From Oscillospiraceae bacterium (lineage in GTDB: Bacteria; Bacillota; Clostridia; UBA1212), in assembly GCA_015069195.1 (NCBI GenBank), contig SVJA01000001.1, positions 140,148-204,147 on the forward strand: 64,000 bases of DNA. The letters are read 5' to 3'. Below the pieces are notes generated by a model. That model was not told the origin of the DNA, ran no database searches, and saw only the letters and a list, made by a program, of their open reading frames with translations. Shown here in pieces: positions 1 through 64,000 of this stretch. Position 1 is the first letter of the stretch; every line of letters starts with the position of its first letter. The translations under genes and the position numbers were made by a program.

Positions 1-757
1 ACACCGCAATGAGCAAAGCTGACACAACAACGGCAGGCGTATAATATTTCGCAAACTTTGTTATGAAGTTTTCTGTTTTGGCTTTGTGAAGGCTTGAATT
101 TTCAACAAGTTCAAGCACTTTTGCAACGGTCGAATCGCTGTATTTTTTTGACACCTTGATTTTAAGAACGCTGTTTATATTTATGCAACCGCTTATAACG
201 CTGTCGCCCTCGGAAACATCCTTCGGCAAAGCTTCACCGGTGAGCGACGCCGTATCAATTCCGGAACAACCTTCCACAACAACACCATCCAAAGGAATCT
301 TCTGCCCCGGCTTTACCACAACAATATCACCGACATCCACTTCTTCGGGAAAAACTTCTACAATTTCACCACCGCGAAGCACATATGCAAAATCAGCCTG
401 CAACTCCATCATATCCGAAATGGACTTTCTGCTTTTACCTACGGCATAACTTTCAAAAAATTCACCGACCTTGAAGAAAAGCATTACAAAAGACGCCTCA
501 GGATACTCGCCTATACAAAGCGCACCGATTGTCGCAAGACTCATCAAAAAGTTTTCATCGAAAATCTGCCCGTGAATTATATTTATGAATGACTTTTTCA
601 GCACATCCCAACCGATAAAAATGTACGGGACAAAATATACCGCAAATTCTAAAATACCGCCGTCCTTGATAAAAAAGTAATCGCAAAACGCTGCCGCAAC
701 AAAAAGTGCTGCACCGATCAATATATTAACAATTTTCTTTTTCTGCTTTTTACTCAC
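1..757 (-). CDS. heavy-metal translocating P-type ATPase, N-terminal part (cut by window)
   Basis: Membrane pump of the P1B type that would export a soft metal (Cd/Zn/Pb class) using ATP. I translated about 252 residues: two early hydrophobic segments (about 10-30 and 36-50), a further pair (about 66-95), then the actuator domain with the TGE dephosphorylation motif at residues 173-175 (SLTGEALPK context). The DKTG phosphorylation site and metal-binding CPC helix lie beyond the window, so metal specificity is not readable. The gene is read with a GTG start preceded by AGGTG. Unlike most ZntA/CadA proteins there is no N-terminal HMA domain; a separate HMA protein is encoded just upstream. Third gene after the CadC-like repressor, which supports a metal-efflux role. 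Confidence 0.9.
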   Translation of the reverse strand, partial: MSKKQKKKIVNILIGAALFVAAAFCDYFFIKDGGILEFAVYFVPYIFIGWDVLKKSFINIIHGQIFDENFLMSLATIGALCIGEYPEASFVMLFFKVGEFFESYAVGKSRKSISDMMELQADFAYVLRGGEIVEVFPEEVDVGDIVVVKPGQKIPLDGVVVEGCSGIDTASLTGEALPKDVSEGDSVISGCININSVLKIKVSKKYSDSTVAKVLELVENSSLHKAKTENFITKFAKYYTPAVVVSALLIAV

Positions 758-772
758 CAAATACACCTGCCC

Positions 773-834
773 TGCAAAAACCGCACGCGGTTTTTGCATA
801 ATATATGCACGCGGCTTCGCAAGAAGCCGCGTGC
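773..834. repeat. two tandem perfect hairpins inside the metal-efflux operon
   Basis: Two adjacent 12-bp perfect inverted repeats lie between the HMA gene and the ATPase gene. The first has arms 773-784 and 787-798 with a 2-nt loop; the second has arms 807-818 and 823-834 with a GCAA loop. Both contain GCACGCGG in the same orientation. Neither is followed by a long T-run on the minus strand, so they look more like an intercistronic processing or attenuation element than a clean terminator. Confidence 0.75.
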
Positions 835-841
835 CTCCGGA

Positions 842-1060
842 TTATCCTATGATATCGCAATCCGGCTCGATTTTTTTGATAACCTTTTCCGCCTTTTTAA
901 GGACATCGTCAAAAACATCGTCATCAGCTTCTATAACAAGCTTCTGTGCCATAAAACTGACTGCCGCATAAGTTACGCCGTCAATCTTTCTGATGCCGTC
1001 CTCCATCTTTGCCGCACAGTTTGCGCAGTCAACTTCGTCAAGTTTAAATACCTTTTTCAT
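842..1060 (-). CDS. stand-alone HMA-domain metallochaperone
   Basis: A 72-residue protein made of one heavy-metal-associated domain with the CxxC motif at C12 and C15 (DCANCAAKM context). HMA domains bind soft metal ions and hand them to P-type ATPases. It lies between the CadC-like repressor and a P-type ATPase that lacks its own N-terminal HMA domain, so the simplest reading is that the usual fused domain is supplied here as a separate polypeptide. The body (about residues 20-70) fits the ferredoxin-like fold in length and pattern. Cytoplasmic; no signal peptide. Confidence 0.88.
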   Translation of the reverse strand: MKKVFKLDEVDCANCAAKMEDGIRKIDGVTYAAVSFMAQKLVIEADDDVFDDVLKKAEKVIKKIEPDCDIIG

Positions 1061-1128
1061 AATATCAATCTCCCTGAAATTTATTTAATTTTATATATAC
1101 ATAGCGCCTGAATCGTCGCCGATCACGG

Positions 1129-1485
1129 TCACTCGCAGATATGTTCCATACCCTGATTTATAATCGACCTCACATGGTCATCGGCAAGTGAATAGAAAAC
1201 CGTCTTACCATCGCGTCGTGACTTTACAAGTTTTGCATTTTTCAGAACCCTGAGCTGATGAGAAATCGCAGAAACCGTCATAGAGAGAAGCTGGGCAATG
1301 TCACACACGCACATCTCCGATTCAAACAACGCATACAAAATTCTTATGCGTGTAGAATCACCGAAAACCTTGTAAAGCTCCGCCAAATCGTAAAGCTTCT
1401 CTTCGTCAGGCATCTCTTTTTTAACTTTATCTATGATATCGTCGTGAGCCTGAGCACACTCGCATATATCAATACTCTCTCTCAT
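1129..1485 (-). CDS. ArsR/SmtB-family metal-responsive repressor, CadC-like
   Basis: A 118-residue winged-helix repressor. The start is the ATG preceded by AGGAG; a longer upstream reading frame has no ribosome site. It retains both metal sites known in CadC/SmtB proteins: the thiolate alpha3N site (C8 and C10 near the N-terminus, C59 and C61 in a CVCD motif on the recognition-helix side) and the alpha5 site (D102, H104, H115, E118 with the expected spacing). In the family, metal binding releases DNA. First gene of the efflux operon, with a palindromic operator over its promoter. Likely responds to Cd, Pb or Zn. Confidence 0.92.
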   Translation of the reverse strand: MRESIDICECAQAHDDIIDKVKKEMPDEEKLYDLAELYKVFGDSTRIRILYALFESEMCVCDIAQLLSMTVSAISHQLRVLKNAKLVKSRRDGKTVFYSLADDHVRSIINQGMEHICE

Positions 1486-1534
1486 AAAAGTCTCCTGTGT
1501 AAATAATTTGAAACCGGTCGTCAACACCCGTTTG

Positions 1535-1588
1535 AACATTTGAGCAACCGTTCAAGTGTTATTATATGCAAATTCGTTGAGAAGTCAA
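1535..1588 (-). promoter_or_regulatory. promoter and operator of the metal-efflux operon
   Basis: On the minus strand there is a -35 TTGACT (1583-1588), a 16-bp spacer and a perfect -10 TATAAT (1561-1566). Immediately downstream, over the expected transcription start, is an inverted repeat AACAcTTGA-N8-TCAAaTGTT (1535-1560) with one mismatched position. Position and form match SmtB/CadC operators. Confidence 0.8.
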
Positions 1589-1654
1589 TATTTTATTTTC
1601 TATAAATAGGTGATATAATTGTGAAAATTGATTTTTGGTTATGGAGATTGCAGG

Positions 1655-2509
1655 ATGAAAAAAGGCTTAGTAATGGAAGGCGGCGCAATGCGAGGAATGT
1701 TTACCGCAGGCGTGACCGATGTAATGATGGAAAATAATATAACTTTTGACGGAGCTATCGGTGTCTCGGCAGGTGCGGCATTCGGTTGCAACTACAAATC
1801 AAACCAGCCCGGCAGAGTTATCCGCTACAACAAACGTTTCTGCAACGACAAACGCTTCTGCAGCTTCCGTTCCCTCAGAAAAACCGGCGACCTGTACGGC
1901 CACGAATTCTGCTATTACACCGTTCCGAACGAGCTCGACATTTTTGACAGGGAAACATACAAAAATTCACCGATGGAGTTCTACGCAGTTGCCACAAATG
2001 TCCACACCGGCAAACCGGCCTACTTCAATTGTCCAAACGGCGACGACAACGACCTTGAAGCATACAGAGCATCCGCCTCTATGCCTCTCGTGTCCAATAT
2101 GGTTGAAATAAACGGCGAAAAATTCCTTGACGGCGGTCTCTCCGACTCCGTGCCGCTTGCATATTTCGAAAGCATCGGTTACGACCGAAATGTCGTGATA
2201 CTCACCCGTCCGCGCGGCTACATCAAATGCAAAAACAAACTCATGCCTTTAATCAAACTCAAATATCGCAAATATCCGAATTTCGTAAACACGGTAGCAA
2301 ACCGCCACATTATGTACAACGATGAAATGAAATATATCTACAACGCCGAAAAAGAAGGCCGTGCCTTCCTGATAGTCCCAGACGAAGCTCTCGACATCGG
2401 TTTCTCCGAAAAGAGCCCCGAGAAATTGCAGGAAATATATGAAATCGGCAGACAGACTGCGGAGAAAAGACTTGCGGAGTTGAGGGAGTTTTTGGGGAGT
2501 AAATTATAA
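1655..2509 (+). CDS. patatin-like phospholipase family protein
   Basis: A 284-residue serine lipid acyl-hydrolase of the bacterial patatin/RssA type. The oxyanion Gly-rich loop is EGGAMRG (residues 8-14), the nucleophile elbow GVSAG puts Ser38 in the GxSxG motif, and the catalytic Asp is D159 in a DGG motif, so the full Ser-Asp dyad is present. The ATG used is preceded by GGAG; the reading frame could be opened at an upstream TTG, but that lacks a ribosome site. No signal peptide, so probably cytoplasmic or membrane-associated. Divergent from the metal-efflux operon. Substrate not predictable. Confidence 0.92.
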   Translation: MKKGLVMEGGAMRGMFTAGVTDVMMENNITFDGAIGVSAGAAFGCNYKSNQPGRVIRYNKRFCNDKRFCSFRSLRKTGDLYGHEFCYYTVPNELDIFDRETYKNSPMEFYAVATNVHTGKPAYFNCPNGDDNDLEAYRASASMPLVSNMVEINGEKFLDGGLSDSVPLAYFESIGYDRNVVILTRPRGYIKCKNKLMPLIKLKYRKYPNFVNTVANRHIMYNDEMKYIYNAEKEGRAFLIVPDEALDIGFSEKSPEKLQEIYEIGRQTAEKRLAELREFLGSKL

Positions 2510-2732
2510 ATTTTCGGAGTTATAAATCTTAAAATATTTGGATTTATGGAGTTCTATTGAAAACTTGGATAATTTACAAAGCAAGTTTTCAACAGAAAAA
2601 GGTTAAGAGGAGTTTTTTAGGTAATATTTGAAGTAAAATTAAAAAGCAAATTTACACAATTAAAACATATAATTGTGAGAAAGGAAAATAATCCACTATT
2701 CTTAAAATACATAGTAGATTACATAAAAAAAC

Positions 2733-3488
2733 ATGGCACAACGATTGTGGACACGAGAAGAAGAGATTATTGTTTTTAATTTATATTGTAAAATCCCATT
2801 CAAAAATTCTTCAAAAAATCATCCTGATGTTATAAGAATTGCTAATTTGATAGGGCGGTCTCCAAGTGCTGTTAATATGAAAATCGGAAACTTCGGTAGT
2901 TTCGACGAAAATCTCAAAAAACAAGGAATCGTCGGGCTAACTAATGCGAGCAAACTTGACAAGGACATTTTTGAGGAATTTTCAGAAAACTGGGATAAAT
3001 TAGCTTACGAGAGTGAACTGTTGATTTCTAAGCTAAACAATTCAAATGTAGGAATAATTGATGAAAACATACCCGAAGGTAGTGAGCATATTACAACAGT
3101 AAAAGCACGTGTAAATCAAAATTTCTTTAGGAATGCTGTTTTATCCTCATATAACTCAACTTGTTGCATCACGGGAATTTGCACACCGAAACTGTTGATT
3201 GCCAGCCATATAAAACCTTGGAAAAACAGTACGCCAACAGAAAAGACCGATCCACGCAATGGAATATGTTTAAATGCTTTGCATGACAAAGCATTTGACC
3301 AAGGCTATATTACAATCCAGAAAGATTACACCATTACAATATCGCAACATCTAAAAGACATATATAGCGGAAGTATCATAGAACAATATTTTGGTATGTA
3401 TAATGGCAAGCAAATAATTATGCCAGAAAAATTCATTCCAAATCGGAAATATTTAGAATATCACAATGACGTTATATTTCAGAGGTGA
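2733..3488 (+). CDS. HNH endonuclease (HNH_2-type) with N-terminal SANT/Myb-like segment
   Basis: A 251-residue protein. The C-terminal half carries an HNH nuclease core of the type seen in restriction-like proteins: ASHIKPW (H159), N176 in a conserved NGICLNALHDKAFD region, H184 and the following FDQGY. The N-terminal 50 residues begin WTREEEI and look like a small helical DNA-reading module. The gene is visibly more AT-rich than the lipase gene before it, which suggests acquisition. No good ribosome site directly precedes the ATG; an AAGGA lies about 50 nt upstream beyond a possible hairpin (2690-2720). Co-directional with the next small gene. Could act in restriction or mobile-element biology; no methyltransferase is nearby. 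Confidence 0.85.
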   Translation: MAQRLWTREEEIIVFNLYCKIPFKNSSKNHPDVIRIANLIGRSPSAVNMKIGNFGSFDENLKKQGIVGLTNASKLDKDIFEEFSENWDKLAYESELLISKLNNSNVGIIDENIPEGSEHITTVKARVNQNFFRNAVLSSYNSTCCITGICTPKLLIASHIKPWKNSTPTEKTDPRNGICLNALHDKAFDQGYITIQKDYTITISQHLKDIYSGSIIEQYFGMYNGKQIIMPEKFIPNRKYLEYHNDVIFQR

Positions 3489-3494
3489 TTAAAA

Positions 3495-3875
3495 ATGACA
3501 GAACTTTCTTTAAATGATTATAAAAAATATGTTTCTTACAACCCCGAGAATACTGCTCTTATAAGGAAAAGTGAAAATACGCTTATCTTATTATCAGATA
3601 TGGAATATGGCGGAGAGTATGCTCTACTCCGCATAGAAAAAATGTTTTTTGATTTAGACACAACAAAACCATTTAGCGAAAGCATTGTTGATTGTAGAAG
3701 TCATTATTTAGGCGGAATAACTTTCGAACTTGAAGATTGTACATCGTTTGACGACGCTTTTTCATTTTTTATCAATCAATCCAATTCAAAAAACTATTGG
3801 TTAATAGAAAATAATTCGTGGGGAGAAATTTTAAATTTAGACTTTCACGAAACTTTTGTTATATTGGCAGAATAA
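3495..3875 (+). CDS. small acidic protein of unknown function, partner of the HNH gene
   Basis: A 126-residue acidic protein with no motif I recognise. It starts 6 nt after the HNH stop with a strong GAGGTG ribosome site, so the two genes are almost certainly co-transcribed. It lacks a signal peptide or membrane segment. Alternating hydrophobic and polar stretches suggest a compact alpha/beta fold, similar in size and charge to many immunity proteins, but that is only an inference from size, charge and position. AT-rich like its neighbour. Confidence 0.7.
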   Translation: MTELSLNDYKKYVSYNPENTALIRKSENTLILLSDMEYGGEYALLRIEKMFFDLDTTKPFSESIVDCRSHYLGGITFELEDCTSFDDAFSFFINQSNSKNYWLIENNSWGEILNLDFHETFVILAE

Positions 3876-3956
3876 TTTATTTATTTCATAAACCATCTCC
3901 CCCCTTTTCTTCCCTATACTTCAACATACTGCCCTTTTGCTCCCTTTTCTTCCACA

Positions 3957-4012
3957 AACCATTAAAATAATTGTTTTTATCTCTTGAAAACAATTATTTT
4001 AATGGTTATAAT
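3957..4012 (+). promoter_or_regulatory. promoter of the HipB/HipA-like pair embedded in a 21-bp perfect palindrome
   Basis: Arms 3957-3977 and 3987-4007 are perfect 21-bp inverted repeats around a 9-nt centre. A -35 TTGAAA (3984-3989) sits at the centre and right arm, with a 17-bp spacer and a perfect -10 TATAAT (4007-4012) at the end of the right arm. It may double as a terminator for the HNH operon, although no T-run follows it. Confidence 0.7.
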
Positions 4013-4031
4013 AATAAAAACCACCTTGCGC

Positions 4032-4060
4032 AAACTATTTACAGAGAAAAGTAAACTATT
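4032..4060 (+). promoter_or_regulatory. direct-repeat candidate operator
   Basis: AAACTATT occurs at 4032-4039 and again at 4053-4060, start to start 21 bp, about two helical turns, just downstream of the predicted transcription start. This is a plausible site for the HTH protein encoded immediately downstream. The octamer also recurs inside the kinase gene near 5057. Confidence 0.45.
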
Positions 4061-4087
4061 GCTCGGGAAATAAAGGAGATCATCCGT

Positions 4088-4636
4088 ATGAAAGAGAATA
4101 AGTATATTACACCGGCATTTATCACAGCCGATGATTTAAAGAGAATAAGAAAAAAGTTAGACATTACACAAAAAGAATTTGCAGCACTCATTCAGGTTTC
4201 GAAACCTACTGTTGAAAGATGGGAGCGAAGCGGTGAGAATATTACAGGGCCTGTTGTTTTGCTGATTCAGATGATTGACAAATATCCGGAGTACATCGAC
4301 GCTATAAAAGTGCCGCAGAAAAAGTTACCGCTTCGTCTGTGGTATATGCATAGGCAGAAAGTATGCAGCATCATAGATGTTGACGAAATGCGACGACAAG
4401 TTGTTGTGACTAACTACGCAGAGCATATTATGTTTCGTGCTTTCGGCGCAGTAGAGAATCCGAGTTTTGAAATGTACACAGAATTCTTGGAGTCCAGATG
4501 TTTTCCGAGAACGCGTGACAAAATGAAACTGATTTTACAAGATCTCGACCTGCCGTTCTACGACCCTTTTATGATTATCGAAAAAACAGAGGGACGTATG
4601 GCAGAAGATGACTTTTGGATTCGGATTGAGAGGTAA
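4088..4636 (+). CDS. XRE-type HTH regulator with C-terminal HipA-associated domain
   Basis: A 182-residue protein. Residues about 12-70 are a Cro/CI-type helix-turn-helix (LDITQKEFAALIQVSKPTVERWE core), as in antitoxins of the HipB/MqsA kind. The C-terminal 100 residues contain CFPRTRD and end RMAEDDFWIRIER; this is not a standard HipB tail and may correspond to the small N-terminal subdomain that HipA kinases usually carry themselves (inference). The ribosome site is AAAGGAG. The kinase-like gene follows after 3 nt, so the two are translationally coupled. Expected role: repressor and neutralising partner of the kinase. Confidence 0.8.
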   Translation: MKENKYITPAFITADDLKRIRKKLDITQKEFAALIQVSKPTVERWERSGENITGPVVLLIQMIDKYPEYIDAIKVPQKKLPLRLWYMHRQKVCSIIDVDEMRRQVVVTNYAEHIMFRAFGAVENPSFEMYTEFLESRCFPRTRDKMKLILQDLDLPFYDPFMIIEKTEGRMAEDDFWIRIER

Positions 4637-4639
4637 TCT

Positions 4640-5455
4640 ATGATAGAATTATTCGAACAAGACTTAAGACAAAATGACAGACAGTCATCAAAGGGCAACC
4701 AGCTTAAATGGGAGAACAACGGTTATTGGTATAAAGCAGACTACACAGGTTATGAAGGCCTTTCAGAGTATGTCATATCAAATCTTCTGAAAAAGTCCAC
4801 CCTTTCGGAAGATGAATATGCTTTGTACGAAATTGAAACGATAAAATACAAATCATCTGTATACACAGGAGTAAAAAGCAAGAACTTTCTGGAAGATAAT
4901 TGGCAAATTATAACCCTCGAAAGATTATTTAAAAATTTTTTCGGTGACAGTCTTTACACATCAATATACAAAATAAGTGATCCGGAAGAAAGGTTAAAAT
5001 TCCTCATAGAACAAGTTGAGCGAATGACCGGCTTAGAAAACTTCGGTATCTATGTGAGTAAACTATTTACAATAGATGCACTCTTTCTGAACGAGGACAG
5101 ACATACTCACAATATTGCAGTATTGATGAATGAAGAAGGAAAATTTGCATACTGCCCTATCTTTGATAACGGAGCAGCACTTCTTTCCGACACAACATTG
5201 GACTACCCTATTACGGAAGATGTGTTCGAATTGATAAGGACCGTACACTCAAAAACCATAAGCCGAGACTTTGACGAACAATTGGATATTGCCGAAGCAA
5301 AATACGGTGAGCATATATCATTTAACTTTACGAAAAACGATGTAAGAAATCTCCTTGACCGAGTTTCCGAGTATTCTCCTGATATAAAGAAGAGAGTTGA
5401 AAAGATACTTTTCAGGCAAATGGATAAATACATCTATTTGTTTAAAAATACTTAA
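4640..5455 (+). CDS. HipA-like serine/threonine kinase, short form (toxin-like)
   Basis: A 271-residue protein with the HipA-type catalytic loop NEDRHTHN (D153, H155, N158) and the metal-binding FDNG motif (D176), spaced about 20 residues apart as in HipA/CtkA kinases. Those proteins phosphorylate translation factors or tRNA synthetases and arrest growth. It is much shorter than E. coli HipA (about 440 residues) because the N-terminal subdomain is missing; the neighbouring HTH protein may supply it. Ribosome site GAGAGG lies in the end of the previous gene. AT-rich, consistent with a mobile toxin-antitoxin module. Activity is not proven. Confidence 0.8.
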   Translation: MIELFEQDLRQNDRQSSKGNQLKWENNGYWYKADYTGYEGLSEYVISNLLKKSTLSEDEYALYEIETIKYKSSVYTGVKSKNFLEDNWQIITLERLFKNFFGDSLYTSIYKISDPEERLKFLIEQVERMTGLENFGIYVSKLFTIDALFLNEDRHTHNIAVLMNEEGKFAYCPIFDNGAALLSDTTLDYPITEDVFELIRTVHSKTISRDFDEQLDIAEAKYGEHISFNFTKNDVRNLLDRVSEYSPDIKKRVEKILFRQMDKYIYLFKNT

Positions 5456-5507
5456 TCCTGCGTATTATCATAACTTTCGCCAATTTAAAACTGCGTATTA
5501 TTTGAAA

Positions 5508-5537
5508 AACGGCTGTGGCACCCTTGCCACAGCCGTT
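5508..5537. terminator. bidirectional terminator between convergent genes
   Basis: A perfect 13-bp GC-rich stem (arms 5508-5520 and 5525-5537) with a 4-nt loop lies between the plus-strand kinase gene and the minus-strand MATE gene. A-rich sequence precedes it and T/A-rich sequence follows it. Confidence 0.8.
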
Positions 5538-5565
5538 AATTAATTTCAACTCTATATTATTCACA

Positions 5566-6939
5566 TCACAACCGAAGCGAATCCAGCCACTTCTCTTTTC
5601 GGTAGAAACAAAACGCCATTATTGCGGCAGTTGTCCAGCCGATAGGCCACGAAATCCATATACCGATTTCGCTGTTCAAAACAAACGGACTTGAAAGAGC
5701 AATTGCCAGAACAACACGTATGATAAGGTCGGTGAAAGTATCCACCATAAAACTCTTCATATCGCCGCCGCCTTTGAGAACGCCGTCACAAGTGAGTTTA
5801 AGTGCCGCGATGATAAAGAACGGTGACACGATAAGCAAAAACATTTTGCCGGCATCGATGGCAGCCGCGCTGTCAGCAGTATTCGGCGGCAAGAAAAAGC
5901 CGATAAGTTGTTTTGAAAAAATCACATAAATAAGAGTGAATGTAACGGCCGCAACCGACATAATCGTAAGGCAACTTTTGAAGCCTTGCTTAACACGGTC
6001 AGGTTTCTTTGCGCCGATGTTCTGAGCGGTGAAACTTGACATACCGTTTGACATCGTGACAAGACCTGTTACGGCAAAATTGTTAAGCTTTATAGCAGAA
6101 GCGTAGCCCGCAACGACAGCAACCGTGAATTGGTTGACGGCCCATTGAACAAATAAATTACCGACCGACACAAAGCTCTGCTGCAAGATGCTCGGAAGAG
6201 CAAGACGCCAAATATCTTTGAGCGCAGGAAAAGAAAATTTCTGATACTTTTCTTCGCACTTCGTTTTCTGCATTTTTATCATCAATACGATAAACGCCGC
6301 TATCGAACAAATACCCTGACAAATAAAGGTCGCCCACGCAACTCCTGCAACGCCTTCGGCAGGATTCATCGCAACAAAAACATAGTCAAGAATTATGTTG
6401 CTTACGGATGATATAATCAGAAAGACAAGCGGTATGACCGCATTACCCATTGCAGTAAATATACCGTTACAAATATTGTAATTAAAAAGGAACACCATGC
6501 CCAAAACATAAATCTGCAAATACAGAAGCGAATCGTCAAATATCGCCTCTTTTGTACCCAAAATATTAAGGAGCGGTTCGCCGATTAAAAAGCCTATAAC
6601 CGTAAATATGATACTGATAGCAAGTGCAGATATAAGTGCTGTCGATACGGCAGTCTTCATCTTCGAAATGAGTTTCGCACCGTAATGATGCGCTATGACA
6701 ACACCTGCACCGGTACACATACCAAGGGCTACCGACATAAATACCATTGTTATCGGATATGACGAACCGAGTGCCGCAATTGCGTCGGCACCGTTATCAG
6801 AAAATCTGCCGACAATTACGCTGTCGGCAATAGTATACATTTGTTGAAAAAGTGTACTGATAAGAAGCGGCACAGCAAACTTAAGCAGAACCGTTCCGGG
6901 GTTTCCGACGGTAAGATCTGTTTTCTTGTTGTAGCTCAT
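5566..6939 (-). CDS. MATE-family multidrug/toxin efflux transporter
   Basis: A 457-residue integral membrane protein with about 12 hydrophobic segments in two similar halves. It opens with the NPGTVLLKFAVPLLISTLFQQMY-type region typical of MATE carriers and contains the VGRF segment after the second helix. Such proteins export cationic drugs or metabolites using a Na+ or H+ gradient. I chose the ATG at the MSYNKK start rather than an upstream in-frame TTG because the family starts near there and GGAAGTG lies upstream of it. It ends at a bidirectional terminator. Substrate unknown. Confidence 0.95.
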   Translation of the reverse strand: MSYNKKTDLTVGNPGTVLLKFAVPLLISTLFQQMYTIADSVIVGRFSDNGADAIAALGSSYPITMVFMSVALGMCTGAGVVIAHHYGAKLISKMKTAVSTALISALAISIIFTVIGFLIGEPLLNILGTKEAIFDDSLLYLQIYVLGMVFLFNYNICNGIFTAMGNAVIPLVFLIISSVSNIILDYVFVAMNPAEGVAGVAWATFICQGICSIAAFIVLMIKMQKTKCEEKYQKFSFPALKDIWRLALPSILQQSFVSVGNLFVQWAVNQFTVAVVAGYASAIKLNNFAVTGLVTMSNGMSSFTAQNIGAKKPDRVKQGFKSCLTIMSVAAVTFTLIYVIFSKQLIGFFLPPNTADSAAAIDAGKMFLLIVSPFFIIAALKLTCDGVLKGGGDMKSFMVDTFTDLIIRVVLAIALSSPFVLNSEIGIWISWPIGWTTAAIMAFCFYRKEKWLDSLRL

Positions 6940-7073
6940 ATCATTTTCACTTCCCAACTTTTCCGGTAAAATTCCGAAAAATTATCCAACCTTTTTACAG
7001 TGTTTAAGATTAAACTATTTTTTATAAAATTTCAATAAATTCAGTTTAATTTTTAATTAATTCCTGCAATTTT

Positions 7074-8687
7074 TTATGATTGCTTTGCAAGGATTTTTTC
7101 TGCAACTTTTATTCCGTCAACTGCAGCAGATGTTATGCCGCCGGCGTAGCCGGCGCCCTCACCGCACGGATAAAGTCCCTTTATCCGTGCTTCCGTATTT
7201 TCGTCGCGAAGCATTCTGACCGGTGAAGAGCTTCGCGACTCAACGCCCGTCAGCACCGCGTCATATCGGTCAAAGCCTTCTATCTGGCGGGCGAAGTGAT
7301 GTACGCCCTCCGCGATAGCGGAGGTTACGAATGCCGGCAAGCAATCGCGCAAATCGGCCGGCGTGACGCCCGGCATATATGACGGGCGTACATCACCCAA
7401 TCGATCTGACGCTTTACCAAGCGTCAGATCACCGTATAATTGCACCGGTGCTTTATAATTGCTGCCGCCGAGTTTAAAAGCGGCACGTTCTATATCACGT
7501 TGGAATTTAATTCCCGCTAAAACATCATTCATATCGGTATCTTCCGGAGTTATTCCGACAAGCAAAGCGCTGTTGGAATTTTCAGCATCACGGGCAAATT
7601 CACTCATACCGTTGACGCAAACACCGCCCTCTTCGGAAGCTGCTGCAACAACGATGCCGCCGGGGCACATACAAAAAGTATATACACCCCTGCCGGTAGA
7701 TGTCCTGCAGGACATTTTATAATCTGCCGCACCCAGCCTTTCATGTCCTGCAAAACTGCCGTAAAGACTTTTATCAATCATTTCCCTGGGGTGTTCTATT
7801 CTGACGCCAACCGCAAACGGTTTCTTCTCCATTTCAATGCCTCTTTTAAGAAGCATTTCAACAGTGTCACGAGAGCTGTGACCGATAGCAAAAACAACAT
7901 TGTCACAAACAATTGTTGATACGGTTCCGTCAGTCTTTTTTATTTCCACTCCGCAAATTCTGTCGTTTTCACAGACAATGTCGGTAACACAGGTATCAAA
8001 CATCACTTCGCCACCAAGCGATTTGATTTTCTCGCGAAGGTTTTTTACAACTGTAATAAGCTTATCGGTTCCGATATGTGGTTTTGCCTGCCACAAAATT
8101 TCCTCGGGTGCACCTGCCGCATAAAAAGTTTCTATAACTTGCCTGCAACGTTTGTCATTTATGCCGGTATGAAGTTTTCCGTCGGAAAATGTTCCGGCTC
8201 CGCCTTCACCGAACTGTACATTTGATTCGGTATCAAGAAGCCCCGTCTTCTTGAACAATTCAACCTTAGCGCGGCGCTTCTCCACTTCACCGCCGCGTTC
8301 TATCAAAAGCGGCGGCCGGCCTGCCTCCGCAAGCGTCAGCGCACAGAAAAGTCCGGCAGGCCCGCTTCCGACCACCACCGTTCTTCCATCGGAAGCCGCG
8401 GCGCAGCCGCGGGCGCCGCCTTTTAAATCCACCGCCGCCGGTGGTACGGCGGCTGTTTTATTGTTTAATTCATTTATGCCGTTTACGGCTTTAAAATTGT
8501 CCTTTTTAAGCGTTACATCAAAGTTCATAACAAAACATACATCATTTTTGTTGCGGGCATCTACAGAGCGTTTAAGAAGCTTGTACGAAACAATCTCACT
8601 TTCCCGCACTGCGCACGCTTTTGCTATTTTTTTGAGCAAACGGTCTTCTGTATAGTCAACTCTGATTTTTATATTTTTAACAATCAT
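7074..8687 (-). CDS. FAD-dependent dehydrogenase of the COG2509 family
   Basis: A 537-residue flavoprotein. After about 100 residues of N-terminal region there is a Rossmann dinucleotide-binding motif VVVGSGPAGLFCAL, a second conserved block around QFGEGGAGTFSDGKL, and a C-terminal GEGAGYAGGITSAA segment that usually contacts FAD. The family is widespread in Clostridia and Bacteroidetes; its physiological substrate is not established. Its ATG overlaps the stop of recD2 by 4 nt (ATGA), so it is translationally coupled to that gene. Cytoplasmic. Confidence 0.93.
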   Translation of the reverse strand: MIVKNIKIRVDYTEDRLLKKIAKACAVRESEIVSYKLLKRSVDARNKNDVCFVMNFDVTLKKDNFKAVNGINELNNKTAAVPPAAVDLKGGARGCAAASDGRTVVVGSGPAGLFCALTLAEAGRPPLLIERGGEVEKRRAKVELFKKTGLLDTESNVQFGEGGAGTFSDGKLHTGINDKRCRQVIETFYAAGAPEEILWQAKPHIGTDKLITVVKNLREKIKSLGGEVMFDTCVTDIVCENDRICGVEIKKTDGTVSTIVCDNVVFAIGHSSRDTVEMLLKRGIEMEKKPFAVGVRIEHPREMIDKSLYGSFAGHERLGAADYKMSCRTSTGRGVYTFCMCPGGIVVAAASEEGGVCVNGMSEFARDAENSNSALLVGITPEDTDMNDVLAGIKFQRDIERAAFKLGGSNYKAPVQLYGDLTLGKASDRLGDVRPSYMPGVTPADLRDCLPAFVTSAIAEGVHHFARQIEGFDRYDAVLTGVESRSSSPVRMLRDENTEARIKGLYPCGEGAGYAGGITSAAVDGIKVAEKILAKQS

Positions 8688-10909
8688 TTGCCGTCACCCA
8701 ACTTTCCTAAGCCTGTATAGCGCAAAACTTCGGAATTATTGTCTATCATATAACGGAGTCTTGCCTCGGTACCTACCAGCACCACCATTTTTTTTGCACG
8801 TGTGATAGCGGTATAAAGAAGATTTCTTGTCATAAGCATCGGCACGCCGTCTATTACAGGGATTACGCAATAGTCAAATTCGCTTCCCTGACTTTTGTGT
8901 ACCGTAATCGCGTAGCAATGTTCTATATCCGTCATTTCATTAAATGAATACACAACCAATCGATTATCGTCGAAAACCACAACCGCCTCGTTGTTTTTTA
9001 CATTCAAATTTACCAGTACACCCATCTCGCCGTTGAATACGCCGTCACCTTTTACGGAAGGATCATACAGGTCTTCCCATTCAAGTTCATAATTATTTTT
9101 GATTTGCATAACACGGTCGCCCTCTCGGAAAAGAACCCCATGTAAGATAACCTCTTTTTTATCTTTTGCGGCAGGATTTAAATGCTCCTGCAAAACTTTA
9201 TTCGCATTGGTTACACCGCACAAGCCTTTTCTGGTGGGAATTATAACCTGAATGTCCGTCGTAGGATTTATACCGTACGCTTTAGGAAGTCTTACCGAAC
9301 ACAGTTCTCTCACCGCATCAATACATTTCTGCGATGAATCGCGCTTTATAAGAAAGAAATCTTTGTCTGCAACATTTAAAGACGGCATGCCGCCGTTATT
9401 TATACGGTGTGCATTCACCGCAATAAGGCTGTCCTGCTCCTGTCGGTAAATTTCATTGAGTGTGATAACAGGATATTTTTTCATATCAATAATATCTCTC
9501 AATACTTTACCCGGACCCACCGACGGTAGCTGGTCACGATCACCTACCAATATAAGTCTTGTTTTGTTTCTCAATGCTTTCAGAAGATGGTACATAAGTA
9601 CTGTGTCCACCATTGAGACCTCGTCTATTATTACGGCATCCGCATCAAGCGGATTTTCTTCGTTTCTTTTAAACGACACATATCGGCTGTCATTTTCACC
9701 GCTTTGTTCTTTGTCCTCTATCGAATAATCAATCTCAAGCAAGCGATGCAATGTCTTTGCGACTCTGTTACAAGCGTTTGCCATTCGCTTTGCCGCTCTG
9801 CCGGTCGGCGCTGCAAGAAGACATCTTTTACCGTCCTTTTCGAGCATATGTATAATTGCTTTTATAATCGTTGTTTTACCTGTGCCGGGACCACCTGTTA
9901 TTACGAGTACTCCGTTCTCTCCGGCGGCGCATACAGCGGATGACTGCACCTCATCAAGTGCAAACTCCGTGCTTAATTCAAAAGAAGCAACAGCGTCTTC
10001 AAATGTTCTCCTCGATATTTTAAACTTTGTCGCAGACAGTATGTTCAACTTTGTTTCAACGAATCTCTCGCAGTCATACATATATTTCAGATACACATGT
10101 ACACCGTATTCTCCGTTTACGCAAACCGCTTCTTTGTCGTGCATAAGTATACATAGTGAAGCATCAACACAGTCCTCACTGCAGCCTGTATAATCCGTCA
10201 CTTCTCTAAACAAAATATCTCTCGGCAAAAACGTGTGTCCTTCACCGGTCGCACATTCAAGTCTGTATACTATGCATGCACATACTCTGTTGTATGAGTC
10301 AAAAGGAAGTCCCATTGTCGTAGCAATCTTGTCCGCTGTTTTAAAAGAGAAACCCTTTACCTTTGATGAAATCTTGTACGGATTTGACTCTGCCGTTGTA
10401 ACAGCCTCTTTGCCGAATACCTTGTACACATTCAATGCACAATTTGTACTCACGCCGAAGCGATTGAAAAACATTATCACTCCGCTCGTCTCACTATGCA
10501 TTAAAACGGATTCGTGAATTCTCATCGCTTTGTTATGGCTTATGCCGCGTATGGCTTCAAGTCGAGCAGGATCATTAACGATAACCTCAAGTGATTTGTC
10601 TCCGAAATGCTTTACAATCAATCCTGCGGTTATGGCGCCGACACCCTCTATAAGACCTGACGAAAGAAATCCTTTTATATCTTCCGCAGTTTGCGGCAAT
10701 GCTTTTTCGTACTGCTCAACCAAAAGTTGCTCACCGTATTCTTTGTGGTTCACCCATTTACCCGAAGCTATAATCTGTTCGCCTATATTAAGAAACGGCA
10801 TAGTACCTTTTACGGTAATGTATTCATCACCGCAGCGCACATAACATATCTTGAATCCGGTATCATCGTTTTCATAAATGATATCTTCTACCGTTCCTCT
10901 GATTTCCAC
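8684..10909 (-). CDS. recD2: ATP-dependent RecD2-like DNA helicase
   Basis: A 741-residue superfamily 1B 5'-3' DNA helicase of the stand-alone RecD2 type found in bacteria lacking RecBC. It shows the N-terminal OB-like segment and helix-hairpin-helix region (residues about 1-200), Walker A GGPGTGKTT near residue 340, Walker B DEVSMVD, motif III GDRDQLPSVGPG, and the C-terminal AITVHKSQGSEFD motif. Involved in mismatch- and recombination-linked DNA repair in Bacillus and Deinococcus relatives. First gene of a coupled pair with the downstream flavoprotein. Confidence 0.96.
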   Translation of the reverse strand: MEIRGTVEDIIYENDDTGFKICYVRCGDEYITVKGTMPFLNIGEQIIASGKWVNHKEYGEQLLVEQYEKALPQTAEDIKGFLSSGLIEGVGAITAGLIVKHFGDKSLEVIVNDPARLEAIRGISHNKAMRIHESVLMHSETSGVIMFFNRFGVSTNCALNVYKVFGKEAVTTAESNPYKISSKVKGFSFKTADKIATTMGLPFDSYNRVCACIVYRLECATGEGHTFLPRDILFREVTDYTGCSEDCVDASLCILMHDKEAVCVNGEYGVHVYLKYMYDCERFVETKLNILSATKFKISRRTFEDAVASFELSTEFALDEVQSSAVCAAGENGVLVITGGPGTGKTTIIKAIIHMLEKDGKRCLLAAPTGRAAKRMANACNRVAKTLHRLLEIDYSIEDKEQSGENDSRYVSFKRNEENPLDADAVIIDEVSMVDTVLMYHLLKALRNKTRLILVGDRDQLPSVGPGKVLRDIIDMKKYPVITLNEIYRQEQDSLIAVNAHRINNGGMPSLNVADKDFFLIKRDSSQKCIDAVRELCSVRLPKAYGINPTTDIQVIIPTRKGLCGVTNANKVLQEHLNPAAKDKKEVILHGVLFREGDRVMQIKNNYELEWEDLYDPSVKGDGVFNGEMGVLVNLNVKNNEAVVVFDDNRLVVYSFNEMTDIEHCYAITVHKSQGSEFDYCVIPVIDGVPMLMTRNLLYTAITRAKKMVVLVGTEARLRYMIDNNSEVLRYTGLGKLGDGK

Positions 10910-10927
10910 TTATTCTCCTCCGATAAT

Positions 10928-11041
10928 TTAACGTTTTTTCTTAAGTCCGAATTTCCTTGCTCCGTAGAATACACAGAAATTCATTATTCCGTAAAATGAT
11001 ATAATTGTTATTATAAAAATTGTGTTAAATACTTCTAACAT
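10928..11041 (-). CDS. 37-residue single-pass membrane peptide
   Basis: A small open frame (MLEVFNTIFIITIISFYGIM then a short basic tail ending KFGLKKKR) with a strong ribosome site AAGAGGTG 8 nt before its ATG. It has one hydrophobic helix (about residues 5-28) and a Lys/Arg-rich C-terminus that would stay in the cytoplasm. It sits between ftsH and recD2 on the same strand. Small membrane peptides of this shape are often FtsH substrates or modulators of membrane proteins, but no function is assigned here. The ribosome site and clean composition argue that it is real. Confidence 0.65.
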   Translation of the reverse strand: MLEVFNTIFIITIISFYGIMNFCVFYGARKFGLKKKR

Positions 11042-11110
11042 AACGCACGCACCTCTTACTGATATGATATGAGTCAAAATCCGTAAAAGGTGCGCATTTA
11101 AAAAGTCTTT

Positions 11111-12970
11111 TTACTCTGCCGACATAATTGCTTCGAATTCGTCGCCTTCGAGTTTTTCCAATTCGATAAGTTTCTGTGCCACAGCGTGCAACTTATCAAT
11201 ATTCTCTGTGAGTATACGCTTTGCATCATCGTATGCACTGTCAATGATTTTCTTTACTTCCGCATCAACAACAGACGCCAAAGACTCGCTGACAGAACTT
11301 CTGTGACCGTAATCTCTGCCGAGGAATACCTCGTCACTTCCCTGATCCAGAATTCTGTTTCCGACTGCATCGCTCATACCGTATTTTGTTACCATATTCA
11401 TTGCAATCGAATTTGCCTGTTTAAGGTCTGCAGAAGCTCCCGTGCTCACTTCTCCGAGTACAATTTCTTCGGCAGCCTTTCCGCCGAGTGAAACAACTAT
11501 CTCAGAGATAAGCTGAGTTTTTGTCATATAGGAAGTATCTTCGTCAGCTCTGGATGCAGTATAACCGCCGGCACTGCCTGCAGGAATTATCGAAATTCTG
11601 TCTACACGCTTATTCGAACCTGACAATTTTACTGCAATAGCATGACCTGCCTCGTGATAGGCAGTAAGCTTCTTTTCTGGTTCTGTCATAACTCGGCTGC
11701 GCTTTTCGGGACCGACAATTACTCTGAATGTAGCTTCTTTTATGTGATCGTTAGTTATCACGTCAGAATCATCTCTTGCCGCTAAAAGTGCAGACTCATT
11801 CATAAGGTTTTCAAGATCTGCCGCTGTAAATCCAACTGTATTTTTTGCTACGTCAAGCAAGCTTACATCTTCTGCAAGAGGCTTATTTTTCGCATGAACG
11901 CCGAGCATAAGCTCTCTGGCTCTCATATCGGGATATCCTACGGTTATCTTTCTGTCAAAACGTCCCGGTCTTGTAAGAGCAGGATCAAGTATATCAGGTC
12001 TGTTTGTTGCCGCAATTACGATAATGCTTTCATACTTTGAAAAACCGTCCATCTCTACGAGCAACTGGTTCAAAGTCTGCTCTCTCTCGTCATGACCGCC
12101 GCCGAGACCTGAACCTCTGTGACGACCTACGGCATCTATCTCATCAATAAATATGATACAAGGTGAATTTTTCTTTGCCTGCTCAAACATATCACGAACT
12201 CTGGACGCACCAACACCGACATACATTTCAACAAAGTCGGAACCGCTTATCGAGAAGAACGGAACGCCTGCCTCACCTGCAATAGCTTTTGCAAGATAGG
12301 TCTTACCTGTGCCCGGAGGACCCACCATCAATACACCCTTAGGAATTCTTGCGCCTAAATTTGTATACTTTCTCGGATCTTTAAGGAAATTTACAAGCTC
12401 TGCCATTTCCTCTTTTTCTTCGTCAGCACCGGCTACATCCTCAAATTTTATAGTACTTGTAGTATGCATCTTGGCACGGCTTCTGCCGAAGTTCATTATT
12501 TTTCCGCTTCCGCCGCTGTTCTGACCGAGGAATATAAACAGGAAGAATGCAAATATTACAAACATCAATACATACGGTATCAACGAAACCCAGAACGGCA
12601 CCGTTGTAACTTTGTTTGTAAACTTGAACGGTTCTGAACCTTCAACAGATGCCTCGAGAACAGATGTTATATATGTCTGGAACTCATCAGCAGCTATTAT
12701 TTTTACTTCAAACACAGAATCTGCCTTGAGCGTTTTCTCTTTAGTCTCGCCTTTGTCGTTTTCACGCTGTGTTACGGCATCCGCTTTAAGTTTTACCGTA
12801 GCCTTATCGTCAGACAATACAATCGACTTTACATTTCCTGCTTGTATCTGCTCGACAAGTTCGCTGTAATACATACTTTCCGCGCCTGCCACAGAGCGAA
12901 TCATAATAGCGGCAATTATAATCACAGCGATTATCACAATATAAAAAGATAAATTTTTAAATACTTTCAA
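11111..12970 (-). CDS. ftsH: ATP-dependent zinc metalloprotease FtsH
   Basis: A 619-residue membrane-anchored AAA+ protease that degrades misfolded and regulatory membrane proteins. Two membrane helices (about 7-28 and 124-148) bracket an extracytoplasmic domain; the AAA module has Walker A GPPGTGKT (217-224), Walker B IIFIDEID and the second region of homology; the zinc site is HEAGH (439-443). The start is a TTG with a textbook AGGAGG site 7 nt upstream that lies inside the last codons of hpt; no ATG fits. The gap to hpt is 2 nt, so the order tilS-hpt-ftsH is conserved and coupled. Confidence 0.98.
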
Positions 12971-12972
12971 TA

Positions 12973-13521
12973 TTAGTCCTCCTGTTCATACACGGAACGC
13001 TTCAAAACATAAAGTTCCGGCATGTTTCTCATTTTCTCAGCATAGTCGAGGCCGTATCCGACAACAAATTCGTCTTCTATAACCGCTCCGACATAATCAA
13101 TTTTTAATTCTTTTGCAATACGACGCGCCGGCTTATCAAATGCAGTACAAATCTTTACACTTGCTGCATTGCGGGACTCAAAAAGCTTCTTTAAGTAGCT
13201 GAGTGTTACACCTGAATCTACAATATCCTCTACTATAAGCAAATGCTTTCCTGCCATATCAATATCGGTATCTTTCTTTAATTGTACAATACCGCTCGTC
13301 TCGGTTCTGTTGCCGTAACTCGATGCCGCAATAAAATCGATTTGCATCGGTACATCAATCTTTCTCACCAAATCAGCCGCAAATATAAAGCCTCCCTTAA
13401 GTACGCTCAACACAACCAATTCTTTTCCCTCGTAATCTTTTGTTATCTGATTTCCGAGTCTTGTAAGCATATCATCAATCTGCTTTTCAGAGACTAAAAC
13501 TCTTTCTACATCTTTGTGCAT
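12973..13521 (-). CDS. hpt: hypoxanthine phosphoribosyltransferase
   Basis: A 182-residue purine-salvage enzyme that joins hypoxanthine or guanine to PRPP. It contains the type I phosphoribosyltransferase PRPP loop LLIVEDIVDSGVTL (about residues 93-106) and the usual KGGFIFAADL region near residue 43. Length is normal for the family (about 180). It lies between tilS and ftsH, the classical Firmicute arrangement, and its 3' end carries the ftsH ribosome site. Confidence 0.97.
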   Translation of the reverse strand: MHKDVERVLVSEKQIDDMLTRLGNQITKDYEGKELVVLSVLKGGFIFAADLVRKIDVPMQIDFIAASSYGNRTETSGIVQLKKDTDIDMAGKHLLIVEDIVDSGVTLSYLKKLFESRNAASVKICTAFDKPARRIAKELKIDYVGAVIEDEFVVGYGLDYAEKMRNMPELYVLKRSVYEQED

Positions 13522-13582
13522 TTTTTACTGCCTCCGTATTCCGTCATCTTTTATTATTCCGTAATATAAAAATCACTAAACA

Positions 13583-15148
13583 TCAATTTGTTAAATTTTC
13601 GCTGCCTGCAGCCTTTAATGTCATTATAATCACACTCTTGCTTTCTTTTTTTACAGGGGCAATATTGCTTCTGCGCATATTGTGAATCCACAAAACATCC
13701 CTTCCCGAAGCAAGCAACGGTATCATATCTCTGTCTGCCACCGGCACTTTGTTATCAATATAAAATCGACTGAGTTTTTTTCGTCCTTTTACACCGAATG
13801 CACTTATTATATCGTGCGGTTCTTTTGTACGTATAATCGGAATTCCGTGTTCGTCGCAAAACTCAAAAAAGCCTCTGCTGTCAAAACATACATAATGCTT
13901 GTCGCTTATGTAATCGCTGAAATCTGTATATTCCGTAACCGGAGCCACATCAATAACCATATTATATATGTCTTCACCAAGCGAAACTGAAAAAGATATA
14001 TTTTTAAGTACACCTTCTTTTTCTGCTTCGCTGCAAAGCTTCTTCACATTTTTGTAGAGAATTATATCGAGTTCGTCAACTCTCTTTATGTTATCCTCTG
14101 CTTTTTTAGTCTGGCGTTCCATACCGAAAACAACTTTTCCGTAACTGAAACGGCATATCGTACCTTTTCCGATCTCTATATATCCGCCTGTTTTTCCTCT
14201 CAGAATATACTGTCTTACTCTCTCCGTCGTAACAGAGCCGAGTCCCGTACCCTCAGGGAATACGTATTCGCCGTTTTTATCTTTTATTCTTGAAATAGCA
14301 CTACGCACTATTCTGGACTGTATAACCCTGTCCTCGCGGGAGAAAAGTTTCGCATCAATTTCCACCTGTGTGTTTTTTCGTGTTTTGAATGCAATATCTC
14401 TTGCCATTTCAAAGTAGGCTTTGTCTGCAATACTCTTTATGAAGCGGTTGTCCTCCGATGCAAGTTCCGACATTCTGAGTACATTACTCACGAAATCGGC
14501 ACCAAGCTGGTCAGTCATATAGGGGATTACATTACCTCTGATACGATTTCTCTTATACTTGCAATCAATATTTGTCGAATCAATTCTGAAAAGCACTCCG
14601 TACTCGTTGCACACGCATTCCGTTTCGGCTCTTGTAAGGTTAAGCAACGGTCTTATTATATTTCCTCTTATAAAGGATATTCCTTTAAGACCCTCAAGTG
14701 ATGTTCCGCGGGAAATATTGTGTAAAATCGTTTCAACTCTGTCGTTCTGGTTATGTGCTATGGCGATTCTGACATCACCCTCATGCTTTTCGGCTTCGCC
14801 TCTGAGGAAATTATAACGCATATAGCGCGCCGCTTCCTCGTGCCCCATTCCGTGAGCTTTTGCGTAACCTGCTACATCGCCTTCCGCACTTATATATTGG
14901 ACATTAAGTGTCTTACAAAGGTTTCGTGTAAAACGCTCGTCGGCATCAGCCTCTGCACCACGCAACTTGTGATTATAGTGTGCGGCTATTAAATTAAAGC
15001 GTTTATTAAAGCGATATTCGCACAGCAAAAGAAGCAGGCAAACAGAGTCAGCACCGCCTGAAATACCTGCCACGACTGTACATCCGGCAGGTATCATATC
15101 ATACTCATTTACTGTTCTGTTGAAATTATTTATTATATCCCTTAACAT
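13583..15148 (-). CDS. tilS: tRNA(Ile)-lysidine synthetase
   Basis: A 521-residue N-type ATP pyrophosphatase that converts C34 of the CAU-anticodon tRNA-Ile to lysidine so that it decodes AUA. The PP-loop SGGADS is at residues 30-35, followed by the AHYNHKLRG region. C-terminal substrate-binding domains end with the GRKKLSRFYIDNKVP segment typical of the TilS C-terminal domain. An AGGAAA ribosome site precedes the ATG. First of the tilS-hpt-ftsH group. Confidence 0.96.
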   Translation of the reverse strand: MLRDIINNFNRTVNEYDMIPAGCTVVAGISGGADSVCLLLLLCEYRFNKRFNLIAAHYNHKLRGAEADADERFTRNLCKTLNVQYISAEGDVAGYAKAHGMGHEEAARYMRYNFLRGEAEKHEGDVRIAIAHNQNDRVETILHNISRGTSLEGLKGISFIRGNIIRPLLNLTRAETECVCNEYGVLFRIDSTNIDCKYKRNRIRGNVIPYMTDQLGADFVSNVLRMSELASEDNRFIKSIADKAYFEMARDIAFKTRKNTQVEIDAKLFSREDRVIQSRIVRSAISRIKDKNGEYVFPEGTGLGSVTTERVRQYILRGKTGGYIEIGKGTICRFSYGKVVFGMERQTKKAEDNIKRVDELDIILYKNVKKLCSEAEKEGVLKNISFSVSLGEDIYNMVIDVAPVTEYTDFSDYISDKHYVCFDSRGFFEFCDEHGIPIIRTKEPHDIISAFGVKGRKKLSRFYIDNKVPVADRDMIPLLASGRDVLWIHNMRRSNIAPVKKESKSVIIMTLKAAGSENLTN

Positions 15149-15187
15149 TCTCTATTTCCTGAAAAACTTGATCTTCGACTACAAACT

Positions 15188-16528
15188 TTACTCGTGATGT
15201 GCCATATTTTTGAAACGTATATGTTCCTCGTCAAAGTAAAGCTCAATAGTTCCCGTAGAACCGTTTCTGTGCTTTCCTATTATAACTTCCGCAACATTTT
15301 TAAACTGTGTATCTTCTTTGTTGTAATAATAATCACGATACAAGAACAATACAATATCGGCATCCTGCTCAATAGAACCTGATTCACGAAGATCGCTGAG
15401 CATAGGTCTTTTGTCCTGTCTGCCCTCAACCGCACGGCTGAGCTGTGAACCTACAACAACAGGTACATTAAGCTCTTTCGCCATAATCTTAAGAGCACGT
15501 GAAATCTCTGCAACTTCCTGTACACGGTTTGCCTCTCCGCCGCCTTTTCTGGAGCCCTGCATAAGCTGGAGATAGTCAATGATTATGAGCTTTATGTCCT
15601 TCTCCATCTTGAGCTTACGGCACTTGGCTCGGATACTTGAGATATTTACTTCGGCAGTATCATCTATATAAATCGGAGCTTCCGCCAATGTGCCTACCGC
15701 TTCTGCAAGATCTGCCCAATCTCCGTCTGCAAGTTCGCCGCTTCTGAGTTTTTCGTTAGATACACCTGACTCACCGCTGAGGATACGAGTCGCAACCTGC
15801 TCTTTAGACATTTCCAAGTTAAATACAGCAACCGGAATATTTTTCTTTACCGCTGCATATTGAGCTATATTAAGCATCCACGCAGTTTTACCCATACCCG
15901 GTCTTGCCGCGACAAGTATAAGGTCTGAATTACGAAGACCTGAAAGTTTTTTATCAAGATCCGCAAAACCTGTCGGTACACCCGGAACACCCTTTGTCGA
16001 GGAAAGTACTTCAAGCTGTGTATATACGTCTGCAAGAACATCATTTATCTGTGCGTAAGGTTTCTTTGATTTTCTTTGTGCTATTTCAAAAATCTGCTTT
16101 TCAGCAAACTCTACGAGGTCACCGGGATCTCCGTCAGGCTCGTATGCATATTTGGCTATATCCTGCGCCGCGGCAATAAGCCTTCTCTGCACAGACTTTT
16201 CTGCTACAATTTTAGCATAGGAAACAGCATTTGCCGAAATCGGCACCTCGTCTGCAATCTCCGCAAGATATGCGGTGCCGCCGACCTTATCAAGCTGACC
16301 TTTATTAGACAAAGTATCGCACACCGTAATAATATTTATCGGTGAATTTTTAGAGAACAGATCCATCATGCTCTCATATATCAACCTGTTATCATTGCGG
16401 TAAAAATCTTCCGCACGAACAATGTCAACAACATCGTATATTATATTTTCCGAAATAAGAATCGCACCCAAAAGAGACTGCTCTGCATCTATATTGTGCG
16501 GTGGAATTCTGTCTGTAATACTGCTCAT
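15188..16528 (-). CDS. dnaB: replicative DNA helicase DnaB
   Basis: A 446-residue hexameric fork helicase. The N-terminal DnaB domain starts at PPHNIDAEQSLLGA; the RecA-like C-terminal domain carries Walker A AARPGMGKT (GMGKT at 211-215), a Walker B around LIIIDYLQLM, and the SQLSRAVEGR and DLRESGSIEQDAD motifs. Length is standard and no intein is present. Downstream of rplI with a 33-nt gap, as in many Firmicutes. Confidence 0.98.
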   Translation of the reverse strand: MSSITDRIPPHNIDAEQSLLGAILISENIIYDVVDIVRAEDFYRNDNRLIYESMMDLFSKNSPINIITVCDTLSNKGQLDKVGGTAYLAEIADEVPISANAVSYAKIVAEKSVQRRLIAAAQDIAKYAYEPDGDPGDLVEFAEKQIFEIAQRKSKKPYAQINDVLADVYTQLEVLSSTKGVPGVPTGFADLDKKLSGLRNSDLILVAARPGMGKTAWMLNIAQYAAVKKNIPVAVFNLEMSKEQVATRILSGESGVSNEKLRSGELADGDWADLAEAVGTLAEAPIYIDDTAEVNISSIRAKCRKLKMEKDIKLIIIDYLQLMQGSRKGGGEANRVQEVAEISRALKIMAKELNVPVVVGSQLSRAVEGRQDKRPMLSDLRESGSIEQDADIVLFLYRDYYYNKEDTQFKNVAEVIIGKHRNGSTGTIELYFDEEHIRFKNMAHHE

Positions 16529-16561
16529 ATATTTCTCCGTTTACTGTAAAAACAAACTACA

Positions 16562-17008
16562 CTAGGCAGCAGACACTACAACCTTTATCATAGCCGAAAC
16601 GCCCGCCATAATACGAATTTTTATATCGTATTCACCGAGTTGCTTTATCGCCTCGTCAACACTTACTTTCTTTTTGTCGAGGTCAATTCCGAATTCTTTC
16701 TTTATCGCATCTGCTACGTCTTTGTTTGAAACTGCACCGAACAACTTGCCGTTTTCGCCGCATTTCACCTTTACATTTACGGTTTTTCCATCAAGTTTTG
16801 CAGCGGTTTCTTTAGCTGCAGCAAGTTCTCTTGCCTGCTTGTCAGCCATAGCTTTCTGCTTATTTTTCATATCATTTATATTTCCTGCGGTGGCCGCAAC
16901 TGCGAGGTCTTTAGGTAAAAGAAAATTCTTCGCATATCCGTCACTTACTTTTACAGTGGTGTCTTTCTTTCCCAGACCTTTTACATCTTGCTTCAAAATA
17001 ACTTCCAT
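16562..17008 (-). CDS. rplI: 50S ribosomal protein L9
   Basis: A 148-residue L9 with the conserved start MEVILKQDVKGLGKKDTTVK, the long connecting helix (about residues 45-75) and a C-terminal 23S rRNA-binding domain. Length matches the family. It lies between gdpP and dnaB in the conserved ribosomal/replication gene order. Confidence 0.98.
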   Translation of the reverse strand: MEVILKQDVKGLGKKDTTVKVSDGYAKNFLLPKDLAVAATAGNINDMKNKQKAMADKQARELAAAKETAAKLDGKTVNVKVKCGENGKLFGAVSNKDVADAIKKEFGIDLDKKKVSVDEAIKQLGEYDIKIRIMAGVSAMIKVVVSAA

Positions 17009-17044
17009 AAAAACACTCCGCTTTCTTTAAAAATTTTCTGTATT

Positions 17045-19120
17045 TTATTTTTTCAAATATTCACGTATAACAGTTTCCAACTGTTTTTCGGCATACTCCA
17101 CAGTAACATCCTTTAAAAACGCACCCGCAGCAACAAGGTGACCACCGCCGTTAAATCGCTCATTTTCGAGAATTACCTGAACATTTATATTTCCGAGAGA
17201 ACGACCGCTTATCGAAACATTGTCACCTACCTGTGTAAGTACAAACGACGCCTCGACTCCGGAAACGTCAAGCAATCTGTCTGCCGATACAGATGATATA
17301 AATCTCGCCTTATCTGCAGGAAGTGCACACGACGCTATGGCAATTTTATTTTCGATGATACGCGCTGTACCGATTATTCTGCTTATACTTAAGAATGAAT
17401 CAAAATCCGGATGGAAATATTTTCTTGCTTCGACCGTATCTACGCCCTGACTCTTAAGTTTTGCAGCAGCTTCGAAAGTACGTTTACTTGTCTTAAATGC
17501 AAACATCTTCGTGTCGACCAAAATACCCGCATAAAGCGCCTCGGCTTCAATTTTTGGTATCGACATGTCAGGTGCAAGATATGACAAAATTTCGACCATA
17601 ATTTCGCTTGTAGATGATGCAAAAGTTTCGCTGTAGTTAAGAACCGTATTCTGGATATAATCTGCACCTTTTCTGTGATGATCTATAACAGCAATTCTCT
17701 CCGCCTCGTCAAGCACTGCGGGAGCTTCGGTAATTTCTTTTTTAAATGTATCCGCAACAACAACCAAAGTCATTTCATCAATAAGATTAAGAGCTTCGCT
17801 CTCATTTATAAATGCGTTGCGATACTCCTGCTCTTTCATAAGCTCACTATACATATGGCTTATCTGCGAGTTTGACGAATTAAGTATTATATTTGCCTTT
17901 ACTTTAAATCGTCTGGCTATACGATATACGGCAAGACACGCACCTACCGAGTCCATATCTGCAGAACTGTGTCCCATTACAAAAACACGGGAACTCTTTA
18001 AGATTTCTTTTTTCAGCATATCGGCCGCTATACGGACCTTCACTTTATTCTTTCGTTCAAGCTCGATATTGCTGCTGCCGTAATAAGAATCTTTCCCCTG
18101 AATTCTGACTATGGCCTGATCTCCGCCTCGACCGAGTGCGAGATTTACGGCCTCCTGTGCAACCTTGAAATTCTTAGCAAGGTTTTCGCCGTGAGCCGAA
18201 ATACCGATGCTTAGTGTAACCGGAATCGAGTTTCCCCGCGAAATCTTCTTTACACTGTCAAGTATGGAGAAATTGCCTTTTTCTATCTCCCTGAGGTGTT
18301 CGTCAGCTATTAGGAAAATATAACGGTCACGCACAAGACGTCTTATAATAGCGCCTTTTCCGCTGAGCCAGTTTTCGAACAATCTGTCAATTTCAACGAG
18401 CACACGGTTTATGACCGCCTCTCCGTCCGACTGGAATATCTCATCATAATCATCAATGACAATTTCACCGACAGCAACTCTCTCTCTGTCGTACTTATCC
18501 TTTAACATCATAAGTTCGGTTATCTCGTGGAAATAAACCATTATGATGTACGAACTGTCCGGAGAAATGGAAAATGCGCCGTTGTTATCAACGACGTTGC
18601 AATGCATAATATAATGCTTTGTACCAATCTGTACAGCGGGCTCGTAAGTCTTGTCCGAATTTTGTATCAAAGACAGGCGAGACTTTATGCGAAGTCCGTA
18701 TATATTTCTTATAATCTGTTTTTTGCTTTTATTGCACTCCGTACACAGATCATCAAAAGCACTGTTTGTCCAAAGGACTTTACCGGCTTCATCAATAAAA
18801 AACGTCGGCAGGCTGAAATCTCTTACAAACCCCGGCACCGAACTCAGATTATCATTTTCTCCGAGCCCGAGCTGGCTTATTTTTCGCACCGTAGCTTTCT
18901 TTTTTATCTGAAGTATTATTATGTTTGTAACTAATATAATTACGTTTACTGTGATAACTGCAATCGCGGTTCTAGGACGTCCCGCAACAAACAACTTGTA
19001 TGTCGAAAAAACGCATATCGAACTTATCAATACTAAATTTGCAACTATAAGATTTAGGCGATTTATAGTTTTTCCGACTGTATTTAATATTCTTTTTACT
19101 ATATTTTCCGAATCTGACAT
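17045..19120 (-). CDS. gdpP: membrane-bound cyclic-di-AMP phosphodiesterase GdpP-like
   Basis: A 691-residue protein with the GdpP layout: two membrane helices (about 21-45 and 50-72), a PAS-like sensor (about 85-200), a degenerate GGDEF-like domain (about 210-340) and a DHH/DHHA1 phosphoesterase. Metal-binding residues are visible: H384, D388, D390, D457 and the DHH triad 480-482. Members hydrolyse c-di-AMP to pApA and so set cell-wall and potassium homeostasis. The ribosome site GGGAGGTGA precedes the ATG. The DUF2232/YybS gene often found just upstream in other Firmicutes is absent here. Confidence 0.95.
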   Translation of the reverse strand: MSDSENIVKRILNTVGKTINRLNLIVANLVLISSICVFSTYKLFVAGRPRTAIAVITVNVIILVTNIIILQIKKKATVRKISQLGLGENDNLSSVPGFVRDFSLPTFFIDEAGKVLWTNSAFDDLCTECNKSKKQIIRNIYGLRIKSRLSLIQNSDKTYEPAVQIGTKHYIMHCNVVDNNGAFSISPDSSYIIMVYFHEITELMMLKDKYDRERVAVGEIVIDDYDEIFQSDGEAVINRVLVEIDRLFENWLSGKGAIIRRLVRDRYIFLIADEHLREIEKGNFSILDSVKKISRGNSIPVTLSIGISAHGENLAKNFKVAQEAVNLALGRGGDQAIVRIQGKDSYYGSSNIELERKNKVKVRIAADMLKKEILKSSRVFVMGHSSADMDSVGACLAVYRIARRFKVKANIILNSSNSQISHMYSELMKEQEYRNAFINESEALNLIDEMTLVVVADTFKKEITEAPAVLDEAERIAVIDHHRKGADYIQNTVLNYSETFASSTSEIMVEILSYLAPDMSIPKIEAEALYAGILVDTKMFAFKTSKRTFEAAAKLKSQGVDTVEARKYFHPDFDSFLSISRIIGTARIIENKIAIASCALPADKARFISSVSADRLLDVSGVEASFVLTQVGDNVSISGRSLGNINVQVILENERFNGGGHLVAAGAFLKDVTVEYAEKQLETVIREYLKK

Positions 19121-19180
19121 CGAGATTTCACCTCCCTGCTCTCAATTTTCCGTACAAACCACTGATATGTAAACAGTATA

Positions 19181-19450
19181 TCACATCTGTGACGAGTTGT
19201 ACTTATTAAGTTTAAAACAATTTTCAAGACTGCTTTCGAGTTCGTCATCCGATATACCCAATATTCTGCATAAAACATATACTGAATTTATCACCGAAGC
19301 CGCACAGTCTGCAATGTCGGTATTTGACGCTTCTTTTTCTGCCGTCATTACTCCGTAAAAACCACTTACATTCTTTAACATTTCTGCTTTTTGTCTTTCG
19401 ATTCGAAGCATATTTCCAAATACGTCCACATTCGAAACAGCGGAATTCAT
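19181..19450 (-). CDS. MazG-like family small protein
   Basis: An 89-residue helical protein resembling the short MazG-like family often encoded between rpsR and gdpP in clostridia. The C-terminal half (DIADCAASVINSVYVLCRIL followed by an acidic helix) matches the metal-binding and dimerising helices of all-alpha NTP pyrophosphatases, but the typical EExxE motif is weak, so catalytic activity is doubtful. The start chosen has an excellent AGGAGGTG site 8 nt upstream; an earlier in-frame ATG has none. Confidence 0.72.
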   Translation of the reverse strand: MNSAVSNVDVFGNMLRIERQKAEMLKNVSGFYGVMTAEKEASNTDIADCAASVINSVYVLCRILGISDDELESSLENCFKLNKYNSSQM

Positions 19451-19496
19451 AAATTTCCACCTCCTGTCTGTGACATATTTCAACTTCTTCATTCCG

Positions 19497-19553
19497 AAAA
19501 AAGCAACAAGCTGACCTTACTGAACGGCAAGACCCCCAATAAGAACAGCTTGT
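19497..19553 (-). terminator. intrinsic terminator or attenuator after rpsR
   Basis: On the minus strand the 8-bp stem ACAAGCTG/CAGCTTGT (arms 19506-19513 and 19546-19553) with additional inner pairing is followed by six T residues (19497-19502). It separates the rpsF-ssb-rpsR transcript from the MazG-like/gdpP genes and may be read through in part. Confidence 0.7.
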
Positions 19554-19588
19554 ATGTTTAATTTCTGATATAAAGCAGCGACTAATAA

Positions 19589-19861
19589 TTAATCAGCTGA
19601 AAACGGCAGAAGTGCTACGTGTCTTGCTCTCTTTATAGCAATAGTAAGCGTTCTCTGATGTTTTGCACAACAACCTGAAATTCTTCTGGGGAGAATTTTA
19701 CCTCTCTCTGAGATGAATCTTCTGAGTTTGTTTATGTCTTTATAATCGATTACAGTAGCTTTGTCTACGCAAAAAGGACATGCTTTTTTTCTCATCTTTC
19801 TCTGACGCATAGGAGCCTTGTCCATGCCCTTACCATCATTCTCTTTTTTTGCGAATGCCAT
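19589..19861 (-). CDS. rpsR: 30S ribosomal protein S18
   Basis: A 90-residue S18 with the conserved core [17 protein letters not shown]. It is the zinc-binding C+ form: CPFC (about residues 28-31) plus CC (about 64-65). C+ and C- forms coexist in bacteria and respond to zinc supply. The N-terminal 20 residues are a charged extension. Third gene of the rpsF-ssb-rpsR operon. Confidence 0.97.
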
Positions 19862-19945
19862 ACTGCTTACCTCCTTTTTATAAAATAATCTGTCCCGATA
19901 AATAACACGGAACTACGCAAATAACTTTAATCAATCATCCGATAA

Positions 19946-20365
19946 TCAGAACGGAACGCCGCTGTCATCATCATCGATAGCAAAGTATCCGCTGTCAGAT
20001 GCAGAACTCTGTGATGCTCCGCCGTTGTAAGAAGAACCGCCTTCACTTCTTTTGCTCTCGCAAAACTCAACGTCCTCTGCAACAACTTCGGTAACGTAGT
20101 GTTTTTTACCTTCCTGGTCATCCCAAGTTCTTGTCTGAATAGAACCTGTAATAAGTATTCTGCTTCCTTTTGAAAAATACTTACTTACAAACTCTGCTGT
20201 CTGTCTCCATGCAACAACCGAAATAAAATCCGCCTGTGTCTGACCGTCGGCAGATTTGTAGCGTCTGTCTACAGCAACAGTAAAACTGCATGTAGAAACG
20301 CCGCTCGGTGTAGTACGAAGTTCAGGGTCACGGGTCAATCTTCCCATTAAAATAACCTTGTTCAT
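19946..20365 (-). CDS. ssb: single-stranded DNA-binding protein
   Basis: A 139-residue SSB: N-terminal OB fold starting MNKVILMGRLTRDPELR, a flexible Gly/Ser-rich linker (about 110-130), and the acidic C-terminal tip DDDDSGVPF that recruits partner proteins. Length is slightly short for the family because the linker is compact. Lies between rpsF and rpsR, the standard arrangement. Confidence 0.97.
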   Translation of the reverse strand: MNKVILMGRLTRDPELRTTPSGVSTCSFTVAVDRRYKSADGQTQADFISVVAWRQTAEFVSKYFSKGSRILITGSIQTRTWDDQEGKKHYVTEVVAEDVEFCESKRSEGGSSYNGGASQSSASDSGYFAIDDDDSGVPF

Positions 20366-20396
20366 ATTAACACCAATCTTTCGTCTGTTAAAAAAA

Positions 20397-20681
20397 TCAC
20401 TCTTCGATTTTTACTACAAGGAATCTGAGTATGCCGTCTGTAATCTTATAGATTCTCTCGAGTTCTGCCGGGAATGTCGGCTCTGCTGTGAACTGAGTGC
20501 ATACATAATAACCATCATTGATATCATCGATAGGATATGCAAGACGTCTCTTTCCCCACTCCGCGAAATCAATAACTGTCGCTGAAGTTTCGATAAGACT
20601 CTTGAACTTACCGACAACTGCTTGGATACCCTCTTCACCTAATTCAGGGTTAACAATGAATATGGACTCATATTTAGCCAT
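20397..20681 (-). CDS. rpsF: 30S ribosomal protein S6
   Basis: A 94-residue S6 with the standard start AKYESIFIVNPELGEEG, the central WGKRRLAYPI motif and a C-terminal ILRFLVVKIEE strand. First gene of the rpsF-ssb-rpsR operon, with an AAGGAGGTG ribosome site, a strong promoter and a hairpin leader upstream that may be the S6:S18 autoregulatory element. Confidence 0.97.
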   Translation of the reverse strand: MAKYESIFIVNPELGEEGIQAVVGKFKSLIETSATVIDFAEWGKRRLAYPIDDINDGYYVCTQFTAEPTFPAELERIYKITDGILRFLVVKIEE

Positions 20682-20702
20682 GTCTTTTCACCTCCTTTTG
20701 GA

Positions 20703-20732
20703 CTGTACGGTCCTGCATCCTATGTGCAGGAC
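20703..20732 (-). promoter_or_regulatory. candidate S6:S18 autoregulatory leader hairpin of rpsF
   Basis: In the rpsF 5' leader an 8-bp stem GTCCTGCA/TGCAGGAC with a 7-nt loop is followed directly by CGTACAG, giving a GGACCG sequence at the 3' side of the stem. S6:S18 leaders mimic the 16S rRNA site with a CCG next to a hairpin, so this fits in position and form; the full consensus was not checked. Confidence 0.5.
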
Positions 20733-20750
20733 AAGGAATTACAATGCAGA

Positions 20751-20779
20751 ATTATATCACGCCTTTGTAGTTGTGGCAA
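20751..20779 (-). promoter_or_regulatory. sigma-A promoter of the rpsF operon
   Basis: The minus strand reads TTGCCA (20774-20779), a 17-bp spacer and TATAAT (20751-20756), with an extended TGA before the -10. Distance to the rpsF start is about 70 nt. Confidence 0.8.
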
Positions 20780-20792
20780 GTATAAAATTCAC

Positions 20793-20823
20793 GAGCCCCG
20801 GAGATTATAAATCACCGAGGCTC
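20793..20823 (-). terminator. terminator after the Usp-like gene
   Basis: The arms GAGCCccGGaGATT and AATCaCCgaGGCTC form an imperfect 14-position stem with a 3-nt loop just downstream of the Usp-like gene, followed on the minus strand by a T-containing stretch. Confidence 0.65.
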
Positions 20824-20846
20824 ACACCTGAAAATATAAAGGATAC

Positions 20847-21269
20847 TTAATTGATTTTTGCACAGTTTCCGGAAAAATCTACCGAATAAATAACCGCACC
20901 GTCTGCCATTGCGCACATATTGTCGATAAAATCACTCCTACCGACCTGCACACCCGGAAGACCGCAAAACATATGCGTAGGCTTTTCGTCCGTTATGCAC
21001 TTGAACATAGCTTCCATGCTATTGTCCGAATATATAATCGTCAATTCAGCATCGTTATCGTGAGCGACATTATTAAGTACTTCCAAATCATCCGCCTTGC
21101 GCTCCCAGTCATTTCTTATTCCTGACTGTATACTGACTATCATCAGTTCTCCTTTGTTTGCAAGCGCTATTTTCTTTGCGGCTTTGATTATCTGACCGCA
21201 TGCATTTGGATTGGTTACCCAAGCAAGTACCTTACAATACCCTCCAACTGCTCTGGTATCTTCAGACAC
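20847..21269 (-). CDS. universal-stress-protein-like (Usp) domain protein
   Basis: A 140-residue protein whose core (KVLAWVTNPNACGQIIKAAKKIA, then LMIVSIQ) matches the Usp alpha/beta fold, in particular the version found in KdpD-like proteins. The usual ATP-binding G-2x-G-9x-G-S/T motif is not intact, so nucleotide binding is uncertain. The second of two in-frame GTG codons is used because GAGGGG lies 9 nt before it; the first GTG overlaps that site. It is divergent from the Lrp regulator gene. Confidence 0.72.
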   Translation of the reverse strand: MSEDTRAVGGYCKVLAWVTNPNACGQIIKAAKKIALANKGELMIVSIQSGIRNDWERKADDLEVLNNVAHDNDAELTIIYSDNSMEAMFKCITDEKPTHMFCGLPGVQVGRSDFIDNMCAMADGAVIYSVDFSGNCAKIN

Positions 21270-21429
21270 CGGTATCACCCCTCACAAATTTTCATATACG
21301 ACAAAACGCACACATACAATAACCGTATGTGTCAAAGTAAATATCAAACTCTTATGCGTTCCGTGATGTTAGTAACATTTTAACATACTTTATACATATT
21401 ATCAAGTTAGTAAATTTATAACTTTTTTC

Positions 21430-21458
21430 TTTACACGCGCGGCAAGAAAATATAAAAT
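21430..21458 (+). promoter_or_regulatory. promoter of the Lrp/aminotransferase operon
   Basis: TTTACA (21430-21435), a 17-bp spacer and TAAAAT (21453-21458). A 10-bp perfect palindrome GTGAATTCAC follows at 21480-21489 in the leader and is a candidate autoregulatory site for the Lrp-type regulator. Confidence 0.6.
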
Positions 21459-21510
21459 AAAGCATAATTTTTATTGAATGTGAATTCACGAAAGAGAGGT
21501 TTATAACAGT

Positions 21511-21993
21511 ATGTACGAGATTCTTGACTTACTTGATAAAAACAGCGATTTGACGGCGGAGGAAATTGCCGTTATGACAGATTCCACGGTAGATGAGGTA
21601 AAAAACACCATCGCCGAGTACAAAAAGGCCGGTATCATTGTAGGACAGAAAACCGTTATAAACTGGCGCAAAACCGACAGAGAGTTCGTTACGGCTTTCA
21701 TCGAGGTAAAAGTTACTCCCCAGCACGGCAGAGGCTTTGACCAGATTGCAGAGAGCTTTTATCAGTATGAACAGGTAAAATCGGTTTTCCTTATGTCAGG
21801 TGCATACGACCTCGCTCTCATCATAGAGGGAAGCACTCTTGCGGAAGTTGCTATGTTTGTTTCCGAAAAACTTTCGCCGATGGATACGGTAATCAGCACC
21901 GCCACACACTTTGTTTTGAAAAAATACAAAGCTGACGGTATCTTTATCGAATCCAAGTCCGACAAGGACGAAAGACAGGTGATGGGAGTTTGA
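21511..21993 (+). CDS. Lrp/AsnC-family transcriptional regulator
   Basis: A 160-residue regulator: N-terminal winged HTH (about 1-60, including DLTAEEIAVMTDSTVDEV) and C-terminal RAM ligand-binding domain (about 70-150, ending near STATHFVLKKYK). Lrp-type proteins sense amino acids. It shares 4 nt with the following aminotransferase gene, so it very likely controls and senses the amino acid handled there. Ribosome site AGAGAGG. Confidence 0.93.
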   Translation: MYEILDLLDKNSDLTAEEIAVMTDSTVDEVKNTIAEYKKAGIIVGQKTVINWRKTDREFVTAFIEVKVTPQHGRGFDQIAESFYQYEQVKSVFLMSGAYDLALIIEGSTLAEVAMFVSEKLSPMDTVISTATHFVLKKYKADGIFIESKSDKDERQVMGV

Positions 21994-23189
21994 ATGCAGA
22001 CATAAAAAGCAGGCTCAATCCGGTCGTGACATCTATGCCGCCGTCCGGTATCAGAAAACTTTTTGATATCGCCCAGACGATGGAAGACGTCATTTCTCTC
22101 GGTATCGGTGAGCCGGACTTCATTACACCATGGCACATCAGAAACGCAGGCATAGAATCACTTGATTCGGGAAAAACTCAATATTCCGCAAACGCCGGTA
22201 TGCCCGAACTTAAACGCGAAATTTCAAACTATATGCAAAGGCGTTTCAACCTTACATACGAACCGCAAAAACAAGTCATCGTAACTGTCGGCGGCAGCGA
22301 AGCCATTGACCTCTGCATCAGGGCAACGGTCTGCCCCGGTGACGAAGTTATCGTACCGGTTCCGAGCTTTGTATGCTACGGACCTATGGTTACACTCGCA
22401 GGCGGAGTCCCCATATATCTCGATCTCAAAGCCGAGGACAATTTCAGACTTACCGCAGAAGGACTTTGCAAAGCAATAACACCGAAAACAAAACTTCTCA
22501 TATTGCCCTTCCCTAATAACCCAACAGGTTCGATTATGGAGAAGCACGACTTAGAGGCAATCGCAGAAGTTTTGAAAGACACGGACATATTCGTACTGTC
22601 CGATGAAATTTACGCAGAACTTAATTATTCGGACACACGCCACGTTTCAATCGCAGAGATTGACGGAATGTATGAACGCACTATCGTAGCCAGCGGTTTT
22701 TCAAAATGCTACGCCATGACGGGTTGGCGTCTCGGCTACGCATGCGGCCACCCCGACGTCATAAAGCAAATGCTCAAAATCCACCAGTACGCTGTTATGT
22801 GCGCTCCGACTACCAGCCAATACGCTGCCATCGAAGCTCTCAGAAACGGCGACGAAGATATTGAGTATATGAAGCGTGAATACAACTACCGCAGAAAACT
22901 CATAGTCAACGGTTTCAACAAACTCGGTATGGATTGTTTCGAACCGCTCGGCGCATTCTACTGCTTCCCGTCGATAAAGAGCGCTGCAGCACACATCCGC
23001 GAAAAATACGGTGTAAAATGCGACACATCCGAGGAGTTTGCAAACTTTGTTTTGGAGAAAGCTCACATAGCAGTTGTTCCGGGAACAGCATTCGGAGCTT
23101 GCGGCGAAGGATTCTTACGAATATCATACGCATACTCGGTTGACCACATAAAAAAAGCTCTCGAAAGGATTGGGGAGTTGCTTAAATAA
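21990..23189 (+). CDS. pyridoxal-phosphate-dependent aminotransferase, class I/II
   Basis: A 399-residue fold-type I aminotransferase of the AspC/PatA group. The PLP lysine is K239 in SGFSKCYAMTGWRLGY; the PNNPTG cofactor motif and a C-terminal FLRISYA arginine region are present. Start is a TTG overlapping the previous stop as TTGA, with GATGGGAG upstream; no ATG fits the N-terminus. The tight coupling with an Lrp-type regulator is common in clostridia. The amino acid substrate is not determined. Confidence 0.93.
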   Translation: MNADIKSRLNPVVTSMPPSGIRKLFDIAQTMEDVISLGIGEPDFITPWHIRNAGIESLDSGKTQYSANAGMPELKREISNYMQRRFNLTYEPQKQVIVTVGGSEAIDLCIRATVCPGDEVIVPVPSFVCYGPMVTLAGGVPIYLDLKAEDNFRLTAEGLCKAITPKTKLLILPFPNNPTGSIMEKHDLEAIAEVLKDTDIFVLSDEIYAELNYSDTRHVSIAEIDGMYERTIVASGFSKCYAMTGWRLGYACGHPDVIKQMLKIHQYAVMCAPTTSQYAAIEALRNGDEDIEYMKREYNYRRKLIVNGFNKLGMDCFEPLGAFYCFPSIKSAAAHIREKYGVKCDTSEEFANFVLEKAHIAVVPGTAFGACGEGFLRISYAYSVDHIKKALERIGELLK

Positions 23190-23211
23190 TTTAAATAGCA
23201 TTTTATTATAA

Positions 23212-23250
23212 ATGAAGAGAGCATCGGGCAATGTCCGATGCTCTCTTCAT
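23212..23250 (+). terminator. strong intrinsic hairpin after the aminotransferase gene
   Basis: A perfect 16-bp stem (23212-23227 with 23235-23250) and 7-nt loop, followed by AATTTGTTT. A second small hairpin, CTACATCGA/TCGATGTAG, lies at 23260-23282. Confidence 0.8.
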
Positions 23251-23427
23251 AATTTGTTTCTACATCGATTTTCTCGATGTAGCTTGAGTTTGTTAATGGA
23301 TTATGATTACATTATGGCATTAATAGTAGCCCGGCTTGCAACTAGTCAAAACAATAAAAAACAGCTGGTGTAGTTTTGTATAGGCAGCAATTTTATGTTA
23401 CAATTAAATGAGAAGGAGGTATTGCTT

Positions 23428-23889
23428 ATGGATTTTTTACTATTAATCACTTTATTTATTATTATTGCTACTCCTATCGCTTTGTTTGCAATTTTTAAAC
23501 CGACAATCGACGATGCGAAAATACGAAATAATATATCTAACTCAGATATCTTTATGCAACACTATTGTTTCCTTTTGGAACGCAACCAGTCAGATACTAT
23601 AGATCAACTGAAACATGATAAAAAAAATAATACTAATACGCTCAAATATACATTTGATGCTAATTCATTAATAATAACCTTTTATGGCTTAAATGCATCA
23701 ATTAAACATCAACTTACTTTTTACGACATCGACAACAAGACATACCTAAAAGTCAGCCGAATACATTTTACACATCAGCGAAGCACTATTCCGTTGTTAA
23801 TTAATCGTTTTTTTATAAAAGAAATCGGGGCTACGCCTATAGACTACAATTCTTTTGAATCAATGGTATGCGAAAAAACGCAGAGTTAA
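23428..23889 (+). CDS. small membrane protein of unknown function
   Basis: A 153-residue protein with one N-terminal membrane helix (about residues 3-25) and a soluble, mixed alpha/beta C-terminal part. I recognise no family. The ATG used has a strong AGAAGGAGG site; an in-frame ATG 33 nt upstream does not. The gene is much more AT-rich than the aminotransferase before it and is enclosed by terminators, so it is a single-gene unit, possibly lineage-specific or acquired. Confidence 0.7.
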   Translation: MDFLLLITLFIIIATPIALFAIFKPTIDDAKIRNNISNSDIFMQHYCFLLERNQSDTIDQLKHDKKNNTNTLKYTFDANSLIITFYGLNASIKHQLTFYDIDNKTYLKVSRIHFTHQRSTIPLLINRFFIKEIGATPIDYNSFESMVCEKTQS

Positions 23890-23983
23890 AAATTCAGTTT
23901 GACTCCGCTAAACCTGCTAAAATAAAAATGAGTGTGGAATTTCAAAATCAATTCCAAATCCGGAATCTCTAAAGTAAAAAGAT

Positions 23984-24028
23984 GCTGTATTGTGTAAATC
24001 GAATATCGAGTCGATTTCACAATGCAGC
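23984..24028 (+). terminator. terminator of the small membrane protein gene
   Basis: Arms GCTGtATTGTGtAAATCGA and TCGATTTCACAATGCAGC pair with one mismatch and one bulge, followed by GTGTTGTTTTCTC. Confidence 0.65.
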
Positions 24029-24064
24029 GTGTTGTTTTCTCATCATTACAGTTAAGAGACAATA

Positions 24065-24120
24065 AAAGCAGAGATAAAATTCATTTTAGCAAAGCTAAAC
24101 CCGAATTTTATCTCTGCTTT
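24065..24120 (-). terminator. terminator of mutS
   Basis: An 18-bp perfect stem (24065-24082 with 24103-24120) with an inner TTTAGC/GCTAAA stem directly follows the mutS stop codon on the minus strand; T-rich sequence follows. Confidence 0.75.
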
Positions 24121-24124
24121 GTTG

Positions 24125-26752
24125 TCACTTCCTATCCTTCGCCCTCTTCTGCAATCCATACAGCACATTAAGTGCTTCGATTGGTGTAAGAGATTGAATA
24201 TCTACGGTTTTAAGTTCCTCTATTATGTCGTCCTGCATAACCGTGGCAGTTGCGTAGGCAAACAAATCCATAGCGCCGGAGTCATCGGAAGTTTTCTTCC
24301 TGTTTTTCACAGCTTTTATTCCGTTTCGGCTGATGTCCTGTTCTTCGAGCTGGGAAAGGATTTCCTTTGCACGAATTGTGACAGCCTTGGGGATGCCGGC
24401 AAGTGCCGCTACCGCTATACCGTAGCTTCCGTCAGCGCCGCCGCGTTTGATTTTACGCAGGAATATTATTTCGTCTCCGTTACGCTTTACATCGACACAG
24501 TAATTTTTGACACCGTCGATTCTGCCTTCAAGCTCCGTGAGTTCGTGATAGTGAGTTGCAAAAAGTGTTCTGCTTTTTATGTTCTTTGCAATGTATTCAA
24601 GCACTGACCACGCAATGCTGAGACCGTCAAATGTGCTTGTGCCTCGACCGATTTCGTCGAGAATCAAAAGGCTTCGTTCGGTTGCGTTTGAAAGAATGTT
24701 TGCAACTTCGTTCATCTCAACCATAAATGTACTTTGGCCTGATGCAAGGTCATCAGACGCACCCACTCTGGTGAAAATTTTATCGGCAACGCCCACTCTT
24801 GCACTGTCTGCAGGAACGAAGCTTCCGCACTGCGCCATAAGTGTTATGAGTGCTGTCTGTCTCATATATGTAGACTTACCTGCCATGTTAGGACCGGTTA
24901 TTACAAGCATCATATTTTCGCCGTTGTCAGCAAAAATGTCGTTCGGTATAAATTCCTCGCAATTCGGCATCTTCTCAACAACAGGATGTCTGCCGTTTTT
25001 GATGTCTAAAACATTTTCATCGCATATCTCGGGCTTACAGTAATTCTCTCTGTCGGCAACTTCCGCAAGTGATGACAAAGTGTCAATCGTCGAAATCGCA
25101 TTTGCCGTAGCTTTGAGTCTGTCGCTTTGCTCCTGGGCATATTCGCGTATATCAACAAAACATTTGTATTCGAGGTCGATGAGTTTTTCTTCCGCACCCA
25201 AAATCGTGTCTTCAAGATTTTTGAGTTCTTCCGTTATGTAACGCTCGTTGTTTGCAAGAGTCTGTTTTCTTATATAGTGGTCGGGAACAAGTTCGAGATA
25301 TGATTTCGTAACTTCGATAAAGTAACCGAATACTCTGTTGTAACCGACTTTAAGATTTTTTATGCCGGTGGATTCTTTTTCTTTTGCTTCAAGCTCTGCA
25401 AGCCAGCCTTTGCCGTCGCGGGACGCTCTTCTGCAAGTGTCAATTTCAGCATTGTAACCGTCACGGATAATGCCGCCCTCTTTTACGCTGAGCGGCGGGT
25501 CGTCGCAAAGAGAAACTTCCAAAAGTTCACGGAGATCCGACAAATCGTCAATATTTGCAAGGCTTGTTCCGAGCATTTCGCTTCCGCATGTCGAAAGAAC
25601 TTCTTTTATCGCAGGTATTTTACCGAGTGACGCACGAAGAGATACAAGGTCTCTGGCATTTACACTGCCGAGTGCAATTTTTCCGGCTAAACGCTCTATA
25701 TCGTATATGCCGTTCATCAGTTCACGAAGTTCGCTTCTGACGATGAATTTATCTTTTAATTCTTCTACTGCATCAAGACGTTTGCGAATTTCGTCGGCAT
25801 CGATTAATGGTTGCTCCAGCCAGCGGCGAAGCATTCTGCCGCCCATAGCGGTCTCCGTTCTGTCCAAGACCCAAAGGAGCGAGCCGCGCTTTGCTTTGTC
25901 GCGAAGAGTTTCGGTTATTTCAAGGTTTCTTCGTGACGAAGCATCAATTGCCATAAATTCATTCGCCTGATAGAAAACAGGCTTTAAAATGCCCTGCAAA
26001 TCCATTTTCTGCGTATCGGCAATGTACGCAATCAATGCGCCTGCCGCATTTACCGAAAAGTCCAATTTGCGTTTCTCGTCAAGTTTTGTTTTTGTGTAGC
26101 CTTCAACGATGTCTGTGCATCTGTCCAGTTCAAAAAACTCTGCAGGGAGCATCGAAATAAATGCATTTGATATATTTTTCGCAACATTCTGTATCTTTTC
26201 AACATTCTCAGCATCGGAGTTCAGAACCATCTCACGAGGTGCAAATCTTGCAAGCTCGTCTGCTAAATGCTGAAATGTGCTGCCGATTGTAAGGGACGTG
26301 CAACAAAGTTCGCCGGTGGATATATCAGCCGCAGCAATACCGTACATGTTTTTGTGCGCATACACCGAAACGATATAGTTATTTACTTTTTTATCAAGCA
26401 TCTGCTCATCGGTGACTGTGCCGGGAGTGTAAATTTTGACAATATCTCTCTTTACTATACCTTTGGCGGTGGCAGGGTCTTCCATCTGCTCGCAGATAGC
26501 AACTTTGTAACCTTTTCCGATAAGTCTGCTTATGTACGAGAGTGAAGCATGGTGAGGAATACCGCACATAGGCGCACGGTTTTCAAGTCCGCAATCACGG
26601 CCTGTAAGCACGAGTTCAAGCTCACGGCTTGCAGTTTCCGCATCTTCGAAAAACATCTCGTAAAAGTCTCCGAGTCTGAAGAAAAGCAAACAATCGGGGC
26701 AACGTTTTTTTACTTCCAAATATTGGCGCATCATCGGGGTAAGTTCTGCCAT
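24125..26752 (-). CDS. mutS: DNA mismatch repair protein MutS
   Basis: An 875-residue MutS. The mismatch-reading domain I is at the N-terminus with the Phe-x-Glu motif (FYEMF, about residue 30), followed by connector, lever and clamp domains, and the ABC-type ATPase with Walker A GPNMAGKST starting at G620 and the DEIGRGTSTFDG signature. Length is normal. MutL is not adjacent within the window. The ribosome site is AAAAGGGA. Confidence 0.98.
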   Translation of the reverse strand: MAELTPMMRQYLEVKKRCPDCLLFFRLGDFYEMFFEDAETASRELELVLTGRDCGLENRAPMCGIPHHASLSYISRLIGKGYKVAICEQMEDPATAKGIVKRDIVKIYTPGTVTDEQMLDKKVNNYIVSVYAHKNMYGIAAADISTGELCCTSLTIGSTFQHLADELARFAPREMVLNSDAENVEKIQNVAKNISNAFISMLPAEFFELDRCTDIVEGYTKTKLDEKRKLDFSVNAAGALIAYIADTQKMDLQGILKPVFYQANEFMAIDASSRRNLEITETLRDKAKRGSLLWVLDRTETAMGGRMLRRWLEQPLIDADEIRKRLDAVEELKDKFIVRSELRELMNGIYDIERLAGKIALGSVNARDLVSLRASLGKIPAIKEVLSTCGSEMLGTSLANIDDLSDLRELLEVSLCDDPPLSVKEGGIIRDGYNAEIDTCRRASRDGKGWLAELEAKEKESTGIKNLKVGYNRVFGYFIEVTKSYLELVPDHYIRKQTLANNERYITEELKNLEDTILGAEEKLIDLEYKCFVDIREYAQEQSDRLKATANAISTIDTLSSLAEVADRENYCKPEICDENVLDIKNGRHPVVEKMPNCEEFIPNDIFADNGENMMLVITGPNMAGKSTYMRQTALITLMAQCGSFVPADSARVGVADKIFTRVGASDDLASGQSTFMVEMNEVANILSNATERSLLILDEIGRGTSTFDGLSIAWSVLEYIAKNIKSRTLFATHYHELTELEGRIDGVKNYCVDVKRNGDEIIFLRKIKRGGADGSYGIAVAALAGIPKAVTIRAKEILSQLEEQDISRNGIKAVKNRKKTSDDSGAMDLFAYATATVMQDDIIEELKTVDIQSLTPIEALNVLYGLQKRAKDRK

Positions 26753-26878
26753 GTTATTAAGTCCCTTTTCAACAACAAAAATATGTATAGTTTACCATAG
26801 AATAATCACGGCGATATACAATCTGCATACCGCCTGATGTGTTTGATTTAATATAAGTTTTTACTTTCAAAAAAACAA

Positions 26879-27262
26879 TCAATGACAACCTGCGCAAGAA
26901 CTGCAAGAACCTGAGCATGATCCGCCGCCACCTGTGAGGAAGTGCTGAATGATGTCATTTACATTCTTCATAGCAAGCTCAAATGCTTTTTTAGCATTGA
27001 AATAATCTCTTGTAATATCATAAGAATTAATCTCCGCCTGCTTTGCGAGAAGGTTATCACGAATACTCTCAAGACCTTCTTTGTCAAGATCGTCGCGTCT
27101 TGAGGCCTGTACCATCTGCATCTGGAATTCTTTGAATTCTGTCATAAGTGTCTGGCCCTTATCGTCTGCCTCCAATGCGGCTTCTGTTTCTTTAAGTCTT
27201 ATAAATTCTCTGCTTGAACAAAGTGCCTGTCCGAGCATAGCTGCTGCTTCCATATAATCCAT
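26879..27262 (-). CDS. YlbF/RicF-family protein with Cys-rich C-terminal tail
   Basis: A 127-residue helical protein of the YlbF/YmcA family. In Bacillus, RicF (YlbF), RicA (YmcA) and RicT (YaaT) form a complex that binds iron-sulfur clusters and assists RNase Y mRNA processing and Spo0A activation. Here the helical core (1-110) is followed by a flexible GGGG hinge and a tail with C116, C120, C123, C126 and H127, a clear metal or cluster-binding pattern. A RicT homologue is encoded at 47158-48069, which supports a Ric complex in this organism. Its own promoter lies upstream. Confidence 0.9.
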   Translation of the reverse strand: MDYMEAAAMLGQALCSSREFIRLKETEAALEADDKGQTLMTEFKEFQMQMVQASRRDDLDKEGLESIRDNLLAKQAEINSYDITRDYFNAKKAFELAMKNVNDIIQHFLTGGGGSCSGSCSSCAGCH

Positions 27263-27331
27263 TTTTATATCTTCCTTTCAATGAATTTTTACAATAATCT
27301 TACGATTTATTATGCTACGCATACATTCAAA

Positions 27332-27361
27332 ATTATACATTTCAGTATAATTGTTTGTCAA
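27332..27361 (-). promoter_or_regulatory. promoter of the YlbF-family gene
   Basis: Minus strand TTGACA (27356-27361), an 18-bp spacer and TATAAT (27332-27337): consensus in both hexamers. An AATTATAC/GTATAATT inverted repeat overlaps the -10. Confidence 0.75.
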
Positions 27362-27376
27362 ACACAAAGTACCTGT

Positions 27377-29596
27377 TTAATCATTTTGCTGTTTCTTTTT
27401 CATTTTGAACAGAATTATCAATATCGTTATAACAGCGGCCAATATCACAACAGCACCGACCACTATACCCACTACCGCAACCATCGGCAATCCGGCATTG
27501 TCTACAGACGGTTCCGGATATAAAACAGCGGGCTTATCAGATTCACTCGGTGATTTCGTCACAACAGGAGTATCCGTAATATCAACAGTTTCCGTAGGTT
27601 TTGTTTCATTTTCAGGACTCTTTGTAGGGGATACTGTCTGTGTAACACCTGCAGTCGCACTTTCAGACGGCTTTATCGTCGGTGTCGGAGTTGCGGAAGT
27701 TTCAACCGATGTTACAGGTTTTGTGTCAGTGAGTGTAACACTTTTTATGTACATAACATCACCGGTTTTACAGAAATTAAAATAATCAAATCTGAAACCG
27801 TTTAATACCCCTGTCCAGCCTGCCTGCTTTGAAACATCTACGACCAACTTTTCGTATTCTCCGGAACATTTATACCTGCTTGTTGTCTTGGCGTATTTTA
27901 CATCAGCGTAATTTACCGCACCGCACTGAAAAAACAATTCACCTTGTTTCGCATTGGTCGAATTCGTTTTCGGGAGCATATATTCAATTATTATGTATTT
28001 ATATTTGTCTGCACTCAGTTGCGGCACCAGATTCATATAATTGAATGTGATATACGGGTCATACGCAGAAGTTGTCGTAAGTTTCAAAGCACCGTTCTCA
28101 TAAGTACATTTTGTACTGACAGATGCATTACCGTTTATATAAAACATATTTGACGGTTTTGAAAAATCTATCACCTCTGCCTTAGGGTCACTTTTAGCTG
28201 CAGGTGTCATTTCCCCTTGCGGATCACGGACAGGTCCTGTAGAAAGCACAAGCATATTCAGAATAGATCTGCTTGCTTCCGTCGGATTGTTTGCAAACTC
28301 ATATGAATTACCGTTTTTTATATACATCTGCGAGGAACCGCCGCCGTCAAGCAAAAATGCATCGCGAAGATTAAGGTCCTTTGCAAGGTCATCGTAAAGC
28401 TCGTTTGAAATACCCTTTCTTCCCGTACTCGTCGTGCCGAGAGTGAGCATTATAACATTTCCGGAGTTTGTAATACCTATAACGGTAGCGGGATAATTGG
28501 CTTCAAGACCCACACTTGTATGGTACACACCGTCCACAGCAAAAGGAATATGTCCGGATACCGCATCCGTAACTTTTTGCCACTCTTTTGTGTACTTTCC
28601 CCACTGGTCATACACGGATACATCAATTTTAACAACATCATTTACTGCATACCTCGACAGTAAAGCCTTTTTTTCACCTCTGGCAGTAAGGATAATCCTA
28701 TTCGAGTTTAAATCCATCGTCGGATTCTGCAAATCATTCGAATCGTATATACCTATTACCTTTCCCGAAATACTTGTGCCGTGTCTGATTACATAATCAG
28801 GTGTAGAAGTTATATCAATAACTATCTCCAAAGCATCGTCATTCGAATAGTTGTTAAGAGGACCTTTATCGGTATACATAACAAGCGCATTGTACGCAGG
28901 AAGTCTGTTTATACCGTCAGCCGTAGCCGTTGTATTTTTCGTAGTGTTTTGTATAGTAACAAGAGCATCGGGATTTGAAATAACAGGAACGCTGTCAGAG
29001 GTAATGCCAAACGCCATAAAATCGGTATACGGCAAATCAACCGTGCTTTCGCTCGGTGTAACGAAACTTTCCTGCGGCATTTTGTCTGTTGTATAAATCT
29101 CACCATTTGACATAGTAAAACCAAGAGAGAAAGCGTGTCCGTTTGTGTTTGATAAAAGTTGCTGATTATTATTTGCAGGTTCTGTGGCAGAACCGGTATA
29201 CATCCACCAAAGGTCCGCATTTATCGCAACAATCGGTGTAAAATCATCGTTTTTGTTTTTAAAATTACTCAATATGGTATTTCCGTCTCTGTACGCATGT
29301 GTAGAACGCTCACCGCCGTAGACTGTATCAAGATATAAGTTCTCAACAGACATATCTATTTCAACGACATTAAACTCTATACCGGACGAACCACCGTATT
29401 TCGTACCGGCAGCAGAGGTGGATTGTGTATATCTCACACCGTCGGCAAGAACAGAAGTCTTGTTCTGAACGGCACCTGAAATGACAGAAACAGAAGGGCT
29501 TTCGGCAGTTACAAAAATACTCGTTGAACTCAAGATGCTAATTATCATAATAATAACAACAACAAATATCGTTGAAATTCGCTTTTTATAACACAT
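27377..29596 (-). CDS. secreted, membrane-anchored phosphodiester glycosidase (NAGPA/DUF2233 domain), paralogue 1
   Basis: A 739-residue surface protein. Signal peptide (about 1-30), then an NAGPA-type catalytic domain (about 50-450) with the AINADLWWMY segment and the signature LDGGGSSQM, then a beta-sandwich-like module (about 480-640) ending IKSVTLTDTKP, a Thr/Pro/Ser linker (about 645-700) and a C-terminal membrane helix with the tail KMKKKQQND. NAGPA-domain enzymes remove GlcNAc or other sugars from phosphodiester-linked glycans such as wall polymers or mannose-6-phosphate caps. No LPxTG motif, so it is anchored by the helix. One of three paralogues in 8.4 kb. Confidence 0.88.
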   Translation of the reverse strand: MCYKKRISTIFVVVIIMIISILSSTSIFVTAESPSVSVISGAVQNKTSVLADGVRYTQSTSAAGTKYGGSSGIEFNVVEIDMSVENLYLDTVYGGERSTHAYRDGNTILSNFKNKNDDFTPIVAINADLWWMYTGSATEPANNNQQLLSNTNGHAFSLGFTMSNGEIYTTDKMPQESFVTPSESTVDLPYTDFMAFGITSDSVPVISNPDALVTIQNTTKNTTATADGINRLPAYNALVMYTDKGPLNNYSNDDALEIVIDITSTPDYVIRHGTSISGKVIGIYDSNDLQNPTMDLNSNRIILTARGEKKALLSRYAVNDVVKIDVSVYDQWGKYTKEWQKVTDAVSGHIPFAVDGVYHTSVGLEANYPATVIGITNSGNVIMLTLGTTSTGRKGISNELYDDLAKDLNLRDAFLLDGGGSSQMYIKNGNSYEFANNPTEASRSILNMLVLSTGPVRDPQGEMTPAAKSDPKAEVIDFSKPSNMFYINGNASVSTKCTYENGALKLTTTSAYDPYITFNYMNLVPQLSADKYKYIIIEYMLPKTNSTNAKQGELFFQCGAVNYADVKYAKTTSRYKCSGEYEKLVVDVSKQAGWTGVLNGFRFDYFNFCKTGDVMYIKSVTLTDTKPVTSVETSATPTPTIKPSESATAGVTQTVSPTKSPENETKPTETVDITDTPVVTKSPSESDKPAVLYPEPSVDNAGLPMVAVVGIVVGAVVILAAVITILIILFKMKKKQQND

Positions 29597-29719
29597 GCCG
29601 TAAGATCCCCTTCAATACAAAAATTATATGAAATACACGTATATTCTTATAACATATTTCACTCGCATTTTAAAGTGATATTTATGATTATTCACAAAAA
29701 AATAACACATATATAAAAA

Positions 29720-29743
29720 GCGGGTTCGCAGCTGCGAACCCGC
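29720..29743 (-). terminator. 24-bp perfect palindrome, terminator of the repeat-rich surface protein gene
   Basis: GCGGGTTCGCAG directly abuts its complement CTGCGAACCCGC with no loop. On the minus strand it is followed by CTTTTTATATATG, consistent with an intrinsic terminator. Confidence 0.75.
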
Positions 29744-29778
29744 CCAAAATTCAGATAATCAATATTTAAAATATCAAA

Positions 29779-31122
29779 TTATTTTTTCTTTTTTATAACC
29801 AAGAAATAAATTGCAAGAGCTGCACCTGCAAGTACGACAACACCGCCAGAAACAATACCTATAATCGCACCCAAACCGAGTCCGCCGTCTTTATCAGCAG
29901 AACCTTTGTCAGATGTGCCGGCAGTAGCTTTGGGAGCTTCTGTAGCTTCAGGAGCGGCAGTAGCATCACCGGGCTCTTCTGCATTGTTGTCATCACCGGG
30001 AACTTCTGCATTAGTATCATCGCCGGGAACTTCTTCGTTGTTATCATCGCCGGGCTCTTCTGTGTTATTATTATCATCCGAAGGAGCCTCTGTAGCATCG
30101 GGAGCTGTTGTACCCTGGGGCTGTTCGTTAGAAGTACCTTTATCCCAAGCATCAGAATCTACAGGAAGAAGCGAGAAAGCAACTGCATAACCTGAGTCCT
30201 CTCCGGTAACATCATTTTCTTCTTCTCCGCCTGAGTTTACTATACATGACTCATATATAGTGAAACATGACTCTGTGTATTCCGACAAAACTTCAGATAC
30301 AGGCATAGCAAGATAATACTTAGCTGATCCGTCTCCGCTATCACCGGGCTCATAATCATCAACAGGAGAAACTCTGAAGATATAGTCGCCGGCAGGAAGC
30401 TTATTAAATTTCATAATTACAAGCTTATTCTCGATAATCTTTGTATCCTTCTGGAACAAAACATTTTCATCTGTATCAAGAATTTCAAAATTCCATCTCT
30501 GGAGACCTGTACCTTTATTGTCAGACCAAGCAGTAAAACTCAATCCCTCAAACTCACCTTTAGCAGTAAAATATGTATCATGGTAAGCTTCCGGAGAAGT
30601 AATATGAATCATCGCTTCTGATTTCTGCAAAGTATTGTCAGAAACAGTAAAACTCTTCCAAGGACTCTTAACAGTAAGATCGGTCTGTGCAACAAGCTCA
30701 TACCAGTGATTTTCTTCAAAACGTTTGAACATACAAATCACATACTCACCGGGAGTTATTGTCTCATAAGTCTTTGTAATAGCCTTATCTGTACTCAAAG
30801 TAACTTCAGTACCATCCGGAACAATGTTTTTTATATCAGATCCGTCTGACTGAGTGCAAGCCTGAGTAAAGAAACGACCGTACTGACCTGCAAGATTATA
30901 GTCGTTATTATTTTCCTTAAGCTGCTCTTTGTTAAAAATAGCAATCCATGAATTTTTCTGCGGAACACCGGCTACTTTTACCTTAAATGAATATGTACCA
31001 TCTTCGGTATTAATGGTTCCGGGACCTGTAATGCTCGGTGTAGCAGCAGAAGCAGGAACAGCCATCATACACATACTAGCAATAATCGCTACAGCAATTA
31101 TCAATGAAATAAACTTTTTCAT
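29779..31122 (-). CDS. secreted surface protein with acidic repeat and C-terminal membrane anchor
   Basis: A 447-residue protein. Signal peptide (about 1-27, ending AVPASAA), two beta-rich regions (about 28-165 and 165-300) without a family I recognise, an acidic Pro-rich repeat of the 9-residue unit E(E/V)PGDD(N/T)NA (about residues 350-385), and a C-terminal GLGLGAIIGIVSGGVVVLAG helix followed by KKKK. The anchor is nearly identical to those of the three flanking glycosidases, so the four proteins are likely displayed by the same route. Probably a binding or scaffold component. Ribosome site CAGGAGG. Confidence 0.8.
   Translation of the reverse strand: MKKFISLIIAVAIIASMCMMAVPASAATPSITGPGTINTEDGTYSFKVKVAGVPQKNSWIAIFNKEQLKENNNDYNLAGQYGRFFTQACTQSDGSDIKNIVPDGTEVTLSTDKAITKTYETITPGEYVICMFKRFEENHWYELVAQTDLTVKSPWKSFTVSDNTLQKSEAMIHITSPEAYHDTYFTAKGEFEGLSFTAWSDNKGTGLQRWNFEILDTDENVLFQKDTKIIENKLVIMKFNKLPAGDYIFRVSPVDDYEPGDSGDGSAKYYLAMPVSEVLSEYTESCFTIYESCIVNSGGEEENDVTGEDSGYAVAFSLLPVDSDAWDKGTSNEQPQGTTAPDATEAPSDDNNNTEEPGDDNNEEVPGDDTNAEVPGDDNNAEEPGDATAAPEATEAPKATAGTSDKGSADKDGGLGLGAIIGIVSGGVVVLAGAALAIYFLVIKKKK
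29964..30074 (-). repeat. in-frame tandem repeat, four units of 27-30 bp
   Basis: Three 27-bp units (29964-29990, 29991-30017, 30018-30044) and one 30-bp unit (30045-30074), each starting CATC(A/G)CCGGG on the plus strand, encode the acidic spacer repeat of the surface protein. Copy number is likely variable between strains. Confidence 0.85.
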
Positions 31123-31268
31123 TTTTTACCTCCTGAAATATCATATATTTAAGAACTGAACTGTTCTCATTTACTAGGTACCAATATCGTACCATATTTG
31201 CTTGAAATTTTACACAAGAATTTATTTACCCTTAATTGTCTAATTTTTACCTTAATCAAGTAATTATA

Positions 31269-33473
31269 TCATTTTTTTGACAATTGTTTTTTCTTTATCA
31301 GTATCATAACTACGGTCATGATAGCTATCAGAACGACGACCACACCTGCCACAATTCCGATGAAAGCACCTATTGTGAGGCCTTTATCGCTGTCTTTACC
31401 AGCTGTTTTATTATCTGTGCCGTTGCCGGAAACAGCACTTGTCTCTGTCGGAGCTTCCGATACATTGTCAGGATTATCAACAGGTACCGTTTCCGTAACA
31501 TCAGGAACTATTGTAGCTGTACCAGGTGTCGTTGCGGGAGCTTCCGTAACGGTATTACCGGCAGATGGGGTTACATTCGCAGTAGCCGAAGGTGCTACAG
31601 TAGAAACGGTGGGAGCCGTCGAACCGATGGCAATGCTCTTGATAAACATCACATCACCGGGTTTACCGGTTGTAAAATAATCAAGTCGTATTTTATTAAG
31701 ATTTCCTGTCCAAGTCTTATATTTGCTCATATCGATCGTAACTTTGTGGTATTCTCCGTCACGAACCATTTTATCGGAAGTTACTTTAACTGCTTTGTCT
31801 GCAGTTAAAACAGAACCGCACATACCGTAAATCATAGATCTTGGAGTTTCAGCCTGATTAGTTTTCGGCAACATATACTCTATTGTTATAAACTTATTCT
31901 TTGTTACCGTAACTTTCGACGATGCTTTTGTATAATCCAAAGTGATATACGGATCATAACCGCTCGGCACAGTAAGCTTTAAAGCATTGTTCTCATAGGT
32001 AGCTACTGTGTCACTCGGCTCTCCGACATATATGTGGTTTGCGGGATTTGAAAAATCCAATGTAGTGATATTATCCGACTTTTTAGGCGTCGCAGGAATT
32101 TTACCCTGAGCCAAGCGAGAAGGTCCTGTCGAAAGAATAAGCATATCGGGAACCTGTCTTTCTCCTGTGCTGTCAGCATAATGGTTTACCATCGGGTAGT
32201 TTCCGCCGCTCGGAAGAACCATACTGGAAGATCCGCCGCCGTCAAGGAAAAACGAATCCTTCAAATTAAGTTCTCGCGCAAGGTCAGCATATGTAGCCTG
32301 ATTAAGACCTTTTCGCGATCCGTCTTTCGTAGCACCGCTTGTAAGCATAACAACATTGCCTGAATTTGTTATACCTATAATTGTAGCAGGATAATTGCTC
32401 TCAATACCCGGTGTAAAAGCTTTGCCATCTGTTACAAAAGGTATGTGACCGCAAACCGCATCAGTTACTTTCTGCCACTGGGAAGTATATTTTCCGTACT
32501 GGTCAAATATCGAAACTTTAATGTTTACGGTATCACCCTTTTTATAACCCGAAACGGAATTATACTGTGAACCTCTTCCGGTAAGAATTATGTAGTTTGA
32601 ATTTGCAGTCATCGTAGGGTTCGAAGCACCTGGTGCATGTATACTCTCTACCGTACCTGTGATATCTGTACCGTGCTTTATAACATAGTCATTTGTCGAA
32701 GTAATTTTTATTTTAACCTCAAAAGCATCGTCATTTGAATAGTTGTTTGCAGGACCCTTGTCAGTATACATTACAAGGCTGTTATATGCAGGAAGTCTGT
32801 TTATACCGTCTGCATAAGCAGTAGTGTTTTTACTGGTGTTTTTAATAGTAATCTGTGCATTAGGATTTGATATAACCGGAACGAAATCACTTGTGATACC
32901 AAAACTTATCTGATCTTCGTAAGGAAGGTTTGCAGAACTTGATTTGAAAGACTCCTGAGGCATTCTGTCGGATGCATAAATCTCACCGTTTGACATAGTA
33001 AAACCTACCGGTGTAGCAAGTCCGCCTGTACCGGAAAGCATTTTTTTACCGTTTGAATATTCTACGGCAGTATTTGTATAAAGCCACCAACCGTCTGCAT
33101 TTATAGCGGCAATCGGTTTGAGCGATGAGTTTGCACTATCGAAAGCCTTAACAATCGCCGTACCTTTCTTATAAGCATGGCTGCAAGTAGCACCGCCGTA
33201 AACGGTATCAAGGTACAAATTATTCGCCGACATATCAGCCTCAACAACATTGAACTCTATACCTGAACTTCCGCCGTACTTTGTACCGGAATTAGCAGTC
33301 AACTGAGTATAACGAACACCGCTTGACAATTCTTTTGTCGCATTTTGAGTAGTCGCACTTAATTTGTGAGCAGACGGAGTAGTCGCAGCACTTACTACAA
33401 TCATTCCGGCAAACAACGACGCAACAATTGAAATTGTTAACAGCAAAGTAATCAGACGTTTAAGTCGTTTCAT
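31269..33473 (-). CDS. secreted, membrane-anchored phosphodiester glycosidase (NAGPA/DUF2233 domain), paralogue 2
   Basis: A 734-residue protein with the same architecture as its neighbours: signal peptide (about 1-32), NAGPA catalytic domain with AINADGWWLY and LDGGGSSSM, beta-sandwich module (about 475-630) with the FITIEYMLPKTN block, a Thr/Val/Pro linker and the anchor GLTIGAFIGIVAGVVVV followed by KKKQLSKK. Paralogue 2 differs from the other two in an ADGWWLY instead of ADLWWMY segment and in an SSM rather than TQM or SQM ending of the signature. Ribosome site GGAGG. Substrate not known. Confidence 0.88.
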   Translation of the reverse strand: MKRLKRLITLLLTISIVASLFAGMIVVSAATTPSAHKLSATTQNATKELSSGVRYTQLTANSGTKYGGSSGIEFNVVEADMSANNLYLDTVYGGATCSHAYKKGTAIVKAFDSANSSLKPIAAINADGWWLYTNTAVEYSNGKKMLSGTGGLATPVGFTMSNGEIYASDRMPQESFKSSSANLPYEDQISFGITSDFVPVISNPNAQITIKNTSKNTTAYADGINRLPAYNSLVMYTDKGPANNYSNDDAFEVKIKITSTNDYVIKHGTDITGTVESIHAPGASNPTMTANSNYIILTGRGSQYNSVSGYKKGDTVNIKVSIFDQYGKYTSQWQKVTDAVCGHIPFVTDGKAFTPGIESNYPATIIGITNSGNVVMLTSGATKDGSRKGLNQATYADLARELNLKDSFFLDGGGSSSMVLPSGGNYPMVNHYADSTGERQVPDMLILSTGPSRLAQGKIPATPKKSDNITTLDFSNPANHIYVGEPSDTVATYENNALKLTVPSGYDPYITLDYTKASSKVTVTKNKFITIEYMLPKTNQAETPRSMIYGMCGSVLTADKAVKVTSDKMVRDGEYHKVTIDMSKYKTWTGNLNKIRLDYFTTGKPGDVMFIKSIAIGSTAPTVSTVAPSATANVTPSAGNTVTEAPATTPGTATIVPDVTETVPVDNPDNVSEAPTETSAVSGNGTDNKTAGKDSDKGLTIGAFIGIVAGVVVVLIAIMTVVMILIKKKQLSKK

Positions 33474-33550
33474 ATCTTACAATTACCTCCAAAAATAATT
33501 TAAACACACTAGTATTGGTTAGTATTTTATCATACGTTATTAAAAAATAA

Positions 33551-33577
33551 AAGAGGGAAGCACTAAACTTCCCTCTT
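33551..33577 (-). terminator. terminator of glycosidase paralogue 3
   Basis: A 10-bp stem AAGAGGGAAG/CTTCCCTCTT with a 7-nt loop; on the minus strand it is followed by TTATTTTTTA. Confidence 0.8.
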
Positions 33578-33618
33578 AATGTTCGATTAAATATTACTTA
33601 TCATAAAAGAACATCACA

Positions 33619-35772
33619 TTATTTCTTTTTCTTTGAAATCAAAATTACCGTAACAACAATCGCCGCTGCGAGAACAACTCCGCCGGCAATGATACCGATA
33701 ATCGCGCCCATCGGCAATCCGCTTTCTTCTCCATCATCAACAGGATCCTCTGCGGGAACATCCTCAACAGGTGCCTCTGTAACAGGAGCCTCTGTAACAA
33801 CAATTCCCTCAGTCACGACAGGTGCCGTAGTAACAGGGGCTTGTGTAGCCGGTGGCTTTGTCGCAGGGGCTGTAGTAGCAGAAGGTTTTGCTGTAGGAAC
33901 AGGTGTCGCATTCGGATTTTTATCAAGGAACTTTATCGACTTGATATAAATCGTGTCGCCGGATGAAGCTGAAGCAAATATATCAAATCTGAGTTTTGAA
34001 ACATTACTCTTCCACGTAGCTTTCGAAGTATAGTCAATTACCATAGTGTGATACTTTCCGTCACGAGTATAAGTAGAAGTATTTCCCATGGTTTTTCCAT
34101 TTAAGAATATCTGACCTTTGGTTGCCTTTGAGCTGTTTGTAGTCGGAAGCATATATTCGATAGCCAAATATTTTTTCGATGTAGCACTGACTTTCGGAGA
34201 AGATGCACTGTAATCTATCTCAATATACGGATCCTTTGTCGAAAGTGTAGTAACTTTCAAAGCCTTCTGTGTTTCGTCATATCTGAACTTAACATCATTA
34301 CCCTTACGTTCTACCGGAGTCTGATCCGAGAGATACCAGTTATTACCCTCTTTTGAAAAATCAAGAGTCGTCATATCTTTATCTCTGCTTGCAACTGCCG
34401 GAATAGTGCCCTGAGCCGCACGATTCGGACCTGTGGAGAGCACGAGCAAGTTGAGCAATGATCTGTTAGGTTCAGTAGGGTTATTTACATGAACATAAGA
34501 AGTTCCTTCTTTCAAGTACATCTGTGTAGAACCGCCACCGTCAAGAACAAATCCGTCTTTGAGGTCGAGATCTTTACAAAGCTGGACTATACCACCGGAG
34601 GCTATACCCTGACGTGCAGTACCGGTCTGAGCCTGACCGTATGTCATCATAACTACATTACCTGACTTTGTAATACCTATAAGTGTAGCAGGGTAGCTTG
34701 TACTTATAGCAACGTTATTTGTAGAATATGTACCGTCCGTAGCAAAACGCAAGTGTCCGGAAATAGCATCAGTAACTTTCTGCCACTCTTTTGTATACTT
34801 ACCGTCTCTGTCAAATACATTTACGCTGATCTCAATCTTGTCACCGGTTTTGTAACCTGAAAGGTCATTGTATCTTGTGCCTCTGGCTGTAAGAATAATA
34901 TAGTTTGAATCAGCTGTCATAGTAGGACGAGTTTTTCCTGCAAGTGAAACAGACTCAACAGTACCGGTAATCTTTGCACCGTGCTTTACGGTGTAAGCAG
35001 AACACTTAATTTTCACCTCAACAGCATCAGTGTTACAATAAGACTGTTTAGGACCTTTGTCAGTATACATAACGATAGCGTTATTTACCGGCAATCTGTT
35101 TACACCATCTGCGGGTGTTGTCTTGTTCTGTGTAGTATTTTTTACAGTAAGCTCGACATCGGGATTTGAAATAACAGGAACACTGTCGGATGTGATACCA
35201 AAGCTTACATAGTTTTCATAGTTAAGAGGCTGCTTACCGTCTCTTGCGATAAAGCTTTCTCCCGGAAGTCTGTCGGAAGTATATATCTCACCGTTTGACA
35301 TACTGAAACCAAGCGACATAGCGTGACCGCTTGAACCAGCTGCGAGAAGTGATCCGTTACCAGCCAGATTTTCTTTCGCAGAATCTGTATACATCCACCA
35401 AAGGTCTGCATTTATCGCAGCAATCGGTGTCAAAGATGAGTTTGCAGATTTAAAGCTGCTGAGAATAGACGCACCGCCCTTATAAGCATGAGCTGCAGTT
35501 TTTCCTCCGTAAACATTATCAATATACAAATTTTTGGAAGACATATCTACTTCCACTACATCAAACTGAAGATTTGCAGAAGCTCCGTACGCCTTACCCT
35601 TATATGATGCGTATGTAACACCACTTGCCAAAGACTTTGAAGATAATTTTGTAGTACCTGTCAACTTATTTACAGCAGGATCTGCAGCACTTACGGACAA
35701 AGAACAAGTCAGCATCGACACAACAGTAGCCACTGTCAAAATTGCAGAAATTACTTTACTGAATTTTTTCAT
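33619..35772 (-). CDS. secreted, membrane-anchored phosphodiester glycosidase (NAGPA/DUF2233 domain), paralogue 3
   Basis: A 717-residue protein: signal peptide (about 1-30, ending SVSAADP), NAGPA domain with AINADLWWMY and LDGGGSTQM, beta-sandwich module with KYLAIEYMLPTTN, a linker rich in TKPPATQAPVTTAP-type repeats, and the anchor GLPMGAIIGIIAGGVVL followed by KKKK. The ATG used follows AAAGGTG; an upstream in-frame GTG lies inside that ribosome site and was not used. Likely acts at the outer face of the membrane on a phosphodiester-linked glycan, possibly wall teichoic-type polymer or host/dietary glycan (inference). Confidence 0.88.
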   Translation of the reverse strand: MKKFSKVISAILTVATVVSMLTCSLSVSAADPAVNKLTGTTKLSSKSLASGVTYASYKGKAYGASANLQFDVVEVDMSSKNLYIDNVYGGKTAAHAYKGGASILSSFKSANSSLTPIAAINADLWWMYTDSAKENLAGNGSLLAAGSSGHAMSLGFSMSNGEIYTSDRLPGESFIARDGKQPLNYENYVSFGITSDSVPVISNPDVELTVKNTTQNKTTPADGVNRLPVNNAIVMYTDKGPKQSYCNTDAVEVKIKCSAYTVKHGAKITGTVESVSLAGKTRPTMTADSNYIILTARGTRYNDLSGYKTGDKIEISVNVFDRDGKYTKEWQKVTDAISGHLRFATDGTYSTNNVAISTSYPATLIGITKSGNVVMMTYGQAQTGTARQGIASGGIVQLCKDLDLKDGFVLDGGGSTQMYLKEGTSYVHVNNPTEPNRSLLNLLVLSTGPNRAAQGTIPAVASRDKDMTTLDFSKEGNNWYLSDQTPVERKGNDVKFRYDETQKALKVTTLSTKDPYIEIDYSASSPKVSATSKKYLAIEYMLPTTNSSKATKGQIFLNGKTMGNTSTYTRDGKYHTMVIDYTSKATWKSNVSKLRFDIFASASSGDTIYIKSIKFLDKNPNATPVPTAKPSATTAPATKPPATQAPVTTAPVVTEGIVVTEAPVTEAPVEDVPAEDPVDDGEESGLPMGAIIGIIAGGVVLAAAIVVTVILISKKKK

Positions 35773-35902
35773 AATTCTTTTCACCTTTCAATTTATTCTC
35801 AAAATTATTTAACAAAATTTCACTGTGCTTTATTGTATCACGCTTTACAAAATAATTAAAGTGCATTTTTGTAAATTTTTCTTGAACCGATATAAAAAAC
35901 TT

Positions 35903-35933
35903 AACCGGCGGCGTCTTTGCGACGCCGCCGGTT
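35903..35933 (-). terminator. terminator of the microcompartment shell gene pair
   Basis: A 13-bp perfect GC-rich stem (35903-35915 with 35921-35933), loop TTTGC, followed on the minus strand by AAGTTTTTTATATC. Confidence 0.85.
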
Positions 35934-35963
35934 GTTAAAATCATAAATCGTTATAATCCTACA

Positions 35964-36254
35964 TCATTTTTTAGCAGGTTTCTTAATATTTGCCTCAGCC
36001 CATTTTCTGGTCTCATCCGAAGGATTCGAAATAACTGCTGTAAGGAAAATCTCGCAAGGCGGGTTTTCTTTAACTGCCTCAACAGCAGCCGTAACAGCAG
36101 AAACGCTTCCGCTTACAAAAACAGTAACGTGACCTCCGCATTTTGTATTCCAAGTCTGATACTCTACTTCTGCAGTTTTGAGAAGTTTATCAACGACCAA
36201 AATAGCGTTTGTCGAACCAAGTACCTCTATCAATCCAAGTGCTCCGTAACTCAT
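35964..36254 (-). CDS. bacterial microcompartment shell protein, single BMC domain (BMC-H)
   Basis: A 96-residue protein with one complete BMC fold: ALGLIEV start, an AILVVDKLLKTAEV helix, and a VTVFVSGSVSAVTAAVEA core. Such proteins form hexamers that tile microcompartment facets. The pore loop, KIGSGL in PduA/EutM, reads KCGGHV here, placing a cysteine and a histidine where small neutral residues usually line the pore; that recalls shell proteins that hold a metal or iron-sulfur cluster (inference). Second gene of a two-gene unit; no cargo enzyme is encoded nearby. Confidence 0.92.
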   Translation of the reverse strand: MSYGALGLIEVLGSTNAILVVDKLLKTAEVEYQTWNTKCGGHVTVFVSGSVSAVTAAVEAVKENPPCEIFLTAVISNPSDETRKWAEANIKKPAKK

Positions 36255-36282
36255 ATCCGTATACCTATCCTTTCGCCGTCGA

Positions 36283-36582
36283 TTACTTATTTATAGTCAT
36301 CGTGATAGCAGTTTCTGTATCAGCCGCAGGAGCAGCAATGATAGTATGTGCCACGATTTTAGATATAGGCGCAGCAGCCGCAAGTGCAGCCTCCATAGCA
36401 GCCTTTACATTCGATACACTACCGCGAAGCTTTACACAAGCACCGCTCTTTAATCTATTTCTCTCTATGCCCTGTACCTTTACGTCGGCAGCCTTTGTAG
36501 CAGCGTCCATAGCAACGAAACAAGCGCAAAAACTATCTAACTCATATATTCCGATAGCCTGATTTTCAAATCCTGTAGCCAT
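36283..36582 (-). CDS. bacterial microcompartment shell protein, single BMC domain (divergent BMC-H)
   Basis: A 99-residue BMC-domain protein (QAIGIYELDSF start, VAMDAATKAADVKVQGIE helix-strand, VKLRGSVSNVKAAMEAA core). Its pore region reads RLKSGACV instead of KIGSGLVT, which would place a lysine near the pore, quite unlike its partner. C19 and C21 (FCACF) lie at the start of the first helix. An Ala/Thr-rich C-terminus follows. Ribosome site AGGAGG. It is the first gene of the shell pair, with its own consensus promoter. It could form mixed facets with the downstream protein. Confidence 0.9.
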   Translation of the reverse strand: MATGFENQAIGIYELDSFCACFVAMDAATKAADVKVQGIERNRLKSGACVKLRGSVSNVKAAMEAALAAAAPISKIVAHTIIAAPAADTETAITMTINK

Positions 36583-36614
36583 TAGGGATTCCTCCTGTAA
36601 ATGAATATGTCTGG

Positions 36615-36643
36615 ATTATATCTTTTTGCACGGTAAAATGCAA
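36615..36643 (-). promoter_or_regulatory. sigma-A promoter of the shell gene pair
   Basis: Minus strand TTGCAT (36638-36643), a 17-bp spacer and TATAAT (36615-36620), about 33 nt before the first shell-protein start codon. Confidence 0.8.
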
Positions 36644-36662
36644 TAGAAATTTAACAACACGA

Positions 36663-37760
36663 TTATATAAACGAAATCAACCGACGGAGTACTGCGATCA
36701 ACTTTTTACGGGTTTCTTTGTCCATCTCTTTCATCGAATGTGCCATCGACGCCGCACTTTTCATTCGTGACGTGTTTATGTCGGTCAGAGTTTTTGCATT
36801 ACTCGAGGCAATGGCATCAAATACAATATCTACAAATTCACGGCGTTCTTCTTTTGTGAGTGTAGCAAGCCACTGCTTCAGTACCAAGTCGGATTTTTTG
36901 CTGAACTCCGATATACTGTCGGCAGGCACAAAACCTACGCCTTTTATTTCCCATGAAAAAGGATTGTGTTGATAAAACTTCTTCTCTGTGCTTTTTACAA
37001 CTCTGTAGTAGTCGCCCTCTTCCAGCATCAAACCCACAACCGAAGAATCCGGAATTATTTTCACCAGTTTGTCTGAAATACTTTTACACTCCGAGCTTTC
37101 GTAAAAATCATGCGGGAAACCCGGGCCGTCATTGTTGTACGCATTTATTATCCGTCCCTTTAAATGAGCAGGACTTTTTACCGCTGACCATACCGCAAGA
37201 TTTCCGCCTTTTGAATGTCCGCCGAGTCTGATAGACAATTCAGTTTTTCCGGCAATTTTATCGAGATACTCGAGCGCCTTTATCTGAGAAGGCACCGGAG
37301 TTTCAAAAGTCATATAAAAGTCTTCTTTCCAGCCGACAAGGTTATCGTCAGTCCCGCGATAAGAAATATATGCCGTCTTGTCCGGTAAAATAAACGATGT
37401 CGCCGAAAACTGAATATTTGTACTTTCGTCAACAATATTTTCATAACAATTTACATACATTTCGCCGTAGCGGATTGTCTGCGATGCCAAAATGGCTGCT
37501 TTTACAATTTCGTCAGTAACGATCACACCGAGATACATTCTGTCCGGATAAAATTGTTCGATTCTTTCCATCACATCAGAAAACTTAACCGCACCATCTG
37601 AAATACTATCGCACTCATCAGCATTCGGAATTATCTCCGAATAGTCAATATATGAAAGAATTGAGAGCAAAAGGCTATCAATATCATTGAACGGAGAAAT
37701 ATCAAATGACAAATCGCCGCGCCATTCTATATAGTCAAGTAAGTTATTTGTTTTTTTCAC
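36663..37760 (-). CDS. DUF2974 (Mbeg1-like) alpha/beta-hydrolase
   Basis: A 365-residue protein of the DUF2974 family. It has the lipase-type nucleophile elbow GGHSKGGNLA with Ser183, a YISYRGTDD oxyanion-like strand and a DFY segment. These proteins are common in clostridia and are presumed cytoplasmic esterases or lipases; the substrate is unknown. No signal peptide. The C-terminal 60 residues are basic and helical. It is upstream of, but separated by a promoter from, the shell-protein pair, so a functional link is not implied by transcription. Confidence 0.88.
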   Translation of the reverse strand: MKKTNNLLDYIEWRGDLSFDISPFNDIDSLLLSILSYIDYSEIIPNADECDSISDGAVKFSDVMERIEQFYPDRMYLGVIVTDEIVKAAILASQTIRYGEMYVNCYENIVDESTNIQFSATSFILPDKTAYISYRGTDDNLVGWKEDFYMTFETPVPSQIKALEYLDKIAGKTELSIRLGGHSKGGNLAVWSAVKSPAHLKGRIINAYNNDGPGFPHDFYESSECKSISDKLVKIIPDSSVVGLMLEEGDYYRVVKSTEKKFYQHNPFSWEIKGVGFVPADSISEFSKKSDLVLKQWLATLTKEERREFVDIVFDAIASSNAKTLTDINTSRMKSAASMAHSMKEMDKETRKKLIAVLRRLISFI

Positions 37761-37924
37761 AATAAATCACCTGCCGTTTTACAATCAAAGTAATTCTATT
37801 TTTATTATACCAAACCTGACGAATTTACGCTATATTTTTACCCTTTATATTTTAAAAATGTGATATAATTGCTTGCACGGACAACAGTCCGAATTTCAGC
37901 ATAGTTTTAAGGCGGCAGGATTTT

Positions 37925-38800
37925 ATGAAAAATTTGACAATAACCGATGTACGTGTAAATCCGGGTGACAGCGGCTTTCTTATTGATGACGGAAAAACAG
38001 CAATTTTGTACGACACGGGATTCGGATTCACCGGACGCGCCATGGCTGAAAAAATCAAAAATATTCTCTCAGGCAGAAATCTTGACTACATATTTCTTAC
38101 GCACTCACACTACGACCACGCTCTCGGCAGCGGTTTTATAAATCAGTATTGGGAAGGCGTCAAAGTTGTTGCAGGTACTTATACAGCAAACATATTCGGT
38201 CGCGAAGGCGCAAAGGCTGTTATGAAAGACCTCGACAGCAAGTTTGCAAAAAAATGCGGAGTATCAGATGCCGACTATGAATTTCCCGGAGAGAATCTGA
38301 GAGTTGACATACCGGTAGATGACGGCGACATTATCGAAGCCGGAAGTATGAGTTTTAAGACAATATACCTGCCGGGGCACACAAAATGCTCTGTCGGTTT
38401 TTATTCCGAAGAACACGCACTTCTTTTATCTACGGAAACGATAGGAGTTTATGACGGTGAAAATATTATCTTTCCGTCATATCTGGTCAGTTACAAAGAT
38501 ACGCTCGATTCAATAGACAGAATCAAACAGTTTAAAATAAAAAACCTGCTCTGCCCTCATTACGGAGTTCTGAATGATATGCAAACCAAATATTATCTTG
38601 ATAATTGTAATCGTGCTTCGGTTGAACTCGCACGGTTCATCGCAGACAGACTCAAAGACGGCATTGACGAATATACTATAAGAGAAGAAATCAAGAAAAA
38701 ATACCGCCGGGGCTATATCATAGATATTTATCCGGAAGATGCAGCCGATATGAATATTTCCATAATGATACAGCTCATAAAAAAAGAAAATTTGCTGTAA
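37925..38800 (+). CDS. MBL-fold metallo-hydrolase
   Basis: A 291-residue metallo-beta-lactamase-fold hydrolase with the zinc motif THSHYDH (H60, H62, D64, H65), the second histidine in LPGHTKCS (about H149), an ETIG segment and a C-terminal histidine in CPHYG. The glyoxalase II/flavodiiron-like superfamily does many hydrolytic jobs; a specific reaction cannot be named. A C-terminal helical extension of about 70 residues follows. Single gene, divergent from the DUF2974 gene, with an upstream TATAAT near 37863. Confidence 0.9.
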   Translation: MKNLTITDVRVNPGDSGFLIDDGKTAILYDTGFGFTGRAMAEKIKNILSGRNLDYIFLTHSHYDHALGSGFINQYWEGVKVVAGTYTANIFGREGAKAVMKDLDSKFAKKCGVSDADYEFPGENLRVDIPVDDGDIIEAGSMSFKTIYLPGHTKCSVGFYSEEHALLLSTETIGVYDGENIIFPSYLVSYKDTLDSIDRIKQFKIKNLLCPHYGVLNDMQTKYYLDNCNRASVELARFIADRLKDGIDEYTIREEIKKKYRRGYIIDIYPEDAADMNISIMIQLIKKENLL

Positions 38801-38894
38801 TTTAAGTATTGACAATCGTTTATTACAGTGCTATATTTCACATTGTTCGGAAGAAGTTTATCTTTTTCGGACGAAAATTAAATATTTTGTGGTA

Positions 38895-39168
38895 AAAGGC
38901 TATGACGAAGACGATCGTTCAGCTGAATTTTCAGAGAGCCGGCGTTTGGTGAAAGACGGCAGTTTGGTTGTACATATGATTTATCCCTTCTGAGCCGGAA
39001 GTCCGAAAGCATTTATTGCGAGTAGACGCTTCCCGTTTTATGCAGCGTTAGTGCATAGGGCTTATAGGAGCCTTAAGGGGTGTACGTGCAGTATACAATT
39101 TGAGTGGTACCGCGGATTGTGATAATTCGTCTCAAACATAAAGTAAAATTTATGTTTGAGATTTTTTT
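38895..39168 (+). promoter_or_regulatory. T-box riboswitch leader, probably isoleucine-responsive
   Basis: The hallmark T-box TGAGTGGTACCGCGG (39101-39115) is followed by a terminator hairpin CTCAAACATAAA/TTTATGTTTGAG (39131-39160) and a run of seven T. Upstream, Stem I is closed by GGCT (38898-38901) and AGCC (38993-38996), includes a K-turn-like GAAG/CTTC region, and carries the AGAGAGCC...TTTGGTGAAAG distal pattern. The presumed specifier side (38979-38986) contains ATT and ATC, both isoleucine codons. It precedes the acyl-CoA synthetase gene and, further down, ileS. T-boxes sense uncharged tRNA and prevent termination. Confidence 0.9.
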
Positions 39169-39229
39169 ATTGCCCTTCCTCTCTTATAAGTAAATCTTAT
39201 ATTCCGACAGGAAAGAAAGGAAAGTATTT

Positions 39230-41503
39230 ATGGAGAATCAGTTAAAAGACGTCGCATCAAGAATAAAGACATTGCGCGAAATAGCAGGTCTTTCAGAAGA
39301 AGAGATGGCGACAAAAACAGAAGTTACGCTTGATGAGTACAAAACTCTTGAAAAAGGTGAAAAAGATTTCAGTTTCACTTTTGTTTACAAGTGTGCACAG
39401 GTCTTTGGCGTAGAAATGAAAGATTTGCTTGAGGGAAGCAGTCCCAGTCTTTCGCTCTACACCGTTACAAAAAAAGGAGAAGGTATGCCGATTGCAAGAA
39501 GAGTCGGTTTCGAGTACAACAACCTCGCGCCTTCGTTCAAAAATAAAATTGCAGAACCTTTCCTCGTAAAGATTCCTTATATTGAGGGAGAAGAACCGCA
39601 TTTCAGTTCACATGACGGTCAGGAAATCGACATTATCGTTAAAGGCAAATTGCTTGTTCAGATAAACGACCGCGCCGAAATACTTACAGAAGGCGACACA
39701 ATTTACTTTAACAGCTCCGCACCCCATGCACTCACAGCTCTCGACGGTGAAGAATGTGTAATCTATGCCATCGTTATGAAAGGAAGCAGTGACGGTTCCT
39801 TCAAGATGAAAGCCGAGCCGAGCGAAAAAGTTGTTTCGGCACTTAAAAACTCTACCGTTGCAGATGCTTTCATCGACGAAGAATTTGATGAAAACGGATG
39901 TCTCACATCAATAAAATTCAAAAATGATGACAAATTCAACTTCGGTTTTGATTGTGTAGATAAGATTGCAGCGAAGGCTCCCAACAAAACCGCTATGCTC
40001 TGGGTTTCGGGTGACAAGAAAGAACACAACTTCACTTTTGCCGATATGAAGAAATATTCAAATATGACAGCAAACTATTTTGAATCACTCGGCATCAAAA
40101 AAGGCGACACGGTTATGCTCGTACTCAAGCGACACTATCAGTTCTGGTTCAGCGTCGTTGCACTTCATAAAATGGGTGCTATCGTTATCCCTGCTACAAA
40201 CCAGCTTGTAGAACACGACTTTACATACCGTTACAAAGCAGCCGGAGTAAAAGCTATCGTCTGTACGGCAGACGGAGATGTTGCAAACCAGGCAGATCTT
40301 GCGGCAAGAGAATTCCCCGATATGATAAAAGTTATTGTCGGTGCAAAAAAAGAAGGTTGGCATGATTACAACAGCGATATGTTGCTTTGCAGCGATGTTT
40401 ATGAAAGAAGAGAAGATACTCCGTGCGGAAATGACCCGATGCTTATGCTCTTCACTTCAGGTACAACAGGTTATCCGAGAATAGCTACTCATTCATACAA
40501 ATATGCACTCGGCCACTACATCACTGCTAAAAATTGGCACAATGTAAACCCTGACGGTCTGCATTTCACAATTTCCGATACAGGTTGGGGAAAAGCACTC
40601 TGGGGCAAGCTCTACGGTCAATGGCTCTGTGAAGCAGGCGTATTCACGTATGACTTTGACAGATTTAAATCCGAAGAGATACTTCCGATGTTCAAAAAGT
40701 ACAACATAACTACCTTCTGCGCACCGCCGACAATGTACAGATTCTTCATAAAAGAAGATTTATCAAAATATGATCTTTCTTCAATAGAATATGCAAACAC
40801 AGCAGGTGAAGCACTCAACCCCGAAGTATTCCACCAATTCAAAAAAGCAACCGGTATCACAATAATGGAAGGTTTCGGTCAGACAGAAACTACACTTGCT
40901 ATCGGAAATCTTGTCGGAACAACTCCCCGTATCGGTTCAATGGGTCTTGCAAGCCCGCTTTACGATGTCCAGCTCCTTGATCCCGACGGAAATCAGTGCA
41001 AACCCGGAGAAATCGGTGAGATATGCATAAAGGCTGATAAAGAAAACCCGCCTTGCGGACTTTTCATCGGATATTACCGTGACGAAGAAAAGACAAACGC
41101 TGTATGGCACGACGGTTTTTACCACACAGGCGACCAGGCTACACTTGACGAAAGCGGTTACTTCTGGTATGTAGGACGTATAGACGACGTAATCAAATCT
41201 TCCGGTTACAGAATAGGACCTTTTGAAATAGAAAGTGTTATAATGGAACTCCCCTATGTACTTGAATGTGCGATCACAGGTGTTCCGGACCCTGTAAGAG
41301 GTCAGGTTGTAAAAGCTACTATCGTTCTTGTAAAAGGCACGGAAAAGACAGACGCTCTGAAAAAAGAAATTCAGGAATATGTCAAAACTCATACTGCACC
41401 TTACAAATATCCCCGTATAGTAGACTTTGTTGATGAACTTCCGAAAACCATCAGCGGAAAAGTCAGAAGAGTCGAAATCCGCGAGAACGACAAAAAAGCA
41501 TAA
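39230..41503 (+). CDS. HTH-cupin-acyl-CoA synthetase fusion
   Basis: A 757-residue three-part protein. Residues about 1-70 are an XRE-type HTH (LREIAGLSEEEMATKTEVTL), about 110-190 a cupin fold (FSSHDGQEIDIIVKG), and about 260-750 an ANL acyl-CoA synthetase of the medium-chain type: P-loop LMLFTSGTTGYPR, GFGQTE adenylate motif, YHTGDQA and the C-terminal PKTISGKVRR lysine. It would activate a short or branched carboxylic acid with ATP and CoA. Being the first gene after a likely Ile T-box suggests a role in making isoleucine from a branched acid (inference). The ribosome site is GGAAAG. Confidence 0.92.
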   Translation: MENQLKDVASRIKTLREIAGLSEEEMATKTEVTLDEYKTLEKGEKDFSFTFVYKCAQVFGVEMKDLLEGSSPSLSLYTVTKKGEGMPIARRVGFEYNNLAPSFKNKIAEPFLVKIPYIEGEEPHFSSHDGQEIDIIVKGKLLVQINDRAEILTEGDTIYFNSSAPHALTALDGEECVIYAIVMKGSSDGSFKMKAEPSEKVVSALKNSTVADAFIDEEFDENGCLTSIKFKNDDKFNFGFDCVDKIAAKAPNKTAMLWVSGDKKEHNFTFADMKKYSNMTANYFESLGIKKGDTVMLVLKRHYQFWFSVVALHKMGAIVIPATNQLVEHDFTYRYKAAGVKAIVCTADGDVANQADLAAREFPDMIKVIVGAKKEGWHDYNSDMLLCSDVYERREDTPCGNDPMLMLFTSGTTGYPRIATHSYKYALGHYITAKNWHNVNPDGLHFTISDTGWGKALWGKLYGQWLCEAGVFTYDFDRFKSEEILPMFKKYNITTFCAPPTMYRFFIKEDLSKYDLSSIEYANTAGEALNPEVFHQFKKATGITIMEGFGQTETTLAIGNLVGTTPRIGSMGLASPLYDVQLLDPDGNQCKPGEIGEICIKADKENPPCGLFIGYYRDEEKTNAVWHDGFYHTGDQATLDESGYFWYVGRIDDVIKSSGYRIGPFEIESVIMELPYVLECAITGVPDPVRGQVVKATIVLVKGTEKTDALKKEIQEYVKTHTAPYKYPRIVDFVDELPKTISGKVRRVEIRENDKKA

Positions 41504-41517
41504 TATCATTTAACTGT

Positions 41518-41553
41518 AATCAATCAATGTATCATCAGATACATTGATTGATT
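41518..41553. repeat. 16-bp perfect AT-rich inverted repeat before ileS
   Basis: Arms AATCAATCAATGTATC (41518-41533) and its complement (41538-41553) with an ATCA loop. No T-run follows on the plus strand, so it may act as a weak terminator or a processing site. A TATAAT lies at 41581-41586 near the ileS start, without a clear -35. Confidence 0.6.
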
Positions 41554-41628
41554 ATGTGCGTGTTAAGACTTAATATTGTTTATAATTAAATTTATATAAA
41601 ATATCATTTAATGAAAGGATTTTTTATC

Positions 41629-44600
41629 ATGGCGATTTACAAAAAGGTTTCAACAGACCTTAAGTTTACCGAGAGAGAAAAAGAAATAGAAAAGTTCTGG
41701 GTAGACAACAGTATCTTTGAAAAAAGTATCAAGCAGCGCGAAGGTCAGCCTGTATTTACATTCTACGACGGACCTCCGACGGCAAACGGCAAACCTCATA
41801 TCGGACACGTTTTGACACGTGTTATAAAGGATATGATACCGCGTTACCAGACAATGAAAGGACACAAGATTCTCCGTAAAGCAGGTTGGGATACACACGG
41901 TCTCCCTGTTGAGCTCGAAGTAGAAAAGCTTCTCGGTCTCGACGGAAAAGAACAGATCGAAGAATACGGTTTAGAGCCTTTCATTGCCAAATGTAAGGAA
42001 AGTGTCTGGAAATACAAAGGTATGTGGGAAGACTTCTCCGCTACCGTAGGTTTCTGGGCTGATATGGATGACCCGTATGTAACTTACCATGATTCATTTA
42101 TAGAATCCGAATGGTGGGCTCTCAAGCAAATCTGGGACAAAGGACTCCTTTACAAAGGTTACAAAATCGTACCCTACTGCCCTCGTTGCGGAACTCCGCT
42201 TTCATCGCACGAAGTTGCTCAGGGATATAAAGACGTAAAAGAAGAATCAGCTATTGCTAAATTCAAAGTAAAAGGCGAAGACGCATACATTCTCGCATGG
42301 ACAACTACACCGTGGACGCTTCCTTCAAACGTTGCACTTTGCGTAAACCCGAATGAAACTTACGTAAAAGTAAATAACAACGGTGAAACATACTATATGG
42401 CAGAGGCACTTATTGAAAGCGTTCTCGAAGGCGATGTTGAAATCCTTGAAAGATATGTCGGAAAAGACCTCGAATACAAAGAGTACGAGCCTTTGTTCAA
42501 CTTTGTAAACCCTGCAAAGAAAGCATACTTTGTAACTTGCGATAACTATGTAACGCTCACAGACGGTACAGGAGTCGTACACATTGCACCGGCATTCGGT
42601 GAAGACGACTCAAATGTAGGTAAAAAATATGACCTTCCGTTCGTACAGCTCGTTGACGGCAAAGGTGAGATGACAGCAGAAACTCCTTGGGCAGGCACAT
42701 TCTGCAAAAACGCAGACAAGCTCGTTCTTGCAGACTTGAGAGAAAGAAATCTTCTCTTCAAAGTTCTCAAATTTGAGCACAGCTATCCGCACTGCTGGAG
42801 ATGCGACACACCGCTCATCTACTACGCTCGTGAGTCATGGTTCATAAAGATGACAGCTGTCCGTGATGACCTTATCAGAAACAATAATACAATAAACTGG
42901 ATTCCGGAGAGCATCGGTAAAGGCCGTTTCGGAGACTGGCTCGAAAACGTACAGGATTGGGGCGTAAGCCGTAACCGTTATTGGGGAACTCCTCTCAATA
43001 TTTGGGAATGTTCTTGCGGTCACCAGCACTCTATCGGTTCAATCGAAGAGCTCCGCTCAATGTCAGACAACTGTCCCGAAAATATAGAACTTCACAGACC
43101 TTTCATCGACGCAGTTACAATCAAATGTCCTAAGTGCGGCGGCGAAATGAAACGAGTTGACGAAGTTATTGACTGTTGGTTTGACTCAGGTGCAATGCCC
43201 TTTGCACAGTGGCACTACCCCTTTGAGAACAAAGAAATCTTTGACGAAAACTTCCCCGCAGACTTTATCTCCGAGGCAGTTGACCAAACAAGAGGTTGGT
43301 TCTATTCATTGCTCGCAATCTCAACACTCATTTTCAACAGAGCTCCGTACAAAAACGTTATCGTACTCGGTCACGTACAGGATGAAAACGGTCAGAAGAT
43401 GAGTAAATCAAAGGGTAACGCAGTAGACCCATTCGATGCACTTGCAGAACACGGTGCAGACGCTATCAGATGGTACTTCTATGAAAACAGCGCTCCGTGG
43501 CTCCCGAACAGATTCTACAAAGACGCCGTAACAGAAGGTCAGCGTAAATTTATGGGTACACTCTGGAACACATATGCGTTCTTCGTACTCTATGCAAACA
43601 TTGATGACTTTGACGCTACAAAGTACACACTCGACGCAGACAAACTCTCTGTAATGGACAAGTGGTTGCTTTCAAAACTCAACACATTGGTTGCAGAAGT
43701 TGACAACAATCTCGCAAACTACAAGATTCCTGAGACAGCTCGTGCACTTCAGGAATTCGTTGACGAAATGAGTAACTGGTATGTAAGAAGAAGCCGTGAG
43801 CGTTTCTGGGCAAAAGAGATGACGCAGGACAAAATCAATGCATATATGACTCTTTACACAGCGCTTGTGACACTTTCAAAGATTGCCGCACCGATGATTC
43901 CGTTCATGACAGAACAGATTTATCAGAATCTTGTTTGCACAATTGATAAGACACAGCCTGAATCAGTACACCTCTGTGACTTCCCCGTTGCAGACGATAA
44001 GTACATCGACAAAGAACTCGAAGCAGATATGGACGAAGTTCTCAAAATCGTTGCACTCGGCCGTGCCGCAAGAAACGAGTCAGGCATAAAGAACCGTCAG
44101 CCTTTAATCGTTATGTATGTAAACTCCGAAAACGAACTCGGTGAATTCTACAAAGAAATTATCGAAGACGAGCTTAACATAAAGGCAGTTGAATTTGTAA
44201 AGGATATGTCACGCTTTACAACTTACACATTCAAGCCCCAGCTCAAGACAGTCGGACCTAAGTACGGTAAGTACCTCGGTGAAATCAGAAATGCCCTTTC
44301 AGCAGTTGACGGAAATGCAGCAAAGAAAGAACTTGACGAAACAGGTAAGCTCACTTTGGCACTCTCTTCTGCAACAATCGAACTCGAAGAGGCAGACCTT
44401 CTCATCGATTCCGGAAAGGTTGAAGGCTTCGCATCATTTGCAGACGGCGGTTACACAGTAGCTATCGACACTACTCTCACAGAAGAACTCATCACAGAAG
44501 GATTTGTTCGTGAGATAATCAGTAAAATCCAGACTATGCGTAAAGACGCAGGCTTTGATGTTATGGACCGCATAAATGTTTATATCGCAGGCAGCGACAA

Positions 44601-44754
44601 ACTCGCAGATATCACTGCAAAGTGCGGAGACACAATAAAGCACGATGTTCTTGCTGACAATCTTTCAAATGACAGCGGCGCAGGTCTCGGTTTCACCAAA
44701 GAGTGGAACATCAATGGCGAAAACGCAGAATTTACCGTTGTAAAAATAGGATAA
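41629..44754 (+). CDS. ileS: isoleucyl-tRNA synthetase, eukaryote-like (type 2)
   Basis: A 1041-residue class I synthetase. HIGH motif within PTANGKPHIGHVLTR, KMSKSKGN later, and an editing domain between (WTTTPWTLPSN). Length and the sequence GWDTHGLPVELEVEK match the eukaryote-like IleS2 clade rather than the shorter IleS1; that clade is typically mupirocin-insensitive. The start codon chosen has AAAGGA about 10 nt upstream; an ATG 18 nt earlier overlaps that site. It lies downstream of the T-box-controlled acyl-CoA synthetase gene. Confidence 0.97.
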   Translation: MAIYKKVSTDLKFTEREKEIEKFWVDNSIFEKSIKQREGQPVFTFYDGPPTANGKPHIGHVLTRVIKDMIPRYQTMKGHKILRKAGWDTHGLPVELEVEKLLGLDGKEQIEEYGLEPFIAKCKESVWKYKGMWEDFSATVGFWADMDDPYVTYHDSFIESEWWALKQIWDKGLLYKGYKIVPYCPRCGTPLSSHEVAQGYKDVKEESAIAKFKVKGEDAYILAWTTTPWTLPSNVALCVNPNETYVKVNNNGETYYMAEALIESVLEGDVEILERYVGKDLEYKEYEPLFNFVNPAKKAYFVTCDNYVTLTDGTGVVHIAPAFGEDDSNVGKKYDLPFVQLVDGKGEMTAETPWAGTFCKNADKLVLADLRERNLLFKVLKFEHSYPHCWRCDTPLIYYARESWFIKMTAVRDDLIRNNNTINWIPESIGKGRFGDWLENVQDWGVSRNRYWGTPLNIWECSCGHQHSIGSIEELRSMSDNCPENIELHRPFIDAVTIKCPKCGGEMKRVDEVIDCWFDSGAMPFAQWHYPFENKEIFDENFPADFISEAVDQTRGWFYSLLAISTLIFNRAPYKNVIVLGHVQDENGQKMSKSKGNAVDPFDALAEHGADAIRWYFYENSAPWLPNRFYKDAVTEGQRKFMGTLWNTYAFFVLYANIDDFDATKYTLDADKLSVMDKWLLSKLNTLVAEVDNNLANYKIPETARALQEFVDEMSNWYVRRSRERFWAKEMTQDKINAYMTLYTALVTLSKIAAPMIPFMTEQIYQNLVCTIDKTQPESVHLCDFPVADDKYIDKELEADMDEVLKIVALGRAARNESGIKNRQPLIVMYVNSENELGEFYKEIIEDELNIKAVEFVKDMSRFTTYTFKPQLKTVGPKYGKYLGEIRNALSAVDGNAAKKELDETGKLTLALSSATIELEEADLLIDSGKVEGFASFADGGYTVAIDTTLTEELITEGFVREIISKIQTMRKDAGFDVMDRINVYIAGSDKLADITAKCGDTIKHDVLADNLSNDSGAGLGFTKEWNINGENAEFTVVKIG

Positions 44755-44763
44755 TTATTACCG

Positions 44764-44877
44764 TTTTCCGGCGGCGCAGCCGCCGGAAAACAAAGCGCCC
44801 TCAGAGCAAAAGCACTGAGGGCGCTTTGAACATCGCTTTTCCCGAAAATAAAACTCACAAGGACAAAAGCGATGTTC
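44764..44877. repeat. three consecutive perfect inverted repeats between ileS and the cyclo-ligase gene
   Basis: Arms 44764-44775/44779-44790 (12 bp, GCA loop), 44791-44804/44815-44828 (14 bp, 10-nt loop), and 44828-44840/44865-44877 (13 bp, 24-nt loop) occur back to back. The second and third share base 44828. No long T-run follows any of them, so simple termination is not obvious; an intercistronic processing, stability or RNA-switch role is possible. Confidence 0.8.
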
Positions 44878-44903
44878 AGAATCAAAACCGAAGGGAAATC
44901 GTT

Positions 44904-45494
44904 ATGACAACGAAAAAAAAAGAATTGCGAAAATCGCTGTTAAAAAAGCGATGCGGATTATCAAAAGAAGATTGTCGAAAGTTGTCGAAAATCGTCTGCA
45001 AACGCCTCACAGAGCTTGAAATTTACAAGCATGCAGACACGGTGTTTGCTTACTCTTCAATAAGGAACGAAGTATCCTGCGACTACTTGATAGAAAAAGC
45101 ATTATCAGACGGCAAAAAGATAGCACTTCCGAAAGTAATAAACAGCGATAATGACAACGAAATGCATTTTTTCTACTGTAATGAACAAGAAAACCTCGAA
45201 GAAGGCTTTATGGGAATCAGCGAGCCTAAAGAAGATTATTCAAATCTTGCCGTACCGTCAGAAAACACATTAATTATTTTGCCCGGAATTGCATTCGGCA
45301 GAAATTTCGGCAGAATCGGATACGGAAAAGGTTTCTATGACAGATACCTGTCGCTTTACGAAGAAAATGTACAAAGCGTTGCGGTATGTTATGACTTTCA
45401 ACTTCTTGATACAATTCCAACGGATGAACACGATATTCCGTCAAATGCTATTGTAACGCCGAGAGAAACACTTATACGAGGTGAATCATTATGA
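44904..45494 (+). CDS. 5-formyltetrahydrofolate cyclo-ligase
   Basis: A 196-residue enzyme (MTHFS) that uses ATP to convert 5-formyl-THF to methenyl-THF, rescuing folate. It shows the ATP-binding and folate signature IGYGKGFYDRYL near residue 135 and a basic N-terminus with KKELRKSLLKKR. The ATG chosen has AAGGGA 8 nt upstream; earlier in-frame codons run through the hairpin region. Its last 4 nt (ATGA) overlap the following amidase gene. One of several folate/thymidylate genes in the window. Confidence 0.95.
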   Translation: MTTKKKELRKSLLKKRCGLSKEDCRKLSKIVCKRLTELEIYKHADTVFAYSSIRNEVSCDYLIEKALSDGKKIALPKVINSDNDNEMHFFYCNEQENLEEGFMGISEPKEDYSNLAVPSENTLIILPGIAFGRNFGRIGYGKGFYDRYLSLYEENVQSVAVCYDFQLLDTIPTDEHDIPSNAIVTPRETLIRGESL

Positions 45495-47062
45495 AAATTT
45501 CAGTAACTTTTAAAAAAATCTTAATCCTTTGTATAGCAGCAATCATTGTATTTACGGCAACTGCGCCATGCAAAATACATTCCGATGCAGCAGAAGGAAA
45601 TCTTATAATAATGCTTGACCCAGGACACGGCGGCGAGGACGGAGGAGCTGAAAATACCGTTGACGGAGTTTACTACAACGAAAACAAATTGATGCTTAAA
45701 GTAGCAAACTACGCAAAAGCAGAGCTTACTCAATACCCCGGTGTTACGGTTTTACTCACAAGGGAAAACAATGATACATATTTAACACTTGCCGAACGTG
45801 TTTCAAAAGCAACCGCAAACGGTGCACACACAATCATCAGTCTTCATGCAAATTCATATTCCGGAAGCTCTGCAAACGGTGCAGAAGCATTAGTTTCTTA
45901 CGGTTCTTACAGGCCGACAGTAGCAGCCGCTTCGCGAAGTATCGGAACAAAAATACTTTCGGAGCTTGCATCGTTGGGCATAAAGAACAGAGGATTAATA
46001 AAAAAATTTGACAACCAAGGAGAAATTATCGAATACTATCCGGACGGTTCCTTGCAGGATTATTACGGTATTGTTCAAAGGGCGATCCGCGGCGGAATAC
46101 CCGGTGTAATTATAGAAACAGCCTTCATAAGCAACTCTTCCGACGTCAGAAAATTTTTCAGCAGCGATGAAAAACTTGAATCACTCGGAAAAGCTATCGC
46201 AACAGGTATTGCCAACCACTACGGACTTTCAAAAAGCAGCACTGCAAGTGCACCGCAAAGACCGCATATTGATGCAAGAGAATTGACATTTGACAGCAAT
46301 CCCGATACATCTTTCCTCTACCCGCTCAAAGGTACAAAAGTGACACAATCAGACGGTTATGCCACACTCACCAAAGGTTCCGACGGAATAAAAGTTTATA
46401 TTGATTACAGAGGAATGGCATTCAGTGCCGAAACTTATAAATATGCCCTCATAAAGCTCAAGTCATCTTCCATCGGAGCGATTACAACCATAAATACAGG
46501 TGCATATAAAGTCACATACGACACCGACGCTTTCACATATAAAGCAACGCTTGATACAGAATACAAAAACATTTTACTCGATATGTCCGAAAGTGAAGAT
46601 TGGGAGATGGCGGTAAACTTCGTAAAGATACAAATATTCGGGGCGGACTCAGCTGACATAGAATCCATCAAATTCTACAGTTCAAAACCGTCAGCAGAAA
46701 ACACCGTAACAGCGATTCGACCCACACCAAAACCGACACAAAAGCCGACAGCAAAGCCGACACAGAAACCAACTTCAGTGCCCACACAAAATAGCACTGC
46801 AATTCAAACAGAAGTGCCGCCGACTGATATAACACCGTCTATAGCGCCGACCGGGTCTCCGATTCAAGCGCCATCCGTACAAACAGAAAATCCGGTTCAG
46901 TCACCGGCACAACCTGGACCGACAAATTCCGCTAAACCCAAAGGCGCAACACAAAAGTCTTCTAAAACGGTTTTAGTGATTGTCATATCAATTTTGATTC
47001 TTGTACCGGCCACGGCACTTTTTATAGCAATACTTTTAAAGCAACTCAAAAAAAATGAATAA
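45491..47062 (+). CDS. secreted N-acetylmuramoyl-L-alanine amidase with shared accessory module and membrane anchor
   Basis: A 523-residue wall hydrolase. Signal peptide (about 1-34), an Amidase_3 domain (about 38-245) with zinc ligands in DPGHGG, the ENKLML glutamate, SLHANS and a catalytic IIETAF glutamate, then a beta-sandwich-like module (about 258-400), a repeat linker TPKPTQKPTAKPTQ and a C-terminal membrane helix ending LLKQLKKNE. The module and anchor resemble those of the three NAGPA-domain proteins. It cleaves the amide bond between MurNAc and the stem peptide. Overlaps the preceding gene by 4 nt. Confidence 0.93.
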   Translation: MKISVTFKKILILCIAAIIVFTATAPCKIHSDAAEGNLIIMLDPGHGGEDGGAENTVDGVYYNENKLMLKVANYAKAELTQYPGVTVLLTRENNDTYLTLAERVSKATANGAHTIISLHANSYSGSSANGAEALVSYGSYRPTVAAASRSIGTKILSELASLGIKNRGLIKKFDNQGEIIEYYPDGSLQDYYGIVQRAIRGGIPGVIIETAFISNSSDVRKFFSSDEKLESLGKAIATGIANHYGLSKSSTASAPQRPHIDARELTFDSNPDTSFLYPLKGTKVTQSDGYATLTKGSDGIKVYIDYRGMAFSAETYKYALIKLKSSSIGAITTINTGAYKVTYDTDAFTYKATLDTEYKNILLDMSESEDWEMAVNFVKIQIFGADSADIESIKFYSSKPSAENTVTAIRPTPKPTQKPTAKPTQKPTSVPTQNSTAIQTEVPPTDITPSIAPTGSPIQAPSVQTENPVQSPAQPGPTNSAKPKGATQKSSKTVLVIVISILILVPATALFIAILLKQLKKNE

Positions 47063-47091
47063 TATCAAATCACATCCGGCATCCCGGGAGT

Positions 47092-47131
47092 AAAAAGCAA
47101 GGCGGCACAGTCGTGTTCCGCCTTGCTTTTT
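47092..47131. terminator. bidirectional terminator between the amidase and ricT
   Basis: A 14-bp stem AAAAAGCAAGGCGG/CCGCCTTGCTTTTT (47092-47105 with 47118-47131) with T-runs on both strands between convergent genes. Confidence 0.85.
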
Positions 47132-47157
47132 TATTACAATTGCATTAAATAATTTGA

Positions 47158-48069
47158 TTATTCGTTATCACTTACTTCTTCAAAATCATTCTCTGCAGTT
47201 TCAGAAAACTCTGCAACAGTTTCATCATCAGAAGTTTCTGTCTTATTTTCCGGTTTCTTGCGTTTAGAAATCTTTACTTCTTCTGCACCGAAAGTTTTTA
47301 TATCGGTGTTCTCGTCGTCTCCGATTTTTACCTGAACAGTTTCGCGAAGTATACTGTTTGCTACAACAACGCCTTTGCCCTCAGGAGTATCCACATAAGC
47401 ACCTACTGCAGGAACAATTTTCATAGCAGCCTCATAAGCCTCTTGCTCATATTTAAGACAACACATAAGTCTGCCGCAAGTTCCTGAAATTTTTGTGGGG
47501 TTAAGCGTAAGACCTTGTTCTTTTGCCATCTTTATGGACACAGGTTGGAAATCACCCATGCACGACGCACAGCAAAGTGCTCTGCCGCAAATGCCAAGAC
47601 CACCTACTATCTTGGCCTGGTCCCTGATACCGACCTGTCTGAGCTCTATACGAGTTTTAAATGTAGCCGCAAGTTCTTTTACAAGTTCTCTGAAATCAAT
47701 TCTGCTGTCGGATATAAAGTAGAAAAGGACTTTATTGCGATCAAAAGTATATTCAACATCGATAAGCTTCATATCAAGATTATGTTTCTTTATTTTTTCT
47801 ACGCATAAAACAAAAGCTTCTTTTGCCTTTTCCACATTTTCATTGTGTATCTTTATATCATCTTCGGTAGCAGCTCTCATCACTTCACGAAGCGGACTTA
47901 CTATCTCGTCATCCTCTATCATTTTTTCAGCAATAGCGACCTCGCCAAATTCAATTCCTCTTGTCGTTTCGACAATCGCATAATCACCGCAATCTAATTT
48001 TATATTTTTCGGATCAAAGTAATAAACCTTGCCTGCCGGTTTAAATCTTATTCCAACAACTTTTATCAT
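47158..48069 (-). CDS. ricT: PSP1-domain protein, RicT/YaaT homologue
   Basis: A 303-residue protein with the PSP1 C-terminal domain (about 80-200). It keeps the Cys-rich segments of RicT (ICGRALCCASCMGDF and GTCGRLMCCLKYE) that bind iron-sulfur clusters in the Bacillus Ric complex, followed by an acidic tail. The start with AGGAGG lies within the end of holB and overlaps it by 4 nt (ATGA); a longer upstream frame lies inside holB and was not used. Partner of the YlbF protein at 26879-27262. Confidence 0.93.
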   Translation of the reverse strand: MIKVVGIRFKPAGKVYYFDPKNIKLDCGDYAIVETTRGIEFGEVAIAEKMIEDDEIVSPLREVMRAATEDDIKIHNENVEKAKEAFVLCVEKIKKHNLDMKLIDVEYTFDRNKVLFYFISDSRIDFRELVKELAATFKTRIELRQVGIRDQAKIVGGLGICGRALCCASCMGDFQPVSIKMAKEQGLTLNPTKISGTCGRLMCCLKYEQEAYEAAMKIVPAVGAYVDTPEGKGVVVANSILRETVQVKIGDDENTDIKTFGAEEVKISKRKKPENKTETSDDETVAEFSETAENDFEEVSDNE

Positions 48070-49100
48070 ACTGCCATAACCTCCTGCAGTTTTATTATCA
48101 TATCCTCTATTGCCAACTTGTAAGCGGCATTTCTGGAAATATTTTTCCATGCATCATCAATAATCCTGATACATCGGATCGCATTGTGGTAACCTATATC
48201 GCGACCCATATCGTACAATCTGTTTTTGTATTCTTTATTTTGCAACTTTGCATTCTTTCCGAATCGAACTAAATGAACAATGTCGCGATAAAATGATATC
48301 AAGGTAAACATCACAAAATCGCTGTCTTCGCCTTTTTCGCTAAGCACAGCCGATAAACGTTTGCGCTCATCAAAACCGCCCCTGTAAAGACCACACATAG
48401 CATCAAGAACTTTTTCACGAATGTTTCGCACCTCTTCGCCGTCACCAAAATCGTAAACCCTTCCGATAATTCCGTCAGCATATGCACAGACCAAAGCTTC
48501 TTCATCATCGTCTACAACACCGTTACGCATTCTTCTGTAAGCAATTTTTATTTCATCTTCGCTGTTTCGAGAAAAATCTATACGAACAGTTCTCGAGCGA
48601 ACAGTATCAAGCAATATCAGAGGATTCGATGAAAGAATTAAAATCACAACATAATGAGGCGGTTCTTCCAGAATTTTAAGCAATGCATTTTGTGCCTCAA
48701 CAGTCATCTTGTCGCCGTTTTCTATGACGTAAACTTTCTTCTTAGAAATAAGAGGCGCCGTAAGCATGTCTTCCCTCATGTTTCTTACGGATTCTACAGA
48801 AATGCTTTTTTTGTCTTTAGGAACTCCGATAGGGATAATATCAGGATTTGTTCCGTTTTTAAGCAACATACAAGATTCACATTCACAGCAGACAGAACCT
48901 TTTTTATGTTCGCGCAGGCACATAAGCATCGATGCAAACTTACCGGCAATCATCTTACGACCTATGCCGACAGGACCATTAAAAACGTACGCATGACCTA
49001 CATTTCCCGATTCTTCCAAAGATGAAAGAATATCCTTTACACGTTCCTGACCTATCACATCATAAAATATATTTTCAGCAACATTTACTTTGTATGACAT
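48066..49100 (-). CDS. holB: DNA polymerase III subunit delta'
   Basis: A 344-residue clamp-loader subunit of the AAA+ family. It shows a degenerate Walker A GPVGIGRKM, a four-cysteine zinc module (CLREHKKGSVCCECESC), and the sensor-like LLKILEEPP and NPLILLDTVRSR motifs. Delta' normally lacks ATPase activity, consistent with the degenerate loop. It overlaps ricT (order holB-ricT, as in Bacillus) and follows the malic enzyme gene by 12 nt. Confidence 0.95.
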   Translation of the reverse strand: MSYKVNVAENIFYDVIGQERVKDILSSLEESGNVGHAYVFNGPVGIGRKMIAGKFASMLMCLREHKKGSVCCECESCMLLKNGTNPDIIPIGVPKDKKSISVESVRNMREDMLTAPLISKKKVYVIENGDKMTVEAQNALLKILEEPPHYVVILILSSNPLILLDTVRSRTVRIDFSRNSEDEIKIAYRRMRNGVVDDDEEALVCAYADGIIGRVYDFGDGEEVRNIREKVLDAMCGLYRGGFDERKRLSAVLSEKGEDSDFVMFTLISFYRDIVHLVRFGKNAKLQNKEYKNRLYDMGRDIGYHNAIRCIRIIDDAWKNISRNAAYKLAIEDMIIKLQEVMAV

Positions 49101-49112
49101 ATGTGTTACCTG

Positions 49113-50285
49113 TTATGCCCTCGCAACTCCTGTTTTTCTCGCTGCTTCCGAAACAGCTTCTGCAACTGCAGTAGCTACTCTTTTATCAAACGGTGACGGA
49201 ATTACATATTCGGCACAAAGTTCGTCTTCCGTTATAAGCGATGCTATCGCCTTTGCTGCAGCAATCTTCATTTCGTCATTTATATCACTTGCCATAACAT
49301 CCAAAGCACCCCTGAATACTCCCGGGAATACAAGAACGTTATTTATCTGGTTAGGATAATCGCTTCTGCCTGTGCCTATAACAGCCGCACCGCCGGCACG
49401 TGCATCATCAGGCATTATCTCAGGTATCGGATTTGCCATTGCAAAAACAACAGCTTCATCCGCCATAGTCTTTACCATATCCGCAGTCACAATATTCGGC
49501 GCAGAAACTCCGATAAATACATCAGCACCGCAAAGCGCCTCTCCGAGTGTACCCGAAAATTTCTCTCGGTTTGTCACGGAAGCCATATAAGCCTGTTCGG
49601 AATTTATACCTTCCATACCTTCGTATATAGCACCTTTTCTGCCGCACATAATGATATTTTTGTTACCTATCTGTATAAGCAGTTTGGCAATCGCCATACC
49701 TGCCGCACCGCATCCGCTTATAACAGTCTTAACCTCTGAAATATCCTTTTTAACAAATTTCAGAGCATTTATCAATGCCGCCAAAACTACTACGGCAGTA
49801 CCGTGCTGGTCATCGTGAAAAATCGGTATATCACAGCGTTCTTTGAGTTTTTTCTCTATCTCAACACAACGAGGCGCAGATATGTCCTCGAGGTTTATTC
49901 CGCCGAAACTGCCGGATATCATATATATAGTATTTACAATCTCGTCAACGTCTTTCGACCTTATGCACAAAGGGAAAGCATCCACTCCGCCGAACTCCTT
50001 GAAAAGCACGCATTTGCCTTCCATAACAGGCATTCCTGCTTCAGGTCCTATATCACCCAATCCCAAAACAGCCGTACCGTCTGTTATAACAGCAACAAGA
50101 TTCTTTCTGCGGGTATAAACATACGACAAATCTATGTCGTCCTTTATCTCAAGACAAGGCTGTGCTACACCCGGCGTATATGCCACCGCCAGAGACTCTT
50201 TGTCTTTTACTTCTGCACGTGACACTATTTCAATTTTACCCTGCCATTCTCTATGCTTTTTTAAAGCGTATTCTTTAGCATCCAT
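49113..50285 (-). CDS. NAD(P)-dependent malic enzyme
   Basis: A 390-residue enzyme that oxidatively decarboxylates malate to pyruvate, giving NAD(P)H. It has the catalytic AYTPGVAQ tyrosine, metal-binding FHDDQHGTA, the Rossmann motif GCGAAGMAIAKLL and the FPGVFRGALD helix. Bacterial short malic enzymes are about 390-410 residues. An in-frame start 27 nt upstream would overlap the preceding gene; the one chosen follows CAGGTG. Cytoplasmic, supplies pyruvate and reducing power in a fermentative metabolism. Confidence 0.95.
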   Translation of the reverse strand: MDAKEYALKKHREWQGKIEIVSRAEVKDKESLAVAYTPGVAQPCLEIKDDIDLSYVYTRRKNLVAVITDGTAVLGLGDIGPEAGMPVMEGKCVLFKEFGGVDAFPLCIRSKDVDEIVNTIYMISGSFGGINLEDISAPRCVEIEKKLKERCDIPIFHDDQHGTAVVVLAALINALKFVKKDISEVKTVISGCGAAGMAIAKLLIQIGNKNIIMCGRKGAIYEGMEGINSEQAYMASVTNREKFSGTLGEALCGADVFIGVSAPNIVTADMVKTMADEAVVFAMANPIPEIMPDDARAGGAAVIGTGRSDYPNQINNVLVFPGVFRGALDVMASDINDEMKIAAAKAIASLITEDELCAEYVIPSPFDKRVATAVAEAVSEAARKTGVARA

Positions 50286-50301
50286 ATACTGCACCTGAAT
50301 A

Positions 50302-50730
50302 TTAAAGACCAAACTTAAAAGCAGAAATTTCTTTTATCTCCAGCTCGATCTCTTTTTCAATTCTGCCGATATCTATATCAATATCCTCTACAGTCTCTTC
50401 TACACGGACATGATGATTCTTTTTCTTAATGAAGTCTCTCTGTCTCTGATTTCCGGAAAAGTTCTTTCCACCCTCTCCGAAACTTTCTCCCGTTTTTTTG
50501 GGTAACGGTCTTGTCTGACTGCCGTTTACATTTGTCTCATCCTTCTTCTCGGCTCCGTTTTTAGAGTCTGCAGAAACATTCTGTCCCCTGTCATTATTTT
50601 TAGGATACGGACGTCTCTGGTGATATTTTTTGTATCCGTTATTTCTGCGGTTTCCGTTATGTCCGCAGTTTGCATCACGGTTTTCTCTCTCCGCATTATT
50701 TCTCTTTTCGTTGCTATTTGTTTCTGACAT
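50302..50730 (-). CDS. Asn/Arg-rich low-complexity protein with conserved C-terminal helix
   Basis: A 142-residue very hydrophilic protein. The first 100 residues are Asn, Arg, Gly and Lys rich and likely disordered (repeated NNG and RNN tracts); the last 35 residues (VEETVEDIDIDIGRIEKEIE, then ISAFKFGL) form an acidic amphipathic helix. Composition resembles RNA-binding or phase-separating tails. No known domain. Just upstream of the malic enzyme gene on the same strand. Function unknown. Confidence 0.65.
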   Translation of the reverse strand: MSETNSNEKRNNAERENRDANCGHNGNRRNNGYKKYHQRRPYPKNNDRGQNVSADSKNGAEKKDETNVNGSQTRPLPKKTGESFGEGGKNFSGNQRQRDFIKKKNHHVRVEETVEDIDIDIGRIEKEIELEIKEISAFKFGL

Positions 50731-50768
50731 AGCACCCTCCGTATAAAAATTATTTCGTAGAATTCACA

Positions 50769-51365
50769 TTATTTTTTTGCAATAAAAACAGGAGCTCCGT
50801 TTGTGTCTTTGTAAATCCTGTACTTCTGTCCGTCAAGCACGGTAAGACCTTCTTTTGAACACACAGCTTCCACTGCGATCTCATAAAAGTCTTCTCGCAT
50901 TTCTTCTGCTGTTCTTACGCTTTTTCCGATATAAAGTTCTTCGGAATTACTGTACAAAATAGGTTCACCCTTTCGAATGTCGAAAATCTCTATCTGTTCG
51001 GCGAAAAGAGTTCTGCCTATAAGGTAATCCGGATTTCTGTACTGACCGAGCTTGTACTGCGACACAGGAACAATAGTGTCCTCATATTTTTTCAGCCAAA
51101 AATCATCGCCGCCGCTCTGCACACAAAGAATATGCTCATCATAGAAAGCACCCTCTGCTATAAAGCAATGCGAATCATCCGGAATAAATCTTATAATCAT
51201 ACATCCGTCAGCTTTTTCCAAGTCGTTTGGATTAAGTTTAGCCGCGATAAAAGATGTCAGATTTCCGTTCACCGAAACAGTGCGGTTCTTATACTCACTG
51301 ACCTTAAGTCCGCATTCGCAAATATCCTCAACAGCCTCTTCCTGCACTGAAAAAAATACTTTCAT
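50769..51365 (-). CDS. conserved-looking protein of unknown function
   Basis: A 198-residue soluble protein with mixed alpha/beta pattern. I do not recognise a family. Features: two cysteines near the N-terminus (ICEC, about residues 15-18), a central GGDDFWLKKYEDTIVPVSQY block, and a C-terminal LDGQKYRIYKDTNGAPVFIAKK hairpin-like end. It lies between the kinase/MinD-like gene and the Asn-rich protein, 66 nt downstream of the kinase gene on the same strand, so a shared transcript is possible. Confidence 0.7.
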   Translation of the reverse strand: MKVFFSVQEEAVEDICECGLKVSEYKNRTVSVNGNLTSFIAAKLNPNDLEKADGCMIIRFIPDDSHCFIAEGAFYDEHILCVQSGGDDFWLKKYEDTIVPVSQYKLGQYRNPDYLIGRTLFAEQIEIFDIRKGEPILYSNSEELYIGKSVRTAEEMREDFYEIAVEAVCSKEGLTVLDGQKYRIYKDTNGAPVFIAKK

Positions 51366-51431
51366 CAGTATCTCCTATTATTACCAAAAATCATTTTATA
51401 TTATAATACAAAAAACACTCGATTACAAGAA

Positions 51432-53030
51432 TTACAATGCAGTTATACGTTCCGCCAAATCCGTATAAATCAAAAAGAGTTTCTCCGAATAACGTTCACA
51501 ATAAAAGTCTCCGTTTATATTCTTACACTTAAGTCTTTCTGCATCATACGGCACATACCCGCCGTACAGACCATCGACAGCAATTTCAAAATCATCAATA
51601 GGCATACTGATGCCCTCATCATATTCCCATGCAACAAACATTATCCGTGTCTGCGGAAATCCAAACCTGAGCGCAGTCTGCCGATACTGCTTGTAGGATT
51701 TATAAACCTCATCGATATTAGGTCTGACCGGAACTATAACACAGTCTGAAGCAATCATTATCTCCCCCGATATGCTTTCCGCATTATCTGACGAATCACA
51801 TACTACGGTTATATCAAAATACTTGTCCGACCATTTAAAGAAATCGTCAAGGCCTTCTCTATCCCTTATATCAAACTCCGTAAATATATCGCAATCACTC
51901 ACATACAAATTTTCTGCACGGCTGTTTGATAATATCCCGCGTAAAGTCCACTGCTTCTCATCAGTCAAATAAAGATGGCTGCAATCACAAAAAAACGGGG
52001 TCGGTTTCTCACTGACAAGAGAAATATCAGTACTTCCATGCATATCGATAAAATAATCAAATGCACCTACTCCGTGAAAAGTTTCATTTCCTACAAGCAA
52101 TGTTTTAAGTCGTTTTTTCTGTGCGAGTACATATGATAATTCACTTGCAAAACAACTGTTACCGCCGACATAAATAATTTTCTTTTTGTGCGTTGTGTCA
52201 GTACCGACATTTTTATTACCATATGCAGGAACAGACGTAATTTGCATATACTTCTCTGTCGTAACGGAATTAAACAATTCACACAGTGCATCAAGAAGAA
52301 AACCGGCATGCCCGTATCTATTTTCTGAATCAGAACATGTGCATTTCCGGATTATTTCTGCAGCATCCTTGTGAAAATCATCCTTTCCCGGATTGATAAA
52401 AGAGCCGTCAAAACCACACATACCTATCAAAAAACCGAACAATTTACCCAGTGAAAACACATCACTTTGAACACATATCTCACCACAGAATACTTCCGGC
52501 GCACAAAAACCTTCAACTTCCGGTGATACGGTATACCCGCCGAGCGTTAGAAGTCCCGTTATCTTTTTATCCTTCTGATTATCAAAAAACGTAAAAGTCT
52601 CAAGATCTATAAACCACACTTTTTTGCTTACAGTATCGTATAAAAAATTCGCGGGACGTATATCCGCATGTACGAAGCTTCCGTTTTCGTCATAAATATC
52701 TTTCATCACCATACAGATTTTTATCATAATATCAAGAGCTTGCGGCACCGTAAGTCTTTTTTTCTTCAGAATCAGTTCGTGCAGACTGACCGCATCTATC
52801 CATTCTCTGACGGCATAAATAAGTCCGCCTTCCGAAAAAATATCAGTGAAAGGCTTAACCGCCTCATTTTGTATTTTGTCCGAAGCCGATATTTCTCTTT
52901 TTGCCCTAATGTCGTCAGCACGCCAGCGTTTAATCAACACAATAGAACCGTCTTTCTTTCGCACACCTTTTGTAACCGAACTGCAGGAAAAATCTGCCTC
53001 GTAACAACCGTTTTTGTAGTCTTTTTTCAC
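51432..53030 (-). CDS. protein-kinase domain fused to a degenerate MinD/ParA-like domain
   Basis: A 532-residue two-part protein. The N-terminal half (about 1-255) is a Hanks-type Ser/Thr kinase: VLIKRW (K34), catalytic loop HADIRPANF (D123, N128; the usual K is R125), and DLE (D142) in place of DFG. The C-terminal half (about 283-532) has the fold pattern of MinD/ParA ATPases (IIYVGGNSCFASELSYVLA, ITVVCDSSDNAES, VIVPVRPNIDEV) but the Walker A lysine and Thr/Ser are missing, so it probably does not hydrolyse ATP. No membrane helix. An unusual combination; its target is unknown. Confidence 0.82.
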   Translation of the reverse strand: MKKDYKNGCYEADFSCSSVTKGVRKKDGSIVLIKRWRADDIRAKREISASDKIQNEAVKPFTDIFSEGGLIYAVREWIDAVSLHELILKKKRLTVPQALDIMIKICMVMKDIYDENGSFVHADIRPANFLYDTVSKKVWFIDLETFTFFDNQKDKKITGLLTLGGYTVSPEVEGFCAPEVFCGEICVQSDVFSLGKLFGFLIGMCGFDGSFINPGKDDFHKDAAEIIRKCTCSDSENRYGHAGFLLDALCELFNSVTTEKYMQITSVPAYGNKNVGTDTTHKKKIIYVGGNSCFASELSYVLAQKKRLKTLLVGNETFHGVGAFDYFIDMHGSTDISLVSEKPTPFFCDCSHLYLTDEKQWTLRGILSNSRAENLYVSDCDIFTEFDIRDREGLDDFFKWSDKYFDITVVCDSSDNAESISGEIMIASDCVIVPVRPNIDEVYKSYKQYRQTALRFGFPQTRIMFVAWEYDEGISMPIDDFEIAVDGLYGGYVPYDAERLKCKNINGDFYCERYSEKLFLIYTDLAERITAL

Positions 53031-53117
53031 TTTGCACCACCCCTTGAAAAGTGTTCCTATTTTACCAATTCAAAGGGAAATCTGATAGCAATTTTCCGTT
53101 ATTTCCCGAAATAGCGG

Positions 53118-53156
53118 AAAGCACGGCGGCACTTTTCATAGGCGCCGCCGTGCTTT
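53118..53156 (-). terminator. GC-rich terminator hairpin after the CwlD-like amidase
   Basis: Perfect 13-bp stem AAAGCACGGCGGC/GCCGCCGTGCTTT (53118-53130 with 53144-53156) and a 13-nt loop; it lies downstream of the minus-strand amidase gene and upstream of the kinase gene. Confidence 0.7.
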
Positions 53157-53209
53157 TTCATTATTTGATTTATTAAGTTTTCAAAAATTTATTTCCCGTT
53201 ACCAAATTG

Positions 53210-53989
53210 TCAACCGGCAGAAAAATAAGCATCAACGCCCAATTTGATAGCTTCAGATATTTTGACTTGATATTCGGTGTCACAAAGCAAAGCTTCTTCC
53301 TCTGCATTTGACAAGAAACCGCATTCTACTATCGTCGTAGTAGTTTTACAATTTTTTGTGATTATAATATCTTCTTTCTTGAGTAATGCCTCTCTGTCAT
53401 TTTCCGGATCAAGAACTGCACGCAACGATTCCTGCAAACTGATTGCAAGTTTTTTGCTGGACAATGAATCTTTTGTGTAGAATGTCTGCGCGCCTGAATA
53501 AGAACTGTCTGTAAAGCTGTTAAGGTGAATGCTTATTACAATATCCGCATTGCTTTCGTCCATAATTTTCTTTCTTGCCAGTAAATCCTGACGTCTTTTC
53601 GAAGTCATAGAAATATCGTCGCCCTTGTAATTTAATACATCCTCTGTACGAGTCATGATAACCTTATAGCCGGCTTCTTCAAGCAATCTCTGCGTATTTT
53701 GAGCTATAACCAATGTTATGTCCTTTTCTTTTGCCATACTGAAACTGCTGACCGCACCGGGGTCTTCCCCGCCGTGACCTGCATCTATTATTACCGTTTT
53801 AATTGAATTATCGGTTGTAGCCGTAGGCATAGGCATCGGAGTTCCGGCTACAGGAATCATTTCACCATCCGTTACCGCAGACTCTGCACGGTTACCGCCA
53901 AAGCCGAAATTCAAAGCTAAAATAGACGCTGTCAAAATCACAATCAACACACCTAACATTATGCTGCTGCGTTTCATCACCAATATCAT
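53210..53989 (-). CDS. CwlD-like N-acetylmuramoyl-L-alanine amidase
   Basis: A 259-residue cell-wall amidase. N-terminal membrane anchor or signal (about 5-30), a short linker rich in Pro/Met/Thr, and an Amidase_3 domain with zinc ligands DAGHGGEDPG, the KEKD glutamate, SIHLNS histidine and the catalytic VECGF glutamate. In spore-formers CwlD prepares cortex muramic lactam; here that role is only suggested by similarity. Several in-frame starts exist; I chose the ATG following GGGGGTG, but the later MKRSS start is also possible. Confidence 0.9.
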   Translation of the reverse strand: MILVMKRSSIMLGVLIVILTASILALNFGFGGNRAESAVTDGEMIPVAGTPMPMPTATTDNSIKTVIIDAGHGGEDPGAVSSFSMAKEKDITLVIAQNTQRLLEEAGYKVIMTRTEDVLNYKGDDISMTSKRRQDLLARKKIMDESNADIVISIHLNSFTDSSYSGAQTFYTKDSLSSKKLAISLQESLRAVLDPENDREALLKKEDIIITKNCKTTTTIVECGFLSNAEEEALLCDTEYQVKISEAIKLGVDAYFSAG

Positions 53990-54073
53990 AAAAAATTGCA
54001 CCCCCAATATACTGCGTAGTAAAGCATATTACCGAGGGTGCATAAATATTCTTTTTTATTTTATTTTTTAATA

Positions 54074-54979
54074 TCAATCAAAAGTCAGCAAGTCCTCAAT
54101 ACTTCCACCGAGTCTTGTGACAGCATTACATATAATGAAAAACTTATTCGCCTCTTCCGACTCATCATACGGAGTCTTGCCTGCCGCATAAAGTGCCTTT
54201 AACTCGTTTCTCGCTATCTTTCTAATAAGCGGTATCAATCTGCCGTCTCCGCAGTCAGATACGATCTGAACAGTCATCGACATATCATCACAATCTTTTT
54301 TCAGACAAGATTTCAAGCATTTAAAAACATCCTCATCGCCTTGGATATGTACAAGCTCCTGCAAAATAAAATGTTCTTTTACGCCTATTTTATCTATCGT
54401 CTCAAAAAGACTTATCATATCGGAAACAAATCCGCATTTTATCATAGAATTACATGCAACCTCTAAAATCGAAGGGTTATTTTCACTGCACTTACCGTAC
54501 ACACCGAAAAGAGCGTCCTTAGCCTTTTCTTTTGTAATGCGATGTAAATTGCTTACGGCTTCGATAAATATGCAAAGCTTTTTATTTTCCTCATCACTTA
54601 TTTTATCATCACCGTTTATGGACAAATCCATATCGTCAATCACCGAAATCAGATACTCTTCTGCAGCTTCGGGAGCGGAGAAAAACAAGTCACATACAGC
54701 ATCCGGAATATCAAAAGTCGCACCGACGGCAAAAGAATTAAACATTCCGATAATATCGTCAAAATCAATTTCCTCAGGAAGTGATTCGCCTATATAATCT
54801 TTCGGAGTTTTACCAAGTAACTCACACTCGGCATCGCCCCAACCGGACGCAATGATATCCAAAGACTTTCTCTCGTTTGCATTTTTTGAAAGATCCATCT
54901 CCTGAACCCAGAATTCAGTGATATATTTGTTGTAACTTGCTATTAGATTTTCAGTTATAATTCGCATATTTTCTGTCAT
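54074..54979 (-). CDS. all-helical protein of unknown function
   Basis: A 301-residue soluble, acidic, helix-rich protein with HEAT/ARM-like periodicity in its C-terminal half (repeated 35-residue helical hairpins such as LEVACNSMIKCGF and FILQELVHIQGDEDV). No enzymatic motif recognised. It sits between a membrane protein gene and the amidase gene on the same strand. A protein-interaction scaffold is plausible from the fold but is not demonstrated. Confidence 0.7.
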   Translation of the reverse strand: MTENMRIITENLIASYNKYITEFWVQEMDLSKNANERKSLDIIASGWGDAECELLGKTPKDYIGESLPEEIDFDDIIGMFNSFAVGATFDIPDAVCDLFFSAPEAAEEYLISVIDDMDLSINGDDKISDEENKKLCIFIEAVSNLHRITKEKAKDALFGVYGKCSENNPSILEVACNSMIKCGFVSDMISLFETIDKIGVKEHFILQELVHIQGDEDVFKCLKSCLKKDCDDMSMTVQIVSDCGDGRLIPLIRKIARNELKALYAAGKTPYDESEEANKFFIICNAVTRLGGSIEDLLTFD

Positions 54980-54984
54980 AACTT

Positions 54985-55587
54985 TTACACTTCATCCTTG
55001 TAAAGAATCTTGCTGATAATGTCGGTACCGTCTTTTTTCTTTATGATATTTATCCCGGATATACCTGTCCAATATCCTATTCCGGAAACAATCACACTGA
55101 AAGGAATCACTATCAATGCAGTAAGATAGCTGATATTCGGAATAAGCCTTTCACTGTTTTCGATTATTTCAAAAAACCAGAAAAACGGCATATATATTAT
55201 CAATTTCATATATGAATTTATGTTTGCGATATCAAGATACGGATGTTGTACATAAAAAATACTGTCTGCGGCAAGTATCAGTCCAAAGCCAACTAATGTT
55301 ATAACAACGGAAGCTATCGCACCGCACACGAAGCCTTTTCCCTTATAAACCGCCCATCTGTACGGTTTTCTGTCCTGTTCACCTATCTCATGCATAGAAA
55401 TATACAAAACTATCGAAAAAATCAATGTAGCAAATACAGAATACACCGCAAGAGATTTATTTATCGGGCATACTGCCAGCAAAAGTAACAACACGGGATA
55501 CGCCGCCCAGCTGAGTATGATACCCAAAACATAACAATATATAACTTTAAAAGAACACTTTGCATGGTTCTTAAGATTGTCCATCAT
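54985..55587 (-). CDS. multi-pass membrane protein of unknown function
   Basis: A 200-residue protein with about five hydrophobic helices (roughly 12-40, 48-66, 84-108, 120-138, 150-178) and a charged C-terminal tail (IIKKKDGTDIISKILYKDEV). I recognise no family. The ATG chosen begins MMDNLK; a TTG 12 nt upstream is possible. It ends 5 nt before the all-helical protein gene, so the two are probably co-expressed, and it is divergent from pssA. Confidence 0.7.
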   Translation of the reverse strand: MMDNLKNHAKCSFKVIYCYVLGIILSWAAYPVLLLLLAVCPINKSLAVYSVFATLIFSIVLYISMHEIGEQDRKPYRWAVYKGKGFVCGAIASVVITLVGFGLILAADSIFYVQHPYLDIANINSYMKLIIYMPFFWFFEIIENSERLIPNISYLTALIVIPFSVIVSGIGYWTGISGINIIKKKDGTDIISKILYKDEV

Positions 55588-55701
55588 AAAGAATTTCAAC
55601 CTTTCAATATTATTAACTTTAACTAATTAAGTATATCACTCTTTCAAACCACGGGCAACATATTAAAAGATAACAAAATTTTAACAAAGATACAAAAATC
55701 A

Positions 55702-55729
55702 TTGTCATTTTCCGAAAATTGAATATAAT
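55702..55729 (+). promoter_or_regulatory. promoter of pssA
   Basis: TTGTCA (55702-55707), a 16-bp spacer and TATAAT (55724-55729), followed by the AAAGGG ribosome site about 20 nt downstream. Confidence 0.7.
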
Positions 55730-55763
55730 AGAATTATCAATATTTATGAAAGGGTTATTGCAA

Positions 55764-56471
55764 GTGGAAACTCTCGAAGTCAGCGAAATTGATACAGCGA
55801 ACGAATCTTGTGAGAAAAGACACAAGTCACAACTTTTTCTCGGATTTTACAACTACACAGTTATTTTGACATATATGGCCATTCCGGCTACAGTGCTCGG
55901 TATGGCAGCTGCATTCTGCGGAAAATTCTATATTTCTTTAGTATGCATAATGTTTGCAGGTCTATGTGATGCATTTGACGGCAAAGTTGCAAGAACCAGA
56001 AAGAAAAGCACCGAAGCAGAGCGAAAGTTCGGTATTCAGATAGATTCACTCGTTGATCTTGTTTGCTACGGGGTCACCCCGGCGATTATCGGTTTTAATC
56101 TCCTTACTCCCAGAAATAACATCACTATATATTCTCTCGTTTTTGCATTTTATATACTCGCGGCAATAATCCGACTTGCATATTACAATGTCACAGAAGA
56201 AGAACGCCAGGAAAAAGAAACAGGTCACAGAAAGTATTTCTGCGGTTTACCGGTAACAAGCGCCGCACTTCTGATACCTGCGGTATTCATTTTTTACAAG
56301 GTTATGCGACACAACTACTTTGCAACCGCATACGCAGTATGGCTCGCAATGATAGCGCTCCTGTTTATATCTAACTTCAAACTTAAAAAACCCGGTATCA
56401 GAGGACTGATTATTATGATTATTCTCGGCGGCGGTGTGCTTGCCGCACTCCTTATCACAGCTACAATGTAA
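55764..56471 (+). CDS. pssA: CDP-diacylglycerol-serine O-phosphatidyltransferase
   Basis: A 235-residue integral membrane enzyme of the CDP-alcohol phosphatidyltransferase family that makes phosphatidylserine from CDP-diacylglycerol and serine. The CAPT motif is DAFDGKVAR, then G, D and D ending in GIQIDSLVD; the insert between AR and G is 12 rather than the canonical 8 residues. About seven hydrophobic helices. The GTG start follows AAAGGG at good spacing; an upstream ATG frame overlaps this site. Single-gene unit flanked by promoter and terminator. Confidence 0.92.
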   Translation: METLEVSEIDTANESCEKRHKSQLFLGFYNYTVILTYMAIPATVLGMAAAFCGKFYISLVCIMFAGLCDAFDGKVARTRKKSTEAERKFGIQIDSLVDLVCYGVTPAIIGFNLLTPRNNITIYSLVFAFYILAAIIRLAYYNVTEEERQEKETGHRKYFCGLPVTSAALLIPAVFIFYKVMRHNYFATAYAVWLAMIALLFISNFKLKKPGIRGLIIMIILGGGVLAALLITATM

Positions 56472-56474
56472 ACT

Positions 56475-56510
56475 TAACGCGGCACAAGGTCTGTTCCTTT
56501 CGCCGCGTTA
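56475..56510 (+). terminator. terminator of pssA
   Basis: Perfect 9-bp stem TAACGCGGC/GCCGCGTTA (56475-56483 with 56502-56510) followed by TATTTTACTC. Confidence 0.8.
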
Positions 56511-56543
56511 TATTTTACTCGTTCTTTTATTTTTCGAATAGCA

Positions 56544-56613
56544 AAAACGATAAGTTAAAATATTATTTTTACGGACGTAGGACGTAAACCATAATATTTC
56601 AACTTATCGTTTT
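56544..56613 (-). terminator. long AT-rich terminator of the LCP gene
   Basis: Outer arms AAAACGATAAGTT and AACTTATCGTTTT plus inner arms AAATATTAT/ATAATATTT form a long nearly perfect hairpin that starts 3 nt after the LCP stop codon on the minus strand. Confidence 0.75.
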
Positions 56614-56615
56614 GG

Positions 56616-57830
56616 TTACCCCATTAAATTCACATAACTTGCTCCGTCACCCAACGGATTTATCGATTTGCCGTTTACAACATACATTTTCATTGAATAC
56701 TGATTTTTAGCAAACTTCATGGCTATATCGCTGTATTTTGTTATATCTGATACAGTATTGAAACTATGCCATACATTTTTTGTAAGCGATTTCATTATAT
56801 CCGGTATGCGTGGTATGTTTTCTACCGTTATAATCTGCGCAGCAAAATCTCTCATAAAACTAAGCTGATTAGCCTTTCGGTATGGGTCACCGGACGAACT
56901 TACTCTTCCTGATTCACTGAAACGGTATCTGGCAGAGACATAGCCAAGGCATTGCTTTGCGTTCATATAATTCGGGCCTTTCTTCCAAACAAGTTTACCA
57001 TTGCCGTTATAAATATCCTCGGTTACATTTACGGTTATCCCGCCTACAACATCAATAATGTCGAGGAATCCGTCTTCGTTCATATAAATATATTCATCTA
57101 TATCACAATTTGAATTCGGTAATATCTGCTGAAGCACGCTACACATAAAATTTATTCCGGAATTTGAAAACTTTCCGCCCTTGTACTTTACTACATAGCT
57201 GCCTACAAACGCTGATGCATTTATTTTATAAATACCGACACTTCTGCCGTAACCTTTGGCATTAAGCGCATCTACAACACTTCTGGAATACGGAACATAT
57301 GCGTCACGGGCAATGGATGCCACCTGTACCGTATTAAGTCTGTCGCAGATACTTATAATCATTATGGTATCCATAAGGCCGGAACTATTATCCTGACCGA
57401 GAACCAGTACATTGTACGCATCCGGTTCAAAATAAAGATTTTTTCCGGATATCTTTGAAACACCTTTTACAATCGGGTCCGGCACTGTAGGAATGCTACT
57501 ACCGCCGGAAGAACCGGAACCACCTTGTGATGAACTGCCCTGACTTTGGTTTTTATCGGTAGTTTCGCCCTGATTACCTTTATCATCAGAATTATCTCCG
57601 CTTTCCGACAAATCTACATTTATATAAAGAGATGACATATCAACAATGGATTCTCCCTCTGACAAAACAGACTCACCATCATTTACATCAGGCATATTAT
57701 TCACAAAAAATCCAAGCATAGGATATACGGCAACAAAATACACGACACACATGGCTATGGATATCAATGACAGTATAAATGTCACCACGGCCGACTTTTT
57801 AAGTTTTATTTTATCTTTTTTATCTTTCAC
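56616..57830 (-). CDS. LytR-CpsA-Psr (LCP) family wall-polymer ligase
   Basis: A 404-residue protein. One N-terminal membrane helix (about 14-38), a long Ser/Gly/Gln-rich extracellular spacer (about 60-115), then the LCP domain (about 130-400) with its LVLGQDNSSGLMDTIMI and SIARDAYVPY segments that hold the polyprenyl-phosphate glycan and its catalytic Arg/Asp residues. LCP enzymes transfer wall teichoic acid or capsular polymers onto peptidoglycan. This links with the phosphodiester glycosidases elsewhere in the window as a possible makers-and-breakers pair on the same polymer (inference). Confidence 0.92.
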   Translation of the reverse strand: MKDKKDKIKLKKSAVVTFILSLISIAMCVVYFVAVYPMLGFFVNNMPDVNDGESVLSEGESIVDMSSLYINVDLSESGDNSDDKGNQGETTDKNQSQGSSSQGGSGSSGGSSIPTVPDPIVKGVSKISGKNLYFEPDAYNVLVLGQDNSSGLMDTIMIISICDRLNTVQVASIARDAYVPYSRSVVDALNAKGYGRSVGIYKINASAFVGSYVVKYKGGKFSNSGINFMCSVLQQILPNSNCDIDEYIYMNEDGFLDIIDVVGGITVNVTEDIYNGNGKLVWKKGPNYMNAKQCLGYVSARYRFSESGRVSSSGDPYRKANQLSFMRDFAAQIITVENIPRIPDIMKSLTKNVWHSFNTVSDITKYSDIAMKFAKNQYSMKMYVVNGKSINPLGDGASYVNLMG

Positions 57831-57859
57831 CGTCTCATCCCTCCTATGAACAGTATAAA

Positions 57860-57888
57860 AAAATCCGAACCCAAAAGGATTCGGATTT
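57860..57888 (-). terminator. terminator of the tRNA pair
   Basis: Stem AAAATCCGAA/TTCGGATTTT with a 10-nt loop, followed on the minus strand by a run of T. Confidence 0.8.
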
Positions 57889-57894
57889 TAAAAA

Positions 57895-57966
57895 TGACCC
57901 CTACGAGAATCGAACTCGTGTCGCCGCCGTGAAAGGGCGATGTCTTAACCGCTTGACCAAGGGGCC
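57895..57966 (-). tRNA. tRNA-Glu (anticodon TTC)
   Basis: Acceptor stem GGCCCCT/AGGGGTC with one G-T pair, D arm GGTCAAGCGGTT, anticodon loop CTTTCAC containing TTC, T loop GAGTTCGATTCTC. Discriminator A included; CCA is not encoded. Confidence 0.95.
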
Positions 57967-57970
57967 ACAA

Positions 57971-58044
57971 TGGCTGTAGTCGGACTTGAACCAACGACCT
58001 GCCGGGTATGAACCGGATGCTCTAGCCAACTGAGCTATACAGCC
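57971..58044 (-). tRNA. tRNA-Met (anticodon CAT, elongator type)
   Basis: Acceptor stem GGCTGTA/TACAGCC, D arm AGCTCAGTTGGCTAGAGC, anticodon loop TTCATAC containing CAT, T arm with GGTTCAAGTCC. The CCGG anticodon stem is not the triple-GC form of initiator tRNA, so elongator Met is favoured over initiator. Confidence 0.92.
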
Positions 58045-58182
58045 ATATACTTACCAGCCGTAAGCACCGCACCATTATACCATAGACGGAACGCTTGTCA
58101 AGTACTAAAATACCTAAAAATTTAAATTTTTTTCAAAATCCGTATCCTATGTATCAGACCGCAGAAACAACTACGGCAAATA

Positions 58183-58713
58183 CTATTTTAACACATTTGC
58201 TTTGAGGAATGTATTGAAATCTTCCGGCAATTCCTCCAAAATTTTGTTATTTTCATAAACAAAATCATAAGTCATTTTTTCAACATCGTCGTCTGCACTG
58301 TTACCGAGAAGCTCTTTGCCGTATCCGTCATTCGTGGTTCTTCTGACCAACAAAGAAACACAATCAACTCCGGGAACTTTTGCACAAGACGCCATAAATT
58401 TCTTTATTTCGTCACACTCTCTTATGTGTACAAACATTATGTCCTCGTCGCTTTTCGAAAATTCTTCAGCCTGACCGACAACATAATTATTACATAAGTC
58501 ATTATATTCAACAAACAGCTGCTTTAAGTCAGCAAGCATTTTGCGCGACTTCGGATCCTTATTGCCGTCCCAGCCTGCCTGCATCGCAAGCTCTTTTATA
58601 GGAGTAATGCTCGAAATGTTTCTTACTTTGTAACGCTCTGCCGTAAAATCGCAAAGTGTATCTTTTCCGCAACCGCCGCGACCGTTTATAACTATAACTT
58701 TTTTGATTTTCAT
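58183..58713 (-). CDS. P-loop nucleotide kinase, deoxynucleoside monophosphate kinase-like
   Basis: A 176-residue P-loop kinase beginning KKVIVINGRGGCGKDTLCD, with a lid-like RRTTNDGYGK region and an LVRR motif. The GRGGCGKDT P-loop resembles dNMP kinases known from phages and some bacteria. Neighbouring DHFR and ThyA genes make a role in dTMP or other dNMP phosphorylation likely (inference). A start 33 nt upstream overlaps the preceding stop as TAATG; I used the later ATG because the P-loop strand begins directly after it. Confidence 0.75.
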   Translation of the reverse strand: MKIKKVIVINGRGGCGKDTLCDFTAERYKVRNISSITPIKELAMQAGWDGNKDPKSRKMLADLKQLFVEYNDLCNNYVVGQAEEFSKSDEDIMFVHIRECDEIKKFMASCAKVPGVDCVSLLVRRTTNDGYGKELLGNSADDDVEKMTYDFVYENNKILEELPEDFNTFLKANVLK

Positions 58714-58745
58714 ATTTTCACAACTTTCCGTATTTGCTTCGTACA

Positions 58746-59825
58746 TTACTTTGAAGTGTCTACTATTGTAACATTTTTAACTAAATACGTATCAACTTTT
58801 TCGAGAAGCAATGTTTCTCTGACATACTCTTTTGTATGGTACTCAATAAACTGCTTCGCAGACTCAAACTTATACTGTGCGTAATTATCTTCAGCATATT
58901 TTTCGATTTCCTCATCGGTTACGGTTATTTTCTCAATTTCGGCAATGCGATAACGCACCAGACGAGTACCCATATCGTATTCGGCATATGCCTTTAACTG
59001 TTTCTTATACTCTTCTTGTGTAAGGCCGAGATAAGCAGCAACATCGGTTATTCCCTGGTTCTTGTAGTCATTCTCTACACCTTCCATAGAAACTTCTAAC
59101 GAACCCTCAGGATATTTTATAATCTCAGAATTATCATAAACTTTTCCCACTACCAATCGGGTCAAATTTTTCTCCCATTGTTCCTCACGTGTACCCTTAA
59201 GTCCGTCCTTTATAAACTTATAGAGTGCATCCTTAGTCTGGTATTCGCCTTCAGTAGCGATTTTGGCAGTCGCATCTGAAAGTTCGGGAAAAATATAATT
59301 TACCTTTGACTTAAAAACAGCAGGTTTGCCCGCAAGATCAGTCTGTCCGTAATTTTCAGGGAATGTAACGTTTATATCAAATTCAACACCCGGTTTCTGA
59401 CCTATACAAGCATCTTCAAATCCGGGTATCATTGTGCCGGAACCTATTATAAGAGCAACATGTTTTGACTCGCCGCCGGCAAATTTTTTACCGTCTATAT
59501 AACCGCAATATGCAAGACTTACGGCATCACCTTTTTTAACAGTACCGGTCTTTACACCGTCAAACTCCTGCTCATCCATCATTTTTACATACTCTGCAAA
59601 AATCTCTTCTTCCGTAACCGATATATCCTTTGTTATCGTAATCTTTTTGTATTCGCCGATCTTTACATAATCTTTATAGTTTAAATTATACTCCGTAAAA
59701 GATTTGAATGTACTCTCAGGAGTAGCCGTCGCAGAAGGATTTTTGTCACAACCTGCAAATAACGCACATATAACACATACCGCAACAAATAACAAAGTCA
59801 ATTTAAGAAAAACATTCTTTTTCAT
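58746..59825 (-). CDS. trigger-factor-like lipoprotein with FKBP-type peptidyl-prolyl isomerase domain
   Basis: A 359-residue secreted protein. The signal peptide ends in lipobox LFAGC (Cys26) and so is lipid-anchored outside the membrane. After a linker comes an FKBP-type PPIase domain (about 95-175, AYCGYIDGKKF and IPGFEDACIG), then a helical C-terminal half (about 190-350) resembling the chaperone arms of trigger factor or SurA-type foldases. It would assist folding of exported proteins such as the anchored surface enzymes here. It shares one base with the DHFR gene. Confidence 0.88.
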   Translation of the reverse strand: MKKNVFLKLTLLFVAVCVICALFAGCDKNPSATATPESTFKSFTEYNLNYKDYVKIGEYKKITITKDISVTEEEIFAEYVKMMDEQEFDGVKTGTVKKGDAVSLAYCGYIDGKKFAGGESKHVALIIGSGTMIPGFEDACIGQKPGVEFDINVTFPENYGQTDLAGKPAVFKSKVNYIFPELSDATAKIATEGEYQTKDALYKFIKDGLKGTREEQWEKNLTRLVVGKVYDNSEIIKYPEGSLEVSMEGVENDYKNQGITDVAAYLGLTQEEYKKQLKAYAEYDMGTRLVRYRIAEIEKITVTDEEIEKYAEDNYAQYKFESAKQFIEYHTKEYVRETLLLEKVDTYLVKNVTIVDTSK

Positions 59826-60340
59826 TATATTACCCTCTCATATTTTGCAAACCAATAATTAATCTCTTCTTTTGGGAAGTCAGTTTCCGGATTTGAAGTA
59901 AATACTTCACTCTTCTCGGTAAGTTTCCATTCACCTGACTCATCAAGATTCGGGAAATATGTATCCTTCGGGAAGTTTGCGTCAAAGAATGTAACATACG
60001 CAGTATCACAATACGGAAGGAGCTGTCGGTAAATGCTTGCACCGCCTATCACCGCGACGTCCTCGCTGTTATAACATTTCAATATTTCAAAAAGATCATC
60101 AAGCGAACGCGCCATCACAGCCCCCTCGGGACGATAATCTTTTCTCGTACTCAGTACGATATTTGTTCTGTTTTTCAAAACTCTTCCGCCCGGAAATGTA
60201 GCAAGAGTCGTAGAACCTAAAATAACGGTCTTGCCCGTCGTAAGCTTTGCAAAGTTTCCCAGATCGGCTTTTACTCTTGCCAAAAGCTCACCCCTGTAGC
60301 CTATTCCCCACTCTTTATCAACTGCAACAACTAAAAACAT
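59825..60340 (-). CDS. folA: dihydrofolate reductase
   Basis: A 171-residue enzyme that reduces dihydrofolate to tetrahydrofolate with NADPH. It has the VAVDKEWGIGYRGELL start, the ADLGNFAKLT helix with the acidic residue that binds the pteridine, a GSTTLATFPG region and IGGASIYRQLL near residue 100. Length is slightly above the typical 160. It completes the thymidylate cycle together with ThyA, which lies two genes upstream. Confidence 0.95.
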   Translation of the reverse strand: MFLVVAVDKEWGIGYRGELLARVKADLGNFAKLTTGKTVILGSTTLATFPGGRVLKNRTNIVLSTRKDYRPEGAVMARSLDDLFEILKCYNSEDVAVIGGASIYRQLLPYCDTAYVTFFDANFPKDTYFPNLDESGEWKLTEKSEVFTSNPETDFPKEEINYWFAKYERVI

Positions 60341-60357
60341 GTTAGCCTCCGTTTAAA

Positions 60358-61869
60358 TCAAATTCGTCCGAAAAGTCCGTTTATCTTACGGAAATATTCA
60401 AAATCAACTTTACTGATAGTTTCGTCTGTGGTTCTGAATCTCCAGTTAAGTTCAGGCACACCGGGAACATTCATACGCGCATCGCTTCCGAAACCGCACA
60501 TATCCTGAAAAGCAATCATGGCAACATCTGCACAGGAACGCCATACATTTTCTATTATACATCTGCACGAAGCCGAATGGTATCCGCCCGCGCCCCAATC
60601 ATAACCTTTGAAACCGCAATATTCAAGGGCGAAATCTCTCTCCGGCGGTGTCGCCTCCCACAGCCAACCGAGCAATGTATTGTTATCATGAGTTCCTATG
60701 AAAGCATAACAATTACTCGGATAATTATGCGGCAAGTGTGTGCTTGTACTGCCTGAATAAGGATCAAAACCGAACTGTATAACACGCATACCTGCAAATC
60801 CGGTGGACTCAAGCAATGAAACAACATCTTCACCAAAAGTACCCAGATCCTCTGCAATGATAGAAGGATTGTTGTACTCCTCTGCCACCGCATCAAACAG
60901 TTTCTGTCCCGGACCTTCTTCCCAATGACCCTCTTTCGCACTCTTTGCATCAGCAGGAACTGCCCAATATGAAGCAAGGCCTCTGAAATGGTCTATACGA
61001 ACCGTGTCAAAAATTCTGAGAGCAAAGCCGATTCTTTCTACCCACCATGCAAAATTGTCCTTTTCCATCCGCTTCCAATCGTAAAGCGGATTTCCCCAAA
61101 GCTGACCGTCCTCTGAGAAATAATCCGGCGGAACACCTGCCACAAGTTCGGGTTTCTTCGTTTCGGGATTTATCTGAAAAAGTTCCGTGTGCGCCCACAC
61201 ATCACAACTGTCCGGTGCCATATATACAGGCATATCTCCGAGTATATCAATACCCTTTGAATTTGCATACATTTTGATATTTTTCCACAACGTGAAGAAA
61301 AGATACTGAGTAAACTTATAGTAAGTCATACTCTCATTAAATTCAGCCTTGTGCTCCTCACACTTCTTATAATCCGAATAATCGTCCGGCCACTCCCACC
61401 AAGGCTTGCCGTCAAAATGTTCCTTTACAGCCTTGAAAAGTGAATAATCCTCTACCCAATCGTTGTCCTTTTCAAAAGCTTCAATCTCTTCAATAATTTC
61501 ATCATCAATGCGTGAAAATGCCGTCTTTAAAATAAAATCATTTTTCTCATAAACAAATTCATAATCCGCAGTGTACGGCGAACCGTTGTACTTACATTCC
61601 TCTAATTCCGCATATGTAACAAGATTTCTCTCATATAAAAATCTCGGGTCAATGTACAAAGTATTTCCCGCAAAAGCACTGTCAGCAGCATAAGGAGAAT
61701 TACCTGCATCAAGACTTCCGAGAGGAAGAATCTGCCAAATTTTGAAACCCGCATCTGCAATCTTATCAACAAAACGCTTTGCCTCTCCGCCGAAAACACC
61801 TATTCCAAACGGACCCGGCAACGACGATATATTCATCAAAACGCCTGATTTACGTTTTTTATTATTCAT
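60358..61869 (-). CDS. malQ: 4-alpha-glucanotransferase (GH77)
   Basis: A 503-residue amylomaltase that disproportionates malto-oligosaccharides. GH77 motifs: LPLGSLDAGNSPYA near the start, DMPVYMA, the nucleophile Asp in TVRIDHFRGL, acid/base Glu in IAEDLGT, and the third acid in IGTHDNNT. Length is normal. Between thyA and folA on the same strand; this is an unusual place for a starch enzyme and probably reflects simple operon neighbourhood. The ribosome site GGAGG lies right next to a hairpin region. Confidence 0.95.
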   Translation of the reverse strand: MNNKKRKSGVLMNISSLPGPFGIGVFGGEAKRFVDKIADAGFKIWQILPLGSLDAGNSPYAADSAFAGNTLYIDPRFLYERNLVTYAELEECKYNGSPYTADYEFVYEKNDFILKTAFSRIDDEIIEEIEAFEKDNDWVEDYSLFKAVKEHFDGKPWWEWPDDYSDYKKCEEHKAEFNESMTYYKFTQYLFFTLWKNIKMYANSKGIDILGDMPVYMAPDSCDVWAHTELFQINPETKKPELVAGVPPDYFSEDGQLWGNPLYDWKRMEKDNFAWWVERIGFALRIFDTVRIDHFRGLASYWAVPADAKSAKEGHWEEGPGQKLFDAVAEEYNNPSIIAEDLGTFGEDVVSLLESTGFAGMRVIQFGFDPYSGSTSTHLPHNYPSNCYAFIGTHDNNTLLGWLWEATPPERDFALEYCGFKGYDWGAGGYHSASCRCIIENVWRSCADVAMIAFQDMCGFGSDARMNVPGVPELNWRFRTTDETISKVDFEYFRKINGLFGRI

Positions 61870-61885
61870 AATTTCCTCCGATGTA

Positions 61886-61980
61886 AAATGCGGCGCTGCC
61901 GCAATCTCCGGTGCCTGCAGGCGACCGACGCCGCATTTAATTTATCGGCAGCCGGGAAACCGCAGGTTTTCCGGCTGCCG
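61886..61980. repeat. tandem GC-rich hairpins between thyA and malQ
   Basis: One hairpin has arms AAATGCGGCG (61886-61895) and CGCCGCATTT (61929-61938) with an inner stem; the other has 16-nt arms (61946-61961 and 61965-61980) with one mismatch and a GCA loop. Neither is followed by a strong T-run on the minus strand. Confidence 0.75.
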
Positions 61981-62003
61981 TAACAAAATCAAAACTGTTA
62001 AAA

Positions 62004-62834
62004 TCATACCGCAACTTCAAATCTCGGTATCTTTTCACCGTGAACATAATCGGTAACTTTGAAGCTGTCGGGAGTAAACTGATAAAAATCAGTAATGCTC
62101 TTGTCAAGCTCCACCTTCGGTGCAGGATGAACCTCACGCTGAATAAGTTCCTCTACAATCGGTATATGTCTGTCGTAGATGTGAGCATCGGCAATAACAT
62201 GAACAAACTCACCGGGTTTAAATCCGGTAACCTGAGCAATCATCATCACCAAAGCCGCATACTGAGCAACATTCCACGCATTCGCTGCAAGCATATCCTG
62301 TGAACGTTGATTGAGTATCGCACAAAGTCTGCCGTCAGTAACATTGAACGTCATACTGTAAGCACAAGGATACAATGCCATCTCGTGAAGGTCTGCAAAG
62401 TTGTAAAGGTTTGTCATAATACGTCTGCTGCAAGGGTTGTTTTTGAGATCGTATATAACTCGATCAATCATATCAAACTCGCCTTCTTTGTACTTATGCT
62501 TTACACCTGCCTGATATCCGTAAGCTTTGCCGATAGAGCCTGTCTCATCTGCCCATGAATCCCAGATGTGGCTGTTAAGATCGTTAATATTATTTGACTT
62601 TTTCTGATAAATCCAAAGTATCTCATCAACCGCAGCCTTCAGACTTATAGGTCTGATTGTGATAAGAGGGAACTCTTCTTCCAAGTCATATCTGTTTACA
62701 ACGCAAAACGATTTCTTTGTGTAAGCAAGAGTGCCATCAGCCCACTTCGGTCTGACCTTCTCATCCTTTACCCACGAACCGTTTTCTAATATCTGTTTAC
62801 AAGTATTTATAAATGCAACATCAGCCGAACTCAT
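62004..62834 (-). CDS. thyA: thymidylate synthase (ThyA)
   Basis: A 276-residue enzyme that methylates dUMP to dTMP using methylene-THF. The catalytic cysteine is in YPCAYSMTF, with the following LNQRSQDMLAANAWNVAQYA dUMP-binding region and IADAHIYDRH. The PCAYS form is the divergent ThyA variant of clostridia rather than the PCHTLFQF of E. coli. A GGAGAGG ribosome site precedes the ATG. With DHFR downstream it forms the classical dTMP cycle. Confidence 0.95.
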   Translation of the reverse strand: MSSADVAFINTCKQILENGSWVKDEKVRPKWADGTLAYTKKSFCVVNRYDLEEEFPLITIRPISLKAAVDEILWIYQKKSNNINDLNSHIWDSWADETGSIGKAYGYQAGVKHKYKEGEFDMIDRVIYDLKNNPCSRRIMTNLYNFADLHEMALYPCAYSMTFNVTDGRLCAILNQRSQDMLAANAWNVAQYAALVMMIAQVTGFKPGEFVHVIADAHIYDRHIPIVEELIQREVHPAPKVELDKSITDFYQFTPDSFKVTDYVHGEKIPRFEVAV

Positions 62835-62954
62835 AATGCAACCTCTCCGTTATGTAAATAATATTCGATTAATCAATAATATCTTTTGTAATACGTTGCG
62901 TCTATTGTAACACGAATGAAAGGAATTATAAAGAGAAAGTTGCAGAAACAGAAT

Positions 62955-63079
62955 AAGGAAAAAGACCACCCTACCGAGGTGGTCTATTCAACGAACCATT
63001 AAGTGACGTTCAGACAGTACAAGCGAAGGGATGTGCGATTGACGTGACGGAACTTATGCGGAGTTCCTGTTTCGCACAT
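62955..63079 (-). ncRNA. candidate structured small RNA with its own terminator
   Basis: On the minus strand between the GH94 gene terminator and thyA: an 8-bp outer stem ATGTGCGA/TCGCACAT (63031-63038 with 63072-63079) encloses a GGAACT/AGTTCC hairpin (63049-63054 with 63062-63067); about 45 nt later comes an intrinsic terminator AGACCACC/GGTGGTCT (62963-62970 with 62978-62985) followed by TTTTT. No open frame, and it matches no RNA class that I recognise. No clear promoter was found. Confidence 0.5.
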
Positions 63080-63088
63080 ATATAAAAA

Positions 63089-63135
63089 CTCCTTTGTTGA
63101 TTTGATAACACTGCTATTATCTGTCAACAAAGGAG
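63089..63135 (-). terminator. terminator of the GH94 phosphorylase gene
   Basis: Perfect 12-bp stem CTCCTTTGTTGA/TCAACAAAGGAG (63089-63100 with 63124-63135), inner pairing, and TTTTTATATA on the minus strand. Confidence 0.85.
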
Positions 63136-63152
63136 CTTTATTTATTCAATTA

Positions 63153-64000
63153 TCAAGCAATAATAACTTCGATGTTATGCTCTCCGTTGTCGTCGAATGC
63201 AGGAACAACGTTGGTACCAATTGCCTTGCCGTCAACTACCAAAGTGACATTCTTGCCACCGTTATTTACGTACTTGATGTTAAGCTTATTGCCTCTGAAA
63301 TTACGTGTAGCGCTCACATTCTTCCAACTTGCGGGGAACGCCGGGTTTATATGGAGACCGTCATAGTCACGGTTAAGACCGAGAATACCTTCATAGCAAC
63401 ACATCAAACCCCAAGCAGATGTACCTGTCTGCCAAGCAAATCCTACCATCATATCCATGCTCTCGTGTTTGAGATAGCAGTTTGTGAATACATAAGGCTC
63501 ACATGTAGTCTTTTCGGAAGGGTTAGCTTTGCCGTCGGGAATGATTTTGAGAAGAGTTGCAACCGCCTCATCTCCGCGACCAAGCTTACAGTCAGCCATA
63601 ACTTTGAAACAACCTGCATGGTTGTAAATACCGCCGTTTTCATAAACACCGGGAAGCATACCGCTCATACGTCCCACGTTGGGATCATAAACGCCATATG
63701 CAGGTGAGCAAAGCGGAACACCCTCTTCGGTTTCCATTTCTGCAACAGATGCCAATACTTTATCCAATCTCTCAGGAGGACAAATACCCGAAAGAATAGA
63801 CCATGACTGGGGATTTACATAAATCTTACCGCCGTTTTCTGCGTCCTTGTCACCTACAACGCCTGCTTTAGAGAATGCTCTGACATAGTAATCACCGTTG
63901 AACGCAACATCGTTTGTAACGTCCTTGAGTTCTTTGTAAAGTGCTTGAACCTCATCTGCATAATCATTCTCACCGATATATCTTGCAAGGTGCTCAATCT
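63153..64000 (-). CDS. GH94-family glycoside phosphorylase, C-terminal part (cut by window)
   Basis: About 282 C-terminal residues of a cellobiose/chitobiose-phosphorylase-type enzyme. It has the (alpha/alpha)6 barrel segments GGKIYVNPQSWSILSG, GIYNHAGCFKVMADCKLGRGDEA, and FAWQTGTSAWGLMCCYEGILGL, followed by the C-terminal beta-sandwich (RDYDGLHINPAFPASWKN). GH94 enzymes split beta-glucosidic disaccharides with phosphate and save ATP. The substrate-defining N-terminal half is outside the window. An intrinsic terminator follows the stop codon. Confidence 0.88.
   Translation of the reverse strand, partial: IEHLARYIGENDYADEVQALYKELKDVTNDVAFNGDYYVRAFSKAGVVGDKDAENGGKIYVNPQSWSILSGICPPERLDKVLASVAEMETEEGVPLCSPAYGVYDPNVGRMSGMLPGVYENGGIYNHAGCFKVMADCKLGRGDEAVATLLKIIPDGKANPSEKTTCEPYVFTNCYLKHESMDMMVGFAWQTGTSAWGLMCCYEGILGLNRDYDGLHINPAFPASWKNVSATRNFRGNKLNIKYVNNGGKNVTLVVDGKAIGTNVVPAFDDNGEHNIEVIIA

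Follow-up and report, generated by a model that had tools for sequence, protein, structure and literature searches.

Satellite loci of microcompartments (BMCs) have been defined as contiguous shell genes that make up an insufficient shell set, with either PF00936 or PF03319 but not both, in a genome that holds another BMC locus; loci with BMC enzymes nearby are counted as only satellite-like (Axen 2014, PMC4207490). The CcmK3/CcmK4 satellite of beta-carboxysomes is almost always a two-gene unit and has been proposed to be a permeability tuner (PMC5853843), and its two proteins form heterohexamers according to work cited in PMC12058022. For shell proteins with Fe-S clusters, GrpU has been described as the Fe-S hexamer of GRM1/GRM3b loci, and in 57 GRM5 loci PduS and PduT were present in all, GrpU in 0/57 (PMC6325248). 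As GrpU is found in none of these GRM5 loci, a single-domain protein (BMC-H) with a pore cysteine that is tied to GRM5 is not covered in that review.

In this work, we have analysed a pair of BMC shell genes, satA and satB, in a stretch of 64,000 nucleotides (the window). Overall, we give a probability of about 85% to the reading that the pair is a satellite locus of the GRM5 compartment encoded elsewhere in the same genome, and that satA and satB are diverged duplicates of the GRM5 shell proteins H1 and H3 which would add two hexamer types to the shell and retune its pores.

The satA-satB unit in the window

The two genes are contiguous on the same strand, with a gap of 28 bp between them (Table 1). 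An earlier note on this DNA had described two different single-domain BMC shell proteins, and this description holds: both reading frames are present, and each protein has one PF00936 domain (satA, E 1.5e-17, 63.8 bits; satB, E 1.2e-17, 64.1 bits), above the curated cut-off of 24.5 bits. The AlphaFold (AF2) models of both proteins show the BMC alpha/beta fold and match solved BMC-H chains, which are the best Foldseek matches (E 3.5e-8 for satA and 1.3e-5 for satB).

Table 1 Features of the satA-satB unit and its surroundings, with positions counted from the first letter of the window
Feature	Position	Strand	Remarks
satA, BMC-H shell protein, 99 aa	36283..36582	(-)	GRM5 H1-derived satellite class
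satB, BMC-H shell protein, 96 aa	35964..36254	(-)	GRM5 H3-derived satellite class; pore motif KCGGH (C39, H42)
Probable sigma-70-type promoter	36615..36643	(-)	-10 TATAAT (36620-36615) perfect, spacer 17 bp, -35 TTGCAT (36643-36638) weak; read from sequence
Imperfect inverted repeat TTGCATTTTACCGTGCAA	36626..36643	(.)	Overlaps the -35; pattern scan
satA ribosome-binding site AGGAGG	36591..36596	(-)	Read from sequence
Intrinsic terminator	35903..35933	(-)	13-bp stem with 10 G-C pairs, 5-nt loop, U-run; strong
Mbeg1-like alpha/beta hydrolase	36663-37760	(-), as satA	Directly upstream of satA
Two tandem paralogous secreted NAGPA phosphodiester-glycosidase-domain proteins, C-terminal membrane anchor	31269-33473, 33619-35784		Downstream of the pair
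Third anchored protein	29779-31122		After the two NAGPA-domain proteins

The terminator claimed in the same note is also found, with the stem and U-run listed in Table 1, while its "consensus promoter" was overstated. That is, the perfect -10 and the spacer stand, but the -35 agrees with TTGACA at only 3/6 positions. Since our promoter consensus scan demands at least 4/6 at the -35, the satA promoter is missing from its output. The inverted repeat TTGCATTTTACCGTGCAA is a possible operator; it is not conserved upstream of satA in the other carriers inspected, and a pattern scan found no TTGCA-N8-TGCAA repeat of this kind upstream of the main GRM5 operons in the window's genome. The GC content of the pair (43.5%) is not unusual against that of the window (40.9% +/- 3.4%), giving no sign of recent transfer through a foreign base composition, and viral contigs held no relative that would suggest phage or viral carriage.

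For the surroundings, the hydrolase has only distant relatives (27-39%) in same-family genomes and was not found in the same-genus genome (G001, 69% complete). By tblastn, the aldehyde dehydrogenase (AldDH), glycyl radical enzyme, PduL, alcohol dehydrogenases, aldolase and vertex protein that the genome encodes have no relatives in the 64-kb window, in agreement with the earlier statement that it contains no cargo-enzyme or vertex gene.

A complete GRM5 locus elsewhere in the genome

A genome-wide search for BMC and vertex genes, which had been named as a check on a novel minimal assembly, has returned further BMC genes and a complete GRM5 locus with its vertex gene. In the 2.0-Mb assembly (96% complete), the PF00936 search gives nine domains. 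Two of these are satA and satB, six lie on C14, and the ninth is close to the end of contig C21. The PF03319 vertex gene exists in a single copy, on C14 and not on the window's contig. The locus is split inside an AldDH gene: 126 bp at the end of C21 recur at the start of C14, and this overlap joins the two halves. Its first part encodes a glycyl radical enzyme, an activase, a PduU-type BMC protein, EutP, a class II aldolase, a DUF336-like protein and the AldDH; the remainder encodes a lactaldehyde-reductase-type alcohol dehydrogenase (ADH), H1, H2, H3, H4, PduL, the vertex protein, an RnfC/PduS-like protein, a PduT-like BMC-T, DeoR and an Fe-ADH. The shell set thus counts five single-domain BMC genes, one BMC-T and the vertex protein. 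The activase is TIGR02494, and the glycyl radical enzyme scores 1265 bits against the Roseburia inulinivorans diol dehydratase 5i2a. This gene set is that of GRM5 in Axen 2014 (PMC4207490) and Ferlez 2019 (PMC6325248), and the C21/C14 locus is GRM5, i.e., the fucose/rhamnose compartment with a glycyl radical 1,2-propanediol dehydratase.

Placed against this locus, the pair has two PF00936 genes with PF03319 on another contig, its shell genes are contiguous, and no BMC-associated enzyme gene lies immediately beside it, the neighbours being the Mbeg1-like hydrolase and the NAGPA-domain proteins. Because these are the features of the published definition, and a complete GRM5 locus lies on C21/C14, the pair is a BMC satellite locus in the sense of Axen 2014. 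The earlier note itself had taken a conventional locus elsewhere that lacks these two shell types as a sign of mere satellites, and such a locus is what the genome contains: the main-locus shell proteins nearest to the pair show only 37-45% identity (H1 37%, H3 45%).

Both promoters of the main locus (L010, upstream of 4870 and of 9351) share an exact 11-bp element, CAACAAAAAAC, which is a candidate operator for the DeoR regulator of the locus. The element is absent upstream of satA, so that co-expression of the pair with the main locus is not evident, and CAACAAAAAAC is ruled out as a regulatory element common to both.

Distribution of the pair and association with GRM5

Among 84,980 species genomes scanned, five orthologous satA-satB pairs were found, in Lachnospiraceae-type MAGs, with identities to the window proteins of 68-76% for satA and 55-66% for satB. 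In a sample of 397 genomes from the family of genome G097 (Lachnospiraceae), a profile search detects satA in 20 (~5%), and satB comes after it in 19/19 of those whose contig continues. Altogether, orthologous pairs are found in 24 other genomes, which makes 25 carriers with the window's own, and reading frames are intact in the 25 genomes. The order satA-satB on one strand is kept in 23/23 readable loci as well as in the window, with 3-59 bp between the genes in the 23. Since the orthologous pairs recur in 24 other genomes with constant order, the pairing is more than chance.

The pair is also strongly associated with the main compartment. A BMC vertex gene is present in all 20 satA carriers of the sample versus 117/397 overall (hypergeometric P ~7e-12), and the GRM5 enzyme in 17/20 carriers versus 58 of the 377 remaining genomes (Fisher 7e-11); both values ignore kinship, as genomes were taken as species samples and not as phylogenetically independent events. 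The three carriers without an enzyme match (G305, G326 and G340) do have the GRM5 aldolase, reductase, H1-H4 and BMC-T. Over the whole set, the vertex gene is found in 25/25 pair-carrying genomes, and the main loci that were read are GRM5 in all 13 other carriers, or 14/14 with that of the window's genome. This co-occurrence, together with the GRM5 locus in the same genome, supports the earlier suggestion that the pair may supplement a distant BMC. At the same time, satA-satB is dispensable, because 58 genomes with the GRM5 enzyme have no satA.

In the window's own class, satA occurs in 1/391 sampled genomes, namely the window's genome alone. Neither gene was seen in the same-genus genome (69% complete) or the same-family genomes searched, although the same-genus genome and most of the same-family genomes have main-locus BMC genes; the presence of the pair here is therefore sporadic. 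Such a patchy distribution is compatible with acquisition by transfer or with repeated loss.

Several Lachnospiraceae appear to have GRM5 scattered across several loci. Genome G097, which carries locus L043, has the glycyl radical enzyme and the main shell locus on different contigs and another BMC cluster, in which three vertex-protein genes follow one another (G097:C24:76565-77749); further BMC genes lie at other sites in G097, G100 and G101. In the carrier G137, the vertex gene match (G137:C92:18611-18856) contains one in-frame TAA.

All-against-all clustering of the neighbours at the 25 loci found no enzyme common to different lineages, by which a conserved enzyme partner of the pair is ruled out, and no remnants of a second main locus were seen around the pair in the same comparison. 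In two loci, a paralogue of the GRM5 lactaldehyde reductase with an encapsulation-type N terminus directly precedes the pair (L046:4877-5971, L047:4812-5972). Its zinc-ligand motifs are altered (CGICGTD to CIVSETD or CIVSESD, GHE to GEE), and judging from these residues it may be a catalytically dead encapsulated protein. The cluster around these two pairs encodes an L-rhamnonate dehydratase (NF011968, 662 bits against a cut-off of 393), a GntP permease, an IclR regulator and a DHDPS-family aldolase, and the fragmentary L045 has the permease and flanking genes in common with them. In two other carriers, a PduB-type BMC-T gene adjoins the pair on the opposite strand (L088:2039-2767, L090:6145-6858), so the satellite is larger in some carriers.

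Ancestry and pore residues

The satA proteins form one clade (99/99) in the tree of 117 shell proteins and group with GRM5 H1; the satB proteins form one clade (100/100) beside GRM5 H3. The single origin of each satellite group is present in every bootstrap tree; the deep forks are uncertain, because the alignment has few columns.

The residue changes point to the pore. For satA, the pore-loop region ER[NT]R..ACVK and the C-terminal tail are conserved across the class; compared with H1, satA has a shorter pore loop, and its diagnostic residues are R43, L44, G47 and A48. For satB, the positions diagnostic against H3 are T37, C39, H42, C67 and S76, three of which are in the pore-lining loop. The satB pore motif [KR]CGGH is present in 23 of the 24 orthologues, while H3 has KLGG[RW] or KMGGR; the remaining one, in G340, reads RNGGH, with asparagine for the pore cysteine. 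C39 falls, without gaps, in the alignment column of the PduT-type cysteine (CPGK), which is the cluster ligand in PduT (PMC6325248). In the AlphaFold model of satB, a monomer model of moderate confidence here (pLDDT 73), C39 is in the loop 37-41 between two strands. From the alignment and this model, C39 and H42 are assigned to the predicted central pore.

Proposed role and alternative explanations

Based on the above analyses of gene content, genome context, co-occurrence, ancestry and pore-loop residues, we can propose how the pair would serve the GRM5 compartment. The hexamer types H1 and H3 would have been duplicated and have diverged into satA and satB, which would have moved from the main operon to their own promoter and be expressed on their own schedule. 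When expressed, their hexamers would enter the facets of the GRM5 shell as two additional tile types. Since the divergence is concentrated in the pore-lining loops, altering shell traffic is the most likely role, be it through changed permeability or electron transfer. The strict pairing of the two genes suggests that the proteins may assemble together, as a fixed-ratio set or, by analogy with CcmK3/CcmK4, possibly as heterohexamers. The conserved cysteine and histidine of satB at the predicted pore could bind a metal or an Fe-S cluster. A more specific version, which we regard as tentative and rather doubtful, is that satA and satB make a dedicated hexamer, possibly ABABAB, in which a metal or Fe-S cluster sits in the Cys/His-lined pore, and that this pore gives GRM5 an optional, separately switched conduit for electrons or ions. 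If true, redox pores would have arisen independently once more, in addition to those of PduT and GrpU.

It could also be argued that the pair has no function of its own and is what remains, redundant or decaying, of another GRM5 locus, considering that it is patchy (20/397 genomes), absent from the close relatives of the window's genome, and accompanied in another lineage by a changed enzyme paralogue without zinc ligands (L046/L047). Decay, however, agrees poorly with the findings that the reading frames are unbroken in 25 genomes, that satA from the first five pairs has 68-76% identity to the window protein, that pore loop and C-terminal tail are conserved, and that the operon order is always kept; nor are remnants of a second main locus seen around the pair. 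This explanation is therefore improbable.

The earlier note leaned towards a novel, self-contained unit. When overproduced on their own, BMC-H proteins can make tubes or sheets, and an autonomous shell-only assembly, i.e., a nanotube, sheet or simple compartment unconnected to any catabolic BMC, would suit a pair that has its own promoter and terminator in a 64-kb window without cargo or vertex gene. Yet both satA and satB derive from GRM5 shell types, a complete GRM5 locus lies on C21/C14, no vertex-less carrier exists among the 25, and GRM5 was found in 14/14 main loci read. We thus consider an autonomous assembly very improbable, and among the three options that had been offered, own nanotube or sheet, undescribed compartment and supplement to a distant BMC, only the last is supported.

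Finally, that the satellite adapts the GRM5 shell to lactaldehyde from L-rhamnonate breakdown is extremely unlikely: the pathway encoded in L046/L047, where the pair directly follows the reductase paralogue within the dehydratase cluster, would give lactaldehyde, and L045 has the same permease and flanking genes, but this is one related group only (3/25), the paralogue lacks the zinc-ligand motifs, such genes are absent around the pair in the window and in other lineages, and our literature search on rhamnonate together with microcompartments found nothing relevant.

With the pair read as a GRM5 satellite, an apparent orphan becomes a defined accessory module of the gut fucose/rhamnose organelle. 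It also offers a comparative case of shell-pore evolution, in which two hexamers were duplicated, mainly their pore loops changed, and control became separate. Should the cysteine of satB hold a cluster, the GRM5 class, for which no Cys-pore hexamer has been reported, would have one, and satB would bear on electron passage across glycyl-radical BMC shells for enzyme reactivation.

Comparison with known systems

The pair resembles the described BMC satellite loci (Axen 2014, PMC4207490; Sutter 2021, PMC8217296) in that it consists of shell genes only, contiguous and without a vertex gene, with the main locus elsewhere. The main texts of PMC4207490 and PMC8217296 do not mention a GRM5-linked satA-satB class, which may be listed in their supplementary tables. 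It is a known kind of locus, the satellite, in an apparently undescribed form with an unusual Cys/His pore.

At the protein level, GRM5 H1 and H3 are the closest relatives of satA and satB in the tree, at 37% and 45% identity and with changed pore loops. GrpU resembles satB as a single-domain BMC-H protein with a conserved pore cysteine, giving six pore cysteines if satB is a homohexamer. However, satB derives from GRM5 H3, and its [KR]CGGH does not agree with the GrpU motif GXCPQ[N/H], so satB was rejected as a GrpU member. PduT, a BMC-T protein with a [4Fe-4S] cluster in the pore, has its cysteine in the same alignment column without gaps, and the pore cysteine is likewise conserved in satB (23/24 orthologues); unlike satB, which is single-domain with CGGH, PduT is a two-domain trimer with CPGK, and the tandem PF00936 domains of a BMC-T are not found in satB.

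The nearest functional analogue is CcmK3/CcmK4. Both are satellite operons of two adjacent, diverged BMC-H paralogues that lie away from the main locus and are kept paired. They differ in ancestry and in host, which is the catabolic GRM5 compartment rather than the beta-carboxysome, and satA-satB occurs in a minority of GRM5 genomes; heterohexamers are reported for CcmK3/CcmK4 and are a possibility for satA-satB. The pair thus provides a parallel to CcmK3/CcmK4 in a catabolic BMC, found in some GRM5 species but not in others.
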